From NCBI RefSeq assembly GCF_003390325.1, contig NZ_QUOK01000008.1, positions 1 to 64,000 of the forward strand: a stretch of 64,000 nt of DNA, in the 5' to 3' direction. This DNA comes from Rhodohalobacter sp. SW132 (GTDB lineage Bacteria; Bacteroidota; Rhodothermia; Balneolales; Balneolaceae). Below, one piece after another: positions 1 to 64,000 of the stretch. A program made the position numbers and the translations under genes. How positions within the stretch are numbered: position 1 is the first letter of the stretch; each line of letters starts with the position of its first letter. Under the pieces are notes generated by a model. The model made no database searches. It was not told the origin of the DNA and worked only from the letters and a program-made list of their open reading frames with translations.

Positions 1-51
1 GACTAAATATTATTAAGAATTGAGTTTGTTAGTTTAACCTGCTACCTGAAG

Positions 52-124
<73 letters not shown>

Positions 125-134
125 TGTTTCAGAG

Positions 135-208
135 AGCGGGCGACCAGAGTCGAACTGGCAACATTCACCTTGGAAGGGTGACACTCTACCAATTGAGTTA
201 CGCCCGCT
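135..208 (-). tRNA. tRNA-Gly (anticodon TCC)
   Basis: A 74-nt minus-strand cloverleaf. The acceptor arms AGCGGGC and GCCCGCT pair, the anticodon stem TCACC/GGTGA encloses the loop CTTCCAA, giving anticodon TCC, and the T-loop reads GTTCGACTC. It is separated from the following tRNA-Thr by only 10 nt, so the two are almost certainly processed from one transcript. Confidence 0.95.
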
Positions 209-241
209 AATTGTATCAGTTTGCATTAAAAAATCTTTAAG

Positions 242-324
242 TGGGGGGAGCAGGATTCGAACCTACGAAGTCGTAAGACAACAGATTTACAGTCTGCCCC
301 AGTTGGCCGCTTTGGTATCCCCCC
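242..324 (-). tRNA. tRNA-Tyr (anticodon GTA)
   Basis: An 83-nt class II tRNA on the minus strand with the long variable arm expected of bacterial tRNA-Tyr. The acceptor GGGGGGA pairs with TCCCCCC, the discriminator is A, and the anticodon loop CTGTAAA gives GTA. The T-arm reads GGTTCGAATCC. It lies between tRNA-Thr(TGT) and tRNA-Gly. Confidence 0.95.
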
Positions 325-337
325 AAAGTAAGTAATG

Positions 338-409
338 AGCCAGTGGCCGGATTCGAACCGACGACCGACGGTTTACAAAACCGTTGCTCTACCCCTGAGC
401 TACACTGGC
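338..409 (-). tRNA. tRNA-Thr (anticodon TGT)
   Basis: A 72-nt minus-strand cloverleaf, first in the tRNA cluster as transcribed. The acceptor GCCAGTG pairs with CACTGGC, the stem ACGGT/ACCGT encloses the loop TTTGTAA, giving anticodon TGT, and the T-arm reads GGTTCGAATCC. The cluster promoter should lie in the AT-rich 410-536 interval downstream of dedA; I could not identify it with confidence. Confidence 0.95.
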
Positions 410-536
410 AATCATTTTCAATATGTCAAAACTTCAATAATACGAACCCGACGTACCGATCTCTCTTTCGTATCATTGAAAGACCTGAAACTTAAAAAGT
501 TATTTATAACTAAGCAACAAAAAAGAACACTATTTT

Positions 537-1181
537 TTAAATCTCTCTGTTTTCTGTCGCGCCTTGTTTTACATAGCGTACGAAGAGAAATCTTCCGGCA
601 ACAGCCAAAACAATTATCCCAAGAACAAACCAGCCATATATATTCAGGTAATGACCAATAATCTGCCAGTTTTCATGCACAAACCAACCTAATCCAAGCA
701 AAATTAAGTTCCAAAGCAGTGAGCTGATCGTAGCAGAAATTACAGTTGACAAAACGCGTGTTTTAGTCAGCCCTGCTGTTACCGAAATAACAGATCGGGT
801 ACCCGCTAAAAAACGGTTTGCTAATATAACACCCTGACCCCATCGATGCATCCATCTCTTGCCCCGGTCAAAATATTTTACATCAACCACTTTCATCAGC
901 CAAAATTTTTGACGCTGGGCCTCAATTTTATCCCCAAAATAATAGCCGATACCATACATATTCATAAAACCAATCACTGAAGCGATTGTAGTGAACAGCA
1001 ACAAGAGGTTGAAACCAACAACCTGTTCTGCGGCAAGATACCCCCCAAATACCACCAGGATATCACCCGGAATTGGCGGAACTACATTTTCAAGATATGC
1101 CACCAGTGCAAATATCGCATAAACACTCAATGGAGACAGCGTCAAAATCCAATCGATAAGCTCCCCGGTAACTGTTTCCAT
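537..1181 (-). CDS. DedA-family (VTT/SNARE-associated) membrane protein
   Basis: A 214-aa integral membrane protein of the DedA family, which includes undecaprenyl-phosphate and phospholipid flippases of the inner membrane. Visible family signatures are the N-terminal E31 followed by PPIPGD with D40, and the later Arg-rich motif NRFLAGTRSV near residues 120-132, which in studied members bears essential arginines. About four to five hydrophobic stretches are present. The ATG start lies 4 nt after the ispF stop, so it is the fourth gene of a queA-ispD-ispF-dedA transcription unit. The family assignment is firm; the transported lipid cannot be read from sequence. A link with isoprenoid (undecaprenyl) supply from ispD/ispF is suggestive only. 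Confidence 0.88.
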   Translation of the reverse strand: METVTGELIDWILTLSPLSVYAIFALVAYLENVVPPIPGDILVVFGGYLAAEQVVGFNLLLLFTTIASVIGFMNMYGIGYYFGDKIEAQRQKFWLMKVVDVKYFDRGKRWMHRWGQGVILANRFLAGTRSVISVTAGLTKTRVLSTVISATISSLLWNLILLGLGWFVHENWQIIGHYLNIYGWFVLGIIVLAVAGRFLFVRYVKQGATENREI

Positions 1182-1185
1182 GACA

Positions 1186-1668
1186 TTATACCTTCATCAG
1201 CAAAACTACGGAGTGGACAGCAATCCCTTCTTTGCGCCCGATTGCTCCCATTTTTTCATTTGTGGTTGCTTTCACGGAAATATCTTCATTTTCACAACCA
1301 ATCAGCCTGCTAATATTTGCCTCAATTTCAGCTATATACGCCTTCATTTTAGGTTCTTCTGCTACGATTACGGCGTCTCCATTCCCGAATTCATATCCTT
1401 TTTTTCTGACCAGCCGCATTACATCTTTCAACAACTCTCCACTGTCAGCATTCTTAAATTCCGGATCTGTATCGGGAAAATGCGACCCAATATCACCCAG
1501 TGAGGCTGCTCCAAGTATGGCATCAGTGAGAGAGTGAAGCAGCACATCGGCATCGGAATGTCCTTTTAAGCCAGCCGTATATGGTATGTCAATCCCGCCG
1601 AGGATTAATTTTCTCCCGGAAGCAAAAATATGTGAATCATACCCCAAACCTACTCTGATATTCTTCAT
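1186..1668 (-). CDS. ispF: 2-C-methyl-D-erythritol 2,4-cyclodiphosphate synthase
   Basis: A 160-aa enzyme of the non-mevalonate (MEP) isoprenoid pathway that cyclises CDP-methylerythritol 2-phosphate to MEcPP with loss of CMP. The zinc ligands expected for IspF are present as D11, H13 (GLGYDSH) and H45 (HSDADVLLH), followed by the conserved GDIGSHFPDTDP block. The length is typical for the family. The ATG overlaps the ispD stop by one base (TAATG), indicating translational coupling with IspD, which acts two steps earlier. The intervening kinase IspE is not in the window. Confidence 0.96.
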   Translation of the reverse strand: MKNIRVGLGYDSHIFASGRKLILGGIDIPYTAGLKGHSDADVLLHSLTDAILGAASLGDIGSHFPDTDPEFKNADSGELLKDVMRLVRKKGYEFGNGDAVIVAEEPKMKAYIAEIEANISRLIGCENEDISVKATTNEKMGAIGRKEGIAVHSVVLLMKV

Positions 1669-2369
1669 TAGCCGTGATAATTTTCATCTGTCAAAAGTTC
1701 TGCGATCCTAAAGTCGAGCGGATACGTGATCTTGAAATTATTTCGGTTTCCTTTAACTACACTGACCCGTTCTCCTATAGCTTCAACGAGTGAAGCATCG
1801 TCTGTTCCCAGAAAATCTTTTTTAATCGCATTTTTGTAGGCTTTCAACAAAATTTCTTTTTTGAAAATTTGTGGTGTCTGTGCCTGCCATAAATCTGTCC
1901 GGTCGGGTGTCTGGGTTATGAACCCCTTACTATCCACCCGCTTGATTGTATCCTTAACAGGAACACCCGGTATTGCCCCGCCCGTTTCATACGCTTTCCG
2001 GAGACATTGTGAAATTGTGGAATCGAGTACAAATGGACGCACCGCATCATGGACAGCAATAAGGTCAGCCTCATCCAGCACTACCATCAGCGCATTATAA
2101 ATGGAGTGTTGACGCTCCCTGCCGCCGCTCACAACATCAACTGAAATATCCGGAAATTTCCGTTTCAGCAGTTTACGGGTCTGTTCCTCATATTGTGACG
2201 AGGTTGATACGATAACCTGGCAAAGACCTGAAATTTCCGAAAATGCTGAAAGCGTTCTCTCCAGAATAGTTATACCTTTCAGCTCCAGATACGGCTTGGG
2301 AGTTTCTGACTGCATCCTCTTGCCTTGTCCAGCCGCCGGTATAATCAATGAAAATGCCGGATTGGTCAC
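1668..2369 (-). CDS. ispD: 2-C-methyl-D-erythritol 4-phosphate cytidylyltransferase
   Basis: A 233-aa cytidylyltransferase that makes CDP-methylerythritol from MEP and CTP. The N-terminal nucleotide loop PAAGQGKRM (residues 11-19) and the following TPKPYL with K25 match the IspD CTP-binding signature. The later VHDAVRPF and the DTIKRVD and TPQIF blocks are also typical. The start used is GTG. It lies 11 nt downstream of queA and overlaps ispF by one base, so the three genes form a compact minus-strand unit. Confidence 0.96.
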   Translation of the reverse strand: MTNPAFSLIIPAAGQGKRMQSETPKPYLELKGITILERTLSAFSEISGLCQVIVSTSSQYEEQTRKLLKRKFPDISVDVVSGGRERQHSIYNALMVVLDEADLIAVHDAVRPFVLDSTISQCLRKAYETGGAIPGVPVKDTIKRVDSKGFITQTPDRTDLWQAQTPQIFKKEILLKAYKNAIKKDFLGTDDASLVEAIGERVSVVKGNRNNFKITYPLDFRIAELLTDENYHG

Positions 2370-2380
2370 AAAAACTCCGT

Positions 2381-3433
2381 TTAGAGGATCAGCATCGCAT
2401 CACCAAAAGTGAAAAAACGGTAATCATTCTCTTTGGCTTCTTCATACGCCTTCATAATGAAATCGTAACTGCCAAATGCTGCTGCGAGCATTAAAAGAGT
2501 TGATTCAGGTCTGTGAAAATTGGTAATTACCGCTTCAGTGATTTTAAAATCGTAATCAGGATAAATAAACTTATCAGTCCACCCTGTTCCCGGTTTCGAC
2601 ATACCACTTGCCATCACGCTGGTTTCGATAACCCGAACCGCGGATGTGCCGCATGCAATAACCTTATTTTTTTTACTCTTCAGAGCCGTATTAATTTTAT
2701 CAGAAGTATCTTTAGAGATCAGGAAGTTTTCAGAATCCATTCTGTGCTTGGTAAGATCTTCCACTTCAACATTACGGAACGTTCCCCATCCGATATGAAG
2801 AGTTACCGGCAAAAATTCGGCGCCTTTTTTCTCAATTTTCTCAACAAGTTCTTCTGTGAAATGCATTCCAGCCGTTGGGGCCGCCACAGCACCGCGTTCT
2901 TTGGCAAAAATGGTTTGATAGCGTTCTTTATCGCCCTCCACAGGTTCCCGTTCGATGTATGGTGGAAGCGGCATGTCGCCGATTTCGTCTAATCTTTCAT
3001 ATAACTCTTCATTCGATCCTTCATACAAAAAGCGAATGGTTCGTCCGCGAGACGTTGTATTATCTACAACTTCTGCCATCAGATCTTCCCCGAAATAGAG
3101 CTTATTTCCAATCCGGATTTTACGTGCAGGTTCAACCAGCACATCCCAAAGCATATTTTCCGGCATCAGCTCTCTTAAAAGAAAAACTTCAATATCCGCA
3201 TCTGTTTTCTCTTTCTTTCCTTTCAGTTTCGCCGGAAATACTTTGGTATTATTATAGATAATTACATCACCTTCATTCACATATTTATGAATGTCAGCAA
3301 ATGTCTCATGCTTGATTGATTGATCCTCACGGTTTAGCACCATAAGTTTTGAGGAATCTCGAGGGTTTACCGGCTCTTCAGGAACATTAAAATCTTCGAT
3401 TTCAAATTTGAAATCGGTAAGTTTCATCTTCAT
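2381..3433 (-). CDS. queA: S-adenosylmethionine:tRNA ribosyltransferase-isomerase
   Basis: A 350-aa QueA that transfers and isomerises the ribosyl moiety of SAM onto preQ1 in tRNA to give epoxyqueuosine. Conserved QueA blocks are seen: the N-terminal DF motif followed by NPRDSSKLMVL, then VIIYNNTKVFPA, GAVAAPTAGMHFTEEL and the C-terminal ITNFHRPESTLLMLAAAF. The first ATG gives MKMKL; a second ATG two codons in gives the more usual MKL start and is equally possible. It heads the queA-ispD-ispF-dedA unit. No preQ1 riboswitch was recognised in the 200 bases upstream. Confidence 0.96.
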   Translation of the reverse strand: MKMKLTDFKFEIEDFNVPEEPVNPRDSSKLMVLNREDQSIKHETFADIHKYVNEGDVIIYNNTKVFPAKLKGKKEKTDADIEVFLLRELMPENMLWDVLVEPARKIRIGNKLYFGEDLMAEVVDNTTSRGRTIRFLYEGSNEELYERLDEIGDMPLPPYIEREPVEGDKERYQTIFAKERGAVAAPTAGMHFTEELVEKIEKKGAEFLPVTLHIGWGTFRNVEVEDLTKHRMDSENFLISKDTSDKINTALKSKKNKVIACGTSAVRVIETSVMASGMSKPGTGWTDKFIYPDYDFKITEAVITNFHRPESTLLMLAAAFGSYDFIMKAYEEAKENDYRFFTFGDAMLIL

Positions 3434-3640
3434 ACGGCAGAAGTGTTTTGTATTTGCGTTTTATAAAAGAATTCAGCTTAATAATATACCTGTTTTTTTA
3501 TGGTACAACAAACGAAGTTGTGAACCGTTTTTTCAAACTGCTGATGCGTTATAATTTTTTCTATTCAGTGTGAAATTGTTTACTAAGTGTTACCGTTTAT
3601 GTATTATTGATTATAGATCAACAATGAAATTACTTTCGCC

Positions 3641-4156
3641 ATGAAAATCATACTACTGCTCGTTTCTATAACTTTTTTATCCTATTCAGTTGCTGATGCC
3701 CAGCTGAGAGAGGATTTGGGCGGATCATCAGAGTATAGTGGTGTTGTCAGCACAGATCATCAGCCCTCGACCGGCAGCTGGATGAATGCGCTGAACATGA
3801 CGATGAATCACTCCTATTCTATGACTTTCAGTAGTTTTGGCGGTCAGATGCAAAATATTAACGCATACACAAATTCTATGCTGTTTGATATCAGCGAAAG
3901 AATGGACGCACAAGTTGATGTATCTTTTCTGCATTCCCCTTTCGGCAATAGTTACATGACAAACGAAAGTCTCGGATCACGGATCATAATTGATCGTGCC
4001 CGGCTTGATTATCAGATATCTGACCGAACAAATATTTCTTTAGAATTTTCTCAACGTCCGTATCAATACTCACCTTTCGGTTATGGCGGATATGGGCACC
4101 ACGGATTTCACAGAGGCAACCGTTCTCCATTTGGCGGAAATTATTCTACCTGGTAG
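3641..4156 (+). CDS. exported hypothetical protein, Gly/His/Tyr-rich tail
   Basis: 171 aa with a clear signal peptide (hydrophobic core LLLVSITFLSYSV, then an ADAQ cleavage-like site near residue 20). The mature part has a block about SERMDAQVDVSFLHSPFG and alternating strand-like segments (RLDYQISDRTNISLEF) suggestive of outer-membrane beta structure. It ends in a Gly/His/Tyr-rich tail (GYGGYGHHGFHRGN). I do not recognise a named family. It is followed after 14 nt by the LytR_C gene, with rsfS and the large kinase next, so it may head that plus-strand unit. Periplasmic or outer-membrane placement is inferred from the signal peptide. Confidence 0.7.
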   Translation: MKIILLLVSITFLSYSVADAQLREDLGGSSEYSGVVSTDHQPSTGSWMNALNMTMNHSYSMTFSSFGGQMQNINAYTNSMLFDISERMDAQVDVSFLHSPFGNSYMTNESLGSRIIIDRARLDYQISDRTNISLEFSQRPYQYSPFGYGGYGHHGFHRGNRSPFGGNYSTW

Positions 4157-4170
4157 TACCTGAATCGTAA

Positions 4171-4626
4171 ATGGCAGATAGTAATAAAGGAATTGAACGA
4201 TCATCACTACTGCTGAATGCAGCCATTGGTTTTTTAGGGTTTTTACTTGTGATCCTGGTGTTTTCACTCATCACCCGTCTTCTCTACCCGCGAATTATAT
4301 CAGACCGATCGGAACAAGATCCCGCATTAATTAGTAGTGTAATACAACTTGAAGTATTAAACGGATGTGGTATTCCCGGCCTTGCAACGGCATACACCGG
4401 TACACTTCGGAACTATGGATTTGATGTTGTAGAAACCGGTAATTTCGACCATTTTAATGTTGAAAACACAATTGTGATCGCCCGGACTGCACAGCTGGAA
4501 AATGCCCGAAGGGTTGCCAGTGCACTCGGGATTGATGAAAAACAGATCCTCCGGGAAATTTCCGGAGAGTTTTACCTGGATGTAACTTTAGTACTTGGCG
4601 CCGATTATGAATCCCTTAATTTATAA
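4171..4626 (+). CDS. membrane-anchored LytR C-terminal-domain protein
   Basis: A 151-aa protein with one N-terminal transmembrane segment (about residues 13-38, GFLGFLLVILVFSLI) and a periplasmic domain resembling LytR_C: VLNGCGIPGLA, then the GFDVVETGN and NTIVIAR blocks. LytR_C domains occur at the end of LytR-CpsA-Psr cell-wall proteins and as stand-alone proteins; their function is not settled. The catalytic LCP phosphotransferase domain is absent here. It sits directly upstream of rsfS, a pairing that would fit the usual iojap neighbourhood in this group. Confidence 0.78.
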   Translation: MADSNKGIERSSLLLNAAIGFLGFLLVILVFSLITRLLYPRIISDRSEQDPALISSVIQLEVLNGCGIPGLATAYTGTLRNYGFDVVETGNFDHFNVENTIVIARTAQLENARRVASALGIDEKQILREISGEFYLDVTLVLGADYESLNL

Positions 4627-4643
4627 CAAACTAATAATTGCCT

Positions 4644-5069
4644 ATGACAGATAAATCTATTCTTAAAAGCGGACAGTTTTCGACAGATTCCAAAACCAAA
4701 ACTGCCGATTCTGCAAAGCTGATAGAAACCATTAGCGAAGCACTTCTCGAAAAGAGAGCAAAAAATATCGTACTGCTTGATGTACGGGAGCTTACTACTT
4801 TAACCGATTATTTTATCGTATGCCACGGATCATCGGACACACAAATCCGTGCACTTGCCAACAGCGTTACCGAAAAAACGAAAAAAGACCTCGGTGAATC
4901 CGTCTGGAAAAAAGAGGGAATGGAGATCCGGCGCTGGATCATACTGGACTACGTAAATATTGTGGTTCACATCTTCAGTGAAGAAAAACGTGAATACTAC
5001 GGTATTGAAAAAATGTGGAGTGATGCCGTCCGGACAGAATTAGAAGACACCTTAGCGAAAGATAGTTGA
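4644..5069 (+). CDS. rsfS: ribosomal silencing factor RsfS (iojap/YbeB)
   Basis: A 141-aa RsfS that binds ribosomal protein L14 on the 50S subunit and blocks subunit joining when nutrients are low. Family hallmarks are KNIVLLDVRELT, DYFIVCHGSSDTQIRALA and the C-terminal RRWIILDYVNIVVHIFSEEKRE followed by YGIEKMWSD. I prefer the ATG at 4644 over an in-frame TTG two codons upstream. The last bases overlap the next gene as TTGA, so RsfS and the histidine kinase are probably translated from one message. Confidence 0.93.
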   Translation: MTDKSILKSGQFSTDSKTKTADSAKLIETISEALLEKRAKNIVLLDVRELTTLTDYFIVCHGSSDTQIRALANSVTEKTKKDLGESVWKKEGMEIRRWIILDYVNIVVHIFSEEKREYYGIEKMWSDAVRTELEDTLAKDS

Positions 5070-8000
5070 ACCTTCTTTTAAAAAATCCGTTGATACTGCC
5101 AGGAGCACTTTTGCTGCTCATATTGGCGTTGTACGGATTTTTTGAATATAACAACTCCCGGACCGGCCAACTGCCCGAATCACCTGAACCCATCATCGAG
5201 GAAAGCTTAGACCAGGGGCTTGTACTCTTCGAAAACTTTCAGGCGGATTTAACACGTGATACCGAGAATTTACTGGAGCAACTTCAGGAGATCATCAGTC
5301 AGCAGCAAAACAGGCAGTTTATCTACCGGTCACTTTCAAACCATGATTTCTGGGGAGTGATCCTCTACCGGAACGGCATCCCCTGGAGCTGGAACGGGTT
5401 TCATATTGTAATTCCGCCGCCTTTCGAAAGCAGCCAGTCCGATTCTGTTCAAACGTATCTGCAGAAACGTAATAACCTATCGGTATTAGTTGCCCAGGTT
5501 ACGTTTTCGGTTGAAGATGATTCATACCAGCTTGTTGCAGGGCGTAAACTTTCCCACACGACAAATCTGCCCATTGCAGGTGATATTAATTTCACACTTT
5601 CTGACCACCCCTCGTTAACAAATCTCTACCCGGTCCGATACAGCTTTTCCCAGCCCCCGCCTGATTCAAACATGCCATACAGGGTTCTTGCAACCAGCGC
5701 ATCAGACAGTGTTGGAGTGGTGTACGCCGAAGACACCGATTATGAGGCTTTCAAAGCCAGTTTTTTTGATGCAATTTCTGAATCGAGATACCTGTTTCAT
5801 ATTGCGATCATTGCAGCACTTTTTCTGTTTTTTATTGTATTTGCTGTAAATCATAAAAGCTGGTATTCCCTGCTGTTTCAGATTGGCTTCATATCACTAA
5901 TGTGGTTCCTGGCGGTTCGTTATTCTGTTGCTGAATCGTGGGGAATGCTGTTTCTTCCCGGAGGGCCTGACGATGTTCTTCAGACCCAGCTGATTCTGGG
6001 TGAATATCTTCTCAATGCGCTATTTTTACTGCTCTTCAGCCTTGTCGCCATCAATACACTTCGGGGATACAACCCGGTAAAGTCCCGGCAGATGCAGATT
6101 AAAGGTGCACTGATTGCATTGATGTATGGCGTTGTACAGCTTCTCCTGATTCTCTTTTTTGTGATAAGCACCAAACAATTAACTGCAGACACTGCCATTC
6201 CGCTTCTGGATCTGGAATTGATTCCTCCGCTGAATACCCTGATTTTTTATATTTCAGCGTCGCTGTTTTTTGCAGCCATAACGGGAATCAGCCTGGCTGT
6301 TTCGCAATTCCTTTTCAAATTTGAACAGGATAAGGCTGTCCTTATCTTCTTGTCCTCCGTTTTTGCATTTCTTGCCACATCGTTTGGTATCGATCAATTT
6401 ACTGATCAAGGATTTTTCCTTGGATGGCAATTTCTGCTGATTCTATTCCTTTTTTCAGCGTTTATATTTACCGGTTGGTTGATGTCCCGCTATCCTGACT
6501 TTTTCACAACTATGTCGGGATTTCGGCGCATGATTATCCTGTTACTCTTTACAGCCGGTTCCGTCTATTATATTATCTGGAATACCACACCGGATCGCGC
6601 TGACAGTGAACTTCACTCCATTGCCACAGAATATGCAGCAGAGGCCGAAAGCGATAGTGAGGCCATTCTCCGATCTATTCTTCAGACCATCGAATTTCGG
6701 ATTCAGGATATTCCGGATGAAGATATTTTTGAAACACCCGAAAGAGCGCAATCCAGATTTGAGCGGGTAATAGAGTCTTTGATACAGACAGAGTGGCAAA
6801 ACTATACGCTCGATTTTCATCTTGTACGCGCCGATGGGGATATGATTTCAGATTATTCAACCAGTATTGATTCGCCGGGATGGTCCTCAATTTTCGATCT
6901 TGAATTAATGAATCGTTCGCATCGCGGCGAGCAGCTGCGTATGGAAACGAACCGGCCAATTATTTGGGATCGACCCACCGGTATCGGAGAACATTTTCGA
7001 TCCTTTTTCCGTGGCTGGATTCCTATCTACAGTAACACCAATCCAGGCAATATTATCGCCTGGATCACCGGTTCAATCTACCAGGAACGGCCCGATTTTA
7101 ATAAACCGATCCGCGCAGTGATGACGGCCACTACTGGCGAAGACTGGCGAAAAAGTTTCTACATGGCCGAGTTTACCGGAAACCGCGTAGTTCGCAGCGC
7201 TACTAAAGGTATTTATAACGATCAGCCTGAATACAACCGTCTTTCGGATGTTGAGCGAAATATTGCTATGCAGGATTCACTCGCATTCATCACAACCCGA
7301 ACCGCCCAGGGTTCTTTCAGAGAAATTCTACTGAGGGTAGGTGATCGAAATATTGTGAAAGTCAGCACCCCTAAACCGGGTTTCACAAACCACCTGTTCT
7401 CTTTTTTCAGACTCTTTTTACCCCTGTTATTCTTCGGTTTATTTGTGATGGCGGTTTTATCTATTTGCGGACTACGGCCTTTTCACCTTTTCAGCCAAAG
7501 CAAACGGTTCCAAAATCGTCTGATTGACGGATTTACACTGGCCACACTCCTCTTTTTAACCGTACTGATTTTTGCCACACAATTTGCTATCAGCAATCAA
7601 ACGGAAAAAAATATTGAGCGCGATCTGGTAAATACACTGAAAAACCTGGGAGAATCGATCCAGCTCGCATCCCCGGAAATTTCGACTGATTCATTCCAGA
7701 TTCCACTGTCTGACGTTACGACTCCTCTAAATGTAGATGCCATACTCTATCAAAACGTATGGGTGGTAGAATCAACGACACCGCAGATATTTCAACAACA
7801 CCTGATTCCAACCATTCTACCATTTAATGCCTACGAATTTCTTTACAATCGGGAGCGGAGGCATATCGTATCAACCGTGGAACTCGGCAGAGAGACGCTT
7901 ATGGTGGGATACCGCGCCATTGTAGATGATGATAACCAGCCGGTTGGCACCATTGCCATACCCACATTTACGCAATCTCCCGTTTACACCGATCAGCTTC

Positions 8001-8938
8001 TTGAAACCACCAGCTACCTCTTTGGAATTTACCTTGTAATCTTTTCGCTCTTTACAATTGGAGCCATTGTGTTTTCAAACCAGTTAACACGCCCGCTTGA
8101 ACTGATTCAGAAGGGATTGAATAAAATTTCACGGGGAGAGCAGAAAACTAAAATCCCCGTTACCAGCCAGGATGAGGTCGGATCGCTTGCAGAAGCGTAT
8201 AATTTAATGGTCAACAAACTCGATGAGGCCCAAAAAGAGCTTATTAAAGCGGAGAGGGAATCCGCCTGGAAAGAGATGGCACAACAGGTGGCACATGAAA
8301 TAAAAAATCCGCTGACTCCAATGAAATTAAACCTGCAGCATCTGCAGCGCCAGCTCGAAGCAAACCCTGATAATGTGCTCGCTCTCAAGCCAATCATCGA
8401 AACAACCGCGGCCAATATTATTGAACAGATAGAATCACTCAACAAGATTGCCAGTGATTTCTCGAAATTTTCAAAGCCGATCCGCGATCCGTTTGAACCG
8501 GTAAACCTGAACCCTCTGCTTGAATCGGTTGCCGATCTGTATGGCCACGATGAAGGTGTAGAAATTGAGCTGAACATTCGATCGAAAGATCTTACCATTC
8601 ATTGTGTGCAGGATGAAATTCGCCGTGTACTTATTAATCTAATTAAAAATGGTATTGAAGCCTGTGAAAATGGAAATTCAAAAATTCAAATTGATGCCGG
8701 GTTTCAGAATGAAGAACTTGAGATTAGCATTGCAGATAATGGTATAGGGATACCGGTAAAGAATCGAAACACTATTTTTGTACCAAACTTCTCTACAAAA
8801 TCCTCGGGAACCGGACTTGGTCTTGCCATCACTAAAAAAATTATTGAAGCACATGATGGAGACATTTCATTCGAATCAAAACCCGGGCAAGGAACAACAT
8901 TTACCATACACCTTCCCAAAAAACCCTCTTCATCCTGA
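5066..8938 (+). CDS. very large multi-pass NtrY-like sensor histidine kinase
   Basis: A 1290-aa sensor kinase. In order: a TM helix (about 8-26), a first extracytoplasmic region, a block of about eight hydrophobic helices (about 243-506), a second extracytoplasmic region (about 507-775), two helices (about 777-842), a third extracytoplasmic segment, a last helix (about 985-1005), HAMP (about 1006-1060), a HisKA box VAHEIKNPLTP with the phospho-acceptor H1077, and HATPase_c with an N-box near 1191, DNGIGIP near 1224 and GTGLGL near 1249. The catalytic part resembles NtrY-type kinases. The start is TTG, overlapping the rsfS stop as TTGA. No response regulator is adjacent; the sigma-54 activator 36 kb away lacks a receiver domain. 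Signal and partner are unknown. Confidence 0.85.
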   Translation: MNLLLKNPLILPGALLLLILALYGFFEYNNSRTGQLPESPEPIIEESLDQGLVLFENFQADLTRDTENLLEQLQEIISQQQNRQFIYRSLSNHDFWGVILYRNGIPWSWNGFHIVIPPPFESSQSDSVQTYLQKRNNLSVLVAQVTFSVEDDSYQLVAGRKLSHTTNLPIAGDINFTLSDHPSLTNLYPVRYSFSQPPPDSNMPYRVLATSASDSVGVVYAEDTDYEAFKASFFDAISESRYLFHIAIIAALFLFFIVFAVNHKSWYSLLFQIGFISLMWFLAVRYSVAESWGMLFLPGGPDDVLQTQLILGEYLLNALFLLLFSLVAINTLRGYNPVKSRQMQIKGALIALMYGVVQLLLILFFVISTKQLTADTAIPLLDLELIPPLNTLIFYISASLFFAAITGISLAVSQFLFKFEQDKAVLIFLSSVFAFLATSFGIDQFTDQGFFLGWQFLLILFLFSAFIFTGWLMSRYPDFFTTMSGFRRMIILLLFTAGSVYYIIWNTTPDRADSELHSIATEYAAEAESDSEAILRSILQTIEFRIQDIPDEDIFETPERAQSRFERVIESLIQTEWQNYTLDFHLVRADGDMISDYSTSIDSPGWSSIFDLELMNRSHRGEQLRMETNRPIIWDRPTGIGEHFRSFFRGWIPIYSNTNPGNIIAWITGSIYQERPDFNKPIRAVMTATTGEDWRKSFYMAEFTGNRVVRSATKGIYNDQPEYNRLSDVERNIAMQDSLAFITTRTAQGSFREILLRVGDRNIVKVSTPKPGFTNHLFSFFRLFLPLLFFGLFVMAVLSICGLRPFHLFSQSKRFQNRLIDGFTLATLLFLTVLIFATQFAISNQTEKNIERDLVNTLKNLGESIQLASPEISTDSFQIPLSDVTTPLNVDAILYQNVWVVESTTPQIFQQHLIPTILPFNAYEFLYNRERRHIVSTVELGRETLMVGYRAIVDDDNQPVGTIAIPTFTQSPVYTDQLLETTSYLFGIYLVIFSLFTIGAIVFSNQLTRPLELIQKGLNKISRGEQKTKIPVTSQDEVGSLAEAYNLMVNKLDEAQKELIKAERESAWKEMAQQVAHEIKNPLTPMKLNLQHLQRQLEANPDNVLALKPIIETTAANIIEQIESLNKIASDFSKFSKPIRDPFEPVNLNPLLESVADLYGHDEGVEIELNIRSKDLTIHCVQDEIRRVLINLIKNGIEACENGNSKIQIDAGFQNEELEISIADNGIGIPVKNRNTIFVPNFSTKSSGTGLGLAITKKIIEAHDGDISFESKPGQGTTFTIHLPKKPSSS

Positions 8939-9007
8939 AAACCTTTTTGGCAGCTTGGTGTCAAAAGGATCTCACTCCTTTTATAGTCATCGATGAAATG
9001 GCTGGTA

Positions 9008-9090
9008 AAACCTGTTAGGTTTATTGCTTTTTTTTACTTCATAACCAGACTATTATTATCAGACCTGTATTCTTCAAACCTATCAGGTTT
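9008..9090. repeat. pair of AAACCT-N3-AGGTTT palindromes
   Basis: Two copies of the same small palindrome sit in the 261-base gap between the kinase and the MATE gene: AAACCTGTTAGGTTT at 9008-9022 and AAACCTATCAGGTTT at 9076-9090. Each has perfect 6-base arms around a 3-base centre. The second copy differs only in the centre, so the arms look conserved. No T-tract follows either copy, so they are not typical intrinsic terminators; a REP-like dispersed element is more likely. The rest of the gap shows no gene. Confidence 0.6.
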
Positions 9091-9199
9091 AGGATTAACA
9101 CAACACCAGGCTGCCCGGCTCAATTCTCTGAAATCATTTCCGGATTTCGTGCGGTGATTTAGCTCGATTTTTTGTACCATCTGCATCGCAAAAATTTAG

Positions 9200-10561
9200 A
9201 TGGATCAAAATCAGCTCACATACCGCCAAAAGATAAAAACAGAAACCGGACTTCTCATGAAGATCGGCTTCCCTGTTATCATTACGCAGCTTTTGCAGAT
9301 CAGCATGAGTTTTGTGGATACCATTATGGCCGGCCGCCTCTCACCGGAAGATCTCGCAGCAATTGCCGTGGGCACAAGTGTATTAATGCCGCTGGTGGTT
9401 CTCTGCATGGGATGCCTGATGGCTGTCACCCCCATTGTGGCACAGAATATGGGCAGCCGCAACCTTAATGATATCGGTAAAAATGCACGCCAGGTGCTTT
9501 GGCTGAGCCAGATACTTGCACTGCCCGCTTTCTTCATCCTGCGAAATCTCGATTTTGTTTTTGTTTTGATGCAGGTTACCGAAGAGATCATACCCATTGC
9601 CGCAGGTTATCTGAAAGCAATCAGCTGGGGGATTTTTCCCGCATTCGCATATTCGGCTCTGCGTCATTTTAACGAGGGCTTATCCGTCACGCGTCCGGCC
9701 ATGTATATTGCCGTAATCGGAACGCTCGTAAACATCCCGGCGAACTATGTTTTAATGTTTGGGCAGTTTGGATTTCCCCAACTCGGGGCCATTGGAACCG
9801 GTTATGCTTCGTCGCTTGTTTTTACCATCATGTTTATTGCCTTATTATGGTTTACCGTCTGGTATCCGCCATATAAGCGATTTGATATTTTCGGAAAATT
9901 CCGCTGGCCCGAAAAGAAATATCTGAGCGAACTCTTAAGCATCGGTACACCCATCGGCATTAGTTCATCGATGGAAGTGAGCATGTTTGCCGCAGTAAGC
10001 CTGCTGATCAGCACGCTAAGCACTATCGAAGTGGCGGCTCACCAGGTCGCGATTAATTTTGCATCGATCTGTTTTATGATTCCGCTCGGACTCTCCATTG
10101 CAATCTCTGCCCGTGTCGGAAACTCTGTCGGGAAAGGAAAACCTGGAGAAGCACGTTTTCGCGGTTACGTGGGCGTGGGAATTTCAACCCTGTTTATGAT
10201 CTGTACAGCCACTATTCTATTTCTGTTTCCTGAAGCGATTACTGCCATTTATACATCAGATGCCGATGTAACAGCCATCGCCGTTCAGCTTCTGTACATG
10301 GCCGCCATTTTTCAGATATCTGATGGGCTTCAGGTAAGCGGTTACGGTGCACTTCGCGGTTTGAAAGACACAAAAATCCCGATGTATGTGAACCTTGTTG
10401 CCTATTGGGTCATTGGAATTCCAACAGCCTATCTTCTTGGATTTACATTCGGATATGGAGCACCCGGTTTTTGGATCGGCTTGATTGCTGGATTAACCGT
10501 GGCAGGAATTCTGCATAACACAAGGTTTTATATTAAGACAGGAAAACTGATGCGTGTGTAA
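9200..10561 (+). CDS. MATE-family multidrug efflux transporter (NorM-like)
   Basis: A 453-aa inner-membrane protein with about 12 hydrophobic helices in two homologous halves, as in MATE exporters that expel cationic compounds using H+ or Na+ gradients. The N-terminal half contains GFPVIITQLLQISMSFVDTIMAG, the classic MATE start of TM1; the second half has GTPIGISSSMEVSMFA and the later VSGYGALRGLKDTKIPM. It is monocistronic. It runs towards the minus-strand gene on its right with only 5 bases between the stops, so no room exists for a separate terminator on either side. Confidence 0.92.
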   Translation: MDQNQLTYRQKIKTETGLLMKIGFPVIITQLLQISMSFVDTIMAGRLSPEDLAAIAVGTSVLMPLVVLCMGCLMAVTPIVAQNMGSRNLNDIGKNARQVLWLSQILALPAFFILRNLDFVFVLMQVTEEIIPIAAGYLKAISWGIFPAFAYSALRHFNEGLSVTRPAMYIAVIGTLVNIPANYVLMFGQFGFPQLGAIGTGYASSLVFTIMFIALLWFTVWYPPYKRFDIFGKFRWPEKKYLSELLSIGTPIGISSSMEVSMFAAVSLLISTLSTIEVAAHQVAINFASICFMIPLGLSIAISARVGNSVGKGKPGEARFRGYVGVGISTLFMICTATILFLFPEAITAIYTSDADVTAIAVQLLYMAAIFQISDGLQVSGYGALRGLKDTKIPMYVNLVAYWVIGIPTAYLLGFTFGYGAPGFWIGLIAGLTVAGILHNTRFYIKTGKLMRV

Positions 10562-10566
10562 CGGTT

Positions 10567-11232
10567 TTAACGAAATCGTACAGGGGCGGGATCTCCGCCA
10601 TGCAATAGAAAACGCACCCCAAATGAGAAATATGGAGTCACAAAAAAACCGATATCATCCAGTGCCGGATACCAAAGTGATCTGCCGCCGACATGCAGAT
10701 ATAATTTTGTGCGATCTGAAAGCCGAACATCCATTCCGGCAATAAGCTGCCCGTTAAATCCAAAATAGTAGTTAGCATCGGGTCCCAGAAAAGATCCTGT
10801 TCCGGCAAGGCCAATCCCGGGGCCAGCCCGAAAGTATAGAGAAACCCTCTCCTCTGTAACATCATCCAGCGAGCCTCTGACGTAATATTCACGGCCTATA
10901 GTTATGCCACTGACCCACGTATCTGGCACCAACGCCCTTGAACTGCGTTCTCCTGCAAAACCGAGGAAAAAACTGCCGTAAACCGGTATATACGGCTGCA
11001 ACAAAGACGCTTCTATTCCGGGGTGAGAGAATCCAAAAAACAGCCCGGTTTCCATTCGATAATCAATCTCATTCTGTGCGTAATAGGGTACAGAGGCATG
11101 AAAACTCTGGCTGTTTGTAAATTGTAAATTATAAACTTCAGTAGTAATATCACTTTCTGTATTACTGAATTGACCGAATGAGTAGATCGGGAAGAGAAAA
11201 AAAAGAGTGAATAGTGGTGTAAAAAGTTTCAT
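10567..11232 (-). CDS. secreted/outer-membrane beta-barrel-like hypothetical protein
   Basis: I prefer the internal ATG that gives MKLFTPLFTLFFLFPIYSFG, a good signal peptide, over an ATG 10 codons further upstream. The mature 200 residues alternate aromatic and polar residues in strand-like runs (IDYRMETGLFFGFSH, VSLYFRAGPGIGLAG, FGFNGQLIAGMDVRLS, KLYLHVGGRSLWYP) and end in FSFGVRFLL, as in small outer-membrane barrels. No named family is recognised. It is transcribed divergently from the polyketide synthase operon across about 256 bases, so the two could share regulatory DNA, which is inference only. Confidence 0.7.
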   Translation of the reverse strand: MKLFTPLFTLFFLFPIYSFGQFSNTESDITTEVYNLQFTNSQSFHASVPYYAQNEIDYRMETGLFFGFSHPGIEASLLQPYIPVYGSFFLGFAGERSSRALVPDTWVSGITIGREYYVRGSLDDVTEERVSLYFRAGPGIGLAGTGSFLGPDANYYFGFNGQLIAGMDVRLSDRTKLYLHVGGRSLWYPALDDIGFFVTPYFSFGVRFLLHGGDPAPVRFR

Positions 11233-11488
11233 AATTGAATTGCAACGTCTCGATGTTTCCAAAGCTTCTCGTAGCTTTTTGTTGATGATGTAGAGGGAAT
11301 TTTATCTAATTATGTAAGAAACAGCAAAAAAATTTACAATGATTCAGATCGAACGAAATTGTCCATATTGAACTTCCATCAGTATAGAACGCAACGGATA
11401 ACGCAGGTTGATTATATCAGCGGTGTAACGGTGCCGGGTCCTCAGCCAATTGTTCAGATTCGGGAGCCGAATAATCAAAGAAAACAGA

Positions 11489-12586
11489 ATGTCTGTATAT
11501 ATTCACAATATTGAGCAATCGGTTCCCCCGCATCAGTACCGGCAGGAGGAGTTGCGAGACAGGATGAAAGAGATTGTAGATGGAGACGAAAAAGAGACTC
11601 GTCTGCTGCACCATATTTACAATCGTTCCGGAATAAAAACCAGACACTCCGTTGTGGATGATTTCAAAAAAGAGGGTGCCTTCAAGCTTTTTTTTAATGG
11701 TCAGGGTTCCTCGCCGGGCACTCAAAGCCGAAACGACGTCTACATTGAGCAGGGAAAAAAACTTTTTGTAGATGTTGCTCAAAAATTAATAGCGGGGTCC
11801 GACTTCAGCGCCGGAGATATCACCCATCTGATCACCGTATCCTGTACCGGATTTTATTCACCCGGGCCCGATTTTGACATCATCAAATCCCTGGGCCTTT
11901 CGCCCGAAACCGAACGTTATAACCTGGGTTTTATGGGATGTTATGCGGCCTTACCCGCGCTAAAACTTGCGCACCGAATCTGCTCTGCAGATCCTGATGC
12001 AAATATTATGGTTGTTTCGGTTGAACTCTGTACACTTCATTTCCAGTCTGCGCCGGTGACCGATAATCTCATTTCAGCATCTGTTTTTGCTGATGGCGGA
12101 GCTGGTGCGATCGTGAGCAGTCAAAAGCCCAAGAAGGAGAACTTTTATCGGATTGATAATTTTGCATCCTTGATCACACCGGAGGGAGAGAAAGATATGG
12201 CATGGTCTATTGGCGATAACGGGTTCAACATGGTGCTCTCAAGCTATGTGCCGTCTATTCTCAGCAGTGGTATACAGCCATTCATGGAGTCAGTCTTTAA
12301 AAAACACAAATTATCCGTCGATCAGATTGATTTATGGGGCGTACATCCCGGCGGACGGGCTATTCTCGACAGCTTCAGCAAAACCCTGGATCTGCCCAAA
12401 GATTCGCTCCAGGCTTCGCGTTCGGTTCTGTCTGATTATGGAAATATGAGCAGCGCAACTGTTCTTTTTGTTCTGCGAGAGCTCCTGGAAAATAACCACA
12501 GTGATGAGCCGCAAACCGCTATGGCCGTTGCATTCGGACCCGGAATTACCATTGAATCTGCACTTTTAACGCGCATGCACTCCTGA
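11489..12586 (+). CDS. type III polyketide synthase (chalcone synthase-like)
   Basis: A 365-aa homodimeric ketosynthase that would extend an acyl-CoA starter with malonyl-CoA. The catalytic triad can be placed as C151 (GFMGCYAALPALK), H286 (GVHPGGRAILD) and N319 (DYGNMSSATVLF); the spacing matches the chalcone synthase family. FADGGAGAIV and the C-terminal AFGPGITIESALL also fit. The ATG used gives MSVYIHNIE; an upstream in-frame ATG adds 13 residues not typical of the family. It is the first gene of a three-gene operon with a methyltransferase (1 base apart) and a flavoprotein. A fatty-acyl starter and a resorcinol, pyrone or quinone product are likely but not provable here. Confidence 0.93.
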   Translation: MSVYIHNIEQSVPPHQYRQEELRDRMKEIVDGDEKETRLLHHIYNRSGIKTRHSVVDDFKKEGAFKLFFNGQGSSPGTQSRNDVYIEQGKKLFVDVAQKLIAGSDFSAGDITHLITVSCTGFYSPGPDFDIIKSLGLSPETERYNLGFMGCYAALPALKLAHRICSADPDANIMVVSVELCTLHFQSAPVTDNLISASVFADGGAGAIVSSQKPKKENFYRIDNFASLITPEGEKDMAWSIGDNGFNMVLSSYVPSILSSGIQPFMESVFKKHKLSVDQIDLWGVHPGGRAILDSFSKTLDLPKDSLQASRSVLSDYGNMSSATVLFVLRELLENNHSDEPQTAMAVAFGPGITIESALLTRMHS

Positions 12587-12587
12587 A

Positions 12588-13295
12588 ATGCCTCTTTTCC
12601 TCTCAGAAAGAGATCCCGGCCTCCTTGAAAAGATGGATGACGCAAACTGCGATCCAAAGCAGCTGACCAACACCTACCAACAGTTTGCCACAGTGAATCG
12701 TCTGCTTGGCGGCTGGGGCAGGATCTACCGAAAATTCATTCATCCTGCTTTGAATCAGCAGAAAAATGAGTCTGCTCTTCTCGATATCGGGTGCGGCGGC
12801 GGCGATATTCTCCGGGCACTGTCATCATTCACAGAAAAAGATGGTCTGAACGTGCAATTCACCGGAATTGATCCCGATTCGCGTGCTATTGAATTTGCAC
12901 GAAAAAGAACCGGCAACCCGAAAATCCGTTATCTGCAGCAATCTTCTTCTGAGTTATCAGAACGGGGTGAACGCTATTCGGTTGTAATCTCCAATCACCT
13001 GCTTCATCATCTCAATACAGAGGATTTGCAACAAATTTGCCGGGATGCAGAAAGCCTGGCCACAGATCTTGTTCTTTTCAGTGATATTGAGCGGAGTGAT
13101 ATCGGGTACGGATTGTTCAGGTTGATCGCGCCCATTCTGTTCCGTAATAGTTTTATTGCTGAAGATGGCATAACCTCCATCCGCCGCAGTTACCGGGCGG
13201 ATGAACTCCGGGAAAAGCTGCCGGACGGCTGGCGGGTAATCCGTCAATTTCCGTTTCGGCTGATTGCGATATTTGATAAACAACAGGTTCGATGA
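12588..13295 (+). CDS. SAM-dependent methyltransferase of the polyketide operon
   Basis: A 235-aa class I methyltransferase. Motif I is LLDIGCGGGDILRAL (near residues 63-77), followed by an acidic motif II region (FTGIDPDSRAIEFAR) and YSVVISNHLLHHL as motif IV. The C-terminal part has SIRRSYRADELREKLP, common in small-molecule methyltransferases. It starts one base after the polyketide synthase stop and overlaps the next gene by ATGA. By position it probably O- or C-methylates the polyketide product. Soluble and cytoplasmic; no membrane helix of the ICMT type is seen. Confidence 0.87.
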   Translation: MPLFLSERDPGLLEKMDDANCDPKQLTNTYQQFATVNRLLGGWGRIYRKFIHPALNQQKNESALLDIGCGGGDILRALSSFTEKDGLNVQFTGIDPDSRAIEFARKRTGNPKIRYLQQSSSELSERGERYSVVISNHLLHHLNTEDLQQICRDAESLATDLVLFSDIERSDIGYGLFRLIAPILFRNSFIAEDGITSIRRSYRADELREKLPDGWRVIRQFPFRLIAIFDKQQVR

Positions 13296-14440
13296 AAAAC
13301 CGGGCCAAAACAGATGTACTTATTGTTGGCGGCGGACCGGTCGGACTCTATCTTGCAGGGACGCTTGGCAGCGCCGGACACAGCGTAACCATACTCGAAG
13401 CCAGAAATCAGATCGATCAACACTCCAAATCGCTCGGAATCCATCCCGTTTCCCTGGAGTTATTTGAGAAGCTGGGTATCTCTTCCCGATTCACTGAAAA
13501 AGGGATCAAAATACAGAAAGGACGCGCATACGTCGATCGAAACTGGATCGGGACCGTTGATTTTTCGCGATGCAAAAAACCGTTCAACTACATTCTCGCC
13601 CTGCCTCAAAACCGCACCGAAGAAATTCTTGAACACTGGGTGACTCACCTGGATTCTGTATCCCTCATCCGCGGTGCGGTGGTAAACGGAATATCGCAAT
13701 CCGAGGATTTTGTTGAGGTTACCTATCAAAAAGAGGACCTGCAGCATACAATCAGGTCGCTCTACACTGTGGGATGTGATGGAAAAAACAGTGCGGTACG
13801 GGAGATCACCGGTATCAGGTTTACGGGGAAACCGTATCCCGACACCTACGTCATGGGAGATTACCCTGATACAACCAATTTTGGGACAGAAGCCGCCGTT
13901 TATCTGCATAAAAATGGGCTGATTGAATCATTCCCGCTGCCAAATAAAATGCGCCGATGGGTGGTTAAAACTCCATCCTACATCAAACAGAATCAAAAAC
14001 AGATGTTAGAGGAATTCATCCGGGAGCGAATCGGGGAGGATCTTGCGGGTGAAACGGGCAGGATGATCAGCAGTTTTGGCGTGCAGCATTTTCTGGCCGA
14101 ACGATTTTATTCGGGCAGAATTCTGCTTGCGGGAGACTCCGCTCATGTTGTGAGCCCGATTGGCGGGCAGGGAATGAACCTGGGGTGGATCACCGCTGAA
14201 CGCGCATCAAAAGCGATTCAAACGTGCTTAGATAAGCCCGGCAGAAAAGAAGTACATTTAAAACGATTTTCAGAAAATGCTATAAAAACCGCAAAAAATG
14301 TGGCTTTTCGCGCTGAGATTAACATGTGGCTGGGCAGAAAACGGACATTCCCGTTTGGCAGAAACCTGATCGCCCGCCTGATTGTAAACACCCCGCTCCA
14401 AAAGTTCATGGCCGGGATGTTTACAATGCGCAGGTTATAA
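13292..14440 (+). CDS. FAD-dependent aromatic hydroxylase/oxidoreductase of the polyketide operon
   Basis: A 382-aa flavoprotein of the p-hydroxybenzoate hydroxylase/geranylgeranyl-reductase type. The N-terminal Rossmann motif is VLIVGGGPVGLYLAG with ILEA at the end of beta2, the middle DG motif is VGCDGKNSAVRE, and the second FAD motif is LLAGDSAHVVSPIGGQGMNLG. It overlaps the methyltransferase by ATGA. With the synthase and methyltransferase it recalls the Streptomyces srsABC logic (alkylresorcinol synthase, methyltransferase, flavin hydroxylase), so hydroxylation of a phenolic lipid toward a quinone is a reasonable inference. The 3' end faces pgk with 14 bases between. Confidence 0.86.
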   Translation: MKNRAKTDVLIVGGGPVGLYLAGTLGSAGHSVTILEARNQIDQHSKSLGIHPVSLELFEKLGISSRFTEKGIKIQKGRAYVDRNWIGTVDFSRCKKPFNYILALPQNRTEEILEHWVTHLDSVSLIRGAVVNGISQSEDFVEVTYQKEDLQHTIRSLYTVGCDGKNSAVREITGIRFTGKPYPDTYVMGDYPDTTNFGTEAAVYLHKNGLIESFPLPNKMRRWVVKTPSYIKQNQKQMLEEFIRERIGEDLAGETGRMISSFGVQHFLAERFYSGRILLAGDSAHVVSPIGGQGMNLGWITAERASKAIQTCLDKPGRKEVHLKRFSENAIKTAKNVAFRAEINMWLGRKRTFPFGRNLIARLIVNTPLQKFMAGMFTMRRL

Positions 14441-14454
14441 ATTAAAGCTGACGA

Positions 14455-15651
14455 CTACTTATTCGTCAGTGAGGCAACACCGGGCAGCTCTTTTCCTTCG
14501 AGATACTCCAGGCTGGCACCGCCACCGGTTGAAACGTGTGAGACTTTATCCTGTAGTCCCGATTTTTTGATCGCCGCTGCTGAGTCACCGCCGCCAATAA
14601 TGGTAATAGCGCCGTTATTCGCTGTGGCATCCGCAAGAGCTTCCGCTACGGTGAAGGTTCCATCAGAAAAATTCTCCATTTCGAAAACACCCATCGGGCC
14701 GTTCCAGAGAACTGTTCGCGCGTTTTTAATGCGGTTGCTGAATGCAATAGACGACTGCGGTCCAATATCGAGCGCCATCCAGCCATCCTCAATGCCGTCG
14801 CGGTCCACAACTTTGTGCTCCGCATCGTTACTAAATTCTTTAGCAACCACCGAATCGATCGGCAGCATGAAATCGATGCCTTTATCCTCAGCCTTTTTCA
14901 TTAGTTCTTTGGCGAGGTCAACTTTATCATCCTCCACCAGCGAATTCCCGATATTGAGCCCCATCGCTTTGTAGAACGTATAGGTCATCCCGCCTCCGAT
15001 GATGATCGTGTCTACTTTGGAGATCAGGTTTTCGATCACTCCAATTTTATCGGAAACTTTTGCCCCGCCCAGAATGGCTACAAACGGACGACTGGGACTG
15101 TTCACGCTATCTTCGAGATACTGAATCTCTTTTTCGAGCAGAAAACCGGAAACCGATGGCTGTAAAAATTCTGTTACGCCGGCTACCGAAGCGTGAGCCC
15201 GGTGACTGCTTCCAAACGCGTCATTCACAAAAATGTCGGCATGCGTGGCGAGTTTCATCGCAAATTTAGGATCGTTCTTTTTCTCTTCGGGATGGAAGCG
15301 AACATTTTCAAGAAGCACAATTTCTCCTTCTTTGGCTGATTTGATCACTTTTTCAGCCTTCTCCCCGATGCAGTCCTCGGCAAAATGGACCGGCACATCC
15401 ACCAGAGTTGCAAGGTGATCGGCTACCGGCTTCAGGCTAAACTCCGGTGAAGGCTCACCGCCGGGGCGGCCGAGGTGGCTCGTGAGAATCAGTTTCGCCC
15501 CGCGCTCAACCACATAATTGATCGATTCGAGCGCCTGCACAATCCGGTTATCATCTCCGATCTTTCCATCTTTAATCGGCACGTTGAAATCAACTCTCAT
15601 CAATACGGTTTTACCTTTTAAATCAACGTCTTTCAGTGTTTGTTTAGCCAT
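14455..15651 (-). CDS. pgk: phosphoglycerate kinase
   Basis: A 398-aa glycolytic enzyme that transfers phosphate from 1,3-bisphosphoglycerate to ADP. The N-terminal substrate domain starts KTVLMRVDFNVPIKDG and contains LTSHLGRPGG and FVNDAFGSSHRAHAS; the nucleotide domain has AILGGAKVSDKIGVI, VLWNGPMGVFE and the terminal GGGDSAAAIKKSG plus STGGGASLEYLEGK. Normal length. It is alone on the minus strand, divergent from the cysteine desulfurase gene across about 155 bases; its promoter should lie there. Confidence 0.97.
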   Translation of the reverse strand: MAKQTLKDVDLKGKTVLMRVDFNVPIKDGKIGDDNRIVQALESINYVVERGAKLILTSHLGRPGGEPSPEFSLKPVADHLATLVDVPVHFAEDCIGEKAEKVIKSAKEGEIVLLENVRFHPEEKKNDPKFAMKLATHADIFVNDAFGSSHRAHASVAGVTEFLQPSVSGFLLEKEIQYLEDSVNSPSRPFVAILGGAKVSDKIGVIENLISKVDTIIIGGGMTYTFYKAMGLNIGNSLVEDDKVDLAKELMKKAEDKGIDFMLPIDSVVAKEFSNDAEHKVVDRDGIEDGWMALDIGPQSSIAFSNRIKNARTVLWNGPMGVFEMENFSDGTFTVAEALADATANNGAITIIGGGDSAAAIKKSGLQDKVSHVSTGGGASLEYLEGKELPGVASLTNK

Positions 15652-15806
15652 TTTTTCGGTTTGTTAGTTTTTCAAATTATTTCGGGTTATTAAAAATACA
15701 GGTTGTACCGTTCGATTGGAAATAGTTTCTTCTGTGGGATCCATGGATTTAAATCAGAGATTTGAACTTCTGCTTTTAACACTCATTTTCGATATTTTGT
15801 CCCATC

Positions 15807-16985
15807 ATGAAAAAAGCTGCAGATATGGACATAGTTTATTTTGATCACGCCTCCACAACACCTGTGGATGACAAGGTTCTGGATGAAATCCTTCCGTTTT
15901 ACAAACACCAGTTTGGAAACGCCAATTCCGCCCACCAGTTCGGCCGGGCAACAAAAGTTGCGATTGAAGACTCCAGGGAGATGATCGCCAAATTAATTGG
16001 TGCGGAACCGTCGGAAATCATCTTTACAAGCGGCGGCACCGAAAGCGATAATGCCGCTATTAAAGGCGTGGTAAATGCTACAAGAAAAACAGAGATCATC
16101 ACATCTCCTATCGAGCATCACGCCGTCATCCATCCCGCCGAAAGCCTGAAAATGAAAGGGTGCAGAGTAACCTATCTGCAGCCCGACAGTAATGGACTGA
16201 TCACCCCGCAGCAAGTTTCTGAGGCGATTTCTGATGACACAGCGATTGTAAGCCTGATGCATGTAAACAACGAAATCGGAACCATTCTTCCGATCAAAGA
16301 GATCGCTGATGTTTGCCGGGAAAAAAAGGTTCCGTTTCACTCCGATACGGTACAAAGCGTGGGTAAGCTTCGGGTGAACGTGAAAGAGCTGGGGGTTGAT
16401 CTGCTTAGTATGAGCGGGCACAAAATATACGGCCCGAAAGGGATCGGCGTACTCTACGTAAAAAACGGAACCCCGTGGCTTCCGTGGCTTCAAGGCGGAT
16501 CACAGGAGCGTCGCCGGCGTGGCGGTACATCCAATGTGGCAGGAATTGTGGGGCTGGCGCAGGCGCTCAAATATTGTATCGATCACGTGGAGGATCACAG
16601 CGCCCACTACAAAAAACTTAGAAAAGAGCTGTTTGACGGACTTGAATCCCGTTTCAGCGGCCGATACCTGGTAAACGGTCCGGTTCAGGACGGAGTGCCT
16701 CATATCATCAACCTGGCGTTTACATCGGATGACGAAAAAGGACTCGATGGCGAAATGCTTCTCCTGAATCTCGATATCGAGGGAATCTGCGTGTCGAACG
16801 GATCAGCCTGCACATCCGGGGCGGTTGAACCATCACACGTGTTAAAGGGAATCGGGTTATCCGACAAACTGGCCAATTCCAGTATTCGAATCTCTTTCGG
16901 TAAAGATAACACGGTGGAACAGGTTCATTTTTTCCTGGATAAGCTTGAAGCAGTTTTGAGCCGAATGACAAAAGTGACATCATGA
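15807..16985 (+). CDS. cysteine desulfurase (NifS/IscS family)
   Basis: A 392-aa PLP enzyme that removes sulfur from cysteine for Fe-S clusters or tRNA thiolation. DHASTTPV opens the fold, IEHHAV is a PLP-ring contact, the Schiff-base lysine is K206 in SGHKIYGPKG, and the persulfide cysteine is C335 in SNGSACTSG. The long active-site loop length fits the IscS/NifS group rather than SufS. A second ATG six codons in is an alternative start. It overlaps the next gene by ATGA. No iscU or iscA neighbour is present, so its client pathway is not indicated. Confidence 0.94.
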   Translation: MKKAADMDIVYFDHASTTPVDDKVLDEILPFYKHQFGNANSAHQFGRATKVAIEDSREMIAKLIGAEPSEIIFTSGGTESDNAAIKGVVNATRKTEIITSPIEHHAVIHPAESLKMKGCRVTYLQPDSNGLITPQQVSEAISDDTAIVSLMHVNNEIGTILPIKEIADVCREKKVPFHSDTVQSVGKLRVNVKELGVDLLSMSGHKIYGPKGIGVLYVKNGTPWLPWLQGGSQERRRRGGTSNVAGIVGLAQALKYCIDHVEDHSAHYKKLRKELFDGLESRFSGRYLVNGPVQDGVPHIINLAFTSDDEKGLDGEMLLLNLDIEGICVSNGSACTSGAVEPSHVLKGIGLSDKLANSSIRISFGKDNTVEQVHFFLDKLEAVLSRMTKVTS

Positions 16986-17515
16986 GAATTTGTGTTTACT
17001 GCGGCTCATCACCGGGAATAAATTCGAATATACTCTCCGCTGCCAAACACTTTGGAGCTGAGCTGGCCAGCCGGGATATCGAACTTGTATACGGCGGATC
17101 CTCTCTCGGTGTGATGGGAACCCTGGCCGATTCGGTGATGCAGAACGGGGGCCGCGTCACCGGCGTGATTCCCGGGAACCTGTTCAGCAAAGAGGTGGCC
17201 CACACCGGTATCACCGAATTGATAACGGTGAGCGATATGCACGAACGGAAATCAAAAATGGCAGACTTGGCCTCTGCTTTTGTAGCCATGCCCGGCGGAT
17301 TTGGCACGATGGAGGAGCTTTTTGAGATCATCACATGGAACCAGATCGGAATCATTCAAAAGCCGATTACGCTATTTAATATTGATGGGTTTTACGATCC
17401 GCTCCAATTCATGATACAAAAGGCCGCAAAAGCAGGTTTTATCCGCAAGAAAAACCTCGATATCCTGAAGGAAGCAACAACTGTAGAAGAGTGTATTGAG
17501 ATGTCCGGTGGATAG
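16982..17515 (+). CDS. LOG-family nucleotide phosphoribohydrolase (TIGR00730)
   Basis: A 177-aa Rossmann-fold protein of the LONELY GUY/TIGR00730 family, whose members cleave ribose-5-phosphate from cytokinin or purine nucleotides. It begins ICVYCGSSPG, has ELVYGGSSLGVMGTLAD, and carries the PGGFGTMEELFE signature with the catalytic Glu and Arg (MHERKSKMADL upstream). It is translationally coupled to the cysteine desulfurase by an ATGA overlap. Bacterial substrate is not certain; AMP hydrolysis is often found in this family. Confidence 0.92.
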   Translation: MRICVYCGSSPGINSNILSAAKHFGAELASRDIELVYGGSSLGVMGTLADSVMQNGGRVTGVIPGNLFSKEVAHTGITELITVSDMHERKSKMADLASAFVAMPGGFGTMEELFEIITWNQIGIIQKPITLFNIDGFYDPLQFMIQKAAKAGFIRKKNLDILKEATTVEECIEMSGG

Positions 17516-17598
17516 ATGGGGAATTAAGAAATGTAATTTTCTCCGAACTTGTTAGCCGGTCGTACCATAAAAATTCATTCCAAACAGGTACCACTCTT

Positions 17599-18066
17599 AT
17601 GAAACTTTCCTGGATTATTGCCGGCCTGCTGGCACTTTTTTTGATCATTCTACTTAACCTGGTTGGACCGCTGAAGGGTTCCACCAACTCGGATTTTAGT
17701 GATGAACTTCAGCCCGGGAATAATCCGCTTCCCGCTTGTCCAGATTCGCCCAATTGCGTGCGCATCTCTAAAAAAATATCTTCTGATCCGTCCTCACTTT
17801 TCGATATTTTACCACAGATTCTCGGCGAGATGGGTGCAGAAAAAATTGACCAAGCTTCACAAACCCTTCAAACAGATGCCGTATTTCGCATACCTGTATT
17901 TGGCTTCCGCGATGATTTCAACGTCCGCATTGAAGCTCACAAAAACGGAGATTCTGTTCTGCATATCTCCAGCCGGAGCCGTGTTGGCAGAGGTGATTTA
18001 GGTGTAAACCGGCGCCGGGTCAACACGTTTATAAATTCTCTCGATATATTTATTCAAAACTCTTAA
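17599..18066 (+). CDS. DUF1499 protein with N-terminal membrane anchor
   Basis: 155 aa. An N-terminal hydrophobic helix (about residues 5-24, WIIAGLLALFLIILLNLV) precedes a domain with the DUF1499 signature LPACPDSPNCVRI, then a DAVFRIPVFGFRDDFNVRIE strand pair and SRSRVGRGDLGVNRRRV. That last block is the most conserved part of the family. Function is unknown. Envelope localisation is inferred from the helix. It may be co-transcribed with the small membrane protein that follows after 12 bases. Confidence 0.85.
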   Translation: MKLSWIIAGLLALFLIILLNLVGPLKGSTNSDFSDELQPGNNPLPACPDSPNCVRISKKISSDPSSLFDILPQILGEMGAEKIDQASQTLQTDAVFRIPVFGFRDDFNVRIEAHKNGDSVLHISSRSRVGRGDLGVNRRRVNTFINSLDIFIQNS

Positions 18067-18078
18067 ACCCAGGAAACT

Positions 18079-18474
18079 GTGCCAAAACTATCAACAACTA
18101 TCGGTGTTATTATGATTTTACTCGGTGCGATCTCTTACATCGCAACCGGTGCCGCCAGCGCAACCGCCCTGATTCCGGCATTTTTTGGAATCGTTTTTGT
18201 AGCCCTCGGAATTCTTGGAACCCGAAATGAATCGATGCGCAAACATGTGATGCACGCAGCTCTGCTGCTGGCCATCCTGGGCCTTGGCGGATCTTTCGGA
18301 GGATTAATGAGCGTGCTTGGTGTTTTGACCGGCGGAGAGCTGGAGCGCCCGGCTGCAGCGTACGCACAGGCCGTGATGGCGATTCTCTGTATTTTCTTTA
18401 TCGTTGCCGGCGTAAAATCATTTATCAACGCCAGAAAACAGCCGAAAGCGGATACCGAATTTGAAGACGGGTAG
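18079..18474 (+). CDS. small four-helix membrane protein, unknown function
   Basis: 131 aa with four hydrophobic segments (TTIGVIMILLGAISYIA, ALIPAFFGIVFVALGIL, MHAALLLAILGLGGSFGG, AVMAILCIFFIVAGVKSF) separated by short polar turns, and a short acidic tail. The start is GTG, with the purine-rich AGGAAAC just upstream as a possible ribosome-binding site. I do not recognise a named family with certainty. It is last in its unit: a strong intrinsic terminator follows 35 bases after the stop. Confidence 0.78.
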   Translation: MPKLSTTIGVIMILLGAISYIATGAASATALIPAFFGIVFVALGILGTRNESMRKHVMHAALLLAILGLGGSFGGLMSVLGVLTGGELERPAAAYAQAVMAILCIFFIVAGVKSFINARKQPKADTEFEDG

Positions 18475-18508
18475 TCCGATTTTCCTCTTTTTAACTTCAG
18501 ATTTTAAG

Positions 18509-18544
18509 GAGCAGGTTTAATTTAAATAAACCTGCTCTTTTTTT
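18509..18544 (+). terminator. intrinsic terminator
   Basis: Perfect 11-base stem GAGCAGGTTTA/TAAACCTGCTC with a 7-base AT loop, followed directly by seven T residues. It ends the plus-strand cysteine desulfurase to membrane-protein group. The opposite strand lacks a matching U-run, so it is mainly one-directional even though it lies between convergent genes. Confidence 0.9.
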
Positions 18545-18568
18545 ACCACAATCGTATCAAAAAACCGG

Positions 18569-20446
18569 TCACGCATCCTTGAAGATATCTTCAATCAGGT
18601 GGCCGTATTTATCTTCAATCACTCTGCGTTTTACTTTCAGCGTAGGCGTAAGCTCACCGGTTTCTACGGTAAACTCATTCGGCAGTAATCTGAAGTCCCG
18701 GATTTTCTCGTGAGATGCCAGCTCTTTTGAAAATGAGCGGGTTTCTTTGCTGAACAGATTCACAATCGCCTCTTTGCCAAGCAGGTCATCCATATTCTCA
18801 TACGAGATGCTGTTCTGTTTTGCATAATTTTCCAGCGCTTCAAAATCGGGAACAATCAGTGCGGCCATATATGGCTGCTTTTCGCCAACGACTACAAGCT
18901 GATCGATCCATTTACTGGTTTTAAACATATCTTCAATCGGTCCCGGGTAGATATTTTTTCCACCGGCATTTACGATCATATGTTTGATTCGATCGGTGAT
19001 TTCCAGGCGCCCGTCTACGAATCGGCCGACATCACCGGTATGCAGCCAGCCATCTTCGTCGATCATCTCCTGGGTTGCTTCGTCATTTTTCCAATACCCT
19101 TTCATGGTATTTGGGCCCCGGTTCAGAATTTCACCCGGTTCAGAAGTAAGTTCTGTAGGGTAATCTTCACCGCTGATTTGTGCAATGATTTTATTGTCAT
19201 CCAGCCGCTGAATTCCAACGGTTACGCCGTTAATCACTTTTCCAACAGTTCCCATTTTTTCTTCACCATACCGGTTGCAGCACATCACGGGAGACGTTTC
19301 GGTCAGGCCATATCCTTCAATAATATTCAGTCCGGCTGACATGAAGAATGTTCCGATTTCAGCCGGCAGTGCAGCCCCCCCCGATACAAAAAAGTGAATA
19401 TTTCCACCGGTCCGATCGTGCAGTTTACTAAATACGAGTTTATCAGCTATCGCTTTTTGTATGCTGACCAAACCACGTTTACCGTGCCAGTATTTTTCGC
19501 CGACATTGAGTGCCCAGTTAAAGATGGACTGCTGAATGGCGCTGCCTTCCTCTACATTTTTTTTCACAAGGTTATAGATTTTTTCAAACAGCCGCGGAAC
19601 ACTTACCACGATGGTGGGATGGGCTTCAAGCATATTTCGGGCGACAGTATCTACACTTTCAGCGTAGTAGATTTCGGCGCCTCCGGCAATCATAGCATAG
19701 TATCCGCCAGTTCGTTCAAAGGAGTGGCAAAGCGGAAGAAAAGATAAACAACGATCGCTTTCTCCAATGGAAATCGCATCATGTGCGGCCTTTACGTTGC
19801 TTACAATATTACGCTGCGTAAGCATTGCTCCTTTCGGTTTCCCGGTTGTTCCTGATGTGTAAATCAGCGTAGCCACATCCTCCGGTTTGATATTTTTTTT
19901 GCGGGATTTCAGTTTCTCAGACTGCTGTGGTTCCGCTTTAATCCCGGCGGTGCAGATGGTATCAAAGAGTTTCACATACTCTTTTTCGATGTAATCCTGA
20001 ACTTTTGGCTCATCAAATGCAATCACCTGCTTTAAATCCTCGCAGTTGTCAAACACTTCAATCGCCTTTTTCAGCTGAATTCCGGTGGAAACAAAAAAGA
20101 TTTTTGATTCGGAGTTTTTCAAAATGTATTCGCACTGTGCCGCCGGTAACGTGGTATAAACCGATACGTTTATCGCCCCAACAGACTGAATCGCAAGGTC
20201 TACGACCGCCCATTCGTACCGGTTTTCACTCAGTATGGCAACACGGTCACCTTTTCGCACATCTTGCTGAAGCAGGTAACTTGCAACGGCCGTTACATCA
20301 TCCCGAACTTCACTCCATGTAATGGTTTTATAGGGTTCATCAGCAGAAGGCTTAAAGGCGAACGCTGTTTTGTCAGATTTTTCGTATTTTGCTACAAGAT
20401 TCTCGAAAAGTTCCGAAATGGTTTCAAATGCGACAATTGTAGGCAT
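18569..20446 (-). CDS. AMP-binding long-chain fatty-acid--CoA ligase
   Basis: A 625-aa acyl-CoA synthetase that adenylates a fatty acid and transfers it to CoA. The P-loop-like motif is IYTSGTTGKPKGAML; other ANL motifs are IEGYGLTETSP, GWLHTGDVGRF and ITDRIKHMIVNAGGKNIYPGPIE. It belongs to the FadD15-like group with the long C-terminal domain. The start chosen gives MPTIVAFETISELFENL; the open frame continues 34 codons further upstream but that stretch is unlike the family. It is divergent from the Fur gene across about 165 bases. It could supply acyl-CoA starters to the polyketide synthase; that is speculation. Confidence 0.93.
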   Translation of the reverse strand: MPTIVAFETISELFENLVAKYEKSDKTAFAFKPSADEPYKTITWSEVRDDVTAVASYLLQQDVRKGDRVAILSENRYEWAVVDLAIQSVGAINVSVYTTLPAAQCEYILKNSESKIFFVSTGIQLKKAIEVFDNCEDLKQVIAFDEPKVQDYIEKEYVKLFDTICTAGIKAEPQQSEKLKSRKKNIKPEDVATLIYTSGTTGKPKGAMLTQRNIVSNVKAAHDAISIGESDRCLSFLPLCHSFERTGGYYAMIAGGAEIYYAESVDTVARNMLEAHPTIVVSVPRLFEKIYNLVKKNVEEGSAIQQSIFNWALNVGEKYWHGKRGLVSIQKAIADKLVFSKLHDRTGGNIHFFVSGGAALPAEIGTFFMSAGLNIIEGYGLTETSPVMCCNRYGEEKMGTVGKVINGVTVGIQRLDDNKIIAQISGEDYPTELTSEPGEILNRGPNTMKGYWKNDEATQEMIDEDGWLHTGDVGRFVDGRLEITDRIKHMIVNAGGKNIYPGPIEDMFKTSKWIDQLVVVGEKQPYMAALIVPDFEALENYAKQNSISYENMDDLLGKEAIVNLFSKETRSFSKELASHEKIRDFRLLPNEFTVETGELTPTLKVKRRVIEDKYGHLIEDIFKDA

Positions 20447-20611
20447 GATGATCGGTGATCTTTGTTTATATGTATGGTAGATATAGTGTAAGATAAAAGA
20501 TCTGATTAATTTTAATAGACCTAAAATCCGATTTTCAGAATATACCACAGACTACATAAGATCGTTTGAAAACCTTTCGTTCAACTGAACCACCTGTTAA
20601 CAACTTTTATC

Positions 20612-21121
20612 ATGGCACACCCGGCACACGAGGAGACAATTCAACTTGTTAAAGAGATTTTCCGAACCTATTTGAAAGAACGGAATCAACGACAGACTCC
20701 GGAACGATTTATGGTTTTGGAAGAGATTTACCGTTCTGAAGGGCATTTTGACGCCGATGACATTTTCTTCAACATGAAGCAGACCGGCACACGGGTATCA
20801 CGGGCAACCGTTTACAATACTCTGGATCTTTTGATCGAATGCGGGTTGGTTCAGCGTCAGCAGTTTGGTAAAAATCAGTATTACTATGAGCGATCATACG
20901 CATACCAGCAGCATGACCATATGATTTGTAAAGAGTGCGGCGTAGTGATTGAGTTTTGTGACCCCAGAATCCTGGAAATCCAGAAAATGATGGAAAAGAT
21001 TTACGATTTCAACATTGAAGCGCATTCACTGCATCTGTTCGGAACCTGCAATAATACAGAAGAGTGTAACCGGCGAAAAGAGACCGGGGATAAAATTAAG
21101 AGCCTGACTCCGCAGGAGTAA
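20612..21121 (+). CDS. Fur-family metal-responsive transcriptional regulator
   Basis: A 169-aa winged-helix repressor. The DNA-binding half has RQTPERFMVLEEIYRSEGHFDADDIFFNM and SRATVYNTLDLLIECGLV; the metal/dimer half has HDHMICKECG (with the HxH and CxxC ligands) and a C-terminal second pair within FGTCNNTEEC. Four Cys in two pairs fit the structural zinc site. Whether it senses Fe, Zn or peroxide cannot be decided; the AYQQHDHMIC spacing is Fur-like. It has its own start region opposite the acyl-CoA ligase; no Fur box was recognised with confidence. Confidence 0.92.
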   Translation: MAHPAHEETIQLVKEIFRTYLKERNQRQTPERFMVLEEIYRSEGHFDADDIFFNMKQTGTRVSRATVYNTLDLLIECGLVQRQQFGKNQYYYERSYAYQQHDHMICKECGVVIEFCDPRILEIQKMMEKIYDFNIEAHSLHLFGTCNNTEECNRRKETGDKIKSLTPQE

Positions 21122-21149
21122 GTTCAGCTACTTGCTATAACCGGTTTCC

Positions 21150-22034
21150 TTAACTGCTGATTGTAGTGTCCTTAATAAATTTACGGGCTGCCCATCGGCT
21201 CCCCCACCATCCCATCGCCATAGCGAGAATCATCACGCCGCCAATCAGGTAATACCATCGCCCGAACGGCCAGGTGAGTATCCCAAGCTGCGACAAATAA
21301 GTGGGTACTATCCATTCAAATAACAGGTAAATCACAAAAGAAGCGGCGGTTCCTGCAATGATTCCCTGCAGAATTCCTTCGACCAAAAACGGTCGGCGGA
21401 TAAATCCATTGGTGGCACCTACCAGTTTCATCGCTCGTATAAGATCGCGTTTCGCGTAGATCGTGAGCCGGATGGTGTTAAACACAAGAATCATCGCAAT
21501 AAAAAGAATAAACATCCCTATAGCTGCACCCCCAATCGCAAGCTGATCCGTTCGGGCTTCGAGCAATTCCAGCAGGGCCAGGTTAAACTGAACTTCATCC
21601 ACACCGTGATATTGTTCCACAACCTGAACCAGTGAATCCACCTGTGCCACGGTAGCATCATCCGAAATCTTCAGCCTGAAGGAAGCCGGTAAAAAGTTCA
21701 GGCTTGCTAACGCTTCACCTCCCATCCCAAATTCCTGCTGAAAAATCATGGATGCGCTGTCTCTTGAAATATAATTCAGTTCTTCAACAAACGGCTCATT
21801 TTGTATGCTCTGCTGAAGTTCATTTGTGGTTTGTGTATCGATGTTTTGCAAGAACACCTCAATCTCAACCTGCTGCCTCAGCAATTGAGCAACTTCGTAG
21901 GCGTTAAACCCGATTCGGGTGAGCACACCTATCAAAAGGACTGCAAGAAACAGTGAAAATATAGATGTGAATGCGGCCAGCCTGGCTCGTGATAACCCGG
22001 CCACACCTTCTTTAATTAAATATGATAGACTCAT
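21150..22034 (-). CDS. ftsX: cell division protein FtsX
   Basis: A 294-aa FtsX with one N-terminal TM helix (about 20-42), an extracytoplasmic domain (about 43-165, with QVEIEVFLQN and SASMIFQQEFG), and three further helices ending in GWWGSRWAARKFI. With FtsE it forms an ABC-type complex that activates septal peptidoglycan hydrolysis. FtsE is not adjacent, unlike in E. coli, which is usual for this phylum. The gene follows an outer-membrane barrel gene by 9 bases and cinA before that, all on the minus strand. Confidence 0.92.
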   Translation of the reverse strand: MSLSYLIKEGVAGLSRARLAAFTSIFSLFLAVLLIGVLTRIGFNAYEVAQLLRQQVEIEVFLQNIDTQTTNELQQSIQNEPFVEELNYISRDSASMIFQQEFGMGGEALASLNFLPASFRLKISDDATVAQVDSLVQVVEQYHGVDEVQFNLALLELLEARTDQLAIGGAAIGMFILFIAMILVFNTIRLTIYAKRDLIRAMKLVGATNGFIRRPFLVEGILQGIIAGTAASFVIYLLFEWIVPTYLSQLGILTWPFGRWYYLIGGVMILAMAMGWWGSRWAARKFIKDTTISS

Positions 22035-22043
22035 GTTCAGTTC

Positions 22044-24032
22044 TTAATTCGTAAATAAAACTCGTAATGAAAATATAAATCGCTGTTCCGGCATCGGGTA
22101 TCCTACGGTTTCAAAGTATCCGGGCTGAACGACGCGATCAAATATATTCTCCCAGCGCAATAGCACCATCAGCCACCGCACACGGGCAGATACATCAATA
22201 TCCACACGGCTGAACGGCACGTTATAAAATTCATGTGTGCCGTGCTGCCACCGGTTGAGCGGCGTGATATACTCAGCAGTTCTCACAAAATTCGGGGAAT
22301 ACATTCCTGAAATGCCCGCTTTGACAAACGTAGCGCGATCAAACAGATAGTTTTTCCAGTAAAAATTTCCTTTTAGCCACACTCTGTCGCCGGAATTCTG
22401 AAGGCCAAAGTTAACCGGATTTTCCGAAACAGATGATTCAAATGTTTTATAGGTGGCCGAAACCATCCCTTCAAAAAGTGTAGACTCCAGTTCCAGCCAT
22501 CCTGTTCCCGAAAGTGTTGTAAATGGATCGATATTCACAAATTCACCATCTTCTCCGTTTTGTGTAAGCCGATCCACAAACACGCCCTGTTCCGTCTGCC
22601 TGTAATCCGCACGGCCGCCTGCCCGAAAATATCGTCCGAGTCCTATTTTTGCTTCTGAACCTGCTGTGACCGACCTCTCATTCAGCAGATCCGGATTCCC
22701 TGAAAACTGGTTTGATTGCCAGTAAAGGGCCTGAAGATCCGGCGAACGGTCAGAATATCCGCCAAAAAATGATATTTCAAAAACCTGGCTGAAGCTCCAG
22801 TTCGCACGCCCACCACTGTACAGATCATATCGTGAATCGTTTCTTACATCTCCCCCGCCCTGAAGGTAGAACGAAAGGCCACCAATGGTTAACAGGTTTG
22901 CATCCAGATCCCCGCGCATACCGAACCATCGGTTTTCCATAAGCTGCTCTGTTCGGTTTTCCAGCATATATGGCCGGGCTGTGGCGGTAAAATTCGCCCG
23001 CTCATTTCCGATACGGTGACGGGCAAAAAGTTCAACATTTCTGAAATTCGTTGCACTGGTATCTGTGGCAAATTCAATTGTTCTTTCACTGGATTGATAG
23101 TGAAGCCCAAACTGGCTTTGCACGATACTTTGTGCATCATCCCGGTGGTGCAGCTGAACGTAGATATCTTTTGACCCTTCGATGGATTCGGCCCCGCCCC
23201 GGTTTGGAGTTTCAATAAATGGATTGAATGTAAAGAGTGATGGGTCCTGCAGCTGGTACCCAAACGACTGCTCCTGATCCATAGAATTGTTGATATAACC
23301 CAACCGCAACAGCCACTGCTCACTCAGCTGATGATACCCTTTAAACACAATCTGGTTTCCCTCAACACTACTCCGGTTATAACCGATACCATCGCGCCGG
23401 TCCCAATAGGAAAGCTCAAGATTTGTTTCCTGGTTGATGTTATGCGTTGCCGAAAATTCGAGATTCCTGTAGCCGTAGCTGCTCTCATCAAAGTTCAGAT
23501 ACGTTCTTGGCTGCACCAGGTAGTGATCCCGCAAGCGGATGGATGTTCTGTAAAGCGGCCCGTAATCTGATTCGCTCATGGAGATGACCTTATGAGTCGG
23601 TACACGGCTCCAGTTTACTGCACCTGTGAGCGGATCATTGATTCTCATTCCGTTCAGTTCAGATTCAAAATGGCGGTTCTCGTAGGCGTGATGATCAATA
23701 CCATCCATCCGCCATAGTGTACCTGTACGGTAGGTGATCGTGCCCGGCCTCCTTGAATAGTGCTGCGTGAGGCTCAGCATATTCATCCACCGGAGAGTGC
23801 TGTCGGTCACTTCGATAGAAAATCCCGCACGATTTTCGTAGTTCCATACATGAACGGGAATAATCACTTCCGGCTCTTCTGTTTCTTCCGGCTCCTCATC
23901 AGGCAGCCCGTTCTGGATCACGGTATCGGGATCAATCGTTTCGAGGATCAGGGTATCCGGCAAAACCGGCGGCGGCAGAGTATCCTGGAAAACAGCAGAA
24001 AATGCTACTATGTGAAGAAGAAAGTAGATCAA
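22044..24032 (-). CDS. outer-membrane beta-barrel, TonB-dependent-receptor-like
   Basis: A 662-aa exported protein. A signal peptide (LLHIVAFSAVF) is followed by an acidic, proline-rich stretch (residues 17-55), then a plug-like region containing NGMRINDPLTGAVNWSRVP, and about 500 residues of alternating beta-strand sequence ending in RFIFSLRVLFTN. This resembles a TonB-dependent receptor that lacks the carboxypeptidase-like N-domain; I see no clear TonB box. The start is TTG and overlaps the cinA stop as TTGA. Placement between cinA and ftsX may be only operon packing. The substrate is unknown. Confidence 0.78.
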   Translation of the reverse strand: MIYFLLHIVAFSAVFQDTLPPPVLPDTLILETIDPDTVIQNGLPDEEPEETEEPEVIIPVHVWNYENRAGFSIEVTDSTLRWMNMLSLTQHYSRRPGTITYRTGTLWRMDGIDHHAYENRHFESELNGMRINDPLTGAVNWSRVPTHKVISMSESDYGPLYRTSIRLRDHYLVQPRTYLNFDESSYGYRNLEFSATHNINQETNLELSYWDRRDGIGYNRSSVEGNQIVFKGYHQLSEQWLLRLGYINNSMDQEQSFGYQLQDPSLFTFNPFIETPNRGGAESIEGSKDIYVQLHHRDDAQSIVQSQFGLHYQSSERTIEFATDTSATNFRNVELFARHRIGNERANFTATARPYMLENRTEQLMENRWFGMRGDLDANLLTIGGLSFYLQGGGDVRNDSRYDLYSGGRANWSFSQVFEISFFGGYSDRSPDLQALYWQSNQFSGNPDLLNERSVTAGSEAKIGLGRYFRAGGRADYRQTEQGVFVDRLTQNGEDGEFVNIDPFTTLSGTGWLELESTLFEGMVSATYKTFESSVSENPVNFGLQNSGDRVWLKGNFYWKNYLFDRATFVKAGISGMYSPNFVRTAEYITPLNRWQHGTHEFYNVPFSRVDIDVSARVRWLMVLLRWENIFDRVVQPGYFETVGYPMPEQRFIFSLRVLFTN

Positions 24033-25318
24033 GGAGTTACCGGAATAAGATTATACGGTAGGGTTTCAATGGAGAGCAGTCTTCGACGGACGGTTTCGAG
24101 AACAACCGCTGCGGTTCTCTGTTTGTTGATCTCCCGATCATCCGTAAAACTTCCCTTAAGCGCAAAATGATCGCCATCCAGCCAAAAACCCATCCATACT
24201 GTTCCAACCGGTTTTTCAGCCGTTCCACCACCCGGCCCGGCTACACCCGTGGTGGATACGCCAATTGAGGCGCCCGTTCGTTCAGCTACGCCTTTCGCCA
24301 TCTGAAGGGCAACTTCAGCACTCACAGCCCCAACTCTGTCCAGATCACTCTTTTTAACTCCAAGCATGTTTATTTTTAATCGGTTTGAATACGCGATCAC
24401 CCCGCCGGCCATATATCGGCTGCAGCCGGGAATATTTGTGATTTCATCAGAAAGCCGTCCGCCGGTACAACTTTCCGCAACTGAAATTGTAAGATTTCGT
24501 TTTGCGAGAATTTGACCGACAACAGACGCCAGATCGCACTCCCGCCCTTCACCATAAATCATATCCCCGGCTCGTTCCAGGATTCTTTCTCTGAACTTCA
24601 ACAGTTCAGATTCTGATGTTTCAGGTTTCGATCCGGTATACTCAACCCGAACTTTCACGCCGCCTGCACCTGGCAGAAACGCTACATCAAGCCCGTTATT
24701 GAAATATTCTGTCAGATCGCCGATCAGGTCATCGCTTAAGGTACTTTCCGGTACGCCGGCCGTATGAAAATATTGCATGGTGAGTTTCACGCGCTCCGGA
24801 AACTGATTATCAAGCCTGGGCCTCACTTCATTTTCAAGCAGGTACTTCATCTCGTGAGGAACTCCGGGCAGCACGGCCAGACAGCTGCCGTTTTCTTTCA
24901 GCCAAAGGCCCGGAGCGGTCCCTTTTTTATTGAACAGTACGTTCGCGTTTTCAGGTACAAGAGCCTGGTCAGCATTTGAATGGCTGAATTTCAATCCCCT
25001 CAACTCAAAAATTTTCTTGATATGGTTCAGCACATTTTGATCCGTAACCAGGGACACACCAAAATAATCCGTGACTACTTTTTTTGTGATATCATCGTGC
25101 GTGGGGCCAAGTCCGCCCGTAGTTATTACAAGATCTGCACTCTTCATACTCTCACGGAGCTGTTCGTCGAGCAGACTGTAATCATCGGGCAGGGTAATAA
25201 CCTGCTCAACATCGAACCCTTCGCCGTGAAGGAATTTTCCAATCCACGAAGCATTTGTATTGATGGTATCGCCAATCAGAAGCTCGTTGCCTATAGAAAT
25301 GATATGTGCTTTATTCAT
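24029..25318 (-). CDS. cinA: CinA: competence/damage-inducible protein with NMN deamidase domain
   Basis: A 429-aa two-domain CinA. The N-terminal MoaB/MogA-like domain (about 1-170) starts AHIISIGNELLIGDTINTNASW and has ITTGGLGPTHDDIT; the C-terminal domain (about 260-425) has VAESCTGGRLSDEIT and STTGVAGPGGGT, the NMN/pyridine-nucleotide deamidase signature. The start was placed at MNKAHII; an in-frame ATG 11 codons upstream is less family-like. It is the first gene of a cinA-barrel-ftsX unit and is divergent from pgsA. Confidence 0.95.
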   Translation of the reverse strand: MNKAHIISIGNELLIGDTINTNASWIGKFLHGEGFDVEQVITLPDDYSLLDEQLRESMKSADLVITTGGLGPTHDDITKKVVTDYFGVSLVTDQNVLNHIKKIFELRGLKFSHSNADQALVPENANVLFNKKGTAPGLWLKENGSCLAVLPGVPHEMKYLLENEVRPRLDNQFPERVKLTMQYFHTAGVPESTLSDDLIGDLTEYFNNGLDVAFLPGAGGVKVRVEYTGSKPETSESELLKFRERILERAGDMIYGEGRECDLASVVGQILAKRNLTISVAESCTGGRLSDEITNIPGCSRYMAGGVIAYSNRLKINMLGVKKSDLDRVGAVSAEVALQMAKGVAERTGASIGVSTTGVAGPGGGTAEKPVGTVWMGFWLDGDHFALKGSFTDDREINKQRTAAVVLETVRRRLLSIETLPYNLIPVTP

Positions 25319-25409
25319 GATGTTGAAAATAGCAGTTTGCGAAACGATCATGAAATTTGTTCTGAAATTCTTCCTTACAACTTAATCCGTACACCATTAC
25401 CTTTAAGGC

Positions 25410-25994
25410 GTGGAAAAATTACCAAACATATTAAGTTCATTGCGATTGATTCTCGCACCGATCTTCCTTTTGCTGTTTATTCAGGATGATCTGTGGCTGC
25501 GTGGAATCAGTCTTGTTGTATACACTATAGCCGCCTTAACTGATTATTTTGATGGATATTACGCCAGGCGATATGAGGTAGAAAGTGATTTCGGGGTATT
25601 CCTCGACCCGCTTGCCGATAAGGTACTCACTTTTGCGGCATTTGTCTGCCTCCCATTTCTCGATCCCTCTCAATTTCCCTGGTGGGCCATTGGTGTAATC
25701 GTATTTCGTGATATTGCCATCACAATGCTGCGCGTTTACAGCGACAGAAAAGGCATCATGATGGAAACCCGAAAAACAGCCAAAGCCAAGACCGCTATCC
25801 AGATGGGGTATCTTTATGTTGCCCTCCTTCTTGGATTTTTACTGCTTATTCCGGGTACCACGCACGAAATTGTTCAAACTATTTACGGCACCAACATCAT
25901 GTACTGGGGGATGATGGTAGTTGTAGCGATTACGGTTTACTCAGGAGTGGAATATCTGTATGTCAACCGAAAGCTTTTTTCTGACAGCAAATGA
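25410..25994 (+). CDS. pgsA: CDP-diacylglycerol--glycerol-3-phosphate 3-phosphatidyltransferase
   Basis: A 194-aa inner-membrane enzyme that makes phosphatidylglycerophosphate. The full CDP-alcohol phosphotransferase motif is visible as DYFDGYYARR...G...DPLADK, that is D-x2-DG-x2-AR-x8-G-x3-D-x3-D (about residues 43-70). Several hydrophobic helices follow. The start is GTG. The last bases overlap the next gene as ATGA, and that gene encodes the following enzyme of the same pathway, which strengthens the call over other CDP-alcohol transferases. Confidence 0.95.
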   Translation: MEKLPNILSSLRLILAPIFLLLFIQDDLWLRGISLVVYTIAALTDYFDGYYARRYEVESDFGVFLDPLADKVLTFAAFVCLPFLDPSQFPWWAIGVIVFRDIAITMLRVYSDRKGIMMETRKTAKAKTAIQMGYLYVALLLGFLLLIPGTTHEIVQTIYGTNIMYWGMMVVVAITVYSGVEYLYVNRKLFSDSK

Positions 25995-26482
25995 CCCTGT
26001 CAAATACACGTACATCTTTTTTGCTGCTGGTCGGTACACTTTTTGGCGCCGGATACCTGCCCAAAGCGCCCGGAACCTGGGGCAGCCTGCTTTTTCTGCC
26101 CTTTATCTATGCCTCGTACCTGCTTGGCGGATACATCGGTTTGATACTGCTCACGATCGTCGCTTCAATGTTATCCCTTATCTCAGCACCTGCCGCCATT
26201 AAATTGTTAGGACCTGATCCCGGGGAGTTTGTGATGGATGAGTGTGCGGGCCAGGCTCTTGTTTTTGCACTCTACCTGCCATTGTTCGGCGTTGAGCTTA
26301 ATATACTCCACCTGCTGGGTGGCTTTGTCCTTTTCAGGCTGTTTGATATTACCAAACCGTTAGGGATAAAGGCGGTGGAGAAATTCCGCGGAAAATATGG
26401 TATATTGTATGATGATTTGCTTGCAGGGTTTTATGCATCGCTTAGCCTGACAGCTATTATGTATATCAGTACACTATTTTAA
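25991..26482 (+). CDS. pgpA: phosphatidylglycerophosphatase A
   Basis: A 163-aa membrane enzyme that dephosphorylates phosphatidylglycerophosphate to phosphatidylglycerol. The N-terminal LFGAGYLPKAPGTWGSL, the acidic motif EFVMDECAGQALVF and the C-terminal FRLFDITKPLGIK...YGILYDDLLAG match PgpA. Four hydrophobic segments are seen. It is coupled to pgsA by an ATGA overlap, so the two consecutive steps of phosphatidylglycerol synthesis are made together. Confidence 0.95.
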   Translation: MTLSNTRTSFLLLVGTLFGAGYLPKAPGTWGSLLFLPFIYASYLLGGYIGLILLTIVASMLSLISAPAAIKLLGPDPGEFVMDECAGQALVFALYLPLFGVELNILHLLGGFVLFRLFDITKPLGIKAVEKFRGKYGILYDDLLAGFYASLSLTAIMYISTLF

Positions 26483-26573
26483 TACAACGGCTTTCCAAAA
26501 AAATGAAATGGATAACGTTGCTGCAAGAGACATCATGTGAAGAAAGAAATTACCATTTCGGAATACCCATTTT

Positions 26574-27239
26574 ATGATTACCACAGATAAAACACCCATC
26601 ATTGTAGATAAAAAATTTTCCCGGGAGATTGCAAAATCTCTCCTGGATATTGATGCCGTTCTGCTCAGACCAAATGACCCGTTTACCTGGTCATCGGGCT
26701 GGAACTCTCCAATTTATTGCGACAACCGGCTCACACTCAGATATCCTGAAGTTCGAAAAAAAATCGCGTCTGCCTTCATTTCCATCATCAGGGATGAACT
26801 TGAAACGCCGGATGTCATCACCGGAACTGCAACAGCAGGCATTCCCCATGCCGCATGGGTGGCCGGCAGCATGAACTTACCAATGGCATATGTACGTGCA
26901 AAAGCAAAAGCATACGGCCTTGGCAACCAGATTGAAGGCGGTGTTGACAAAGGACAAACTACCGTCATTATTGAAGATTTGATTTCCACCGGCGGATCCG
27001 CCATATCCGTTGTTGATGCACTCAACTTTATCGGCGCAAATATCGCAGCAGTACTTGCTATTTTCTCCTATGGATTCGACAAGGCCAATCAGCGATTTTC
27101 AAAGCATAACATCCCGGTTTATACGCTCACCGATTATGCTACGTTGATTGACGTAGCTCTTGAAGAAGGCAAAGTGAAAGAGAGCGATATTGATCTTTTA
27201 AACCGATGGCGTGCCAATCCCGAAAAATGGCCAAATTAA
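26574..27239 (+). CDS. pyrE: orotate phosphoribosyltransferase
   Basis: A 221-aa enzyme of pyrimidine synthesis that joins orotate and PRPP to form OMP. The PRPP-binding loop is TVIIEDLISTGGSAISVV (about residues 124-141), the flexible-loop lysine region is AYVRAKAKAYGLGNQIEG, and FTWSSGWNSPIYCDNR near residue 37 is the N-terminal OPRT signature. Length is normal. The final codons overlap the next gene by 13 bases. The pyrD of the same pathway lies 25 kb away on the same strand. Confidence 0.95.
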   Translation: MITTDKTPIIVDKKFSREIAKSLLDIDAVLLRPNDPFTWSSGWNSPIYCDNRLTLRYPEVRKKIASAFISIIRDELETPDVITGTATAGIPHAAWVAGSMNLPMAYVRAKAKAYGLGNQIEGGVDKGQTTVIIEDLISTGGSAISVVDALNFIGANIAAVLAIFSYGFDKANQRFSKHNIPVYTLTDYATLIDVALEEGKVKESDIDLLNRWRANPEKWPN

Positions 27240-27715
27240 ACAAAAACGATTCTGCATTATCATTCGCTGCTGCCGTAACGGCAATGAGCATTGCCACCGG
27301 TAAACGCCTGATGCGCAACTTTCAGTACTATCGCCAATCTTCGGATGCGGTAGTTACACGCCCGGAGTGCCTGGAAATCCTGAAACAGATTCGGATGAAC
27401 CTTTTCGGACTGCAGAATTTATATCTAAACAGTTCGGACGAAAAACAGCATCACACGAGCTCCTCGTTTAAAGTAATGCTCGCCAAACAGGTACAGGATG
27501 GCTTTGAAGATCTGCATAGAAAAATTCTTTTTTATGATGCAGATGATATCTCAGAATTTATTCCGCTGATCGATAGAAACCGTTCTTTTTGGAAAGATTC
27601 AACCGAACCTGAGTTTTATGACGAGAATCTCCCCCGTAAAATTGACAGGCAGCTGGTTTCTGATTTTCCCGTATTGAAAAAGAATATCATGGCACTGCCC
27701 GCACGAAGTACTTAA
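27227..27715 (+). CDS. hypothetical protein following pyrE
   Basis: 162 aa from the ATG that lies inside the pyrE 3' end (MAKLNKND). The sequence is mostly helical and charged with no signal peptide; an alanine-rich N-terminal stretch (ALSFAAAVTAMSIATG) is followed by RQSSDAVVTRPECLEILKQIRMNLFGLQ. I do not recognise a family. The 13-base overlap with pyrE argues for coupled translation, so it may be a genuine operon partner. It ends 3 bases before a perfect palindrome. Confidence 0.62.
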   Translation: MAKLNKNDSALSFAAAVTAMSIATGKRLMRNFQYYRQSSDAVVTRPECLEILKQIRMNLFGLQNLYLNSSDEKQHHTSSSFKVMLAKQVQDGFEDLHRKILFYDADDISEFIPLIDRNRSFWKDSTEPEFYDENLPRKIDRQLVSDFPVLKKNIMALPARST

Positions 27716-27732
27716 TATGATGTAACATCATA
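27716..27732. repeat. perfect 8-base-arm palindrome after the pyrE operon
   Basis: TATGATGT-A-ACATCATA directly follows the stop codon of the preceding gene. The arms are perfect and the centre is one base. There is no T-run after it (CAATAAAATAACGG), so it is a weak terminator candidate or a protein-binding site; nothing in the sequence decides this. Confidence 0.4.
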
Positions 27733-27839
27733 CAATAAAATAACGGATAGGTATTGCAACCAAATGCCGGTTACTACGGTTCTTCAGATACAATGAAGAA
27801 TCAATTGCAACATCACAAATTCTCACACACCACCCTGAA

Positions 27840-28697
27840 ATGAAACGATTTACACTGCCGTCCCTCCTGCTTGCTTTTGCCCTGGTTATCACCTCTTGCC
27901 TCGATACAAGCGGACCCAATGACGATTATGACAACACTGCTGACCTGCAATTTTTAGAAGATAATGCGCAAAGAGATGATGTTACCGTAACCGAAAGCGG
28001 CCTGCAGTACCGGGTTGTTGAAGATTCTGTCGGAATAAGCCCCACGGAAGAAACCACAATTATCATCGATTTTGTCGGCTCATTTGTTGATGGAAGTGAA
28101 TTTAATAACACCTATGAAGCGGGACAGCCCGCTATTGCACGGGTCGAAAATCTGATTTCCGGTCTCAGGGAAGGTGTTCAGCTAATGACGATCGGTTCCA
28201 TTTACGAATTTGTACTGCCATCTGAGCTTGCCCTCGATTCAAATGGTAATCCACTGCAGGGAATTCCGCGTGGCGCCGCATTGATTTATGAAATTGAACT
28301 CATTCATGACAGCGCCTATGATTCGATTTTCCTTGAAGAAAACGCCCTTGAAGAAGATGTTGTAGTGACCGATAGCGGCCTTCAATACAAAATCATTGAA
28401 GAGGGAGATGGTGATTCGCCGGGTGCCACATCTACCGTACAGGTAAATTATACCGGCACGTTTATTTTCGGTGAAATATTTGACCAATCTCCCGAATCCA
28501 TGCCGTCAGAATTTCCTCTTAACGATGTAATTGAAGGCTTTTCAGAAGGTATTCAGCTGATGAATGAAGGAGCAACATTTGAGTTTTATATTCCTGCCGA
28601 ACTCGCATATGGAGATAATCCCAACCCGCAAAGCCCGATTTATCCCGGCGCCACACTGATTTTTGAAGTAGAATTAGTGTCCATTAGCAATCCATAA
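27840..28697 (+). CDS. lipoprotein with two tandem FKBP-type peptidyl-prolyl isomerase domains
   Basis: A 285-aa lipoprotein. The signal peptide ends in VITSC with the lipidated Cys at residue 20, so the protein is envelope-anchored. Two FKBP_C repeats follow (about 45-157 and 175-284). Each starts with a V(T/V)(E/D)SGLQY motif and contains the FxDGSEF or FGEIFDQS strand, an EGVQLM or EGIQLM turn and a final aromatic-containing strand (YEIELI, FEVELV). Each repeat is preceded by an E-rich linker. Proline isomerase activity and a folding role for exported proteins are inferred. The first domain seems less conserved than the second. Confidence 0.9.
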   Translation: MKRFTLPSLLLAFALVITSCLDTSGPNDDYDNTADLQFLEDNAQRDDVTVTESGLQYRVVEDSVGISPTEETTIIIDFVGSFVDGSEFNNTYEAGQPAIARVENLISGLREGVQLMTIGSIYEFVLPSELALDSNGNPLQGIPRGAALIYEIELIHDSAYDSIFLEENALEEDVVVTDSGLQYKIIEEGDGDSPGATSTVQVNYTGTFIFGEIFDQSPESMPSEFPLNDVIEGFSEGIQLMNEGATFEFYIPAELAYGDNPNPQSPIYPGATLIFEVELVSISNP

Positions 28698-28785
28698 GAT
28701 TTCGGGCAATCTTTTGCGGATTCACATTTATCCCTTCGGCCAGGATTCGTATCTTGGTTGTTCTATTTAATTCTGTATCCAATTT

Positions 28786-30147
28786 ATGACCGATAAAAAA
28801 TTCTATATCGAAACGTACGGCTGCCAGATGAATTTTGCCGATACGGAAGTTGTGAACTCCATTCTTATTGAGGATGGTATGACACCGGTACAAACAGCTG
28901 AAGAGGCAGATATTATATTTGTAAATACCTGCTCTATTCGCGAAAACGCAGAAACCAGGGTATGGAATCGCCTCAAAGAGTTTCGATCGATAAAGAGAGA
29001 GAAAAAACATCTTACCGTAGGCGTGATGGGCTGTATGGCCGAGCGGGTAAAAGATAAAATCATCGACCAGGAACAGTTGGTTGATATTGTTGTGGGTCCC
29101 GACGCCTATCGTGATATTCCGAATTTACTTGCGGAAGTGGACGATGGGCGAAAAGCTGTAAACGTGCTTCTCTCTCTCGAAGAGACCTACGCTGATATCA
29201 CTCCCGTTCGTACAAGCGGAAACGGATTGACAGCATTTGTATCGATCATGCGTGGCTGTGATAATATGTGCGCATTCTGTGTGGTCCCGTTCACACGCGG
29301 ACGTGAGCGCAGCCGGCCAATGGAAAGTATTCTTCGCGAGATTTCTCAGCTCAGCGAGCAGGGATATAAAGAAGTTACGCTGCTGGGTCAGAACGTTAAT
29401 TCTTATAAATACCAGGATATCGATTTCACACGGCTGATGGATGAAGCCAGCAAGGTTGATCCGGAAATGCGGTTTCGATTTTCATCACCGCACCCCAAGG
29501 ATTTCCCGGAACCGTTACTGCACCTGATTGCCGAACGGCCCAATTTGTGCAACTATATTCATATTCCGGCCCAGGCAGGCAGCGACACCATGCTGGAGCG
29601 AATGCGTCGCCCGTACACCCGCGAACAGTATCTGAAGCTCACCAACCGGATGCGGGAAATCATTCCCGGTGTAAGCCTCTCCACGGATATCATTGCTGGA
29701 TTTTGCGGTGAAACGGAAGAGGAACACAAAGCCACAATGAGCCTGATGAAAACCGTTGAGTACGATCTCGCCTATATGTTTGCTTACAGTGAACGCGAGC
29801 GAACACTTGCACACAGAAAATATGAAGATGATGTGCCCGAAGAGGTAAAAAAGCGACGACTCTCTGAGATTATTAAACAACAGATGGAAATCCAGGAGAA
29901 ACGCAATAAAGATGAAATCGGCAAAATCCATATCGTCCTTGCAGAAGGTACCAGCAAAAAATCAGACGAACAGTTAAGTGGCCGCTCCGATACCAACAAG
30001 ATGGTGGTATTTGACAGAGAACACTATCAAAAAGGTGATTACGTAGCTGTAGAAATTGAAGAATGCACCTCCGCTACGCTGATTGGCAAGCCACTGTATA
30101 AGACAACGACCCAGGAGTTTTTCAGTAAACAAGCTGTAACAGCCTGA
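28786..30147 (+). CDS. miaB: tRNA-2-methylthio-N6-dimethylallyladenosine synthase
   Basis: A 453-aa radical SAM methylthiotransferase acting on i6A37 of tRNAs reading U-starting codons. UPF0004 domain cysteines are in YGCQMNF, NTCSIRE and GCMAER; the radical SAM cluster is C158-x3-C162-x2-C165 (MRGCDNMCAFCVV); the TRAM domain is C-terminal. The FTRGRERSRP block after the cluster is diagnostic of MiaB over MtaB or RimO. A bidirectional terminator follows 24 bases downstream. Confidence 0.97.
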   Translation: MTDKKFYIETYGCQMNFADTEVVNSILIEDGMTPVQTAEEADIIFVNTCSIRENAETRVWNRLKEFRSIKREKKHLTVGVMGCMAERVKDKIIDQEQLVDIVVGPDAYRDIPNLLAEVDDGRKAVNVLLSLEETYADITPVRTSGNGLTAFVSIMRGCDNMCAFCVVPFTRGRERSRPMESILREISQLSEQGYKEVTLLGQNVNSYKYQDIDFTRLMDEASKVDPEMRFRFSSPHPKDFPEPLLHLIAERPNLCNYIHIPAQAGSDTMLERMRRPYTREQYLKLTNRMREIIPGVSLSTDIIAGFCGETEEEHKATMSLMKTVEYDLAYMFAYSERERTLAHRKYEDDVPEEVKKRRLSEIIKQQMEIQEKRNKDEIGKIHIVLAEGTSKKSDEQLSGRSDTNKMVVFDREHYQKGDYVAVEIEECTSATLIGKPLYKTTTQEFFSKQAVTA

Positions 30148-30170
30148 GAAGTTTTGAATTTTTTATACAA

Positions 30171-30207
30171 AAAAACCCGGCATCATGGTCAAGATGCCGG
30201 GTTTTTT
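30171..30207. terminator. bidirectional intrinsic terminator
   Basis: Stem AACCCGGCATC/GATGCCGGGTT with an 8-base loop, flanked by an A-run on the left and six T on the right. It therefore works on both strands and separates convergent miaB (plus) from the DUF4382 lipoprotein gene (minus). Confidence 0.92.
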
Positions 30208-30237
30208 GTTTTTAACTGCTGCTACTTATCGTTGATC

Positions 30238-31074
30238 TTACTCCCCACCTTCATCAGCATCGTCATTGAATGTGTTGAGTTCTATCTCTCCAATCTCATT
30301 GGTTTCTCCTACGGTCACGCTAACTTCATCAAGTGCAGCCGGTTCAAACCCTTCTTCTCTTGGCTCAACAGAAACCGTATAGCTGCCTGACTCCAAACCC
30401 ACGAGTGTAAACTCACCGGAGGAAGTATCCGCAAAGGTAGTAGACAGCGTGTCCGATTCCTGTATGGCATATACCGTCGCCCGGGTATCAATCGGCAAAA
30501 TAGTTCCGGAAATGTTACCTGTTATTGCTTCGTTTGTTGCTCTAATTACAGGTTTAAGGTTGTACAGATCCTGTACGCCTTTTTTTACAACCGATCGATT
30601 GGCGTCAAAATCAAGAAGCAGCGTGTATTGGATTCCTTCCAGAATTTCCGCGTTGATATTAAGTTTCACGCCTGTCTGTTCACCACTGGGCACAAACAGT
30701 TCGAACGTTTCGCCATTAATGACTACCGTATTCGCGTCATTCAAAATCAAGCGAATCTGCTCGTATGTGCCTACTTCCAGTTCAGCATCCGCAAGAACGG
30801 CCATTTCCCCGTTCACCAGATCCAGGATATTATAGATCTCGTTCGGCTCGCTGATCACAATCCAGCCATCTTCGTTTTGAGTATTGTTCACTTCAACTCG
30901 TGCCACGGATATGTTTACTTCATCGTAGTCAACCGGTGCGTCATGGAGTTTCACAACCATGGATCCCGTTCCGCTACCTGATTCTGTGTTAAGAGTGGAT
31001 TCACAACCCCAGAAAAGCAGGGCTGATGTTATTACTAAATATGTGAGCGTTTTTAATTGTTTTTGAATACTCAT
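30238..31074 (-). CDS. DUF4382-domain lipoprotein with C-terminal carboxypeptidase-regulatory-like domain
   Basis: A 278-aa lipoprotein; the lipobox is ALLFWGC with Cys near residue 24. A DUF4382 domain (about 35-180) carries GSMVVKLHDAPVDYDEVNISVARVEV and NDANTVVINGETFELFVPSGEQTG, then a beta-sandwich of the carboxypeptidase regulatory/CNA-B type (about 190-270, GNISGTILPIDTRATVYA...GSYTVSVEP) and an acidic tail. DUF4382 proteins are common exported proteins of unknown function. The promoter-like element upstream matches that of the ECF sigma gene 4 kb away, suggesting control by that sigma factor. Confidence 0.82.
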   Translation of the reverse strand: MSIQKQLKTLTYLVITSALLFWGCESTLNTESGSGTGSMVVKLHDAPVDYDEVNISVARVEVNNTQNEDGWIVISEPNEIYNILDLVNGEMAVLADAELEVGTYEQIRLILNDANTVVINGETFELFVPSGEQTGVKLNINAEILEGIQYTLLLDFDANRSVVKKGVQDLYNLKPVIRATNEAITGNISGTILPIDTRATVYAIQESDTLSTTFADTSSGEFTLVGLESGSYTVSVEPREEGFEPAALDEVSVTVGETNEIGEIELNTFNDDADEGGE

Positions 31075-31123
31075 GGTAAACCTCGTCTGTTGTTTATGAT
31101 ATATATTTGGGGTTGTTACAGTG

Positions 31124-31153
31124 ATATGACGACCAGGTTCCGGATCGGTTACA
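31124..31153 (-). promoter_or_regulatory. predicted ECF-sigma promoter of the DUF4382 gene
   Basis: Read on the minus strand: TGTAAC (31148-31153), 16 bases, then CGTCATAT (31124-31131), about 50 bases before the ATG of the DUF4382 lipoprotein. The GTAAC -35 and CGTC -10 boxes with a 16-base spacer are typical of many ECF promoters. The same boxes and spacer precede the ECF sigma gene. Confidence 0.65.
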
Positions 31154-31491
31154 ATATTTATTAAAAAATTTTAATCTTTAGATTTTTATGATCTGATCTG
31201 CCTGCGTAAATAGACTCAGGCCAACATCCAAGCCGCTTACCCGCGTGACTCTCCTTAAGATTCATTCAACAGATTTATGAATAAATATGAAGCTCGACTT
31301 TGTTTTTCGCAGTGTATTTCGCGGAGTATTTCTGATGCGTGATGAATGAATAGAATATGATCTGTGAAAATCAGCGTATTACTCAAAGCCACTCTACTCT
31401 ACATGAATAAAGAAATGGCAGGAGTAAAGTGGGTCCTTATACGATAAGGAACTCGCGTTGTGAATAGAGTTGTGAACTCTGAAATTTCTTA
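31154..31491. other. gene-free interval right of the DUF4382 promoter
   Basis: About 340 bases between the predicted promoter and the last gene of the ECF operon. All frames are broken by frequent stops. AT-rich, with no clear terminator, tRNA or repeated motif. A short run with ATGAATGAAT-like repeats occurs near 31345 but has no recognised role. The ECF operon terminator, expected here, could not be identified. Confidence 0.5.
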
Positions 31492-32412
31492 CTAATTCCC
31501 TTGGTTTCCAGGCCCCTGGCCAGGTCTGCCGCCTGGTGGGTTCCCGGGTCGCCCCGGAATGTTCGATGGTGGTCCCGCATTCACATTCCCGTTGAACAAA
31601 TTTTGTAAAATCTGGCTGGCAGGAATTCCGTTTCCTATCTGGTTTGATAAGCCATCAAGTACGGAGGCTGCCGGAAGCTGGCTTCGCCTCTCAGCGGCAT
31701 TCACCGCACCCGGTAACCGCTGAATTTCATTCGCTGAAAACCCTCCGCGTACTGCATTTGCAATCACCGCCTGAACACCTGCCTCATTCAGCATCGACGC
31801 CGGCAGATCAGGCAAAATCCCCACTGCTGCTGCTATCGCCCGGGGAGATGAGTTTTCGAGCACAGCAGGCTGCCCCAGCTCGTTCAGCACCATTTCAATA
31901 GTTTCTGAAGGCACCTTCTGTGTAAGTGACTTCAGATTCGCATTAACCAACTCCCGGCGAAACTGCTCCTGCCCCCCACCTAAACCCTGCATATACGGTG
32001 CAACTTCCGGCTTTTCCATCCAGCGGTTTGATAATGCAACTGCCTGTGGAGTCTCCCTTTGGATCACATCTAATACGGGAATCATTCGTCCGCCCGGAAC
32101 TCCTTTAGCAAACCCTTCCATCATCTTTTGGATGATAAAATCCGTTGGCATTCCCTTTTCTGCAAGGTCTGCCGCGGGCTCAATCATACGTGCAACGATT
32201 GAATCGTCGACACCCCGTGAGGCAGCACGTTCTCTTATCAATTCGATTCTGTTCTGCTCAATTCCCGCAGCTACTGCCCTGTCCGATACCTGCTGAAGAT
32301 CGCTTTGTTGCGATACTGCAGACAGAGGTGTAAACAGGATCAAAACAAGAATTATGCTAAGAAACAGTGCCGGTGTGGTAAGTGTGTGTATAGTTTTCAT
32401 ATCTGTCCTCAT
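31492..32412 (-). CDS. secreted helical protein with Gly/Pro-rich tail, last gene of the ECF operon
   Basis: 306 aa with a signal peptide (about 15-33, LFLSIILVLILFTPLSAVS). The mature part is almost wholly helical, with recurring units such as RAVAAGIEQNRIELIRERAASRGVDDS, AADLAEKGMPTDFIIQKMMEGF and ANAVRGGFSANEIQRLPGAV, and it ends in a Pro/Gly/Asn-rich tail (PGRPGNPPGGRPGQGPGN). No known family is recognised. A start at the second ATG (four codons in) is equally likely. It starts 8 bases after the CBM48-type outer-membrane gene, so it is the fourth gene of the sigma/anti-sigma operon. Confidence 0.72.
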   Translation of the reverse strand: MRTDMKTIHTLTTPALFLSIILVLILFTPLSAVSQQSDLQQVSDRAVAAGIEQNRIELIRERAASRGVDDSIVARMIEPAADLAEKGMPTDFIIQKMMEGFAKGVPGGRMIPVLDVIQRETPQAVALSNRWMEKPEVAPYMQGLGGGQEQFRRELVNANLKSLTQKVPSETIEMVLNELGQPAVLENSSPRAIAAAVGILPDLPASMLNEAGVQAVIANAVRGGFSANEIQRLPGAVNAAERRSQLPAASVLDGLSNQIGNGIPASQILQNLFNGNVNAGPPSNIPGRPGNPPGGRPGQGPGNQGN

Positions 32413-32420
32413 TGTTTCAA

Positions 32421-33674
32421 CTAATCTAAAAATATCAATCCGTTTGTACCGCCAAATCCATCACTCACGGTCATTGTTTCGTCGGTGAATTCAACCCATG
32501 TCTCTTCGCCGTTTGCTATCAGAAGTACTTTATACTCGTAAATTCCCGGGTTCAGATTCAGTTCTGCGGCATACTTTCTGCCGCTGACTTTTGATAAGGG
32601 AACACCAGGCTGCTCCCAGTCATTAAATTCACCGGTAATGTAGAGATCCCCGTCGCCCCTGTACTCTATAGATACCATAACGGCACTGTTTCTAAGCTGG
32701 TCCCATTCAGGCGAAACATTGTTCCCGGAATTTCTGAACATCGATGACGCAGAAAATGTGTATCTCAACCCAACAGATGCCTCCACATCCGACCGGGATT
32801 CTCCGCCTCCGGGAAGAAAAAGATTCAATCCGGCAGAACCCCTTCCGGAAAAATTCCCCGCAACCGGAAATGTAAAATTCAGGCTGCCGCGTAAAAGCCG
32901 GTCGATCTGATCAAATGATTCCTCTTCCTCGGGCCGAGTCGGTCCAAACTGTGGCCCGCCGCCATCTGGAGTTATGGTAAAACGATTGGTGTATCGATTT
33001 GCAGAAACCGAAAGTGCGATACCTGCCGACTGCCCAATAACCCTGCTTAAAGAGGCGGATATGCTGTGATTCTCAAACAAGTTCTTATCTGCCAGCCCGT
33101 ACACTCCGCCGCGAAGCTGCCATCTGAATGACGGCCAGTGCTCCATTTCAACGCCGTAGAAATCAAACCTGTCAGTCGTTTCAATTTCTCCGGTGTCGTC
33201 TAATAACTCATACGTTCTGAAGGATGAACCGGCCCGGGCGCGAACCCTGGTAAAGAGCGACGGCGACCATTCGATTTCTGGCATGAATGAGAGAGTCTGT
33301 TTTCCAAATTCTGATTGCAACCGGCTGCCACTTGCCCCGGCTCCGGCTGAAACGGTTTCACTCAACCGATATCGAAATTGAGCAGATCCGAATCCGCCGT
33401 TCCAGTTATTTCGTTCATCATAAATATTCTCTAAAACATAACCGCCGGACAGATCGGCCGAAAATCTTCCCGTGGCCCAGAATATTTGTGCTGAAGGAAT
33501 CAGACGGGTAAATGCACCGCTGTCAGATATGTCCCATTCGTTTATCATCGGGTGCAAAAATGTGTTTGTGGAATATCCGGCTTGCGATTCAACCGTAATC
33601 GATGTTCCCGGTGTTTGCGAAAACAGTGTTCCGGTACAGAGAAAACTGATCATAAGTAATCCGACTTTTTTCAT
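32421..33674 (-). CDS. outer-membrane barrel protein with C-terminal CBM48/AMPK-type glycogen-binding-like domain
   Basis: A 417-aa exported protein. A signal peptide (LLMISFLCTGTLFSQ) is followed by about 310 residues of alternating beta-strand sequence typical of an outer-membrane barrel (FSADLSGGYVLENIYDER, RYRLSETVSAGAGASGSRL). The last 75 residues form an E-set/AMPK-beta glycogen-binding-like domain: ITGEFNDWE, a central NPGIYEYKVLL and DGFGGTNGLIFL. The same domain closes the anti-sigma protein next to it. The ATG overlaps the anti-sigma stop as ATGA. A barrel ending in a carbohydrate-binding-like domain on its periplasmic or surface end is unusual. The ligand is unknown. Confidence 0.8.
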   Translation of the reverse strand: MKKVGLLMISFLCTGTLFSQTPGTSITVESQAGYSTNTFLHPMINEWDISDSGAFTRLIPSAQIFWATGRFSADLSGGYVLENIYDERNNWNGGFGSAQFRYRLSETVSAGAGASGSRLQSEFGKQTLSFMPEIEWSPSLFTRVRARAGSSFRTYELLDDTGEIETTDRFDFYGVEMEHWPSFRWQLRGGVYGLADKNLFENHSISASLSRVIGQSAGIALSVSANRYTNRFTITPDGGGPQFGPTRPEEEESFDQIDRLLRGSLNFTFPVAGNFSGRGSAGLNLFLPGGGESRSDVEASVGLRYTFSASSMFRNSGNNVSPEWDQLRNSAVMVSIEYRGDGDLYITGEFNDWEQPGVPLSKVSGRKYAAELNLNPGIYEYKVLLIANGEETWVEFTDETMTVSDGFGGTNGLIFLD

Positions 33675-34390
33675 AAATAGATCACGGCATTTTTATTCCC
33701 AAACCCGTCATCCCGCTGAATTTCAGCGAGTGGATCTGCGAGCCATTCCTCTCCGTTTTTCACAAACATATAGTGATGTTCTCCACGCTCAACAGGAACC
33801 AGTCCGGTCCAGACCGTTTTATCACCCATTACCCGGCTGTCCAGTTCAATGGGTTCCCAATCGCTAAAATTGCCGGCTACAGCCATCTCGGAGGCATCAT
33901 CATCGATGTAAACAAACCGAATCCAAACTTCGTCTGTTACGTGGTCCACCACAAATTCTGTCTCTGTACCGAACTCATTGAGTGAAGTCTCGTCAGCGGA
34001 AGGCATCAGAAACAAGGCAGCAGTCAGCATCAAAAGAAGAGCAGGCGTAGCCATAACCATAGCCGGGCGAAACGTGTACTCTTTTGGTGTGAACCATTGT
34101 TTCATCCATTCAAAAAATGGTTCGTACCAAACCGGCTGCCGGGCAGTTTCGTGCTCCATTTGTTCAATTTGATGCATCACATCATTTGTGAAACCTTCCG
34201 GAACATCAAACATTTCCAGGTCGGGGACTTCGTGCAAAGAATCTGACAAAAATCGATCAAACCGAAGCATTGCCCGGAGTTCCTCGTCCTCAGCTATCCG
34301 GATCAGCGCATTCTTCTCCTCTTCAGGTGATAATTCACCATCCAGAAACCGGGAAACCAGCTGTTCATCTTTATGTCTGTTCTTGCTCAT
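33671..34390 (-). CDS. transmembrane anti-sigma-like protein with C-terminal CBM48/AMPK-type domain
   Basis: 239 aa. The N-terminal cytoplasmic region (about 1-110) resembles anti-sigma domains in length and in the LVSRFLDGELSPEEE helix, but the zinc-binding H-x3-C-x2-C site is absent. One TM helix follows (about 113-133, MVMATPALLLMLTAALFLM). The outer part ends in a glycogen-binding-like domain: VAGNFSDWEPIELD, VERGEHHYMFVKNGEEW and DDGFGNKNAVIYL. The start overlaps the ECF sigma stop as ATGA, the standard arrangement for a sigma/anti-sigma pair. The predicted topology puts the CBM48-like domain outside the inner membrane as a possible sensor. Confidence 0.82.
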   Translation of the reverse strand: MSKNRHKDEQLVSRFLDGELSPEEEKNALIRIAEDEELRAMLRFDRFLSDSLHEVPDLEMFDVPEGFTNDVMHQIEQMEHETARQPVWYEPFFEWMKQWFTPKEYTFRPAMVMATPALLLMLTAALFLMPSADETSLNEFGTETEFVVDHVTDEVWIRFVYIDDDASEMAVAGNFSDWEPIELDSRVMGDKTVWTGLVPVERGEHHYMFVKNGEEWLADPLAEIQRDDGFGNKNAVIYL

Positions 34391-34953
34391 AACTGTTCAC
34401 CTTGCTTAAGTAATTGCTTTAGTTCAGCCCTGGCCCGATGCACCCTAACTTTCAGTGCTGATTCCGATATCTCCATCTGTTCAGATATCGCCTTAAAACT
34501 CATTCCGTCACGGTACCGCATCAGCAGAGGTTCCGACTGCCCCGGCCCGAGTTTTCGGATCGCGCTGTACAATAAACGGCTGGATTCGTCCTGTTCCATC
34601 GTCTCGTCAGGTTGTAAATCCACACTTTTCCGGTTCTCTATGAACGACTCTTCAAGCTCACTGAACCGGCTGTTTTTTCGGCGGATATTCTTCGTATAAT
34701 CACGGCAGTGGTTGTGTGCAATCGAATAGATCCACGTTGAAAATTTTGCCCGGTTTCCAAAAGTATTCAGCTTTGAATATGCTTTCACAAAAATCTCCTG
34801 TACAAGTCCTTTCACCTCTTCTTCATTTTTTTCGAATGAACGAACAAGGTGAAAAATCATCGGAGAATAGCGGTCAACCAGGTGCCTGTATAACTCCCGG
34901 TCTCCTTTTGCTATTCTCTGGATTATTTCCGTTTCAGTTGGTAATTCTTTCAT
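34387..34953 (-). CDS. ECF-family RNA polymerase sigma factor
   Basis: A 188-aa sigma-70 family factor with region 2 (VRSFEKNEEEVKGLVQEIFVKAYSKL and WIYSIAHNHCRDY) and region 4 (LLMRYRDGMSFKAISEQMEISESALKVRVHRARAEL) but no regions 1 or 3, as in ECF factors. It heads a four-gene operon: sigma, anti-sigma with CBM48, barrel with CBM48, helical exported protein. A promoter-like TGTAAC-N16-CGTCATAT element lies about 55 bases upstream, suggesting autoregulation. Confidence 0.95.
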   Translation of the reverse strand: MKELPTETEIIQRIAKGDRELYRHLVDRYSPMIFHLVRSFEKNEEEVKGLVQEIFVKAYSKLNTFGNRAKFSTWIYSIAHNHCRDYTKNIRRKNSRFSELEESFIENRKSVDLQPDETMEQDESSRLLYSAIRKLGPGQSEPLLMRYRDGMSFKAISEQMEISESALKVRVHRARAELKQLLKQGEQL

Positions 34954-35007
34954 TTATACTTCTCCGGATTGAGTACTCACGGCCGGGGAACGCTATCGTT
35001 CACAGAC

Positions 35008-35037
35008 ATATGACGACTCAAATATTGATTCGTTACA
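35008..35037 (-). promoter_or_regulatory. predicted ECF-sigma promoter of the sigma/anti-sigma operon
   Basis: Read on the minus strand: TGTAAC (35032-35037), 16 bases, CGTCATAT (35008-35015). The distance from the -10 box to the sigma ATG is 55 bases. This is the same boxes and spacer length seen before the DUF4382 gene, and the usual architecture for autoregulated ECF factors. Confidence 0.7.
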
Positions 35038-35205
35038 TTTTTTTTCACACCGCAAACACACTATTCAAATGATAAAGTCTTTAAAAGTTTGCCCCGTTTT
35101 AAACGATTGGGCACCTAAAATTCATTATCATTAGCTGATGCTATACGCTCTATGAAAAAGGTTCTGCACCTATTATCGGTTGACACAAAAATTAATTCAT
35201 CTCAA

Positions 35206-36255
35206 ATGATCAATTTCCGGGATCTCTTCCTGCTTTTTCTATTCACTTTGATACTCTTTTCATGTTCAGAAAATGAGCCTCAAGAGTCATCAGCCCAACA
35301 ATCCGGGACTCCTGTTGCGGGGTACGAGGTTATTCAGCAGGATCTTTCCCGAACTGTATCCGCATCGGGGGCAGTTGAAGCTCTGCATATTCGAATTGCA
35401 GGAGCACCTTTTGCTGGAATCATCGAATCGGTGGATGTAGAAGAAGGTGATGAAATTTCGCGCGGAGACCGCCTGGCCGCATATGATTTAACCGAAACTG
35501 AAGCCGAACTCCGAAGAAGCGAAGCGCAGGTACATGAGGTTCGGCAGCGTGTAGAACGAATAGAACGGCTACTCGATGGAGATGCCATCAGCCGGTCGGA
35601 ATATGAAGATGTTCAGGCGGAACTGGCCGTGGCAGAAGCGGAAAAAGAGGTTTGGCAAACCCGGGCTGAACTTGGTGTTGTCCGCGCTAAAACGGAAGGT
35701 GTGGTTACAGAACGATACATTGAACCCGGATCGCCTGTCTCAGCAAATGAACAGCTATTTAGAATTGAAGATACATCAACTTTGGTTATTCGAGCCGGAA
35801 TGTCTGAACTGGATGTCATCCACATTGACCGCGGTGATTCGGTACGTGTTTACCTCGATGCCTACCCGGATCAGCCGATAGAAGCAACGGTGCGCCGGAT
35901 TTTTCCTTCTGCGGAATCATCAAGCCGAAGATTCCTCGTTGAAGTTGCACTTACCAATTCACCCGAAATCATTGTCAGGCCGGGATTCATGGGACGCGCA
36001 ACCTTTGATGTGGACCGGCGTGAAAAGACTCTGGCCGTTCCCAGTGAAGCGTTACTGGCATCTCAGCGGGGTGAACAATTTCTTTTTAAAATAGAAAATG
36101 ATTCACTGGTTCGCGTCGATGTAGAAATTGGTGTGGCACGCAGAAATCGAACCGAAATCACATCAGGCCTACTGGAAGGTGATGTAGTGGTAGGAACCAA
36201 TCCTACTAATTTAAATGAAGGCGCTCATGTTAGAATTACCGAGTGGATTGAGTGA
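35206..36255 (+). CDS. RND efflux periplasmic adaptor lipoprotein (membrane fusion protein)
   Basis: About 350 aa. I prefer the second ATG, which gives a clean lipoprotein signal ending LILFSC; an in-frame ATG 18 codons upstream is possible. The adaptor layout is visible: barrel-sandwich strands (GIIESVDVEEGDEISRGDRL), a short alpha-hairpin with a coiled coil (ETEAELRRSEAQVHEVRQRV...), the returning lipoyl half (RAKTEGVVTERYIEPGSPVSANEQLFRI), and a beta-barrel/MP domain ending NLNEGAHVRI. The hairpin is short, as in adaptors that work with HAE-type pumps. It is followed by the pump with a one-base overlap. Confidence 0.9.
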   Translation: MINFRDLFLLFLFTLILFSCSENEPQESSAQQSGTPVAGYEVIQQDLSRTVSASGAVEALHIRIAGAPFAGIIESVDVEEGDEISRGDRLAAYDLTETEAELRRSEAQVHEVRQRVERIERLLDGDAISRSEYEDVQAELAVAEAEKEVWQTRAELGVVRAKTEGVVTERYIEPGSPVSANEQLFRIEDTSTLVIRAGMSELDVIHIDRGDSVRVYLDAYPDQPIEATVRRIFPSAESSSRRFLVEVALTNSPEIIVRPGFMGRATFDVDRREKTLAVPSEALLASQRGEQFLFKIENDSLVRVDVEIGVARRNRTEITSGLLEGDVVVGTNPTNLNEGAHVRITEWIE

Positions 36256-39200
36256 TGCAGGAACCCAAAAAAAGCACCGAAAATCAGGCAGAACTTCAAA
36301 AACGCGGGATCACGGCTACGACAATTCGCCGCCCGGTGGGGACCATCGCCATAGCGTCTGTCGTTATCGTACTGGGAATGTTTTTCCTGGAGCGTCTTGC
36401 TGTTGATCTCCTGCCAACGATTAATTACCCTCAAATCCGCGTTACGGTTAACTATCCCGGAACCGCGCCCGAGGTAATGGAGCAACAGGTTACGCGGGTT
36501 CTGGAATCGAATCTCGCAGCTACGGAGAACCTGGTGAGTATTGAGAGCCGCGCATCGGAAGGCCGGACAAATGTGAACCTGATTTTTGAGTACGGTACAA
36601 ACATCGACCTCGCTCTGCAGGATGCTTCTCGGAATATGGAGCTTGCCCGCACGCAGCTCCCGCCTGATATCGATCCGCCCAGAGTTTACAAATTCGACCC
36701 CTCTCAGGATCCGGTTTACGAAGCTGCTTTTACATCAACGATTCGCAACCCTATGGAGGTTCGTGACTGGCTCGAAACGCGACTTTCGCCCCAGTTGCAG
36801 TCGGTCGGCGGTGTTGGCGGCGTTGAAGTTGCCGGCGGTTTGATCCGCGAAATCCAGGTGATTCTGGACCAGGACAGGCTCAACTACTATGGGATACCTA
36901 TATCGCATATTGAACAGACACTGAATGATGAAAATGTTGATCTGGCTGCCGGGCAGGTAACCTCCGATACATTTGATGTGATGGCTAAATCCGACGGCCG
37001 TTTTCAGTCGGTGGAAGACATCAGTAACATTTTAATCTCGGTGCCTGACACAGACAGGAAAATCCATCTCCATGAAATTGCTGATGTTGTGGATGGAAAC
37101 CGGGAACAGCGTATTTTTGTGCGTCTTAACGGGGAACAGGCTACCCAGCTTGCGGTAACCAAACTGCCCGACGCAAACACACTTGAAGTGATCAACGGAG
37201 TTAAAAGCGAAGTAAATCGCCTGCAGCAGAGTGGATTTATACCGGATGACATCCAGTTTGAGGTGGTAACCGATCAATCCTTCTTTATTGAAAATTCGAT
37301 CGGTGCCGTGAGCGCCGCCGCTTTTCTGGGCGGAGTTCTTGCGATGATTGTAGTGCTCCTTTTTCTCGGAAGTCTGCGCAAAGCGTTTGTGATCGGGATA
37401 TCGATCCCCATCGCCATCCTGGCTACATTTACAATGATGGGGCTCGGTAATCTCACGCTCAATATTATGAGTCTTGGCGGCCTGGCACTTGGGGTTGGGC
37501 TTCTGCTCGATAACTCCATTGTGATGCTCGAAAATATTTATCGCCACCGCGACGAACTTGGTAAATCTGCGGATGCCGCTGCGTTTGACGGTGCCAAAGA
37601 AGTTACATCTGCTGTTGTTGCTTCTACGATGACTAACCTTGCCGCAGTCGTGCCGTTTCTGCTTATTACCGGCCTTGCTGCTATGATCTTCCAGGAACTG
37701 ATCCTTACCATTTCATTTGCAATTCTTGCATCACTGGCTGCGGCCCTGACGCTGGTCCCCACTCTTTCGGCTCTCTTTACTAAAGTAAAATACAGCAGCG
37801 GATTTGAAAACAGCCGGCTCATTCGCGGATTCAACCGGGGATTGAAGTCTGCAACAAACTACTACCTTAAAATTGCGCGCCCTGTTTTAAAACTGCGTTA
37901 TTGGGTGGTCTCCTTCGCATTTCTTCTGCTCATAGGAGCATTTTACCTGATGGGAACGCTGGGCAACGAGTTCCTTCCGCAAGTGGATGATGGAAATGTT
38001 GGCGTAAATATCAACCTCCCTCCCGGGGCTCCGCCTGATGTAACCAACGCTTACGCACTGCAGGTTGAAGAGAAAATCAACGAAATGCCGGATATTGTGA
38101 ATGTATTCAGCCTGACCGGTGGCCACCTTGGCGGCGGAATTTTAAACGAACGCCCCGGTACCGCCCGCTTTTCCATCACGCTGACTCCCGCCTCAGAACG
38201 CACTATCTCTGCAGGGCGCTGGGTCATTGATATGGAAGAAAAACTGCATGAACTCGAAATCCCCGGAGCACGCCTTTCAGCAAGCCCTCCGAGTATTCCG
38301 GGAATTCGCACCAATCTGGCCGGTGCTGATATCTCCATTGGAATTGTGGGTGATGATATTGATGTGCTCGACCAGCTGGGCAGGGAAATGCTGCCTCAGC
38401 TCCAGGGAATTGAAGGGCTCAGTAATATTGAAATTGCGCGGGATGATCGTACACCACTTCTCAGCATACGCACAGACCGGGAACGTGCCTCCGATTACGG
38501 ACTGAATGTTTCGGATGTGGGACGCACACTGCAAACTGCTGTTGGCGGCTCTGTGCCAACCCGGTACGCCACAGGAATTACAGAATATGATATCCGGGTT
38601 ATGCTCCCGCGCGACAAGGTTGCCAATACAGAAGATCTCTCAAATCTGCTGCTTTTTCGCGAAAACAATCAAACGATCCGGCTGGGAGACGTTGCAACGT
38701 TTTCTCTCGGTGACGGTCCGGCTCACATTGAAAGAGAAAACCAGGTTCGAATCTATCGCATAAATGGAGATGTTAACCGGGAAGTTTCCGATGTGGGATC
38801 GGTAAATGATATCATCCGGGAACGTCTGCAGGGCTTTGAGCTTCCGGAAGGATATACACTGATTTACGGCGGCGAAGAAGAAGTTATACGCGAGACAAAC
38901 CGAAACCTGCTGAATGTTACGCTGCTTGCCCTGTTTCTTGTCTTTGTGGTGATGGCGGTTCAGTATGAACGTCTCTCTAATCCACTCGTAATACTTACAG
39001 CCGCCCCGCTCGCACTGATTGGTGTAGCCCTGATATTATGGCTGACCGGCACCACACTGGGAGCACCGGTTATGTTGGGGGTTATATTGCTCGTTGGTAT
39101 CGTTGTGAATAATGCCATTCTGCTGGTAGAATACATTGAACTTGGAAAATCCGAAAAAGGACTCTCTGCGTTTGATGCAGCCCTTGAAGCAGGACGAATT

Positions 39201-39416
39201 CGTTTTCGCCCGATTTTGATGACAACGCTCACTACCGTTTGCGGTATGCTTCCCCTTGCTATTGGGTTTGGAGAAGGAGCCGAACTTATGCAGCCACTGG
39301 CGCTTTCTGTGGTTGGCGGACTGCTTGTATCCACACTACTGACTCTTTTTATTATTCCCTCGCTTTACCTTATTGTAGATTCCATTACAATGAAGCTGAA
39401 AAGCTCGCTGACGTAG
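36255..39416 (+). CDS. RND efflux pump, HAE-1-like permease
   Basis: A 1053-aa inner-membrane pump with 12 TM helices and two large periplasmic loops. N-terminal RPVGTIAIASVVIVLGMFFLERL, LPTINYPQIRVTVNYPGTAPEVMEQQVT and the TM4 motif GLALGVGLLLDNSIVMLENIY are typical; TM10 has GIVVNNAILLVEYIE. TM4 keeps one Asp of the AcrB Asp-Asp pair and TM10 has Asn where AcrB has the proton-relay Lys, so coupling differs from AcrB but is common in this subgroup. The ATG overlaps the adaptor stop by one base (TGATG). No outer-membrane channel gene is adjacent. Substrates are unknown. Confidence 0.92.
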   Translation: MQEPKKSTENQAELQKRGITATTIRRPVGTIAIASVVIVLGMFFLERLAVDLLPTINYPQIRVTVNYPGTAPEVMEQQVTRVLESNLAATENLVSIESRASEGRTNVNLIFEYGTNIDLALQDASRNMELARTQLPPDIDPPRVYKFDPSQDPVYEAAFTSTIRNPMEVRDWLETRLSPQLQSVGGVGGVEVAGGLIREIQVILDQDRLNYYGIPISHIEQTLNDENVDLAAGQVTSDTFDVMAKSDGRFQSVEDISNILISVPDTDRKIHLHEIADVVDGNREQRIFVRLNGEQATQLAVTKLPDANTLEVINGVKSEVNRLQQSGFIPDDIQFEVVTDQSFFIENSIGAVSAAAFLGGVLAMIVVLLFLGSLRKAFVIGISIPIAILATFTMMGLGNLTLNIMSLGGLALGVGLLLDNSIVMLENIYRHRDELGKSADAAAFDGAKEVTSAVVASTMTNLAAVVPFLLITGLAAMIFQELILTISFAILASLAAALTLVPTLSALFTKVKYSSGFENSRLIRGFNRGLKSATNYYLKIARPVLKLRYWVVSFAFLLLIGAFYLMGTLGNEFLPQVDDGNVGVNINLPPGAPPDVTNAYALQVEEKINEMPDIVNVFSLTGGHLGGGILNERPGTARFSITLTPASERTISAGRWVIDMEEKLHELEIPGARLSASPPSIPGIRTNLAGADISIGIVGDDIDVLDQLGREMLPQLQGIEGLSNIEIARDDRTPLLSIRTDRERASDYGLNVSDVGRTLQTAVGGSVPTRYATGITEYDIRVMLPRDKVANTEDLSNLLLFRENNQTIRLGDVATFSLGDGPAHIERENQVRIYRINGDVNREVSDVGSVNDIIRERLQGFELPEGYTLIYGGEEEVIRETNRNLLNVTLLALFLVFVVMAVQYERLSNPLVILTAAPLALIGVALILWLTGTTLGAPVMLGVILLVGIVVNNAILLVEYIELGKSEKGLSAFDAALEAGRIRFRPILMTTLTTVCGMLPLAIGFGEGAELMQPLALSVVGGLLVSTLLTLFIIPSLYLIVDSITMKLKSSLT

Positions 39417-39750
39417 AATTTGTAGAGTCTAAACAGACTGTACCTATGCAAAGTTATGTATCTCGATGATCTCTCGTAAAGACGTTAAGGCGCTGCGAAA
39501 GTACGTTGTAAACAGTCTCGATACGGATTAAAATCTTACTCCTTCCGTATTTTTTTAAACTCACAATCATATCTGAGTCTGCGCTGCACCTTTGCGACAC
39601 TGCGAGCCCCCATCACCCCATGGCACCGGCTTCACACAAATTTAACAGATATAAATGATTTACATTAAAAATTTGCTTTATATTGGTAATTGTTTACTGT
39701 TTCTTTCCCACACTACCTTTAGAACTTAATGTTCAACCATACCATACAAT
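39417..39750. other. gene-free interval with G/C-rich repeat-like segments
   Basis: About 330 bases between the RND pump and the M20-like gene. Two stretches resemble the rRNA-spacer-like TTTGCG/GCGCTGCG words common in this phylum: GTTAAGGCGCTGCGAAAGT near 39484 and CTGCGCTGCACCTTTGCGACACTGCG near 39580. They are roughly inverted copies. The right third is AT-rich and should hold the promoter of the downstream operon; no promoter element is clear. Confidence 0.4.
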
Positions 39751-40908
39751 ATGAGTTTAAAATCTGTTATTGGTTCTTTGGATAACCTCCAGGATCAACT
39801 CGCTCAATTCAGAGAGATTCTGCTGGCCAATCTTGTTATGATCGGCGAAATTCCCTCTCCCACCACTGGTGAAGAGGATCGCATAGAATTCCTTCTCAAT
39901 CGATTTAATGAAGCTGGGCTCCCTGAAAGCTCCATAGATGAATGCGGAAACGGCATTGGGGTACTGAACGGCACGGAGGGTGAAAAGTCGATTTTAATTA
40001 ATGCTCACGCCGACACGGTGTTTTCGTCTAAAACCGATCACACCATGCAGGTTACATCCGATAGTATTACAGGGCCCGGCGTTGCGGACAACAGTCTCGG
40101 GCTCGCTGTTCTGGCTACTCTTCCCTATATCCTTGAGGAGCTGGATATCAAACTTAAAAACAACCTGATTCTTTTTGGAGGCACTAAAAGCCTCGGCCGT
40201 GGCGACCTTGAGGGAATCCGGTTTTTCCTTGATAACAACGACTTCAACATTAAAAATGCACTTTGTATTGAAGGTGTGGAGCTCGGCAGGCTCAGTTACA
40301 CCTCTATCGGGATGTTGCGGGGTGAAATCACCTGTAAAGTGCCTGAAACGTACGATTGGTCACGGTTCGGGGACGCCAGCGCCATTCTTACATTGAATGA
40401 AGTGATCAACAAATTAAATGACATGCGCCTGCCTAAACGCCCGCGCACAAGCGTGGTGATGGGTTCCATTTCCGGCGGCTCATCATTCAATACCATCGCC
40501 AAAGAAGCTACACTTGGATTCGAATTGCGATCTGAATCGGAAGAAGTGGTGGAAGATGTCGGGAAAACTATCCAGGATATTGCCATGGAAGTAGCCTCGA
40601 AAACCGGTGATGAAGTAGAGCTCGATATCTTTGCCCGGCGGCGGCCCGGTGGAATTCCATACGCACATCCGCTGAATGAATGCGCACGATCCGTAATGAA
40701 AAATCTGGAAATTGAACCCCGCCTTGCCCCAAGCACATCAGAACTGGCCGCCCTTATTGATAAAGGAATTCCGGCACTCACGCTTGGCATCACATCGGGT
40801 GACAGAATTCACAAAATGAATGAATCTGTCAAAATTGAACCGATCTATAAAGGGCTGGCTCAACTCATTGGAATATTAATCGCTACAGATGGAGGATTCT
40901 GTGAATAA
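39751..40908 (+). CDS. M20-family peptidase-like protein lacking the catalytic Glu pair
   Basis: A 385-aa protein with the M20/PepT fold. The first metal His motif is AHADTV with H86, the second metal Asp is in GPGVADNSLG, and the final His is in GDRIHKMNE. The position of the catalytic base and bridging Glu (EE before GLG in active enzymes) instead reads K146-S147 in FGGTKSLGRGDLEG. Catalysis of the normal kind is therefore unlikely. It overlaps the gpgS gene, so it probably acts with glucosylglycerate synthesis, perhaps as a regulator or a changed hydrolase. Function unknown. Confidence 0.82.
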   Translation: MSLKSVIGSLDNLQDQLAQFREILLANLVMIGEIPSPTTGEEDRIEFLLNRFNEAGLPESSIDECGNGIGVLNGTEGEKSILINAHADTVFSSKTDHTMQVTSDSITGPGVADNSLGLAVLATLPYILEELDIKLKNNLILFGGTKSLGRGDLEGIRFFLDNNDFNIKNALCIEGVELGRLSYTSIGMLRGEITCKVPETYDWSRFGDASAILTLNEVINKLNDMRLPKRPRTSVVMGSISGGSSFNTIAKEATLGFELRSESEEVVEDVGKTIQDIAMEVASKTGDEVELDIFARRRPGGIPYAHPLNECARSVMKNLEIEPRLAPSTSELAALIDKGIPALTLGITSGDRIHKMNESVKIEPIYKGLAQLIGILIATDGGFCE

Positions 40909-41875
40909 TCTGCAACAGTGGATCGACCAAAATACCTACCACCATTCTCAATTCTGGGACATTAAGAAACTTGTTGAAGCAAAAGAGAAACACGGTCTCA
41001 CGATTTCGCTTTGCCTTCCCACACTGAACGAAGAAAAAACAATCGGTAAAGAAGTTATCCTGTTTAAGTCTGAACTGGTTAATCGCTATCCCCTGATTGA
41101 TGAAATTGCTGTAATCGACTCAGGATCGGATGACAACACACTTGAAGTTGCAAAAACGTACGGCGCTGACACTTATCTCTCGTCTGAAATTCTCCCCAAC
41201 CTGGAACCAAAAATGGGGAAAGGCGAAAATCTCTGGAAAGCAATTCATCAGCTGAAAGGAGATATCATTGTCTATGTGGATGCGGATATCAGCAACATAC
41301 ACCCCCGGTTCGTTTATGGGCTGGTTGCCCCGCTGATTTATCGTGAGGAAGTAAAGTATGTGAAGGCGTTTTACGATCGTCCTCTCGCCGTCTCTGGCGG
41401 TGTGAGAAATTCAGGCGGAGGTCGCGTCACCGAAATATTGGTCAGGCCTCTGTTTTCTCTGTTTTTTCCCGAACTCACCGCTATTATTCAGCCGCTTTCA
41501 GGCGAATATGCCGTACGCCGCGAAGTGCTGGAGCGAATTGCGTTTCCAATCGGATACGGTGTTGAAACCTCGCACCTGATTGATGTTCATCACAAGTTTG
41601 GGCTGGAAGCATTCGCCCAGACAGATCTCGACAAACGGGTGCACGAAAATAAACCCACCATCTCACTGGGTAAAATGTCGTTCGGAATTCTTCAAACGTT
41701 TCTCAAACGGGCACAGGCGCTCGGTAAATTTGAGAACGTGGATCACGAAACCATTTTGAGGCAATTCCAGGTTACAAAAAGCCAATATCAGCAGAATGAA
41801 ATTTCAATTATTGAAGAGGAACGCCCTCCGATGATTGAGATTGAAGAGTATCGCAAAAAATTCGGCCGTTCGTAA
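40901..41875 (+). CDS. gpgS: glucosyl-3-phosphoglycerate synthase (GT81)
   Basis: A retaining glycosyltransferase that joins glucose from NDP-glucose to 3-phosphoglycerate, first step of glucosylglycerate synthesis. Signatures: LCLPTLNEEKTIGKE, VIDSGSDDNT, the metal motif VDADIS (D127/D129), and QPLSGEYAVRREVLE followed by FPIGYGVETSHLID. I start at GTG 40901, which has GGAGG 5 bases upstream; an in-frame ATG 12 bases earlier is the alternative. It overlaps the M20-like gene. A HAD protein and a glucosylglycerate-phosphorylase-like gene follow. Confidence 0.92.
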   Translation: MNNLQQWIDQNTYHHSQFWDIKKLVEAKEKHGLTISLCLPTLNEEKTIGKEVILFKSELVNRYPLIDEIAVIDSGSDDNTLEVAKTYGADTYLSSEILPNLEPKMGKGENLWKAIHQLKGDIIVYVDADISNIHPRFVYGLVAPLIYREEVKYVKAFYDRPLAVSGGVRNSGGGRVTEILVRPLFSLFFPELTAIIQPLSGEYAVRREVLERIAFPIGYGVETSHLIDVHHKFGLEAFAQTDLDKRVHENKPTISLGKMSFGILQTFLKRAQALGKFENVDHETILRQFQVTKSQYQQNEISIIEEERPPMIEIEEYRKKFGRS

Positions 41876-41918
41876 AGTTGTGTTATTAATATAGTGACGG
41901 ATTTATTGGATGAAAATC

Positions 41919-42042
41919 TTCACCGGATGAATTCGCTTCATCCGGTGAATTCTCTGAGCTCTACATTATCCCTCACATAACCTGATAAAATAACCCATTA
42001 AGTCCTATCCACTCATCCGATGGCGTGAAGTCAGCGGATGAG
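41919..42042. repeat. two CATCCG-type hairpins downstream of gpgS
   Basis: First, a perfect 13-base stem TTCACCGGATGAA/TTCATCCGGTGAA with loop TTCGC at 41919-41949; no T-run follows. Second, CTCATCCG/CGGATGAG arms at 42012-42042. A longer version of the same ACTCATCCGATGAC arm occurs at 48158-48233, so the motif is repeated in the window. Confidence 0.65.
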
Positions 42043-42086
42043 GGTATTTCTTTAACTCGGCAAATCAGAATTGACTTGGCATTATC

Positions 42087-42986
42087 ATGAAACAGAAAAC
42101 ATTGCTTGCTGAACGATTTAAAGAGCTTTCAAACCCGCTTCAACCTGAACCCACCGGAGAGCAGCCGCAACTCACTAAACTTACAGGGATAAAGGCCGTA
42201 ATTTTCGATTTTTACGGTACACTATTTATTTCCGGAGTAGGGGATATTGGAATCGATGATGGAAACTCCGACTCCCAGCTGCTTCTCGATGCTCTTGATG
42301 GTGCAGATATTGAAGTATCTGATCCTAAAGCGGGAAAACGTGGATATGAGATCTATAACAAGGTCGTCACAGATGAGATCCAGGAGATCAAGGCGAGTGG
42401 AATTCCATACCCTGAGCCCGATATCCGGAAAGTCTGGAGAAATGTATTGAACCAGATGTACGCCGAAGGACTGATTCGCTCTTCTACATCATCGGATGAT
42501 CACGAGCGAATGGCCGTGGAGTTTGAAGTTCGAATGAACCCGGTCTGGCCGATGGAGGATCTCCATGAAACACTTGAAATACTCCGCAACAAAGAGATGA
42601 TCCTGGGCATCATTTCTAATTCTCAATTTTATACGCCCATCGCATTCGAAGCACTTGCAGGCCATAATCTCACATCGCTCGGGTTTGATCAGGATCTCCT
42701 TCACTGGTCATTTGAAGAGTCGAGAAAAAAACCGGGACTTCAGTTCTATGAGAATTTCATGGAGAAAGCATCAAAAAAATACCCGGCCCTGCAGCCTGAA
42801 AATTATCTTTATGTTGGTAATGATATGCTGAAAGATGTGTACCCGGCCCATGAAATGGGTATGAAAACCGCTCTGTTTGCCGGAGACAACCGATCTCTGA
42901 AATGGAGAAAAGACGATTCACGTACTAAAAATCTAAAACCGGATATCGTCATAACTACTCTGAGCCAGATCGCCGAATGCATCTGA
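42087..42986 (+). CDS. HAD-superfamily hydrolase, possible glucosyl-3-phosphoglycerate phosphatase
   Basis: A 299-aa HAD protein. Motif I is VIFDFYGTLF with the nucleophile D41; motif II is IISNSQ; motif III/IV are KKPGLQFYE and VGNDMLKDV. Motif I has Tyr43 where phosphatases have the second Asp (general acid/base), a pattern found in haloacid-dehalogenase-like members and in some HAD hydrolases. Its location between gpgS and a GH13_18 phosphorylase suggests it removes the phosphate to form glucosylglycerate, but the altered motif makes this uncertain. Its stop faces the phosphorylase stop with 13 bases between. Confidence 0.8.
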   Translation: MKQKTLLAERFKELSNPLQPEPTGEQPQLTKLTGIKAVIFDFYGTLFISGVGDIGIDDGNSDSQLLLDALDGADIEVSDPKAGKRGYEIYNKVVTDEIQEIKASGIPYPEPDIRKVWRNVLNQMYAEGLIRSSTSSDDHERMAVEFEVRMNPVWPMEDLHETLEILRNKEMILGIISNSQFYTPIAFEALAGHNLTSLGFDQDLLHWSFEESRKKPGLQFYENFMEKASKKYPALQPENYLYVGNDMLKDVYPAHEMGMKTALFAGDNRSLKWRKDDSRTKNLKPDIVITTLSQIAECI

Positions 42987-42999
42987 TCGTTTAGCGATT

Positions 43000-44751
43000 T
43001 CAGATCATAATCCAGGCCACCTGGTAAGATTTTAGTGTCAGAGTTCCCTCTGAGATACACACCTTCTCACTGAGTATATCGTCGTAATTTTTATTCTTTT
43101 CGAAGGGAAACTGATCTCCGGTAATATCTAAGATCTTTTCTTCGTCTGTAAGATTCGCAGCTACAAAAACCCGTTCCATGCCTTCAGGATCGACCCGTTC
43201 AATGCAAAACAGGTCCGGATCTGCATCAAAAACTTTCTGTTTTCCAAACGGATGAAACGCCGGGTGTTGATTTCTTTTCTCCAGAATCTCCTTGTACCTG
43301 TTAAAAATACGATAGGTATTGGTGTCCGGATCGTTTAACGCATCAACAAGTTCGTTATATCCCCATTTCTTACGATTAATGGTTCGGTACCGCCCGGTTA
43401 TGGAAACGCCTCGCATGTTGTTTCGGGTAGCCGTCAGATTGTGGAAGTAGATACCGGGAACACCCTGTAAACTCAACATAATGATCTGAGAGCAGATATA
43501 ACGCCGTTCCTGTATACTTTGAGATCCGTTATAGTCTGAAAATGCATCAAAATAGGTGATATTTAACTCGTAGGGGCTTAAACTTCCATCGGGATTCTGC
43601 TTTTCCGATACAAACCCGCCTCTGCCTCTCATACCCTCTACGAGGGCTGCAAACTCCTCATCCGGCACCAGCCCTTCAAGCGGCCGTACTCCAATGCCGT
43701 CATGCGATGATGTAAAATTGAAATAGGTACAGTTTTCGGGAAGCGTATGTAGTGATTCTGCCCACCTCGTGAGGTACGACGCATTCTCCGTGAGAATAGC
43801 GTGTAAAAGCAGCGGCGGCAGACTGAACTGATAAACCATATGAGCTTCATCACCATCACCAAAGTAGCTGATATTCTCTTTATGCGGCACATTGGTCTCG
43901 GTAATCAGTGTTGTCTCCGGTGCATAATGATCTACAATCGTTCGCATCAGTTTCACAATTTCATGCGTTTCCGGCAGATGTATGCAAGATGTGCCAATCT
44001 CTTTCCATATAAATGCTACAGCATCCAGCCGAATCACCGACAAACCTTCTTTAAGGTAGAACAGGAAAATATCGATGAATCGGAAAAGGAGATCAGGGTT
44101 TGCAAAATTCACATCAATTTGGTCATCACTGAAGGTTGTCCAGACAAACTTCTCACCTTTATCGGTGTGAACCGGCGTGAGCAAAGGTGAACTCCTCGGC
44201 CGCGTCACTTCACTCAGATCCAGAGAGGGATCCACTTCAATAAAATAATCGGTATACGGTTCTTTATTTCTCAGATATTTCTTAAACCAGCTGCTGTGGC
44301 GGGATGCATGATTCATCACCAGGTCGCCCATCAACCTGAAATCTTTGCTCATTTCTTCTATATCATCCCAGCCGCCCACACGGGTATCTACCCGCTTATA
44401 ATCCACAACCGAAAAGCCGTCATCGGATGAGCTCGGGTAAAAGGGTAGAATATGTACCGATGAAATAAATCCCTTCAGATGCTCATTCAGAAATTCGTGC
44501 TGTTTATGGAGTTTTGACACAGGCTCACCTTCATCCGGCTGAACCATATCACCATACGTAATCAGTATCTGATCCTGATGAGACCATACATTTTTAAACG
44601 AAAAATCACCTTCTGCCGGACTCATATCGTACTCATCCAACAGTTTGTGTGTCTGTTGAAGACAATACTCCACTTTTTCGTCGCCGTAGATGAAGGAGTA
44701 ATGTTTTTGTAATTGTTTTTTAAAAGAGTCTGTAAATCGGGGGTAGCTCAT
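43000..44751 (-). CDS. GH13_18 glycoside phosphorylase, probable glucosylglycerate phosphorylase
   Basis: A 583-aa (beta/alpha)8 enzyme of GH13 subfamily 18, which holds sucrose phosphorylase and glucosylglycerate phosphorylase. The nucleophile is D243 (GLSVIRLDAVAFIWKE), the acid/base E285 (LITETNVPH) and the third Asp D351 (SSHDGIGVRPLEG). HILPFYPSSSDDGFSVVDY and LMGDLVMNHASRHSSWF are family motifs. It is longer than sucrose phosphorylases (about 500 aa), as glucosylglycerate phosphorylases are. Proximity to gpgS supports that substrate over sucrose. The start was set at the ATG; a TTG lies 8 codons upstream. It would release glucose-1-phosphate and glycerate. Confidence 0.85.
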   Translation of the reverse strand: MSYPRFTDSFKKQLQKHYSFIYGDEKVEYCLQQTHKLLDEYDMSPAEGDFSFKNVWSHQDQILITYGDMVQPDEGEPVSKLHKQHEFLNEHLKGFISSVHILPFYPSSSDDGFSVVDYKRVDTRVGGWDDIEEMSKDFRLMGDLVMNHASRHSSWFKKYLRNKEPYTDYFIEVDPSLDLSEVTRPRSSPLLTPVHTDKGEKFVWTTFSDDQIDVNFANPDLLFRFIDIFLFYLKEGLSVIRLDAVAFIWKEIGTSCIHLPETHEIVKLMRTIVDHYAPETTLITETNVPHKENISYFGDGDEAHMVYQFSLPPLLLHAILTENASYLTRWAESLHTLPENCTYFNFTSSHDGIGVRPLEGLVPDEEFAALVEGMRGRGGFVSEKQNPDGSLSPYELNITYFDAFSDYNGSQSIQERRYICSQIIMLSLQGVPGIYFHNLTATRNNMRGVSITGRYRTINRKKWGYNELVDALNDPDTNTYRIFNRYKEILEKRNQHPAFHPFGKQKVFDADPDLFCIERVDPEGMERVFVAANLTDEEKILDITGDQFPFEKNKNYDDILSEKVCISEGTLTLKSYQVAWIMI

Positions 44752-45500
44752 AAAGTAAAACCGGTATGGGTTCAATAAAAAATACGCGTTTGGCAGTAAT
44801 TGATGAATAAGCGTTCATGGAAAATACAATTCACAAAGTCAGATATTCGTGATTCAAACTCATTCATTATTCCCAAAAATGCCTGAACCATAACAGATTC
44901 AGATACAATAACTGCTAAACGCGTTAAATAATTTACTAACAAACAATCTTTTTCTGTTAAAGTAAAGGGTGAATCCCGCGGCTGTCTAAATTATTATTCA
45001 GGCCGAATAAAACATTCATAATCCAATTATAGGACCAGACCAGTTCGCATTGTCAAAATCACTCCCAGCTCTTGGTCCCATAACTTTTTGATCGATATGA
45101 AGTTTATTCTGGAGTGTTCCACCTCCGAGAGACTGTGATAAAATACCTTGTCAAAAAATTGGTGTATTTATGTTTTTAACCGCAAGGGGCGCAAGCAGCC
45201 GCAGAGGTTATTTATTCGTATTCTTTGCGCACTTCGCGCAACCTTGGCGGTATATTTTTAGGTTATTATAAATTATTTTCTCACACCCTCACGAAGGGAC
45301 AATGGGATTAATCAGGGCGACTCTGGGTGAAATGAACTGCCCCGGGGCAGAAGTACAATGAATCGAATTTTCCGTAGTGAACTTATTAGCCTGGATCGTT
45401 GTGAGCACATCTATATTCACGAATCTGACAAAACGTCATTTCGTTTTATGGTTAGATCACATTCTTTCTTATTTTTCAGGGTATAAAAAATAAATTATTT
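44752..45500. other. 750-base gene-free interval with a REP-like palindrome
   Basis: No coding frame is supported. The first 430 bases are AT-rich and must contain the phosphorylase promoter. A REP-like inverted repeat lies at 45178-45252 (listed separately). The right end carries AAAACGTCATTTCGTTTT (near 45427, 6-base arms), a possible operator in front of the sigma-54 activator gene. No sigma-54 -24/-12 promoter was recognised. Confidence 0.5.
45178..45252. repeat. REP-like imperfect inverted repeat
   Basis: AACCGCAAGGGGCGCAAGC on the left and TTGCGCACTTCGCGCAACCTTGGCGGT on the right are imperfect inverted copies around an AT-rich centre. The TTTGCGC/CGCGCAA words also occur near 39484-39610. 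This looks like the dispersed rRNA-like repeat seen in many genomes of this group; I cannot show more copies from this window alone. Confidence 0.5.
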
Positions 45501-46787
45501 ATGGACAGACAAGCACTACAGGAAAGATTTGGTTTAAATGGAGAGTCTGCTGCAATCCGCCAGGTTGTGGACAAAATCAGGCAGATCGCCAAAACAGATA
45601 TCACCGTTCTGCTGCAGGGTGAGAGCGGCACCGGTAAAGATGTAACCGCGCGCGCTATTCACTCAATCAGTGAAAGAAAAAATTCTGACCTGGTAATTGT
45701 AAACTGTGGCGCTATTCCGGAAGGGATCATTGAAAGTGAGCTTTTCGGTCATGAGAAAGGCGCATTTACCGGGGCTCATGAGGCGCGCAAGGGATATTTT
45801 GAGAAAGCGGATAACGGAACCATTTTTTTAGATGAAATCGCCGATACACCCAAAAATATCCAGGTGAAACTTCTAAGAGTTCTCGAATCCGGCGAATTTT
45901 TCCGTGTGGGTTCCAGCAAGATGTATACATCGAACGTTCGGGTTATTGCGGCAACTAATAAGGATCTCTGGGAGGAAGTACAGCAGGGTAACTTCAGAGA
46001 AGATCTCTACTACCGCCTCGATACGGTTAAAATTAAGCTTCCTCCGCTTCGTGATCGCCAGGAAGATGTAGTCCCCATTTTCAGAAAGTTTGTCAACGAA
46101 TTCTCTTCAAAATACGATTCAGTATTTAAAGGTTTTTCTGATGAAGCCCGGGAGCTGCTCATCTCCTACCGGTGGCCGGGGAATGTACGTGAATTGAAGA
46201 ATGTGGCTGAACAGCTTGTTGTTCTTGAAAAATCTCAGTTTATAGATAAAGAACGTCTTCAGAAATATCTGAAAGGAAGACAGCATCAGGGCTCGGCGGA
46301 TAATCTGCCCGTTGTTGCAGCGAAAAGCGATAGTGAAGATGAGCATGAATTTAAATCCAGCTCCTCTCAGGATCCAACTTTGATCTACCGTGCACTCGTC
46401 GAGATGCGAACCGACCTGTCAGATCTTAAAAAGATGCTGGCTAAATTTCTTTACTCCTCTTTCAGTCAAAAGGAGATAAAAGCATTGCCCGAAGCGATGC
46501 CGCGTGAATTTGACCCAAATGATATTTCAGTCTATACCAACGAGCACGGGGAAGAAAGTTTGGGAATACGTTCGATGAACCGTAATGAAAATGAAGAACC
46601 GGCTGAAGGCTCGGCAATTCAATCTTTTTTTGGTGAAGATGAAATTCCATCCATTGAAAAAGCAGAAAAGTTTTTGATTCAGCAAGCGTTAAAGAAATTC
46701 GAAGGTAACCGCAGAAAAGCTTCGGAAGCCCTCGGTGTTAGTGAACGCACCCTGTACAGAAAACTGGATCAGTATGAACTCCAATAA
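45501..46787 (+). CDS. sigma-54-dependent transcriptional activator without receiver domain
   Basis: A 428-aa AAA+ activator of sigma-54 RNA polymerase. The Walker A motif GESGTGKD lies near residue 40, GAFTGA (the loop that contacts sigma-54) at 87-92, Walker B TIFLDEIAD near 118, and a C-terminal Fis-type helix-turn-helix (NRRKASEALGVSERTLYRKL). There is no N-terminal receiver or GAF domain, so it is not a classical two-component regulator. An acidic linker (residues about 270-360) separates the AAA and HTH parts. Its last codons overlap lptE, an arrangement I recall as common in Bacteroidota. Confidence 0.94.
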   Translation: MDRQALQERFGLNGESAAIRQVVDKIRQIAKTDITVLLQGESGTGKDVTARAIHSISERKNSDLVIVNCGAIPEGIIESELFGHEKGAFTGAHEARKGYFEKADNGTIFLDEIADTPKNIQVKLLRVLESGEFFRVGSSKMYTSNVRVIAATNKDLWEEVQQGNFREDLYYRLDTVKIKLPPLRDRQEDVVPIFRKFVNEFSSKYDSVFKGFSDEARELLISYRWPGNVRELKNVAEQLVVLEKSQFIDKERLQKYLKGRQHQGSADNLPVVAAKSDSEDEHEFKSSSSQDPTLIYRALVEMRTDLSDLKKMLAKFLYSSFSQKEIKALPEAMPREFDPNDISVYTNEHGEESLGIRSMNRNENEEPAEGSAIQSFFGEDEIPSIEKAEKFLIQQALKKFEGNRRKASEALGVSERTLYRKLDQYELQ

Positions 46788-47292
46788 ACGCTCGTTTCTC
46801 ATAGTCGTTATTCTGCTCGCTCTGACCATTCCTGCCTGTGTTCAATACAGTTTTACAGGCACCAGTATACCGTCGGATGTCAGAAATATTTATATTCCAT
46901 TCTTCCCGGATAATTCGCAAAGCGGCCTGGGAGATTTATCAGATCGGCTTAATAATGCGCTTATCAACCGATTTGTGAACCAGAGTCGCCTCTCGTTAAA
47001 TAATGATCGGGAGGGAGCAGATTCATGGATGGAAGGCACTATTCAATCCTATAGAAACCGGCCATTCAGTGTGGGAGGTGACGAACAGGCAAACCTGAAT
47101 GAAATTCAAATCGTGGTGCGGGCAACGTTTCAATTTGCCAGGGACGATCAGCCTGAATACAGTAAAAACTTCACCGGAAGTGCCACGTATGATGTTCTCC
47201 AAAACCCGGTGGACGGTGAGCTTGAAGCAGCCGAAGCGGCGCTGCAACAAATTGCAAACAATGCTTTTAATGATGCAGTGAGTAATTGGTAG
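46774..47292 (+). CDS. lptE: LptE-family LPS-assembly lipoprotein
   Basis: A 172-aa lipoprotein; the signal ends LALTIPAC with the lipidated Cys near residue 22. The mature part begins YSFTGTSIPSDVRNIYIPFFPDNS, the phylum-specific LptE signature, with the later IQIVVRATFQF strand. LptE plugs the LptD barrel that inserts lipopolysaccharide in the outer membrane. The ATG lies within the sigma-54 gene 3' end (14-base overlap), so the two are co-translated. LptD is not in the window. Confidence 0.87.
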   Translation: MNSNKRSFLIVVILLALTIPACVQYSFTGTSIPSDVRNIYIPFFPDNSQSGLGDLSDRLNNALINRFVNQSRLSLNNDREGADSWMEGTIQSYRNRPFSVGGDEQANLNEIQIVVRATFQFARDDQPEYSKNFTGSATYDVLQNPVDGELEAAEAALQQIANNAFNDAVSNW

Positions 47293-47416
47293 TGACAATA
47301 TCTAAACATTTTTGTACTATCCACTAATTACCTAAATTGAGCATAATGGTTGATCCCAGTTATCTAAGGATATCTTGCTCGATAAAAACGTGTAACTAAA
47401 ATTTGGCTCTCTTTTG

Positions 47417-48043
47417 ATGGATTTACCTACTGGCGAAGTACCCGAATCCTATAAAATCTATTTCGATCTCTTTGAGGAAGATCCCCAGGGAACGATAAAA
47501 AAACTGGAAAACCACGTTACCCGCCGTAACAGCGGGGCTGTAGGCTATTTTTTCCTGGCCGTACTATGCCGGAAAGCAGGGAATAATACCGCAGCTGTGA
47601 AGTTCGCACTATCTGCAAAAATCCTGGCCCCCGGCAGCAAATTTTTCAGTCAGCTCCCCTATTATATCCAGCATCCCGATCTTTTTAATGCCTGGGTTCC
47701 ATCTACAAACCTGCCCTCGTTTCAGCCTGCGCCGCGAAAAACGCAAAGTTCTCACCCAATTGAAGATCTCGATCAGTTGATCACAAAACTATCCGGTGTG
47801 GAATCCAAACGAATCAGGTTATCTGAGGATGATGCTGAAAAACGCGATCTTAGCGAGAGTTCCGCAAATGTGGACGATATAGTAACTGAAACTCTTGCAT
47901 TGATTCATGAAAAGCAGAAAAATTACACCGCAGCTATCAGTGTCTACCAACAGCTAAGGCTGGCCAATAGCTCTAAAAAGGAGGCGTATGATGAGGAAAT
48001 TCTTCGCCTGCAGCAACTGGCCAATTCCAGTAAAAAAAATTAA
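47417..48043 (+). CDS. TPR-like hypothetical protein after lptE
   Basis: 208 aa from the ATG; a TTG lies one codon upstream. The N-terminal half is helical (FDLFEEDPQGTIKKLENHVTRR, AVGYFFLAVLCRKAGNNTAAVKFALSAKILAPGSKFF) in the style of a TPR pair, followed by a disordered Ser/Pro-rich linker, an acidic part, and a final TPR-like unit (EKQKNYTAAISVYQQL). No signal peptide is seen. A TPR-type protein downstream of lptE would be expected from the usual arrangement in this phylum. Exact role unknown. Confidence 0.7.
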   Translation: MDLPTGEVPESYKIYFDLFEEDPQGTIKKLENHVTRRNSGAVGYFFLAVLCRKAGNNTAAVKFALSAKILAPGSKFFSQLPYYIQHPDLFNAWVPSTNLPSFQPAPRKTQSSHPIEDLDQLITKLSGVESKRIRLSEDDAEKRDLSESSANVDDIVTETLALIHEKQKNYTAAISVYQQLRLANSSKKEAYDEEILRLQQLANSSKKN

Positions 48044-48157
48044 TGCCAGGCCAGTGCTGATTTAACGGGTTAAGGAAAGATCTTCATCCAAACATTCCCA
48101 TCATTTCATCGATCACACCACAGTAGTGCCGTGTAACTGGTCAGCGATCTAAAGGCA

Positions 48158-48233
48158 GTCATCGGATGAGTCATTCAGAAATCCTGAATTGATTCAGCGT
48201 GACTCGACTTTTCAAAAAAACTCATCCGATGAC
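48158..48233. repeat. 14-base inverted repeat GTCATCGGATGAGT...ACTCATCCGATGAC
   Basis: Perfect 14-base arms (48158-48171 and 48220-48233) separated by 48 bases. It lies in the gap between convergent genes. The arm matches the CTCATCCG hairpin at 42012-42042, so this is a second copy of a dispersed motif. The intervening bases contain the shorter stem TTCAGAAATCCTGAA. Confidence 0.7.
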
Positions 48234-48262
48234 ACAACACTTTAATGTATTTGGATGTTCTT

Positions 48263-48904
48263 CTATCCTTTAACAAACGGATTGTTTTTCTTCTCTTGTC
48301 CAACCGTGGTAGAAGGTCCGTGCCCCGGGTACACTACTGTTTCATCAGGCAGAGTGTAAATTTTATCTCGGATTGATTTTGTAAGCAGATCCATATCTCC
48401 TTTGTAAAGATCCGCCCGCCCCACGCTTCCTTTGAATAGGGTGTCTCCCGCAATCAGTAGGTTTTCATCTTCAAAATAGATAGAAAGATGATCGGGAGCA
48501 TGACCTGGCGTATATAGCAGATCCATAGTAAACGACCCCAGCGTAAATGCTTTTTGCTCTTCCAGTTTTTCCGGGGTGAATGACAGTTCATCCGCTTTAA
48601 GTCTGAACATTGCAGCCTGTTCTGAAATATGATTCCAGGGATGTAAATCTTTGTGGCTCAGGTATACATCCGTATCGAATGCAGAAAGCACAAATGGCAG
48701 TCCCAGGACATGATCAATATGCGCATGAGTGAGCAGAACACCAATCAACCGGCTGTTCTGGTTGCCAAGTTCAGCGCGAAATCTCGAGAATTCTTTCTTA
48801 TTCGAAAAACCGGGGTCAATCAAAATGGATTCACCACCTTGAGTCAGCAGATAAGTGTTCTCCGCAAAAGGTCCCACTTCAAATGATTTGATATCCAGTG
48901 CCAT
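48263..48904 (-). CDS. MBL-fold metal-dependent hydrolase (glyoxalase II-like)
   Basis: 213 aa with the full metallo-beta-lactamase metal set: LLTHAHIDHVLG (HxHxDH), the later H in TPGHAPDHLS, the Asp in LIAGDTLFKGSVGRADL, and the C-terminal YPGHGPSTTVGQEK. It begins MALDIKSFEVGPFAENTYLL, typical of small glyoxalase II-like hydrolases; the ATG is preferred over one 14 codons upstream. Substrate not known; persulfide or hydroxyacylglutathione are options. It starts 14 bases after the L31 terminator. Confidence 0.88.
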   Translation of the reverse strand: MALDIKSFEVGPFAENTYLLTQGGESILIDPGFSNKKEFSRFRAELGNQNSRLIGVLLTHAHIDHVLGLPFVLSAFDTDVYLSHKDLHPWNHISEQAAMFRLKADELSFTPEKLEEQKAFTLGSFTMDLLYTPGHAPDHLSIYFEDENLLIAGDTLFKGSVGRADLYKGDMDLLTKSIRDKIYTLPDETVVYPGHGPSTTVGQEKKNNPFVKG

Positions 48905-48917
48905 ACGAACGGTTTTA

Positions 48918-48957
48918 AATAAAAAAAGGATGTACTGACAATACAATACATCCTTTT
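48918..48957 (-). terminator. intrinsic terminator of the L31 gene
   Basis: Minus-strand stem AAAAGGATGTA/TACATCCTTTT with a 12-base loop and a T7 run. It ends 17 bases after the L31 stop and lies only 14 bases in front of the MBL hydrolase start, so that gene needs read-through or a promoter inside the terminator. Confidence 0.9.
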
Positions 48958-48974
48958 AAAAATGGAAACAGAAT

Positions 48975-49187
48975 TTACTTGCGCTTGTATCGCTTGTTGA
49001 AACGATCGATACGGTCGGCTTTTTTCTGGATCTTTTGATCCTTGTTGTAAAACGGATGATTTTTTGAATCAATCTCGCTCTTGAATATACCATCTTCTGT
49101 TTCGATGGTGCTTCTGGTTTTCATCTCAGAACCGTCACTCATTATAACGGTAATTTCCTTATAGTCAGGATGGATTCCTTTTTTCAT
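48975..49187 (-). CDS. rpmE: 50S ribosomal protein L31, zinc-free form
   Basis: 70 aa. MKKGIHPDYKEITV and the C-terminal DRIDRFNKRYKR match L31. The four zinc-binding Cys of the E. coli-type protein are absent: where CSCG is expected the sequence is IMSDGSEMKTRS, and the later CxxC is replaced by SKNHPFY. Such Cys-less L31 can replace the zinc form when zinc is scarce, or be the only form, as is common in this phylum. Monocistronic with its own terminator. Confidence 0.9.
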   Translation of the reverse strand: MKKGIHPDYKEITVIMSDGSEMKTRSTIETEDGIFKSEIDSKNHPFYNKDQKIQKKADRIDRFNKRYKRK

Positions 49188-49256
49188 AACTCAACAATCT
49201 TTTTGATTTTGTCGTAGAACAGTTAAGATAAGGGTTCGCTGAAATTATTGCAATGA

Positions 49257-50753
49257 TCATTCTAAATCAGAATAATCATCTTCATCGAACTCTCCCATGC
49301 CGCCAAGCATGGAACCGAGCATATCACTATAGGTTCGCTGTTCATCCAGGTCTTCCTTTCCGAGCATGGAGTTCTGATGGAGCGCTTCTATCACAAAATC
49401 CATCACAGCATATTCATCCCCACCTTTAACGCTTTCAATTTGAGTTGCGATCTCCTTCAGTCCGGTAATTTTATCCAATCTTTTTCGGTATTCTTTATCC
49501 GGAAGCGAATCAGGCAGTTCGAGTGAATTTCCGGCTGCAAACCAGTCCAGTATCTGCTGATATGGGTGACCGTTTTCTTCACCAGATTTTTTCTGCTGGG
49601 GATCGGGCAGTAGTTCTTTAAAAGCAGAATTAATCGCCCTGCCGAGCAGATGTTTAGCTACGTTCACCGCCCCTTCCTGCTCTCCTTCATACACCAGTTC
49701 AAGCTTGCCGGTAATAGCCGGAACCATGTGAAATAAATCTGTGATCCGCAGCGTCGTGGATGTTTCACCATTCGACACCATTCGTCGTTCTGCCGCTGAT
49801 ATAACCTGTTCAAAACCCGTTATGGTCATACGCGCCGATACACCGCTTTTTTGATCGATATATTCACTTTCTCTCGCCTCAAAAGCCACCCGTGCCAGAA
49901 TCCGGCGATAGACATCCGGCATCTGAACTGACAGCTCCCCATCTCGTTCTGTCCACGCCTCCTGCCCGGCAATCTCTTCCGCAATTTGAATATTTTTTGG
50001 ATAATGCGTGATGATTTGAGAGTCAATTCTGTCTTTCAGCGGAGTGATAATATTTCCGCGGTTTGTATAATCTTCGGGATTTGCAGAAAAACCCATGAAC
50101 AGGTCCAGCGGAATACGGATATTAAATCCGCGAATCTGAATATCACGTTCCTGCATGATGTTTAAGAGCGCAACCTGTATTCGCGGCTGAAGATCAGGGA
50201 GTTCATTGATGACAAAAATGCCCCGGTTCACTCTTGGAATCAGGCCAAAATTAATCACTTCCTCATCTGCGAGTGTAAGGCGTTTTGATGCAGCTTTAAT
50301 CGGGTCGAGATCTCCTATGAGATCCGCAACGGTTGTATCGGGTGTGGCGAGCTTTTCTCCGTATCGCTGCTCTCTGCCAATCCACTCAATCGGCGTATCA
50401 TCCCCATCCTGTTCAATTTTCTCCCTTGCATATTTTGAAACGGGATGATAGGGATCGTCATGTATTTCGGAGCCTGCAACAATGGGCATCTCGTCATCTA
50501 AAAAGTGTACCAGCATTCTCAGAATCTTCGTTTTTGCCTGACCCCTTAGCCCAAGTAGCAGCAGGTCGTGTCTGCCGAGTATGGCATTTTGGAGTTGGGG
50601 AATAACCGAGTGATCATAACCCAGGATTCCCGGGAACAGCTCTTCTCCGCTGCGCATTTTTGTGATCAGATTTCTCCGCAGTTCATCCTTAACAGAAACT
50701 GATTTCCACCCGCTTTCTTTGAGTTCACCTAACGTGCCGACTTTCTTGCTCAT
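49257..50753 (-). CDS. magnesium-chelatase/MoxR-like AAA+ ATPase
   Basis: A 498-aa AAA+ protein. Walker A is LLGLRGQAKTKIL near residue 67, Walker B is FVINELPDLQPR, with Asn in place of the usual Asp, a form I recall as conserved in this subgroup. Sensor-1 is MGFSANPEDYTNRG and the arginine-finger region is PLKDRIDSQI. The C-terminal helical part ends in an acidic tail (DEDDYSDLE). Such proteins normally pair with a VWA-domain protein (ChlD/CoxE-like) as metal-insertion or co-chaperone complexes; no VWA gene is adjacent here, so the target is unknown. Confidence 0.85.
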   Translation of the reverse strand: MSKKVGTLGELKESGWKSVSVKDELRRNLITKMRSGEELFPGILGYDHSVIPQLQNAILGRHDLLLLGLRGQAKTKILRMLVHFLDDEMPIVAGSEIHDDPYHPVSKYAREKIEQDGDDTPIEWIGREQRYGEKLATPDTTVADLIGDLDPIKAASKRLTLADEEVINFGLIPRVNRGIFVINELPDLQPRIQVALLNIMQERDIQIRGFNIRIPLDLFMGFSANPEDYTNRGNIITPLKDRIDSQIITHYPKNIQIAEEIAGQEAWTERDGELSVQMPDVYRRILARVAFEARESEYIDQKSGVSARMTITGFEQVISAAERRMVSNGETSTTLRITDLFHMVPAITGKLELVYEGEQEGAVNVAKHLLGRAINSAFKELLPDPQQKKSGEENGHPYQQILDWFAAGNSLELPDSLPDKEYRKRLDKITGLKEIATQIESVKGGDEYAVMDFVIEALHQNSMLGKEDLDEQRTYSDMLGSMLGGMGEFDEDDYSDLE

Positions 50754-50903
50754 GTAAATGTTTTGAATTGAGTTCTCTGTGCAGAAGTCAAAACTTAAAA
50801 AACGGCAACTTCATTTCAACCTAAGTGCTTTTTAAAAAATGAGTAAAAAAGCGGCTGATATTGTTTGAAAACGGCGTGGTACTGTGGAGTTTATCATCAA
50901 TAC

Positions 50904-51042
50904 CGTCATGCCGGACTTCGATCCGGCATCTCCCATTTTTGTTCGAGCTTTAGATACTGCCAGTGGCAAACATTTCCACGTTGCGTAGATGGGAGATCCC
51001 GCATCCCCCGAAGAAATCCCCGCGGTAAAGTGCGGGATGACG
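50904..51042. repeat. 139-base imperfect inverted repeat (GTCATCCCG-type)
   Basis: The left end CGTCATGCCGGACTTCGATCCGGCATCTCCCAT contains a local hairpin (ATGCCGGA/TCCGGCAT); the right end reads AGATGGGAGATCCCGC...GCGGGATGACG. The two ends are inverted copies, with the ATCTCCCAT word conserved in both. This is the common extragenic palindrome type that starts and ends in GTCAT. It lies between the AAA+ gene and pabB; the remaining bases hold no gene. Confidence 0.65.
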
Positions 51043-51096
51043 TTGCACCGGTGCGTTTTACACTGATCAATTATCGAACACCAGCTTTCACGATAA

Positions 51097-52380
51097 TCAA
51101 AGAGATGTGAGAACACGGGATTTTATTTTGGTTTCTTCCCACTCTTCCTCCGGTTTGGAATCCCCGGTGATCGCCCCGCCGACCGGATAGTGCAGTCTGT
51201 TATTCTGAAGGATACAGGAGCGTATCACCACATTAAAATCAAAATCTCCGTTTGGGTTGATATATCCGATTGCCCCGGAATAGATTCCTCTCTTGTAACT
51301 CTCCATCTTTTCGATCTGTTTCATCACCCGTAATTTTGGTGCACCCGTCATTGATCCCATCGGAAAGCAGGCTTTAATTGCGTCCACCGGGTCTGTGTCG
51401 GGCCTCAGCTCCCCTTCAACCCGTGAAATCAGCTGATGAACGGTTCCAAAACTCTGAATATCGTACAGTTTGCTAACCTTGATAGAACCGGGGCGCGATA
51501 CTTTAGAGAGATCATGCCTTACCAGGTCTACGATCATCAGGTTTTCAGCCTCATTTTTTTCACTCTTCAGCTCATTTCTGAGTTTCAGATCTATCTCCGG
51601 GTCCGTGCTTCTGCCCGATGTTCCTTTAATGGGTTCCGACAAAATTGTGCTCCCCTCCTTCTTCAGAAATCTTTCCGGTGAATTGCAGCAGACAGTAAAA
51701 TCATCCATCTCGATCAGGCTGGCAAAAGGAACGGGATTAACACCACTCATCCGCCTGAATAATTGAAAAGGATCTCCATCATAGTCTGCTGATATTGGAT
51801 ATGAATAGTTCATCTCATAAAAATCACCTTCAGCGATTAACCCTTTAATTTCTTCAACCGCATGCTGATAGGAACTCTCTGAGATTCCCGGTTTGATATT
51901 TTTAATAGGTAAAGCCCGCGCACTGTTCTGTGTATCTACATCAGGAATAGGGAGCGTTTCTCCCAGCAGCTGATCCACTTCACCGCTCTCAATCACAAAT
52001 AGAATGGAGGGTTCCATCATAAAAAGATCAGGAGTTCTGTAGAGCTTTTGGTTTTCGGAACTCAGGGATTCAATGGAATTTTTCATATCGTACCCGATGT
52101 ATCCAAACAACCATCCCGATTCTCGCCTGAACGATTTAAATATCTCCCACGGTTTATCCGTAAATGTTTGCTGCTTTCCGTTGCCTGTCCACCTCGATTC
52201 AAACCCTTCTATAATGAGTTTTTTTTGCGGGAAAGCCGCTATATATGTCCGGTTTGATTCGGGGTGCCCGCTGAGTTGTGATTCAAGTATTACAATCTCT
52301 TTGTTTTCAAAATGATCGGCGGCTTTTTTCAGGTGGTGATAGATTACATCGGTTTGCCGTAGGGAGTTCTTCCTGCTCAT
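51097..52380 (-). CDS. pabB: aminodeoxychorismate synthase component I
   Basis: A 427-aa chorismate-using enzyme. The PIKGTSGR motif has the Lys that distinguishes PabB from anthranilate synthase (which has PIAGT). Other motifs: SPERFLKKEG, MIVDLVRHDLSKV, GSMTGAPKLRVM and IYSGAIGYINPNGDFDFNVVIRS. It makes 4-amino-4-deoxychorismate for folate, using ammonia from PabA, which is not in the window. The N-terminal part is of normal length. No pabC fusion. The upstream interval also serves pyrD on the other strand. Confidence 0.92.
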   Translation of the reverse strand: MSRKNSLRQTDVIYHHLKKAADHFENKEIVILESQLSGHPESNRTYIAAFPQKKLIIEGFESRWTGNGKQQTFTDKPWEIFKSFRRESGWLFGYIGYDMKNSIESLSSENQKLYRTPDLFMMEPSILFVIESGEVDQLLGETLPIPDVDTQNSARALPIKNIKPGISESSYQHAVEEIKGLIAEGDFYEMNYSYPISADYDGDPFQLFRRMSGVNPVPFASLIEMDDFTVCCNSPERFLKKEGSTILSEPIKGTSGRSTDPEIDLKLRNELKSEKNEAENLMIVDLVRHDLSKVSRPGSIKVSKLYDIQSFGTVHQLISRVEGELRPDTDPVDAIKACFPMGSMTGAPKLRVMKQIEKMESYKRGIYSGAIGYINPNGDFDFNVVIRSCILQNNRLHYPVGGAITGDSKPEEEWEETKIKSRVLTSL

Positions 52381-52462
52381 TCAGTTGCTTCTCTTTGTTT
52401 GTTAAAGAATCGACTTCGAACTTAGCGGTTCGATGGTTAACTTACATCAAAATTTTCACCGT

Positions 52463-53542
52463 ATGAATTTCTATAAGGTAGCAGTACGCCCAATCCTCTT
52501 CAAATTCTCTGCTGATTATGCGCATGAACTTGCCATCCAATCTGCAGGGTTCGTAAGTCAGAACCGTATTTTAACCGGGTTAGCGGAAAAAATTTATTCA
52601 AAAAATGATTCTCGTTTACATCAAAAAATCTGGGGACTGAAATTTAAAAATCCCGTGGGTCTTGCCGCCGGGTTTGATAAAAACGGAACGACAACCTACC
52701 TGATGGAGGCACTCGGTTTTGGTTTTCTCGAAGTGGGGAGCATAACGGCAAATGCCTGTACCGGGAATCCCAAGCCAAGGAGTTTCAGGTTACCGGAAGA
52801 TCAATCACTTATCAATCGGTTAGGGCTAAACAACGATGGCGCTAAAACGATCATCAAACGTTTAAAAAAACATGAACATGACGTGCCAATAGGTGTGAAT
52901 ATTGCCAAAACCCACAACCCGGATATCAGCGGTGAACTGGCACTTAAAGATTACCACTTTAGCTTTACGCTGGCTAAAAAAGTAGCTGATTATATAACCA
53001 TCAACATATCATGCCCCAACACTACCGAGGGCAAAACCTTTGAAGATCCTGAACTGCTTAACAAACTTCTTTCACATCTTGAAGTGGGAAATGATGCCTC
53101 CGATCCCCCGGTACTCATAAAATTTTCCGTTGACCTTGATGAACATCAGCTGGTAGAGTTACTGGATATAACAGAGAGCTTCGCCGTCAGCGGTTATGTA
53201 GCAACAAATACATCAGCCCGGCGAGACGCACTCAAAACCTCGTCAGGCAGGTTGAAACGCATTGGAAAGGGTGGTCTAAGCGGCCGGGCAATTCGGGATA
53301 AAAGTACGGATATTATCCGGCAAATTTCTGAGCATACGAAAAGTGAAAAAACGATAATCGGGGTGGGTGGTGTGACTGATGCCGAAAGCGCAATAGAAAA
53401 AATCAAAGCGGGAGCTGATCTTCTGCAAATCTATACCGGAATGGTTTTCGAAGGACCATCCCTCGTAAAAAGAATAAACAGCGGAATTCTCCGGTATCTG
53501 GAAGAGCATAACCTGGATCATGTTTACCAGATCAGATCGTAA
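52463..53542 (+). CDS. pyrD: dihydroorotate dehydrogenase (class 2-like)
   Basis: A 359-aa membrane-associated flavoenzyme that oxidises dihydroorotate, passing electrons to quinone. The N-terminal hydrophobic helices (YKVAVRPILFKFSADYAHELAI) are the quinone-site part of class 2; GLAAGFDKNG, GNPKPRSFRLPEDQSLINR and the FMN-phosphate loop IIGVGGV are seen. The active-site motif NISCPNT has Cys184 where class 2 enzymes have Ser; Cys is the class 1 base. The start was set at MNFYKVA; an upstream in-frame ATG adds 10 residues. Confidence 0.92.
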   Translation: MNFYKVAVRPILFKFSADYAHELAIQSAGFVSQNRILTGLAEKIYSKNDSRLHQKIWGLKFKNPVGLAAGFDKNGTTTYLMEALGFGFLEVGSITANACTGNPKPRSFRLPEDQSLINRLGLNNDGAKTIIKRLKKHEHDVPIGVNIAKTHNPDISGELALKDYHFSFTLAKKVADYITINISCPNTTEGKTFEDPELLNKLLSHLEVGNDASDPPVLIKFSVDLDEHQLVELLDITESFAVSGYVATNTSARRDALKTSSGRLKRIGKGGLSGRAIRDKSTDIIRQISEHTKSEKTIIGVGGVTDAESAIEKIKAGADLLQIYTGMVFEGPSLVKRINSGILRYLEEHNLDHVYQIRS

Positions 53543-53571
53543 TCGTTACGTGCTGATTTTTTTATTCCATC

Positions 53572-56337
53572 CTAACGCGTTTGATACCTGAAAGTAAATG
53601 TGCACTGAAGTTCACTGTCGTGCGGATGATTTTCAAACCGTAGATTTTCTTCAATAGCACTTTCAAACGCCTGCGGAATACCCGTTCGGTCCATCCGGCT
53701 GATCTGCTCATAATCCGTAACATCACCCTCTGGTGAAATAACCAGCCTGTAAACCAATTCTCCGCTCATTGATGTTCTCGTAGACCACGAAGGGTATGAT
53801 ATGCTTTCCATAAATGAATCAATTCCGCCCGCTACTTCTAACCCGGGATAAGCCTCACTACATTCCAGCAGTTCCGACGCAGGGAGTTCTACAGACCGTA
53901 ATTGATCTTCCGCAAGGCTGTCAGGGATAGCCTGCTCTGTTGGCGGTTCAGGCTGCTGAAGTGTTTGCCTCAAAACGCGAACCCGCGGTATAACAGAGCT
54001 TGAGGCATAGGTCTCTTCAATGGTTTCCAGCACAGAGCGGGTACTATCCCAGTATGCACCTTCAAATGGGAAAACAGCGTGGAAGTCGGGTTCTATAAGA
54101 GTTGAGTCTGCAATTTGCCTCCAGTACGAGATGTCGGAATCTGTAAGCGTGGTATCCCGGACCACTGCAGATGCCGAATCTTTTAGTTCGGCGAACTCCT
54201 GCTTGCGGCCGTTCCACTCCTCATTTAACATAAACCAGTTTCTAACCTTCCCGGTTGTATCCGGTTCCTGCATCTGTGCAGCACGCATATACTCTTTGGC
54301 TGCTTCGTACAACAACAGAGGGCGCTGACTTTCAAGTGCGCCAGAGTTCGCAAGCTCTTTCAGCTGTTTTGCATTCTCTACAGGATCTTCACCCCGCCGG
54401 GATTCAATATCCCGATAAATATCTTCCACAAACCTTTCTTCAGTGAGGTCACCAACAGGCATAACCAGGTCCAGTCTTGATGCTGTTCTCCTTGCAAATT
54501 CTGTTTCCGGATATTCATCAACCAATCGCTGCCCCCAGTGACGTGCCTGTTCAGTATTCTGATCGGCCAGCTCAATTTCTGCCAGCGTATAGAGAGAGCG
54601 GGGTATCAGGTCAGTACTTCTGTCACTTGCTGCAATCCTTTCGTAATATACTTTAGCACTGTCGGGCATATTTAATGACATAAAAAAGACGTTCCCGAGA
54701 GAATAGTACCGGTTTTCAATTCTTGCACGTAGGCTATCCTGCGCTTGTTCACTGAACGGAATTTCACTGATGTCTACGGAAACCTGGAACGAGCTTTCTC
54801 TTTCAATTACATTGTTTTCAGCAACAACAACTTCACCATTTTCAATTTCAACAGGATCCAGACCTGAGGCTGCAGTTGTGATAGATGCTCTTCGCCGCCA
54901 ATTGTCTGCAAGCGGACGATCTCCCCAGATAGCCTGGAACTGAATACTGGCATTCGCAACCATTAATTGGTTGCGTATGTTCAGAAATCCGTGCTCTGTA
55001 GATTCCGCAGCTTCAGCTACTGAATCAAAATCATCTGGGTCGACATTTACAGCCTGATCCTGCTGTCTTTCCCTTCGCTGTATTTCCTCTTCAATCTCCT
55101 GCTGACGCTGTCTTTGAATTTCAGCAATCACTGAATCAAATTCCGCGGGCTCCAGCTGACCAAGATAAAGCAGGCTGTCCATGTGCGCAATCTCTTTTGA
55201 GACCCGGGCATACTCTCCGAATGAATTGGCAAGAGAGCGCGCATTAAAATCCTGCGGAAGCCTGTTTCTGTCTACTCTTTCCAGGGAAGCGGAATCGTAA
55301 TATGCAGCGGCCATCTCAAAGTCCCCAAAATTGTGCCGATAGATTTCGGCCATCCCGTTAAACACTTTCGCACGAGTAACGGGTTGCGGAGCACGAATGG
55401 GGTTGCGAAGCACTTGTTCATACATATTAAGAGCCTGTTCCGGCTCGCCTCTCAGCTGAACAGTTCGTGCCACTTCGTACTGTAATTCAGTCCGCGACTC
55501 TGTATTTTTATCACTCCGCTCCATGCTTCGGTAGAGGTCATACGCCCGATCATATTCCCCGATCCGGCGGGCAACTTCTGCCTCTTTCCGATTCGCGTTA
55601 AACAATAGATCATACGAAGAGACGGAACTGTGAACGCTGCCGTATGCTAATCGGGCTTCTTCGTAATTCTCGAGGCGTTCCAGCACCTGGCCATGCAAAA
55701 AATGAGCACGCGACTCTGTGTCACGGTCATTTATTCCGGATATATTTTCTTGCAAAAGTTCATTTGCTGCAGACCAATTTTCCTGGGCGATGTGTAGTTG
55801 CGCCTGCATCACCCTGGTTTTGGCCAGCATTTCAGAATCCCAATCTTCAATCAGGTCAATTTCACTCTGTAGAAAACGAAGCCCCTCATTATAACTTCCC
55901 ATCTGATGATACACTCTGCCCTGCCAGAATATCGCTTCCTGCTGCATTTTACCCGATGTAATAGTACTTAACTCCTGAAATTTTTCAAGTGCGGCAAAAA
56001 ACTCAGACCGATAGAAATACGATTTCCCGATTATCGCGATAGACGGCTCAACATATTTCGATTCCGGATGATCTCTTAAGATAGATGCACCCGTTTCAAT
56101 CGCACGCTGAAAGTCCTGAAGGCCGGCATTTGTCGGAGGGAGAAAAACCTGGATTGGCTGAAGAGGATTTACATCCGGAGTTTGTCTTTCATTCTGCTCC
56201 AGCCCGTCGCTGAAATATTGCTGAGCATTATAGAAGGTATTAAAATAGGCATTGAAATTTCTCCACGGCTGCTCAAGCGGTGTTCCGCATGCGGCCAATA
56301 TAAAAACAACGATTGCTATTTGTAATGCCTTCTTCAC
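53572..56337 (-). CDS. large TPR lipoprotein with C-terminal TonB-like domain (PorW/SprE-like)
   Basis: About 920 aa. The signal peptide VVFILAAC has a lipobox; the start is GTG (MKKALQ), or a TTG two codons upstream. The N-terminus [16 protein letters not shown] resembles the PorW/SprE start of type 9 secretion proteins. Many TPR-like helical pairs follow ([46 protein letters not shown]), with a coiled-coil E/Q-rich stretch near 395-425. The last 90 residues ([18 protein letters not shown]...[19 protein letters not shown]) look like a TonB C-terminal domain. This fusion is unusual. Role in envelope transport or secretion is inferred. Confidence 0.75.
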
Positions 56338-56350
56338 AGTCAAATAAACG

Positions 56351-57793
56351 CTAACCTTCTTCCTGAATTGTACTCACTTTTACCATATTTGTGCGGCCTC
56401 TTTTTGCAAGCGGCATACCTGTTGCGATAATGACTCTGTCGTCTTTTTGCACCAGTCCATTTTCCTGTAAATAGTTTTCCATCAGCTTCACACTGCTGTC
56501 CGTATCGAAAAGTTCTTCCAGCCGCACAGATTCTACTCCCCATACAAGGTTCAGCTGACGGCGGACAATCCGGCTTTCAGTAAAGGCCACAATAGGTACA
56601 CGGGGTCTGAATTTTGCGATCCGTCGTGCTGTGTTTCCTGAATGTGTGAGCGTACTGATCGCTTTTGCCTCCACGTTTTCAGCAATGGTAACGCATGAAT
56701 AGGCAAGTGATTCCACAATTTGTTTCTCCTTCCATTCCGGTTTGCGGTATTTCAGGCTGTAGTAGAGTGAATCAGCATTATCTTCAACCGAACGGATAAT
56801 TTTGTCCATTGCCTGCACAGCTTCAACAGGGTATTTACCGGCTGCGGTTTCCCCGGAAAGCATCACGGCGTCTGTGCCGTCCATTACTGCGTTGGCAACA
56901 TCAGAACTTTCGGCTCGTGTAGCCCGGGGATTATTAATCATGGAATCGAGCATTTGAGTTGCGGTAATCACCGGTTTTCCGGCAATTCGGCACCTTTCGA
57001 TAATCTTTTTCTGAACCATCGGCACTTTCTGGCTTGGAATCTCAATTCCAAGATCTCCCCTTGCCACCATGATACCATCAGCTTCTTCAATTATTTCATC
57101 GATTACCTCAACCGCTTCGGGCTTTTCAATTTTTGCAATAATTGAGGCATTACTTCCAGCGGCACGTATTCTTGATATTACGTCCTGCACATCTTTTGCA
57201 GAACGAACAAAAGACATTGCTACAAAGTCCACACCCACTTTAAGGCCAAATTCAAGATCTTCAATATCTTTTTCAGTGAGAGACGACATCGATATTTTCA
57301 CATCCGGAAGGTTTACACCTTTTCTCGATTTGAGTGTGCCGCCAACGACTACTTTTGCCGTGAGAGAGTGCTCATTCTTCTTAATAACCTTCAGCTCCAA
57401 TAACCCATCATCAATTAATATCTGATTTCCTTCGCTCGCATCTTCCACAAGATTTGGATAGTCGATGGGAACAAGTTTTGAGGTTCCGATCACATCTTTC
57501 GTGGTAATCTCTATAATCGCACCTTCAATAATTTCCTGCTTATCACCCTCCATTTGTCCGATTCGTATTTTCGGACCCTGCAAATCCATCAAAACCGGAA
57601 TTGAATATTCGTGCTTCCTGGCTACCTCGCGCACATAACCGATCGTTTTTTTATGGCCTTCGTGAGAACCGTGGGAAAAATTAATTCTCACAACGTTCAT
57701 ACCTGCTCTGTAAAGCCGCTCTATATCTTCAAATGTGTTTGAGCTGGGACCAAGCGTACATACGATTTTCGTTCTTCGGGAACCTGAAAGCAT
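56351..57793 (-). CDS. pyk: pyruvate kinase
   Basis: A 480-aa glycolytic enzyme. [48 protein letters not shown] (active-site Lys and Glu), [12 protein letters not shown] and [11 protein letters not shown] are all present. The C-terminal allosteric domain has [19 protein letters not shown]. The ATG used gives [11 protein letters not shown]; an upstream in-frame start adds 17 residues unlike the family. It is followed after 13 bases by the TPR lipoprotein gene on the same strand. Confidence 0.97.
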
Positions 57794-58171
57794 AAATATA
57801 TTCTCTGTATTAAATTTATTGTTCGTTGCTGCAAATATAAGCAATTATCACCTGTTCGGAAGTGTTTTTGTAAACCAATATAAGACGGAAGGGTTTTTAC
57901 CGTTACATGCTTATGAGAGGACTATTGTCTGCAATTCTCAACATACTATCGTTTGTCATTCAATTAAGAAATTTAGGCTCCTTTTCATTTTTTATTCCAG
58001 ATAAGATGCAGTCTATGAATCGAAATAGACAGACGATCAATATGTACATTTTATACTCAAACATATATTTCTACTAACCGGGCAGAATTGATTTTTAAAT
58101 ATTTCTGTTTAATTCTTACAGAACTTTCGATTCTACTTGTTTTCGTTACTAATTATTTGTTAAATAAGATT
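57794..58171. other. divergent promoter interval between pyk and the GWxTD gene
   Basis: About 380 bases, strongly AT-rich toward the right. The frame of the GWxTD protein stays open back to a TTG at 58088, but the hydrophobic residues there do not look like a lipoprotein signal; I start the gene at the ATG. A TGTAAC/CGTC pair on the minus strand (57884-57907) has a 14-base spacer and is not counted as an ECF promoter. Confidence 0.45.
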
Positions 58172-59596
58172 ATGGAAAATGGAATATTCCCATATAGAAA
58201 ATTGTGCGTAATCGGTGCTGTTATCTTCCTGTTTCTCGGTTGTGCACGATCTATGAATCCTGATATTGAGAGAGGCAGTATGTATCAGTTTCAGGATGGT
58301 TATCCTGAAGTTCGTATGACGGCCATCGGACTACTTGACGAGGACGATAATTCTTACATCAGTGTAAATACCGAAATTGTATATGGCAGTTTGATTTACC
58401 GAACCATTGATGATGTTACGTTTGCACAGGTGACGGTTGAAATCAGAATAAATCAAATTGACGGAAATTTTTCGAAATCAGCAAGAGAACAGCTTGACAT
58501 TATTTCCGACGATCCTGGTGATTATATGAATCAGGAAGTTTTCAGCTACGACAGAGATTTAGATGTGGACCCAGGAAACTACGAAATTGAGGTCTCCGTC
58601 ACAGATAACAGTTCAGGGCGGACCGTTGTACGAACAACAGACACTCTGATCCCTGACCCTCAAAACCCGGTTACAAATCTCACTTCTATTCGCCTGGCAG
58701 GTAAAACTGTTGCTGCAGGACCTGAGTTTAACCCAATTACCACGTATGATGTACCTTCGCGAATTGACAGTCTGAAACTGCAATTCCAGGTAACAAATAA
58801 TGATATTGAAGACCCTCTTACGGTAGAAGCATCACTTTTAAAATATCGTGCAGACACCACCGCAGCCCGCCGGCTCAGTTACAATAATTATTCTACATCC
58901 TCTATTCAGTACCAGGGGATTGATGTAAGAAATCCTGAAGAGATCGACAACAACGTGAGGGTGCTTGAACAGGCTGGAAGTGTCCTAATTGAATTTAAGT
59001 ATGCCTTGCTTCCCCGGGGAAATTACCGTTTTGAAGTTGAAACCACGAACCAGACCGGTGAAACGATCTATCGTGCCCGCGACTTTGCTGTTAAAGCCGA
59101 AAATTATCCGTCTGTAGCATCTTCTCGTGAAATGGCTGAACCCTTGATTTACCTGATGGATGAGCGACGTCACCGTGAGATGATGGAAATACAGGATCCC
59201 GATTCTTTAAAAGAGGCTGTGGATCGCTTCTGGCTTTCAAATGTAGGCAGCCAAAGCAGGGCGAGGTCCGTGATTAGTTTATACTATGAACGGGTAGAAC
59301 AGGCAAATAAACAGTTCTCAAACTTCAAAGAGGGATGGAAAACAGACATGGGGATGATCTTTATTCTTTTCGGCCCGCCCTGGTATGTTGACAGAAGCCT
59401 GAACCGCATGCAGTGGTCCTACTCGTATGACAGGAGAGATCCGCGTCGAAACTTCTTTTTCGAGAGAAACCGCAATCCAAACGAGTATTTCCCCTTCAAC
59501 CATTACATTGCCGAACGGAGCCAAAACTACTTTAACGTCATTTACCAACAGACAGAACTCTGGCGAACCGGAAGGATCCTTGAGGCGAATTTGTAA
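58172..59596 (+). CDS. GWxTD-domain lipoprotein
   Basis: A 474-aa lipoprotein; the signal ends FLFLGC near residue 21. After a long beta-rich region (FAQVTVEIRINQIDG, YEIEVSVTDNSSGRTVVR, YRFEVETTNQTGETIY) comes a helical GWxTD domain with FKEGWKTDMGMIFILFGPPWYV and a C-terminal tyrosine-rich stretch (NYFNVIYQQTELWRTG). GWxTD proteins are found mainly in Bacteroidota-related phyla and their function is unknown. The domain name-giving GWKTD is intact. Single gene, followed by about 850 bases without a sound gene. Confidence 0.85.
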   Translation: MENGIFPYRKLCVIGAVIFLFLGCARSMNPDIERGSMYQFQDGYPEVRMTAIGLLDEDDNSYISVNTEIVYGSLIYRTIDDVTFAQVTVEIRINQIDGNFSKSAREQLDIISDDPGDYMNQEVFSYDRDLDVDPGNYEIEVSVTDNSSGRTVVRTTDTLIPDPQNPVTNLTSIRLAGKTVAAGPEFNPITTYDVPSRIDSLKLQFQVTNNDIEDPLTVEASLLKYRADTTAARRLSYNNYSTSSIQYQGIDVRNPEEIDNNVRVLEQAGSVLIEFKYALLPRGNYRFEVETTNQTGETIYRARDFAVKAENYPSVASSREMAEPLIYLMDERRHREMMEIQDPDSLKEAVDRFWLSNVGSQSRARSVISLYYERVEQANKQFSNFKEGWKTDMGMIFILFGPPWYVDRSLNRMQWSYSYDRRDPRRNFFFERNRNPNEYFPFNHYIAERSQNYFNVIYQQTELWRTGRILEANL

Positions 59597-60386
59597 TGAG
59601 GGATCTCCAAGGTTTAAATTAGACCCCCATCAATCTCGGTATATTTCATTTGAAAGGGATAGAGGCTTCCATATAATATCTTCCTGGGCTCGACACTTTT
59701 CTTCAGTAGGCTTCTTTGTTCAATACTAACAATAAGTTAATCGCCTCATAATCGTGGGTTCGGCTCTCCCGGTTTCGGGCTTCAGAATTTATTAAACGCA
59801 GGCTGATGTTCTCTGATTCTCTAAGGATGAGGACTTTCATCCTGGTGTATCAAATCAAACACTGTTTCCTGACTAAGCATTGTGCAAGAGGTATCGTCAC
59901 AATCTGGCGTAATAAATACAAGAGCCACAGAGCAAACGTATGAATGGACGATATTTTGATGCATATGATAAATCTCTCGGGTATCCCAATGTCGAACTCA
60001 GGATTAAAAGTTTACCCTCACAAGACAAATCAACCGGATCAGTAGAAACTACTCGAGGACATCTGCCTATTCAGCTTCAGGCATATACTTGAGCAACAAC
60101 CTGTTGGATTAGTGATCTACCTCTGGCTAGTTCCATTCACGCTTATATCCAGGGATGGTTAATCAAATCTTATTGCCTGAATCTCTTGGGGGAGAAAAAA
60201 GTATCATCCATGAGTGAGTGCCAGCAACTGGAACCTTTACTTACACAACCGCAACAGACGCAGAAGACAGTGAAATTATATCAGATTTGAATGTGCCGAC
60301 AAACTTTGCACATCGATTTAGATTTGCGATACCAAATCAAAATACTAAACAGTTTATCCACTTCTACAGCCTGAAATCTTTGGCAT
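59597..60386. other. 850-base non-coding stretch with decayed coding fragments
   Basis: No intact gene can be supported. Two short coding-like fragments are described in the pseudogene entry. The left half (59597-59939) has stops in all frames, no strong hairpins and no repeat; some bases may form the terminator of the GWxTD gene, but none is clear. Confidence 0.5.
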
Positions 60387-60388
60387 AA
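59940..60388 (+). pseudogene. possible remnant of an exported-protein gene
   Basis: Two fragments in different frames. One runs from ATG 59940 to TGA 60092 (50 codons, with GRYFDAYDKSLGYPNVELRI). The second runs 60131-60388 and reads HSRLYPGMVNQILLPESLGG, an in-frame TGA at 60215-60217, then TGTFTYTTATDAEDSEIISD and FAHRFRFAIPNQNTKQ to a TAA. The composition looks protein-like but I cannot name a family. Read as one decayed gene with a stop and a frameshift; short spurious frames are the alternative. Confidence 0.3.
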
Positions 60389-60419
60389 AAAAAGGCTGCC
60401 TGAAAATTCAGACAGCCTT
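60387..60419 (-). terminator. intrinsic terminator of the Sus-like operon
   Basis: Minus-strand stem AAGGCTG/CAGCCTT extended by CTGAA/TTCAG after one mismatch, followed by seven T. It lies 30 bases after the stop of the SusE-like gene. Confidence 0.88.
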
Positions 60420-60448
60420 GTAAAACTTTAGATTTGATTAAATATTAT

Positions 60449-60997
60449 TTAATCATCATCCTCATCAGGTACAGCTGCTTTCTGAAGAACTACACGATAG
60501 TACTTGTAGTTTTCAGCAGGGGCTAATTGATCTGATTCTGTGAGCAGAAGAATTAACTGCACGCTTTCCTCAGGATCCAAACCGCCAGCTATCAAACTTA
60601 AGTCGATACTGCTGAAACTGGAATTCGCAGGAAATACTGCCTGATTGTTGCCTGTCAGTACTTCAAAATGAGTTCCTTCAACCGCAGTTGCTGCTGCTAC
60701 AGGCTCACCATCCAAGTCAAATTGCTCTTGTACTACTTCAAATCCGATATGCGTATCGGAATCGAAATGAGGAGCAATTAAATTGAGACGCAGAGAGATA
60801 TCTGTAGATCCATCAGCATCATGGGCGAACGTAAATGTTGAAGTATAGTTGTTATTTGAGTTTGGTTGCTCATACTGTGCAAACTCAACAACAGGGGGCC
60901 CATCATATGTTTTAGTGATTTCGTCGAAACAACCGGTAAACATAATACCTGCTAGCAAGAGACCAGCAAGTATTTTCAGATTAAAATAATTCTTCAT
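60449..60997 (-). CDS. SusE-like/DUF4843-type lipoprotein
   Basis: A 182-aa lipoprotein; signal LLLAGIMFTGC with Cys near residue 23. The mature part begins YDGPPVVEFAQYEQPN, which recalls DUF4843-type proteins, and has a beta-sandwich-like body (ISLRLNLIAPHFDSDTHIGF, FPANSSFSSIDLSLIAGGLDPEESV) with an acidic C-terminus. It begins one base after the SusD stop. As the third gene of a SusC-SusD operon it is most likely a surface-exposed accessory ligand-binding lipoprotein. Confidence 0.75.
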   Translation of the reverse strand: MKNYFNLKILAGLLLAGIMFTGCFDEITKTYDGPPVVEFAQYEQPNSNNNYTSTFTFAHDADGSTDISLRLNLIAPHFDSDTHIGFEVVQEQFDLDGEPVAAATAVEGTHFEVLTGNNQAVFPANSSFSSIDLSLIAGGLDPEESVQLILLLTESDQLAPAENYKYYRVVLQKAAVPDEDDD

Positions 60998-60998
60998 C

Positions 60999-62423
60999 TT
61001 AGTATCCAGGATTTTGTTCTAAATTAGGATTGAGAGTCACTTGTGCATTCGGTATTTGTGAGAGGAACTGAATGTTCTCACCAAACACAAGAGTTGGCGC
61101 AGGACCCGTTGCGGCAGGTTTTACAACATCCCAACCTTTTCTTTTCAGATCTTGCCATCTGTGACCTTCAAATGCGAGTTCTCGCCTTCTTTCAAGAAGA
61201 ATTTCTTCAATAAAATCAGCTGGTGCAGAGTCAAGCGCAGCTAAACCTCTGTTTGTTCTGATCTCATTCAGGTCAGCTAATGCACTTGCATCATCACCGC
61301 TTTCAGCATATGCCTCAGCTCTTGTCAGGTATACTTCAGAAATCCTGATAACCGGAACATTATCCGTGTGGGTAGCTACAGTAGCTTCGTATTTGGCCAC
61401 ATATCGGTTTGTGTTTGTTTCAGGCACATCATCCGGGTAATTCTCTGAAGCAAGCGGATAAAGCTCATTTCTAACATCATCTTCGCTAAATGTTGCAAGC
61501 AATTCATCCGATGGAAGCAGGTCCCACCAACTGATTGGTGTCAGTGCTGATGAAAGCGCAACGTTCACACCAAGAGATTCTGATGATGTAAACTTGAGTT
61601 CAAAGAGAGACTCAGGATTAGGCTCTGCACTATACATACCAGCAACGGCATCTGGTGGTGCTACTCCAACAGGAGACGCTTCAATAGCTAATGTTGCCTG
61701 ATCAATGGCATCATCCCATCGCTCCCAATACAGATACACTCTGGATAAAAGTGCGTGTGCGGCGGCAAGGTTTGCGAAATGCGGTGCATTTCCATCTACT
61801 TGCGAAAGATTACTAATCGATCGCAGGAGATCCTCTTCAATCTGATTATATACTTCAACAACAGATGCCCGACTTCTGAGATCAGCTGCATCGATGGTTT
61901 CGGTTGGTTCCGTACGGAGGATTACACCGCGATCCCAGCCATCCACAATCTTGTTTGGTTCATAACCGTAAACTTTAACAAGGTCGTGATAAGCCAGAGC
62001 TCTTAAAAAGAGTGTTTCTCCTTCTATCCGAACTCTTTGGTTATCGGTTAATCCGTCTACATCGCCGACATATTTGAGAACTGTATTCAGGTCATTGATC
62101 CCTGAATATCTGCCCCATCCGCCAACACCTGAACCCAAACTATTGATTGGTTCACCTGTATAACGTCCTGAGTTGTCAGGATTGCTTACAGCATTATCTG
62201 CAAGAGCATCTCCTGCAATAGCCATTCTTTGTCCCCAGTAATTCTGGAACATCTGGGCCCTGTAACCTCGGTGGTATACAGCAAGAATACCGGTACCTGA
62301 TTGTGTTGCTACTTCAGATCCTACTGACTGCTGAGGCTCCACTTGTAACATGTCATCACAGGCCATAAAAGCTAATAGAGCTGCTGTAATGAGTGTAATT
62401 TTAAGTATGTTCGATTTCATCAT
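60999..62423 (-). CDS. SusD/RagB-family nutrient-binding lipoprotein
   Basis: A 474-aa lipoprotein (LLAFMAC lipobox, Cys near residue 22). The SusD fold is shown by the N-terminal DDMLQVEPQQSVG, the TPR-like segment ALAYHDLVKVYGYEP, and the C-terminal RISEVYLTRAEAYAES...DLNEIRTNRGLA...ILLERRRELAFEGHRWQDLKR. It works as the lid of the SusC channel. It is preceded by 8 bases by SusC. The glycan or peptide substrate cannot be read; no glycoside hydrolase is adjacent. Confidence 0.95.
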   Translation of the reverse strand: MMKSNILKITLITAALLAFMACDDMLQVEPQQSVGSEVATQSGTGILAVYHRGYRAQMFQNYWGQRMAIAGDALADNAVSNPDNSGRYTGEPINSLGSGVGGWGRYSGINDLNTVLKYVGDVDGLTDNQRVRIEGETLFLRALAYHDLVKVYGYEPNKIVDGWDRGVILRTEPTETIDAADLRSRASVVEVYNQIEEDLLRSISNLSQVDGNAPHFANLAAAHALLSRVYLYWERWDDAIDQATLAIEASPVGVAPPDAVAGMYSAEPNPESLFELKFTSSESLGVNVALSSALTPISWWDLLPSDELLATFSEDDVRNELYPLASENYPDDVPETNTNRYVAKYEATVATHTDNVPVIRISEVYLTRAEAYAESGDDASALADLNEIRTNRGLAALDSAPADFIEEILLERRRELAFEGHRWQDLKRKGWDVVKPAATGPAPTLVFGENIQFLSQIPNAQVTLNPNLEQNPGY

Positions 62424-62431
62424 AATAATGT

Positions 62432-64000
62432 TTAAAATCCTATTTCAATTCCTGTGGTCAGTGTTCTGGACTGTGGGTAAATCGCATTGTTGGTACCCAC
62501 TACCTCTGGATCAATACCGGAATAATTCGTCCATGTGAGCAAGTTTGTTGCCTGTACAAAAATTCTGGTATTTCTGAGTCCTAATCTCTGGACTGTTGCG
62601 CCTGGAATTTGATATGCGAGTTGAAGATTCTTCAACCGGATATATGATGCATCTTCAAGGAACCTTGTTGATGTGGTAAATCCAGTGGTTCTGCCAGGAT
62701 ATGAACTATTGATGTAAGCTCGCTCAACACTTGTAATTTGGCCAGGTTCTGTCCATCTGTTACGAGAATTTTCGATCAGACCATTTCTTCTGAAGAATGC
62801 ACCATCCGTAAAACTTCCGGTGAAACTGTTGTAACTGGTCTGTCCGTAGTTAAACTGGAAGAGCACATCCAACTGGAACCCTCTGTAGTTAAACTTATTA
62901 AACCATCCACCAAAGTTGCTGGGAAATGAATCACCGACAAATTGTCTGTCATCATTCTCAATCTCACTTGACGTGGTAGGAGTATAGGTGATGTTACCGT
63001 TTCTGTCTTCAAACATTGGGCGGCCATCAGCAGGATTAACTCCGGCGTAGCGATACATGTAGTATTCTGTTAACGAACGGCCGACAAAATAAGTTGACCC
63101 GATTCGTTCTGCTCCTTCATTGAGTTCCAGCAGTTCATTTCGCTGCCATGTGATGTTAAACTCACTTGTCCAGAGAAATCCGGCCCGGTCTACCAATACG
63201 GCACCAATTTCTAATTCGATACCCTCGTTTTGAACTCTGCCGGCATTTTCAGTCAGATCACTAAATCCGCTATCACTAGGAAGTTCTCTATCCAGCAGGA
63301 GTTTGGAATTTTCTCTGCTGTAAATATCGAATGAACCATAGATTCTACTCGATAAGATTTCCCAGTCCAGACCAAGGTTGATCGTGGCGGACTCTTCCCA
63401 AGTAAGCAGGTTATTGCCCAAACCTGATGGCGTTAACGCTGGGTTGTTATTATACGCTCCACCGGATGTAAACAATTGACGTGATGCAAAGTTATCGATG
63501 GCACTGTTTCCAGTGATACCATAGCTAACTCTGAATTTCAAATCATCAAGCCATGAATCTGTGAAATCCATAAAAGAATTGTTGGAGATTCTCCATCCGA
63601 GTGAACCGGCATAGAAAAGACCCCATCGGCGGTCTTCACCAAATCTTGAAGAACCATCATACCGAACACTAACGTTTGTCAGGTACGTGTCATCATAGTC
63701 ATACTGTACACGTGACAGAAAACTTGCGATGCGGTACTCTGAACCAAATCCAGATACACTGAGGGGTTCTGCTGCGTTTTGCAGCGTTCTGAACAAGCCG
63801 CTTGGAAAGCCCTGACCGGAAGCAGAAAATGTTTCTCTCGCTTCCCGGCGATATTCAAAACCACCTAAGGCACGAACACTATGTACATCAGCAAATGTAT
63901 TGAAGTAGTTTACAATCTGATTCGTTGTAAAGTTCGTCACATTTCTGTTTGCGTCGAATCGATACCCGCCTAATGCGCTACCGGCAGGTGATTCGGGAGC
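62432..64000 (-). CDS. SusC/RagA TonB-linked outer-membrane protein (5' end outside the window)
   Basis: The frame stays open to the right window edge (at least 523 codons), so roughly the N-terminal half (signal, carboxypeptidase-like domain, plug) is missing. The visible part is barrel: RFGEDRRWGLFYAGSLGWRISNN, LKFRVSYGITGNSAIDNFASRQ, AGRVQNEGIELEIGAV, FQLDVLFQFNYGQ, and the C-terminal YPQSRTLTTGIEIGF ending in Phe, typical of SusC proteins. It imports the ligand handed over by the SusD partner encoded next. Confidence 0.95.
   Translation of the reverse strand, partial: APESPAGSALGGYRFDANRNVTNFTTNQIVNYFNTFADVHSVRALGGFEYRREARETFSASGQGFPSGLFRTLQNAAEPLSVSGFGSEYRIASFLSRVQYDYDDTYLTNVSVRYDGSSRFGEDRRWGLFYAGSLGWRISNNSFMDFTDSWLDDLKFRVSYGITGNSAIDNFASRQLFTSGGAYNNNPALTPSGLGNNLLTWEESATINLGLDWEILSSRIYGSFDIYSRENSKLLLDRELPSDSGFSDLTENAGRVQNEGIELEIGAVLVDRAGFLWTSEFNITWQRNELLELNEGAERIGSTYFVGRSLTEYYMYRYAGVNPADGRPMFEDRNGNITYTPTTSSEIENDDRQFVGDSFPSNFGGWFNKFNYRGFQLDVLFQFNYGQTSYNSFTGSFTDGAFFRRNGLIENSRNRWTEPGQITSVERAYINSSYPGRTTGFTTSTRFLEDASYIRLKNLQLAYQIPGATVQRLGLRNTRIFVQATNLLTWTNYSGIDPEVVGTNNAIYPQSRTLTTGIEIGF

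Follow-up and report, generated by a model that had tools for sequence, protein, structure and literature searches.

We describe a conserved block of genes, found in the 64,000 nucleotide stretch of Rhodohalobacter sp. SW132 DNA that was analysed here (hereafter the window), which encodes an ECF sigma factor, its anti-sigma protein, an outer-membrane barrel protein and their likely outputs. The anti-sigma and barrel proteins both end in a CBM48-like domain, and one tightly conserved type of ECF promoter precedes both the sigma operon and a DUF4382 lipoprotein gene outside that operon. Together they apparently form an undescribed signalling system. The features computed from the window are as follows:

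35009..35037, minus strand: sigma-operon promoter of the ECF type, exact motif TGTAAC-N15-TCGTCATA, lying about 84 bp before the start codon of sigma
34387..34953, minus strand: ECF sigma factor of 188 aa with regions 2 and 4
33671..34390, minus strand: anti-sigma protein, 239 aa, with a putative cytoplasmic anti-sigma domain (about residues 1-80), a transmembrane (TM) segment (about 109-132) and a CBM48/AMPK1_CBM domain (about 156-239)
33674..33925, minus strand: CBM48-like domain of the anti-sigma protein, residues 156-239
32421..33674, minus strand: outer-membrane barrel protein, 417 aa, with a signal peptide, a 14-strand barrel (residues 23-308) and a C-terminal CBM48-like domain (about 323-417)
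32424..32675, minus strand: the CBM48-like part of the barrel protein, residues 334-417
31492..32412, minus strand: exported all-helical repeat protein (gene 4), 306 aa, with a Gly/Pro-rich tail
31125..31153, minus strand: second ECF-type promoter, TGTAAC-N15-TCGTCATA, exact motif, upstream of the DUF4382 gene
30238..31074, minus strand: DUF4382 lipoprotein, 278 aa, with a C-terminal CarboxypepD_reg-like domain

The preliminary description of this DNA had reported four tightly packed minus-strand genes, and these were found as described, with ATGA overlaps at two junctions and 8 bases between the last pair; the DUF4382 gene, a fifth conserved member, and the pair of promoters had been overlooked. 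It had also named beforehand two tests on which it could fail, namely profile matches of both C-termini and conservation of the gene order in related genomes. The order sigma, anti-sigma, barrel and gene 4 was kept in all of the approximately 46 independent loci fetched, therefore the layout is not due to chance, and as the C-termini also match the expected profiles (see below) the proposed refutation fails. The DUF4382 gene lies either after or before this block, on the same strand. The module is found in five families of one class, and an anti-sigma profile search covering one phylum recovered the full-length, CBM-bearing anti-sigma protein from about 55 of the 245 genomes in that class (about one fifth of the class sampled). 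The hosts are salt-loving bacteria of the Balneolaceae type. Plasmid-borne copies of the module were looked for and none were found.

Near the module, the window also holds genes for a glucosyl-3-phosphoglycerate synthase (1.6e-117) and a sucrose-phosphorylase-like GH13 enzyme, which share their stretch with miaB and a sigma-54 regulator. Homologues of the glucosylglycerate-cluster genes flank the module in a subset of the Balneolaceae. As none of these neighbours flank it in the other families, we read them as shared local gene order and rejected a functional link between the two.

The sigma factor matches TIGR02937 (7.1e-31), Sigma70_r2 (3.5e-15, residues 25-90) and Sigma70_r4_2 (3.2e-14, residues 126-178), and has regions 2 and 4 only, without regions 1 and 3, as defines an ECF sigma factor. 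The family profile of the anti-sigma protein gave a weak match to residues 9-78 of RsiW (E 0.0056), the match to the anti-sigma model NF052375 stood at 0.061, and one homologue matched RseA_N at 0.0082. The hydropathy of the protein peaks at residue 111, a strong TM window is present in 47 of 48 homologues, and the gap between the sigma and anti-sigma genes falls between -20 and +12 bp in 47/48. The zinc-binding HxxxCxxC motif of zinc-dependent anti-sigmas (ZAS) occurs in none of the 48 anti-sigmas, 45 of which have no Cys at all. Pfam scans of 11 anti-sigma homologues gave no match to the RsgI family, and scans of these and of 12 barrel homologues found no STN or FecR domains. The most conserved part of the protein is the CBM48-like domain (mean column conservation 0.72; anti-sigma domain, 0.52; linker and TM segment, 0.32).

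Both C-termini are of the CBM48/AMPK-beta type, as had been proposed from the first reading of the sequence. Taken alone, the two domains of the window score just under the Pfam AMPK1_CBM cut-off of 26.8 bits (anti-sigma 2.1e-5, 25.1 bits; barrel 6.9e-6, 26.6 bits); among homologues, AMPK1_CBM (PF16561) is matched by 11/11 anti-sigmas (best 1.2e-9) and 12/12 barrel proteins (best 3.8e-8). Against solved CBMs, the anti-sigma profile matched pullulanase (1.3e-7) and AMPK-beta (2e-6), and the barrel profile matched AMPK-beta (5e-5). In AMPK-beta, W100, K126, W133 and N150 are glycan contacts, and mutational and structural work established the importance of W100, W133 and N150 in glycogen binding (PMC4032982). 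The anti-sigma residues W178, W216, F230 and N234, aligned to W100, W133, L146 and N150, are invariant in 48/48, as are W353, W393 and N411 of the barrel protein, aligned to W100, W133 and N150, in 47/47; by comparison, among 54 further CBM48 domains from the phylum, 18 lack the second Trp. At the K126 position the two families differ: the barrel residue K382 is K or R in all 47, whereas the 48 anti-sigmas carry M or Q (I once). Given this replacement, the anti-sigma CBM48 may not bind glycan. Both domains should lie in the periplasm, that of the anti-sigma protein following the TM segment and that of the barrel protein following the last strand.

In an AlphaFold2 model (pLDDT 86), the barrel protein forms 14 strands, the last of which is followed by the CBM. 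The structure search returned CymA (Z 20.9, 3.4 A over 256 residues) and OmpG (Z 18.9) as the closest structures, compared with a Z of about 15 for FadL, figures which concern the barrel alone since this part filled the match list. The predicted barrel is thus of the OmpG/CymA type, at about 6-12% identity, a fold match that says little about the substrate. CymA itself is a cyclodextrin channel (PMC8049027). No STN, plug or TonB-dependent receptor matches were found in 12 barrel homologues.

Wherever a locus extended far enough, gene 4 was present downstream of the barrel gene. The window protein has no Pfam match, and none is consistent in its homologues; the AlphaFold2 model (pLDDT 88.8) is all helix and had no Foldseek match in the PDB at E <= 0.001, and VIA-align returned only designed helical repeats, at a level (Z 9) that is uninformative for helical proteins. 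The DUF4382 protein matches its family at 4.3e-33; 12/12 homologues also match the family, and the lipobox Cys24 is invariant (n=39). In the open-access papers searched, DUF4382 was named in just one.

The promoter would tie this lipoprotein to the sigma factor. The core GTAAC-N16-CGTC is present upstream of sigma in 36/48 loci and upstream of DUF4382 in 34/39, compared with 0/48 before the anti-sigma or barrel genes, and its spacing is strict (86 matches with the exact spacer vs 1-4 for any other spacer, in 888 kb). Families whose sigma gene has no such site mostly carry it upstream of DUF4382, and there DUF4382 precedes sigma. The promoter was also seen at an unlinked DUF4382 gene of another genome, and some genomes have extra promoter-bearing copies of gene 4 and DUF4382. 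The bipartite -35/-10 arrangement of the predicted promoter of the sigma operon would fit an autoregulated ECF sigma, and the DUF4382 lipoprotein is the predicted regulon output. A wider regulon in the genome of SW132 (5.08 Mb) was rejected: TGTAAC-N15-TCGTC occurs only four times, two of them not upstream of genes, and a two-mismatch search gave 31 matches vs 25 for a reversed control, i.e., no excess.

The best explanation of these observations, to which we give about an even chance, is a self-contained, auto-amplified ECF sigma module of the envelope, resembling cell-surface signalling, which receives a glycan-type signal through CBM48. By analogy with other membrane-bound anti-sigmas, the resting anti-sigma protein would keep sigma at the inner membrane; a change at its CBM48 domain would open it to regulated intramembrane proteolysis, and the freed sigma would transcribe its own operon together with the DUF4382 gene(s). 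From the conserved residues we infer that a glycan is the ligand of the CBM48 domains, an oligo- or polysaccharide resembling alpha-glucan being the likeliest. The barrel would admit or capture this glycan, so that barrel and anti-sigma protein would respond to a single ligand, or to one another, from opposite sides of the periplasm. What the module would produce is a surface or periplasmic lipoprotein and a helical exported protein rather than a sugar-degradation pathway. Several points count against this explanation, e.g., the anti-sigma domain has lost the K126 contact, the module contains no glycoside hydrolase, sugar transporter or SusCD, the promoter marks only the sigma operon and the DUF4382 unit in the own genome, and other CBM48/E-set domains are protein-binding or structural parts. 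A stronger form, which we put forward tentatively and think less likely than not, is a previously undescribed cross-envelope class in which porin and anti-sigma protein read the same glycan through matching CBM48s, with their own promoter code and a dedicated DUF4382 output, as a glycan-based counterpart of the STN-based FecA/FecR.

The same pair of domains could instead form a protein-protein relay, with the barrel CBM48 binding the anti-sigma CBM48, much as the common STN fold serves PupB/PupR signalling, and the glycan-site residues kept for the interface or for folding. The two CBM families are homologous (HHalign E 2.6e-16), belong to the same compartment and are encoded by adjacent genes in every relative. 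However, an invariant aromatic platform in both is typical of glycan sites, and the two are not sister branches: in a tree built on few columns, and so to be read with caution, the CBMs of the anti-sigmas fall with small CBM48 proteins that stand alone (98/89 support), away from those of the barrels. Because they lie on separate CBM48 branches, the two domains are probably not operon duplicates; in-operon duplication was rejected as the simplest reading, and the tree contradicts taking the 'paired' domains of the preliminary description as duplicates. We regard a relay as doubtful.

We consider it unlikely that the module is an envelope-stress sensor without a glycan, in which the anti-sigma CBM48 would be a generic E-set shield against proteolysis, and the barrel and helical proteins would repair or replace envelope components. 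Envelope proteins alone make up the predicted regulon, the extra promoter-bearing copies of gene 4 and DUF4382 agree with such a role, and TGTAAC...CGTC promoters are of the SigX/SigM-like type common among envelope-stress ECFs. A mere shield would nevertheless have no need of strongly conserved carbohydrate-contact positions, or of a CBM better conserved than the anti-sigma domain. Coincidence, with unrelated E-set domains as unconnected neighbours in a co-inherited cluster, is very improbable: CBM48 domains are common in the phylum (in small standalone proteins and GH13 enzymes) and the two here sit on separate branches, but they are kept together in all 47 barrel/anti-sigma loci, across five families, with invariant ligand residues.

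In agreement with the claim that no system with this layout is known, the searches made of open-access papers found no description. The accompanying statement that anti-sigma proteins normally carry unrelated sensors overlooked two precedents. RsgI of Clostridium thermocellum is a membrane anti-sigma with a C-terminal CBM outside the membrane (CBM3, CBM42 and others; PMC12203970), and the anti-sigma PupR and its outer-membrane partner PupB have a common STN fold (PMC7186176). The module resembles PupB/PupR/PupI and FecA/FecR/FecI in encoding an ECF sigma, a one-TM anti-sigma and an outer-membrane barrel together, and PupB/PupR in having homologous periplasmic domains on anti-sigma and barrel (there STN, here CBM48). 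In contrast to TonB-dependent signalling, the barrel here is porin-like, with 14 strands and neither plug nor TonB features, and bears its CBM48 at the C-terminus, and the predicted regulon is the exported helical protein and DUF4382 lipoproteins rather than an uptake system. With SigI/RsgI it shares a membrane anti-sigma with a C-terminal carbohydrate-binding module beyond the membrane; however, that system is Gram-positive, its SigI family is not ECF, and it has a cellulosome regulon and no outer-membrane barrel partner, whereas here a periplasmic CBM48 is accompanied by a partner barrel bearing a second one. Class I anti-sigmas such as RsiW and RseA are alike in the single TM and co-transcription with an ECF sigma, and probably in the N-terminal anti-sigma domain (the weak profile match above), but their periplasmic domains are replaced here by a CBM48 sensor, and HxxxCxxC is absent. 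The monomeric porins OmpG and CymA share the 14-strand fold; they lack the C-terminal periplasmic CBM48 and the operon link to a sigma/anti-sigma pair. Finally, the AMPK-beta glycogen-binding domain and bacterial CBM48 share the fold and the W100, W133 and N150 positions, whereas the domains here are periplasmic, are carried on an anti-sigma and a porin, and have K126 replaced in the anti-sigma copy.

What an ECF system responds to is decided by the sensor of its anti-sigma protein, and a signal is known for only a minority of ECF groups. Here, a sensor fold with invariant ligand positions, an outer-membrane partner, a promoter and the likely regulon are united in one conserved block, and as such the ligand and the wiring are directly testable. 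Furthermore, DUF4382 and a family of exported helical-repeat proteins absent from Pfam are placed by the module in a functional context for the first time.

The four tightly packed minus-strand genes of the preliminary description are all present, with ATGA overlaps at the sigma/anti-sigma and anti-sigma/barrel junctions and 8 bases ahead of the fourth gene. They form a module with a DUF4382 lipoprotein gene:

34387-34953, minus strand, ECF sigma factor
33671-34390, minus strand, anti-sigma factor
32421-33674, minus strand, barrel
31492-32412, minus strand, helical protein (gene 4)
30238-31074, DUF4382 lipoprotein (DUF4382, 4.3e-33)

The first gene encodes a clear ECF sigma factor and the second product carries the single transmembrane segment ascribed to it (approximately residues 109-132). 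Its anti-sigma identity is family-supported, the family profile matching RsiW weakly at the N-terminus (E 0.0056), and no zinc motif of anti-sigma factors was found in it. The third product is an outer-membrane barrel and the fourth is exported and helical, both as proposed; a scan of the gene 4 product and its homologues found no Pfam family, and its model, an all-helical repeat (pLDDT 88.8), had no significant match in the PDB. DUF4382 was matched in 12/12 homologues tested, and the lipobox cysteine of the lipoprotein is invariant (n=39).

The order sigma, anti-sigma, barrel, helical protein, whose conservation in relatives had been put forward as a check, is kept in every fetched locus long enough, throughout approximately 46 independent loci (L115, L116 and L152 repeat L063, L064 and L062). 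The DUF4382 gene usually comes after these, and in the distant families f5 and f9 mostly lies ahead of sigma on the same strand. A full-length CBM-bearing anti-sigma occurs in approximately 55 of 245 genomes of the class; a phylum search recovered it in 21 of 394, every one of the same class, and none outside it among the sampled genomes. Flanking genes vary from genus to genus, so selection, and not a shared neighbourhood, is what keeps the module intact; it is a genuine unit, old within its class, on which selection has clearly acted as a whole. In the window, 39751-44775 (M20-type peptidase, glucosyl-3-phosphoglycerate synthase, HAD hydrolase and sucrose-phosphorylase-like GH13 genes) is probably a glucosylglycerate compatible-solute cluster, which lies close to the module in some of the Balneolaceae, and 27840-28697 encodes a lipoprotein that has two FKBP-type domains and scores above the NCBIfam cut-off (134 vs 100 bits) for BamJ, a barrel-assembly-machinery family.

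The claim that anti-sigma and barrel both end in a CBM48-like domain became firm once homologues were included. Single-protein scans against Pfam AMPK1_CBM fell slightly below the gathering score (anti-sigma 2.1e-5, barrel 6.9e-6); the match is present in 11/11 anti-sigmas (best 1.2e-9) and 12/12 barrels (best 3.8e-8) scanned, the family profiles find CBM structures of AMPK-beta and pullulanase, and the two CBM families align with each other at 2.6e-16. In AMPK-beta1, W100, K126, W133 and N150 contact beta-cyclodextrin, and mutating them disrupts glycogen binding (PMC4032982). The equivalents are W, M/Q (I once), W, N in the anti-sigmas (n=48) and W, K/R, W, N in the barrels (n=47), with zero exceptions at the Trp and Asn positions, while the second Trp is absent from 18/54 other CBM48 domains of the phylum. 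Conservation within the anti-sigma is highest in the CBM (0.72, vs 0.52 for the anti-sigma domain and 0.32 for the stretch between). The invariance of the Trp and Asn contact residues suggests an alpha-glucan-like ligand.

In a maximum-likelihood tree, rough since built on few columns, the barrel CBMs form a branch of their own and those of the anti-sigmas adjoin small standalone CBM48 proteins, so that each of the two looks recruited on its own, and not like the product of a duplication within the operon. Such small proteins are widespread in the class (e.g., 117 aa at L078 7747-8097, G000:C13:125872-126084). Long CBM48 proteins, often without the second binding Trp, are common in the phylum, e.g., a GH13-like lipoprotein of 787 aa in which the CBM48 is internal (L079 4890-7253).

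An AlphaFold2 model of the barrel (47 aligned barrels; mean pLDDT 86) has 14 strands (residues 23-308) followed by a beta-sandwich (323-416). Its best PDB matches were the cyclodextrin channel CymA (Z 20.9) and OmpG (Z 18.9), with FadL near 15. Outer-membrane barrels of even strand number have both termini in the periplasm, and the model thus places the barrel CBM in the same compartment as the anti-sigma CBM.

The motif TGTAAC-N15-TCGTCATA occurs as two exact copies in the window:

approximately 84 bp upstream of sigma, promoter motif copy 1
approximately 79 bp upstream of the DUF4382 gene, promoter motif copy 2

The 5.08 Mb genome contains just four copies of its core, TGTAAC-N15-TCGTC, and neither of the remaining two is upstream of a gene. 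Over the fetched loci, GTAAC-N16-CGTC gave 86 matches at the exact spacing vs 1 to 4 at any other. It lies upstream of sigma in 36/48 and of DUF4382 in 34/39, ahead of gene 4 in a few loci, and never ahead of anti-sigma or barrel genes; where a locus has no site at sigma, there is mostly one upstream of a DUF4382 gene that precedes sigma. The sigma factor is therefore predictedly self-activating, a trait of ECF sigma factors, and would drive its own operon and the DUF4382 lipoproteins.

Several genomes carry additional copies of gene 4, the DUF4382 gene or both after the module (L129 reverse-strand 1-2300, L069 6009-7906, L133, L146 and L150), often each with its own copy of the promoter, which suggests that both are expanding regulon outputs. 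In another genome, an unlinked DUF4382 lipoprotein gene (L108 1501-2405, G151:C12), with the promoter 67 bp upstream, is a candidate regulon member outside the cluster. In Fodinibius roseus a promoter copy lies directly upstream of a lipoprotein that is weakly MbnP-like (2.7e-4; L111 1501-2444, G199:C30). One genome from the same order has a copy 67 bp ahead of a gene for a T2SSE/MshEN secretion ATPase (L106 1501-3026, G104:C6); this is a single case and could be chance.

What the computation establishes here is the set of parts and the order in which they occur, the promoters, and the invariance of the ligand positions. We propose that at rest the anti-sigma would hold sigma, and that a change at its CBM48 domain would lead to regulated intramembrane proteolysis, by analogy with other membrane-bound anti-sigmas (PMC8999054). 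Released sigma would then amplify its own operon and drive DUF4382 lipoprotein production; the role of the barrel may be to bring in the ligand or to signal its presence. The predicted regulon holds no sugar enzyme or transporter, which counts against a nutrient role. The chief rival is that the barrel and anti-sigma CBMs touch each other directly, for which there is a precedent in the STN fold common to the anti-sigma PupR and its outer-membrane partner PupB (PMC7186176).

The ligand sensing proposed for the anti-sigma CBM likewise has a counterpart, as clostridial RsgI anti-sigmas carry carbohydrate-binding sensors (PMC12203970), and PupR/PupB resembles the module in having a fold common to anti-sigma and barrel (PMC7186176). 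However, tests of the module for the STN domain and TonB-dependent barrel of the cell-surface signalling (CSS) family, and for the RsgI domain of the RsgI family, were negative, and for this reason we file it as a putative variant of ECF/anti-sigma cell-surface signalling outside both families. Searches of open-access papers returned no description of a system in which CBM48 occurs both on the anti-sigma of an ECF pair and on a porin-like barrel, combined with a conserved promoter and a DUF4382 output.
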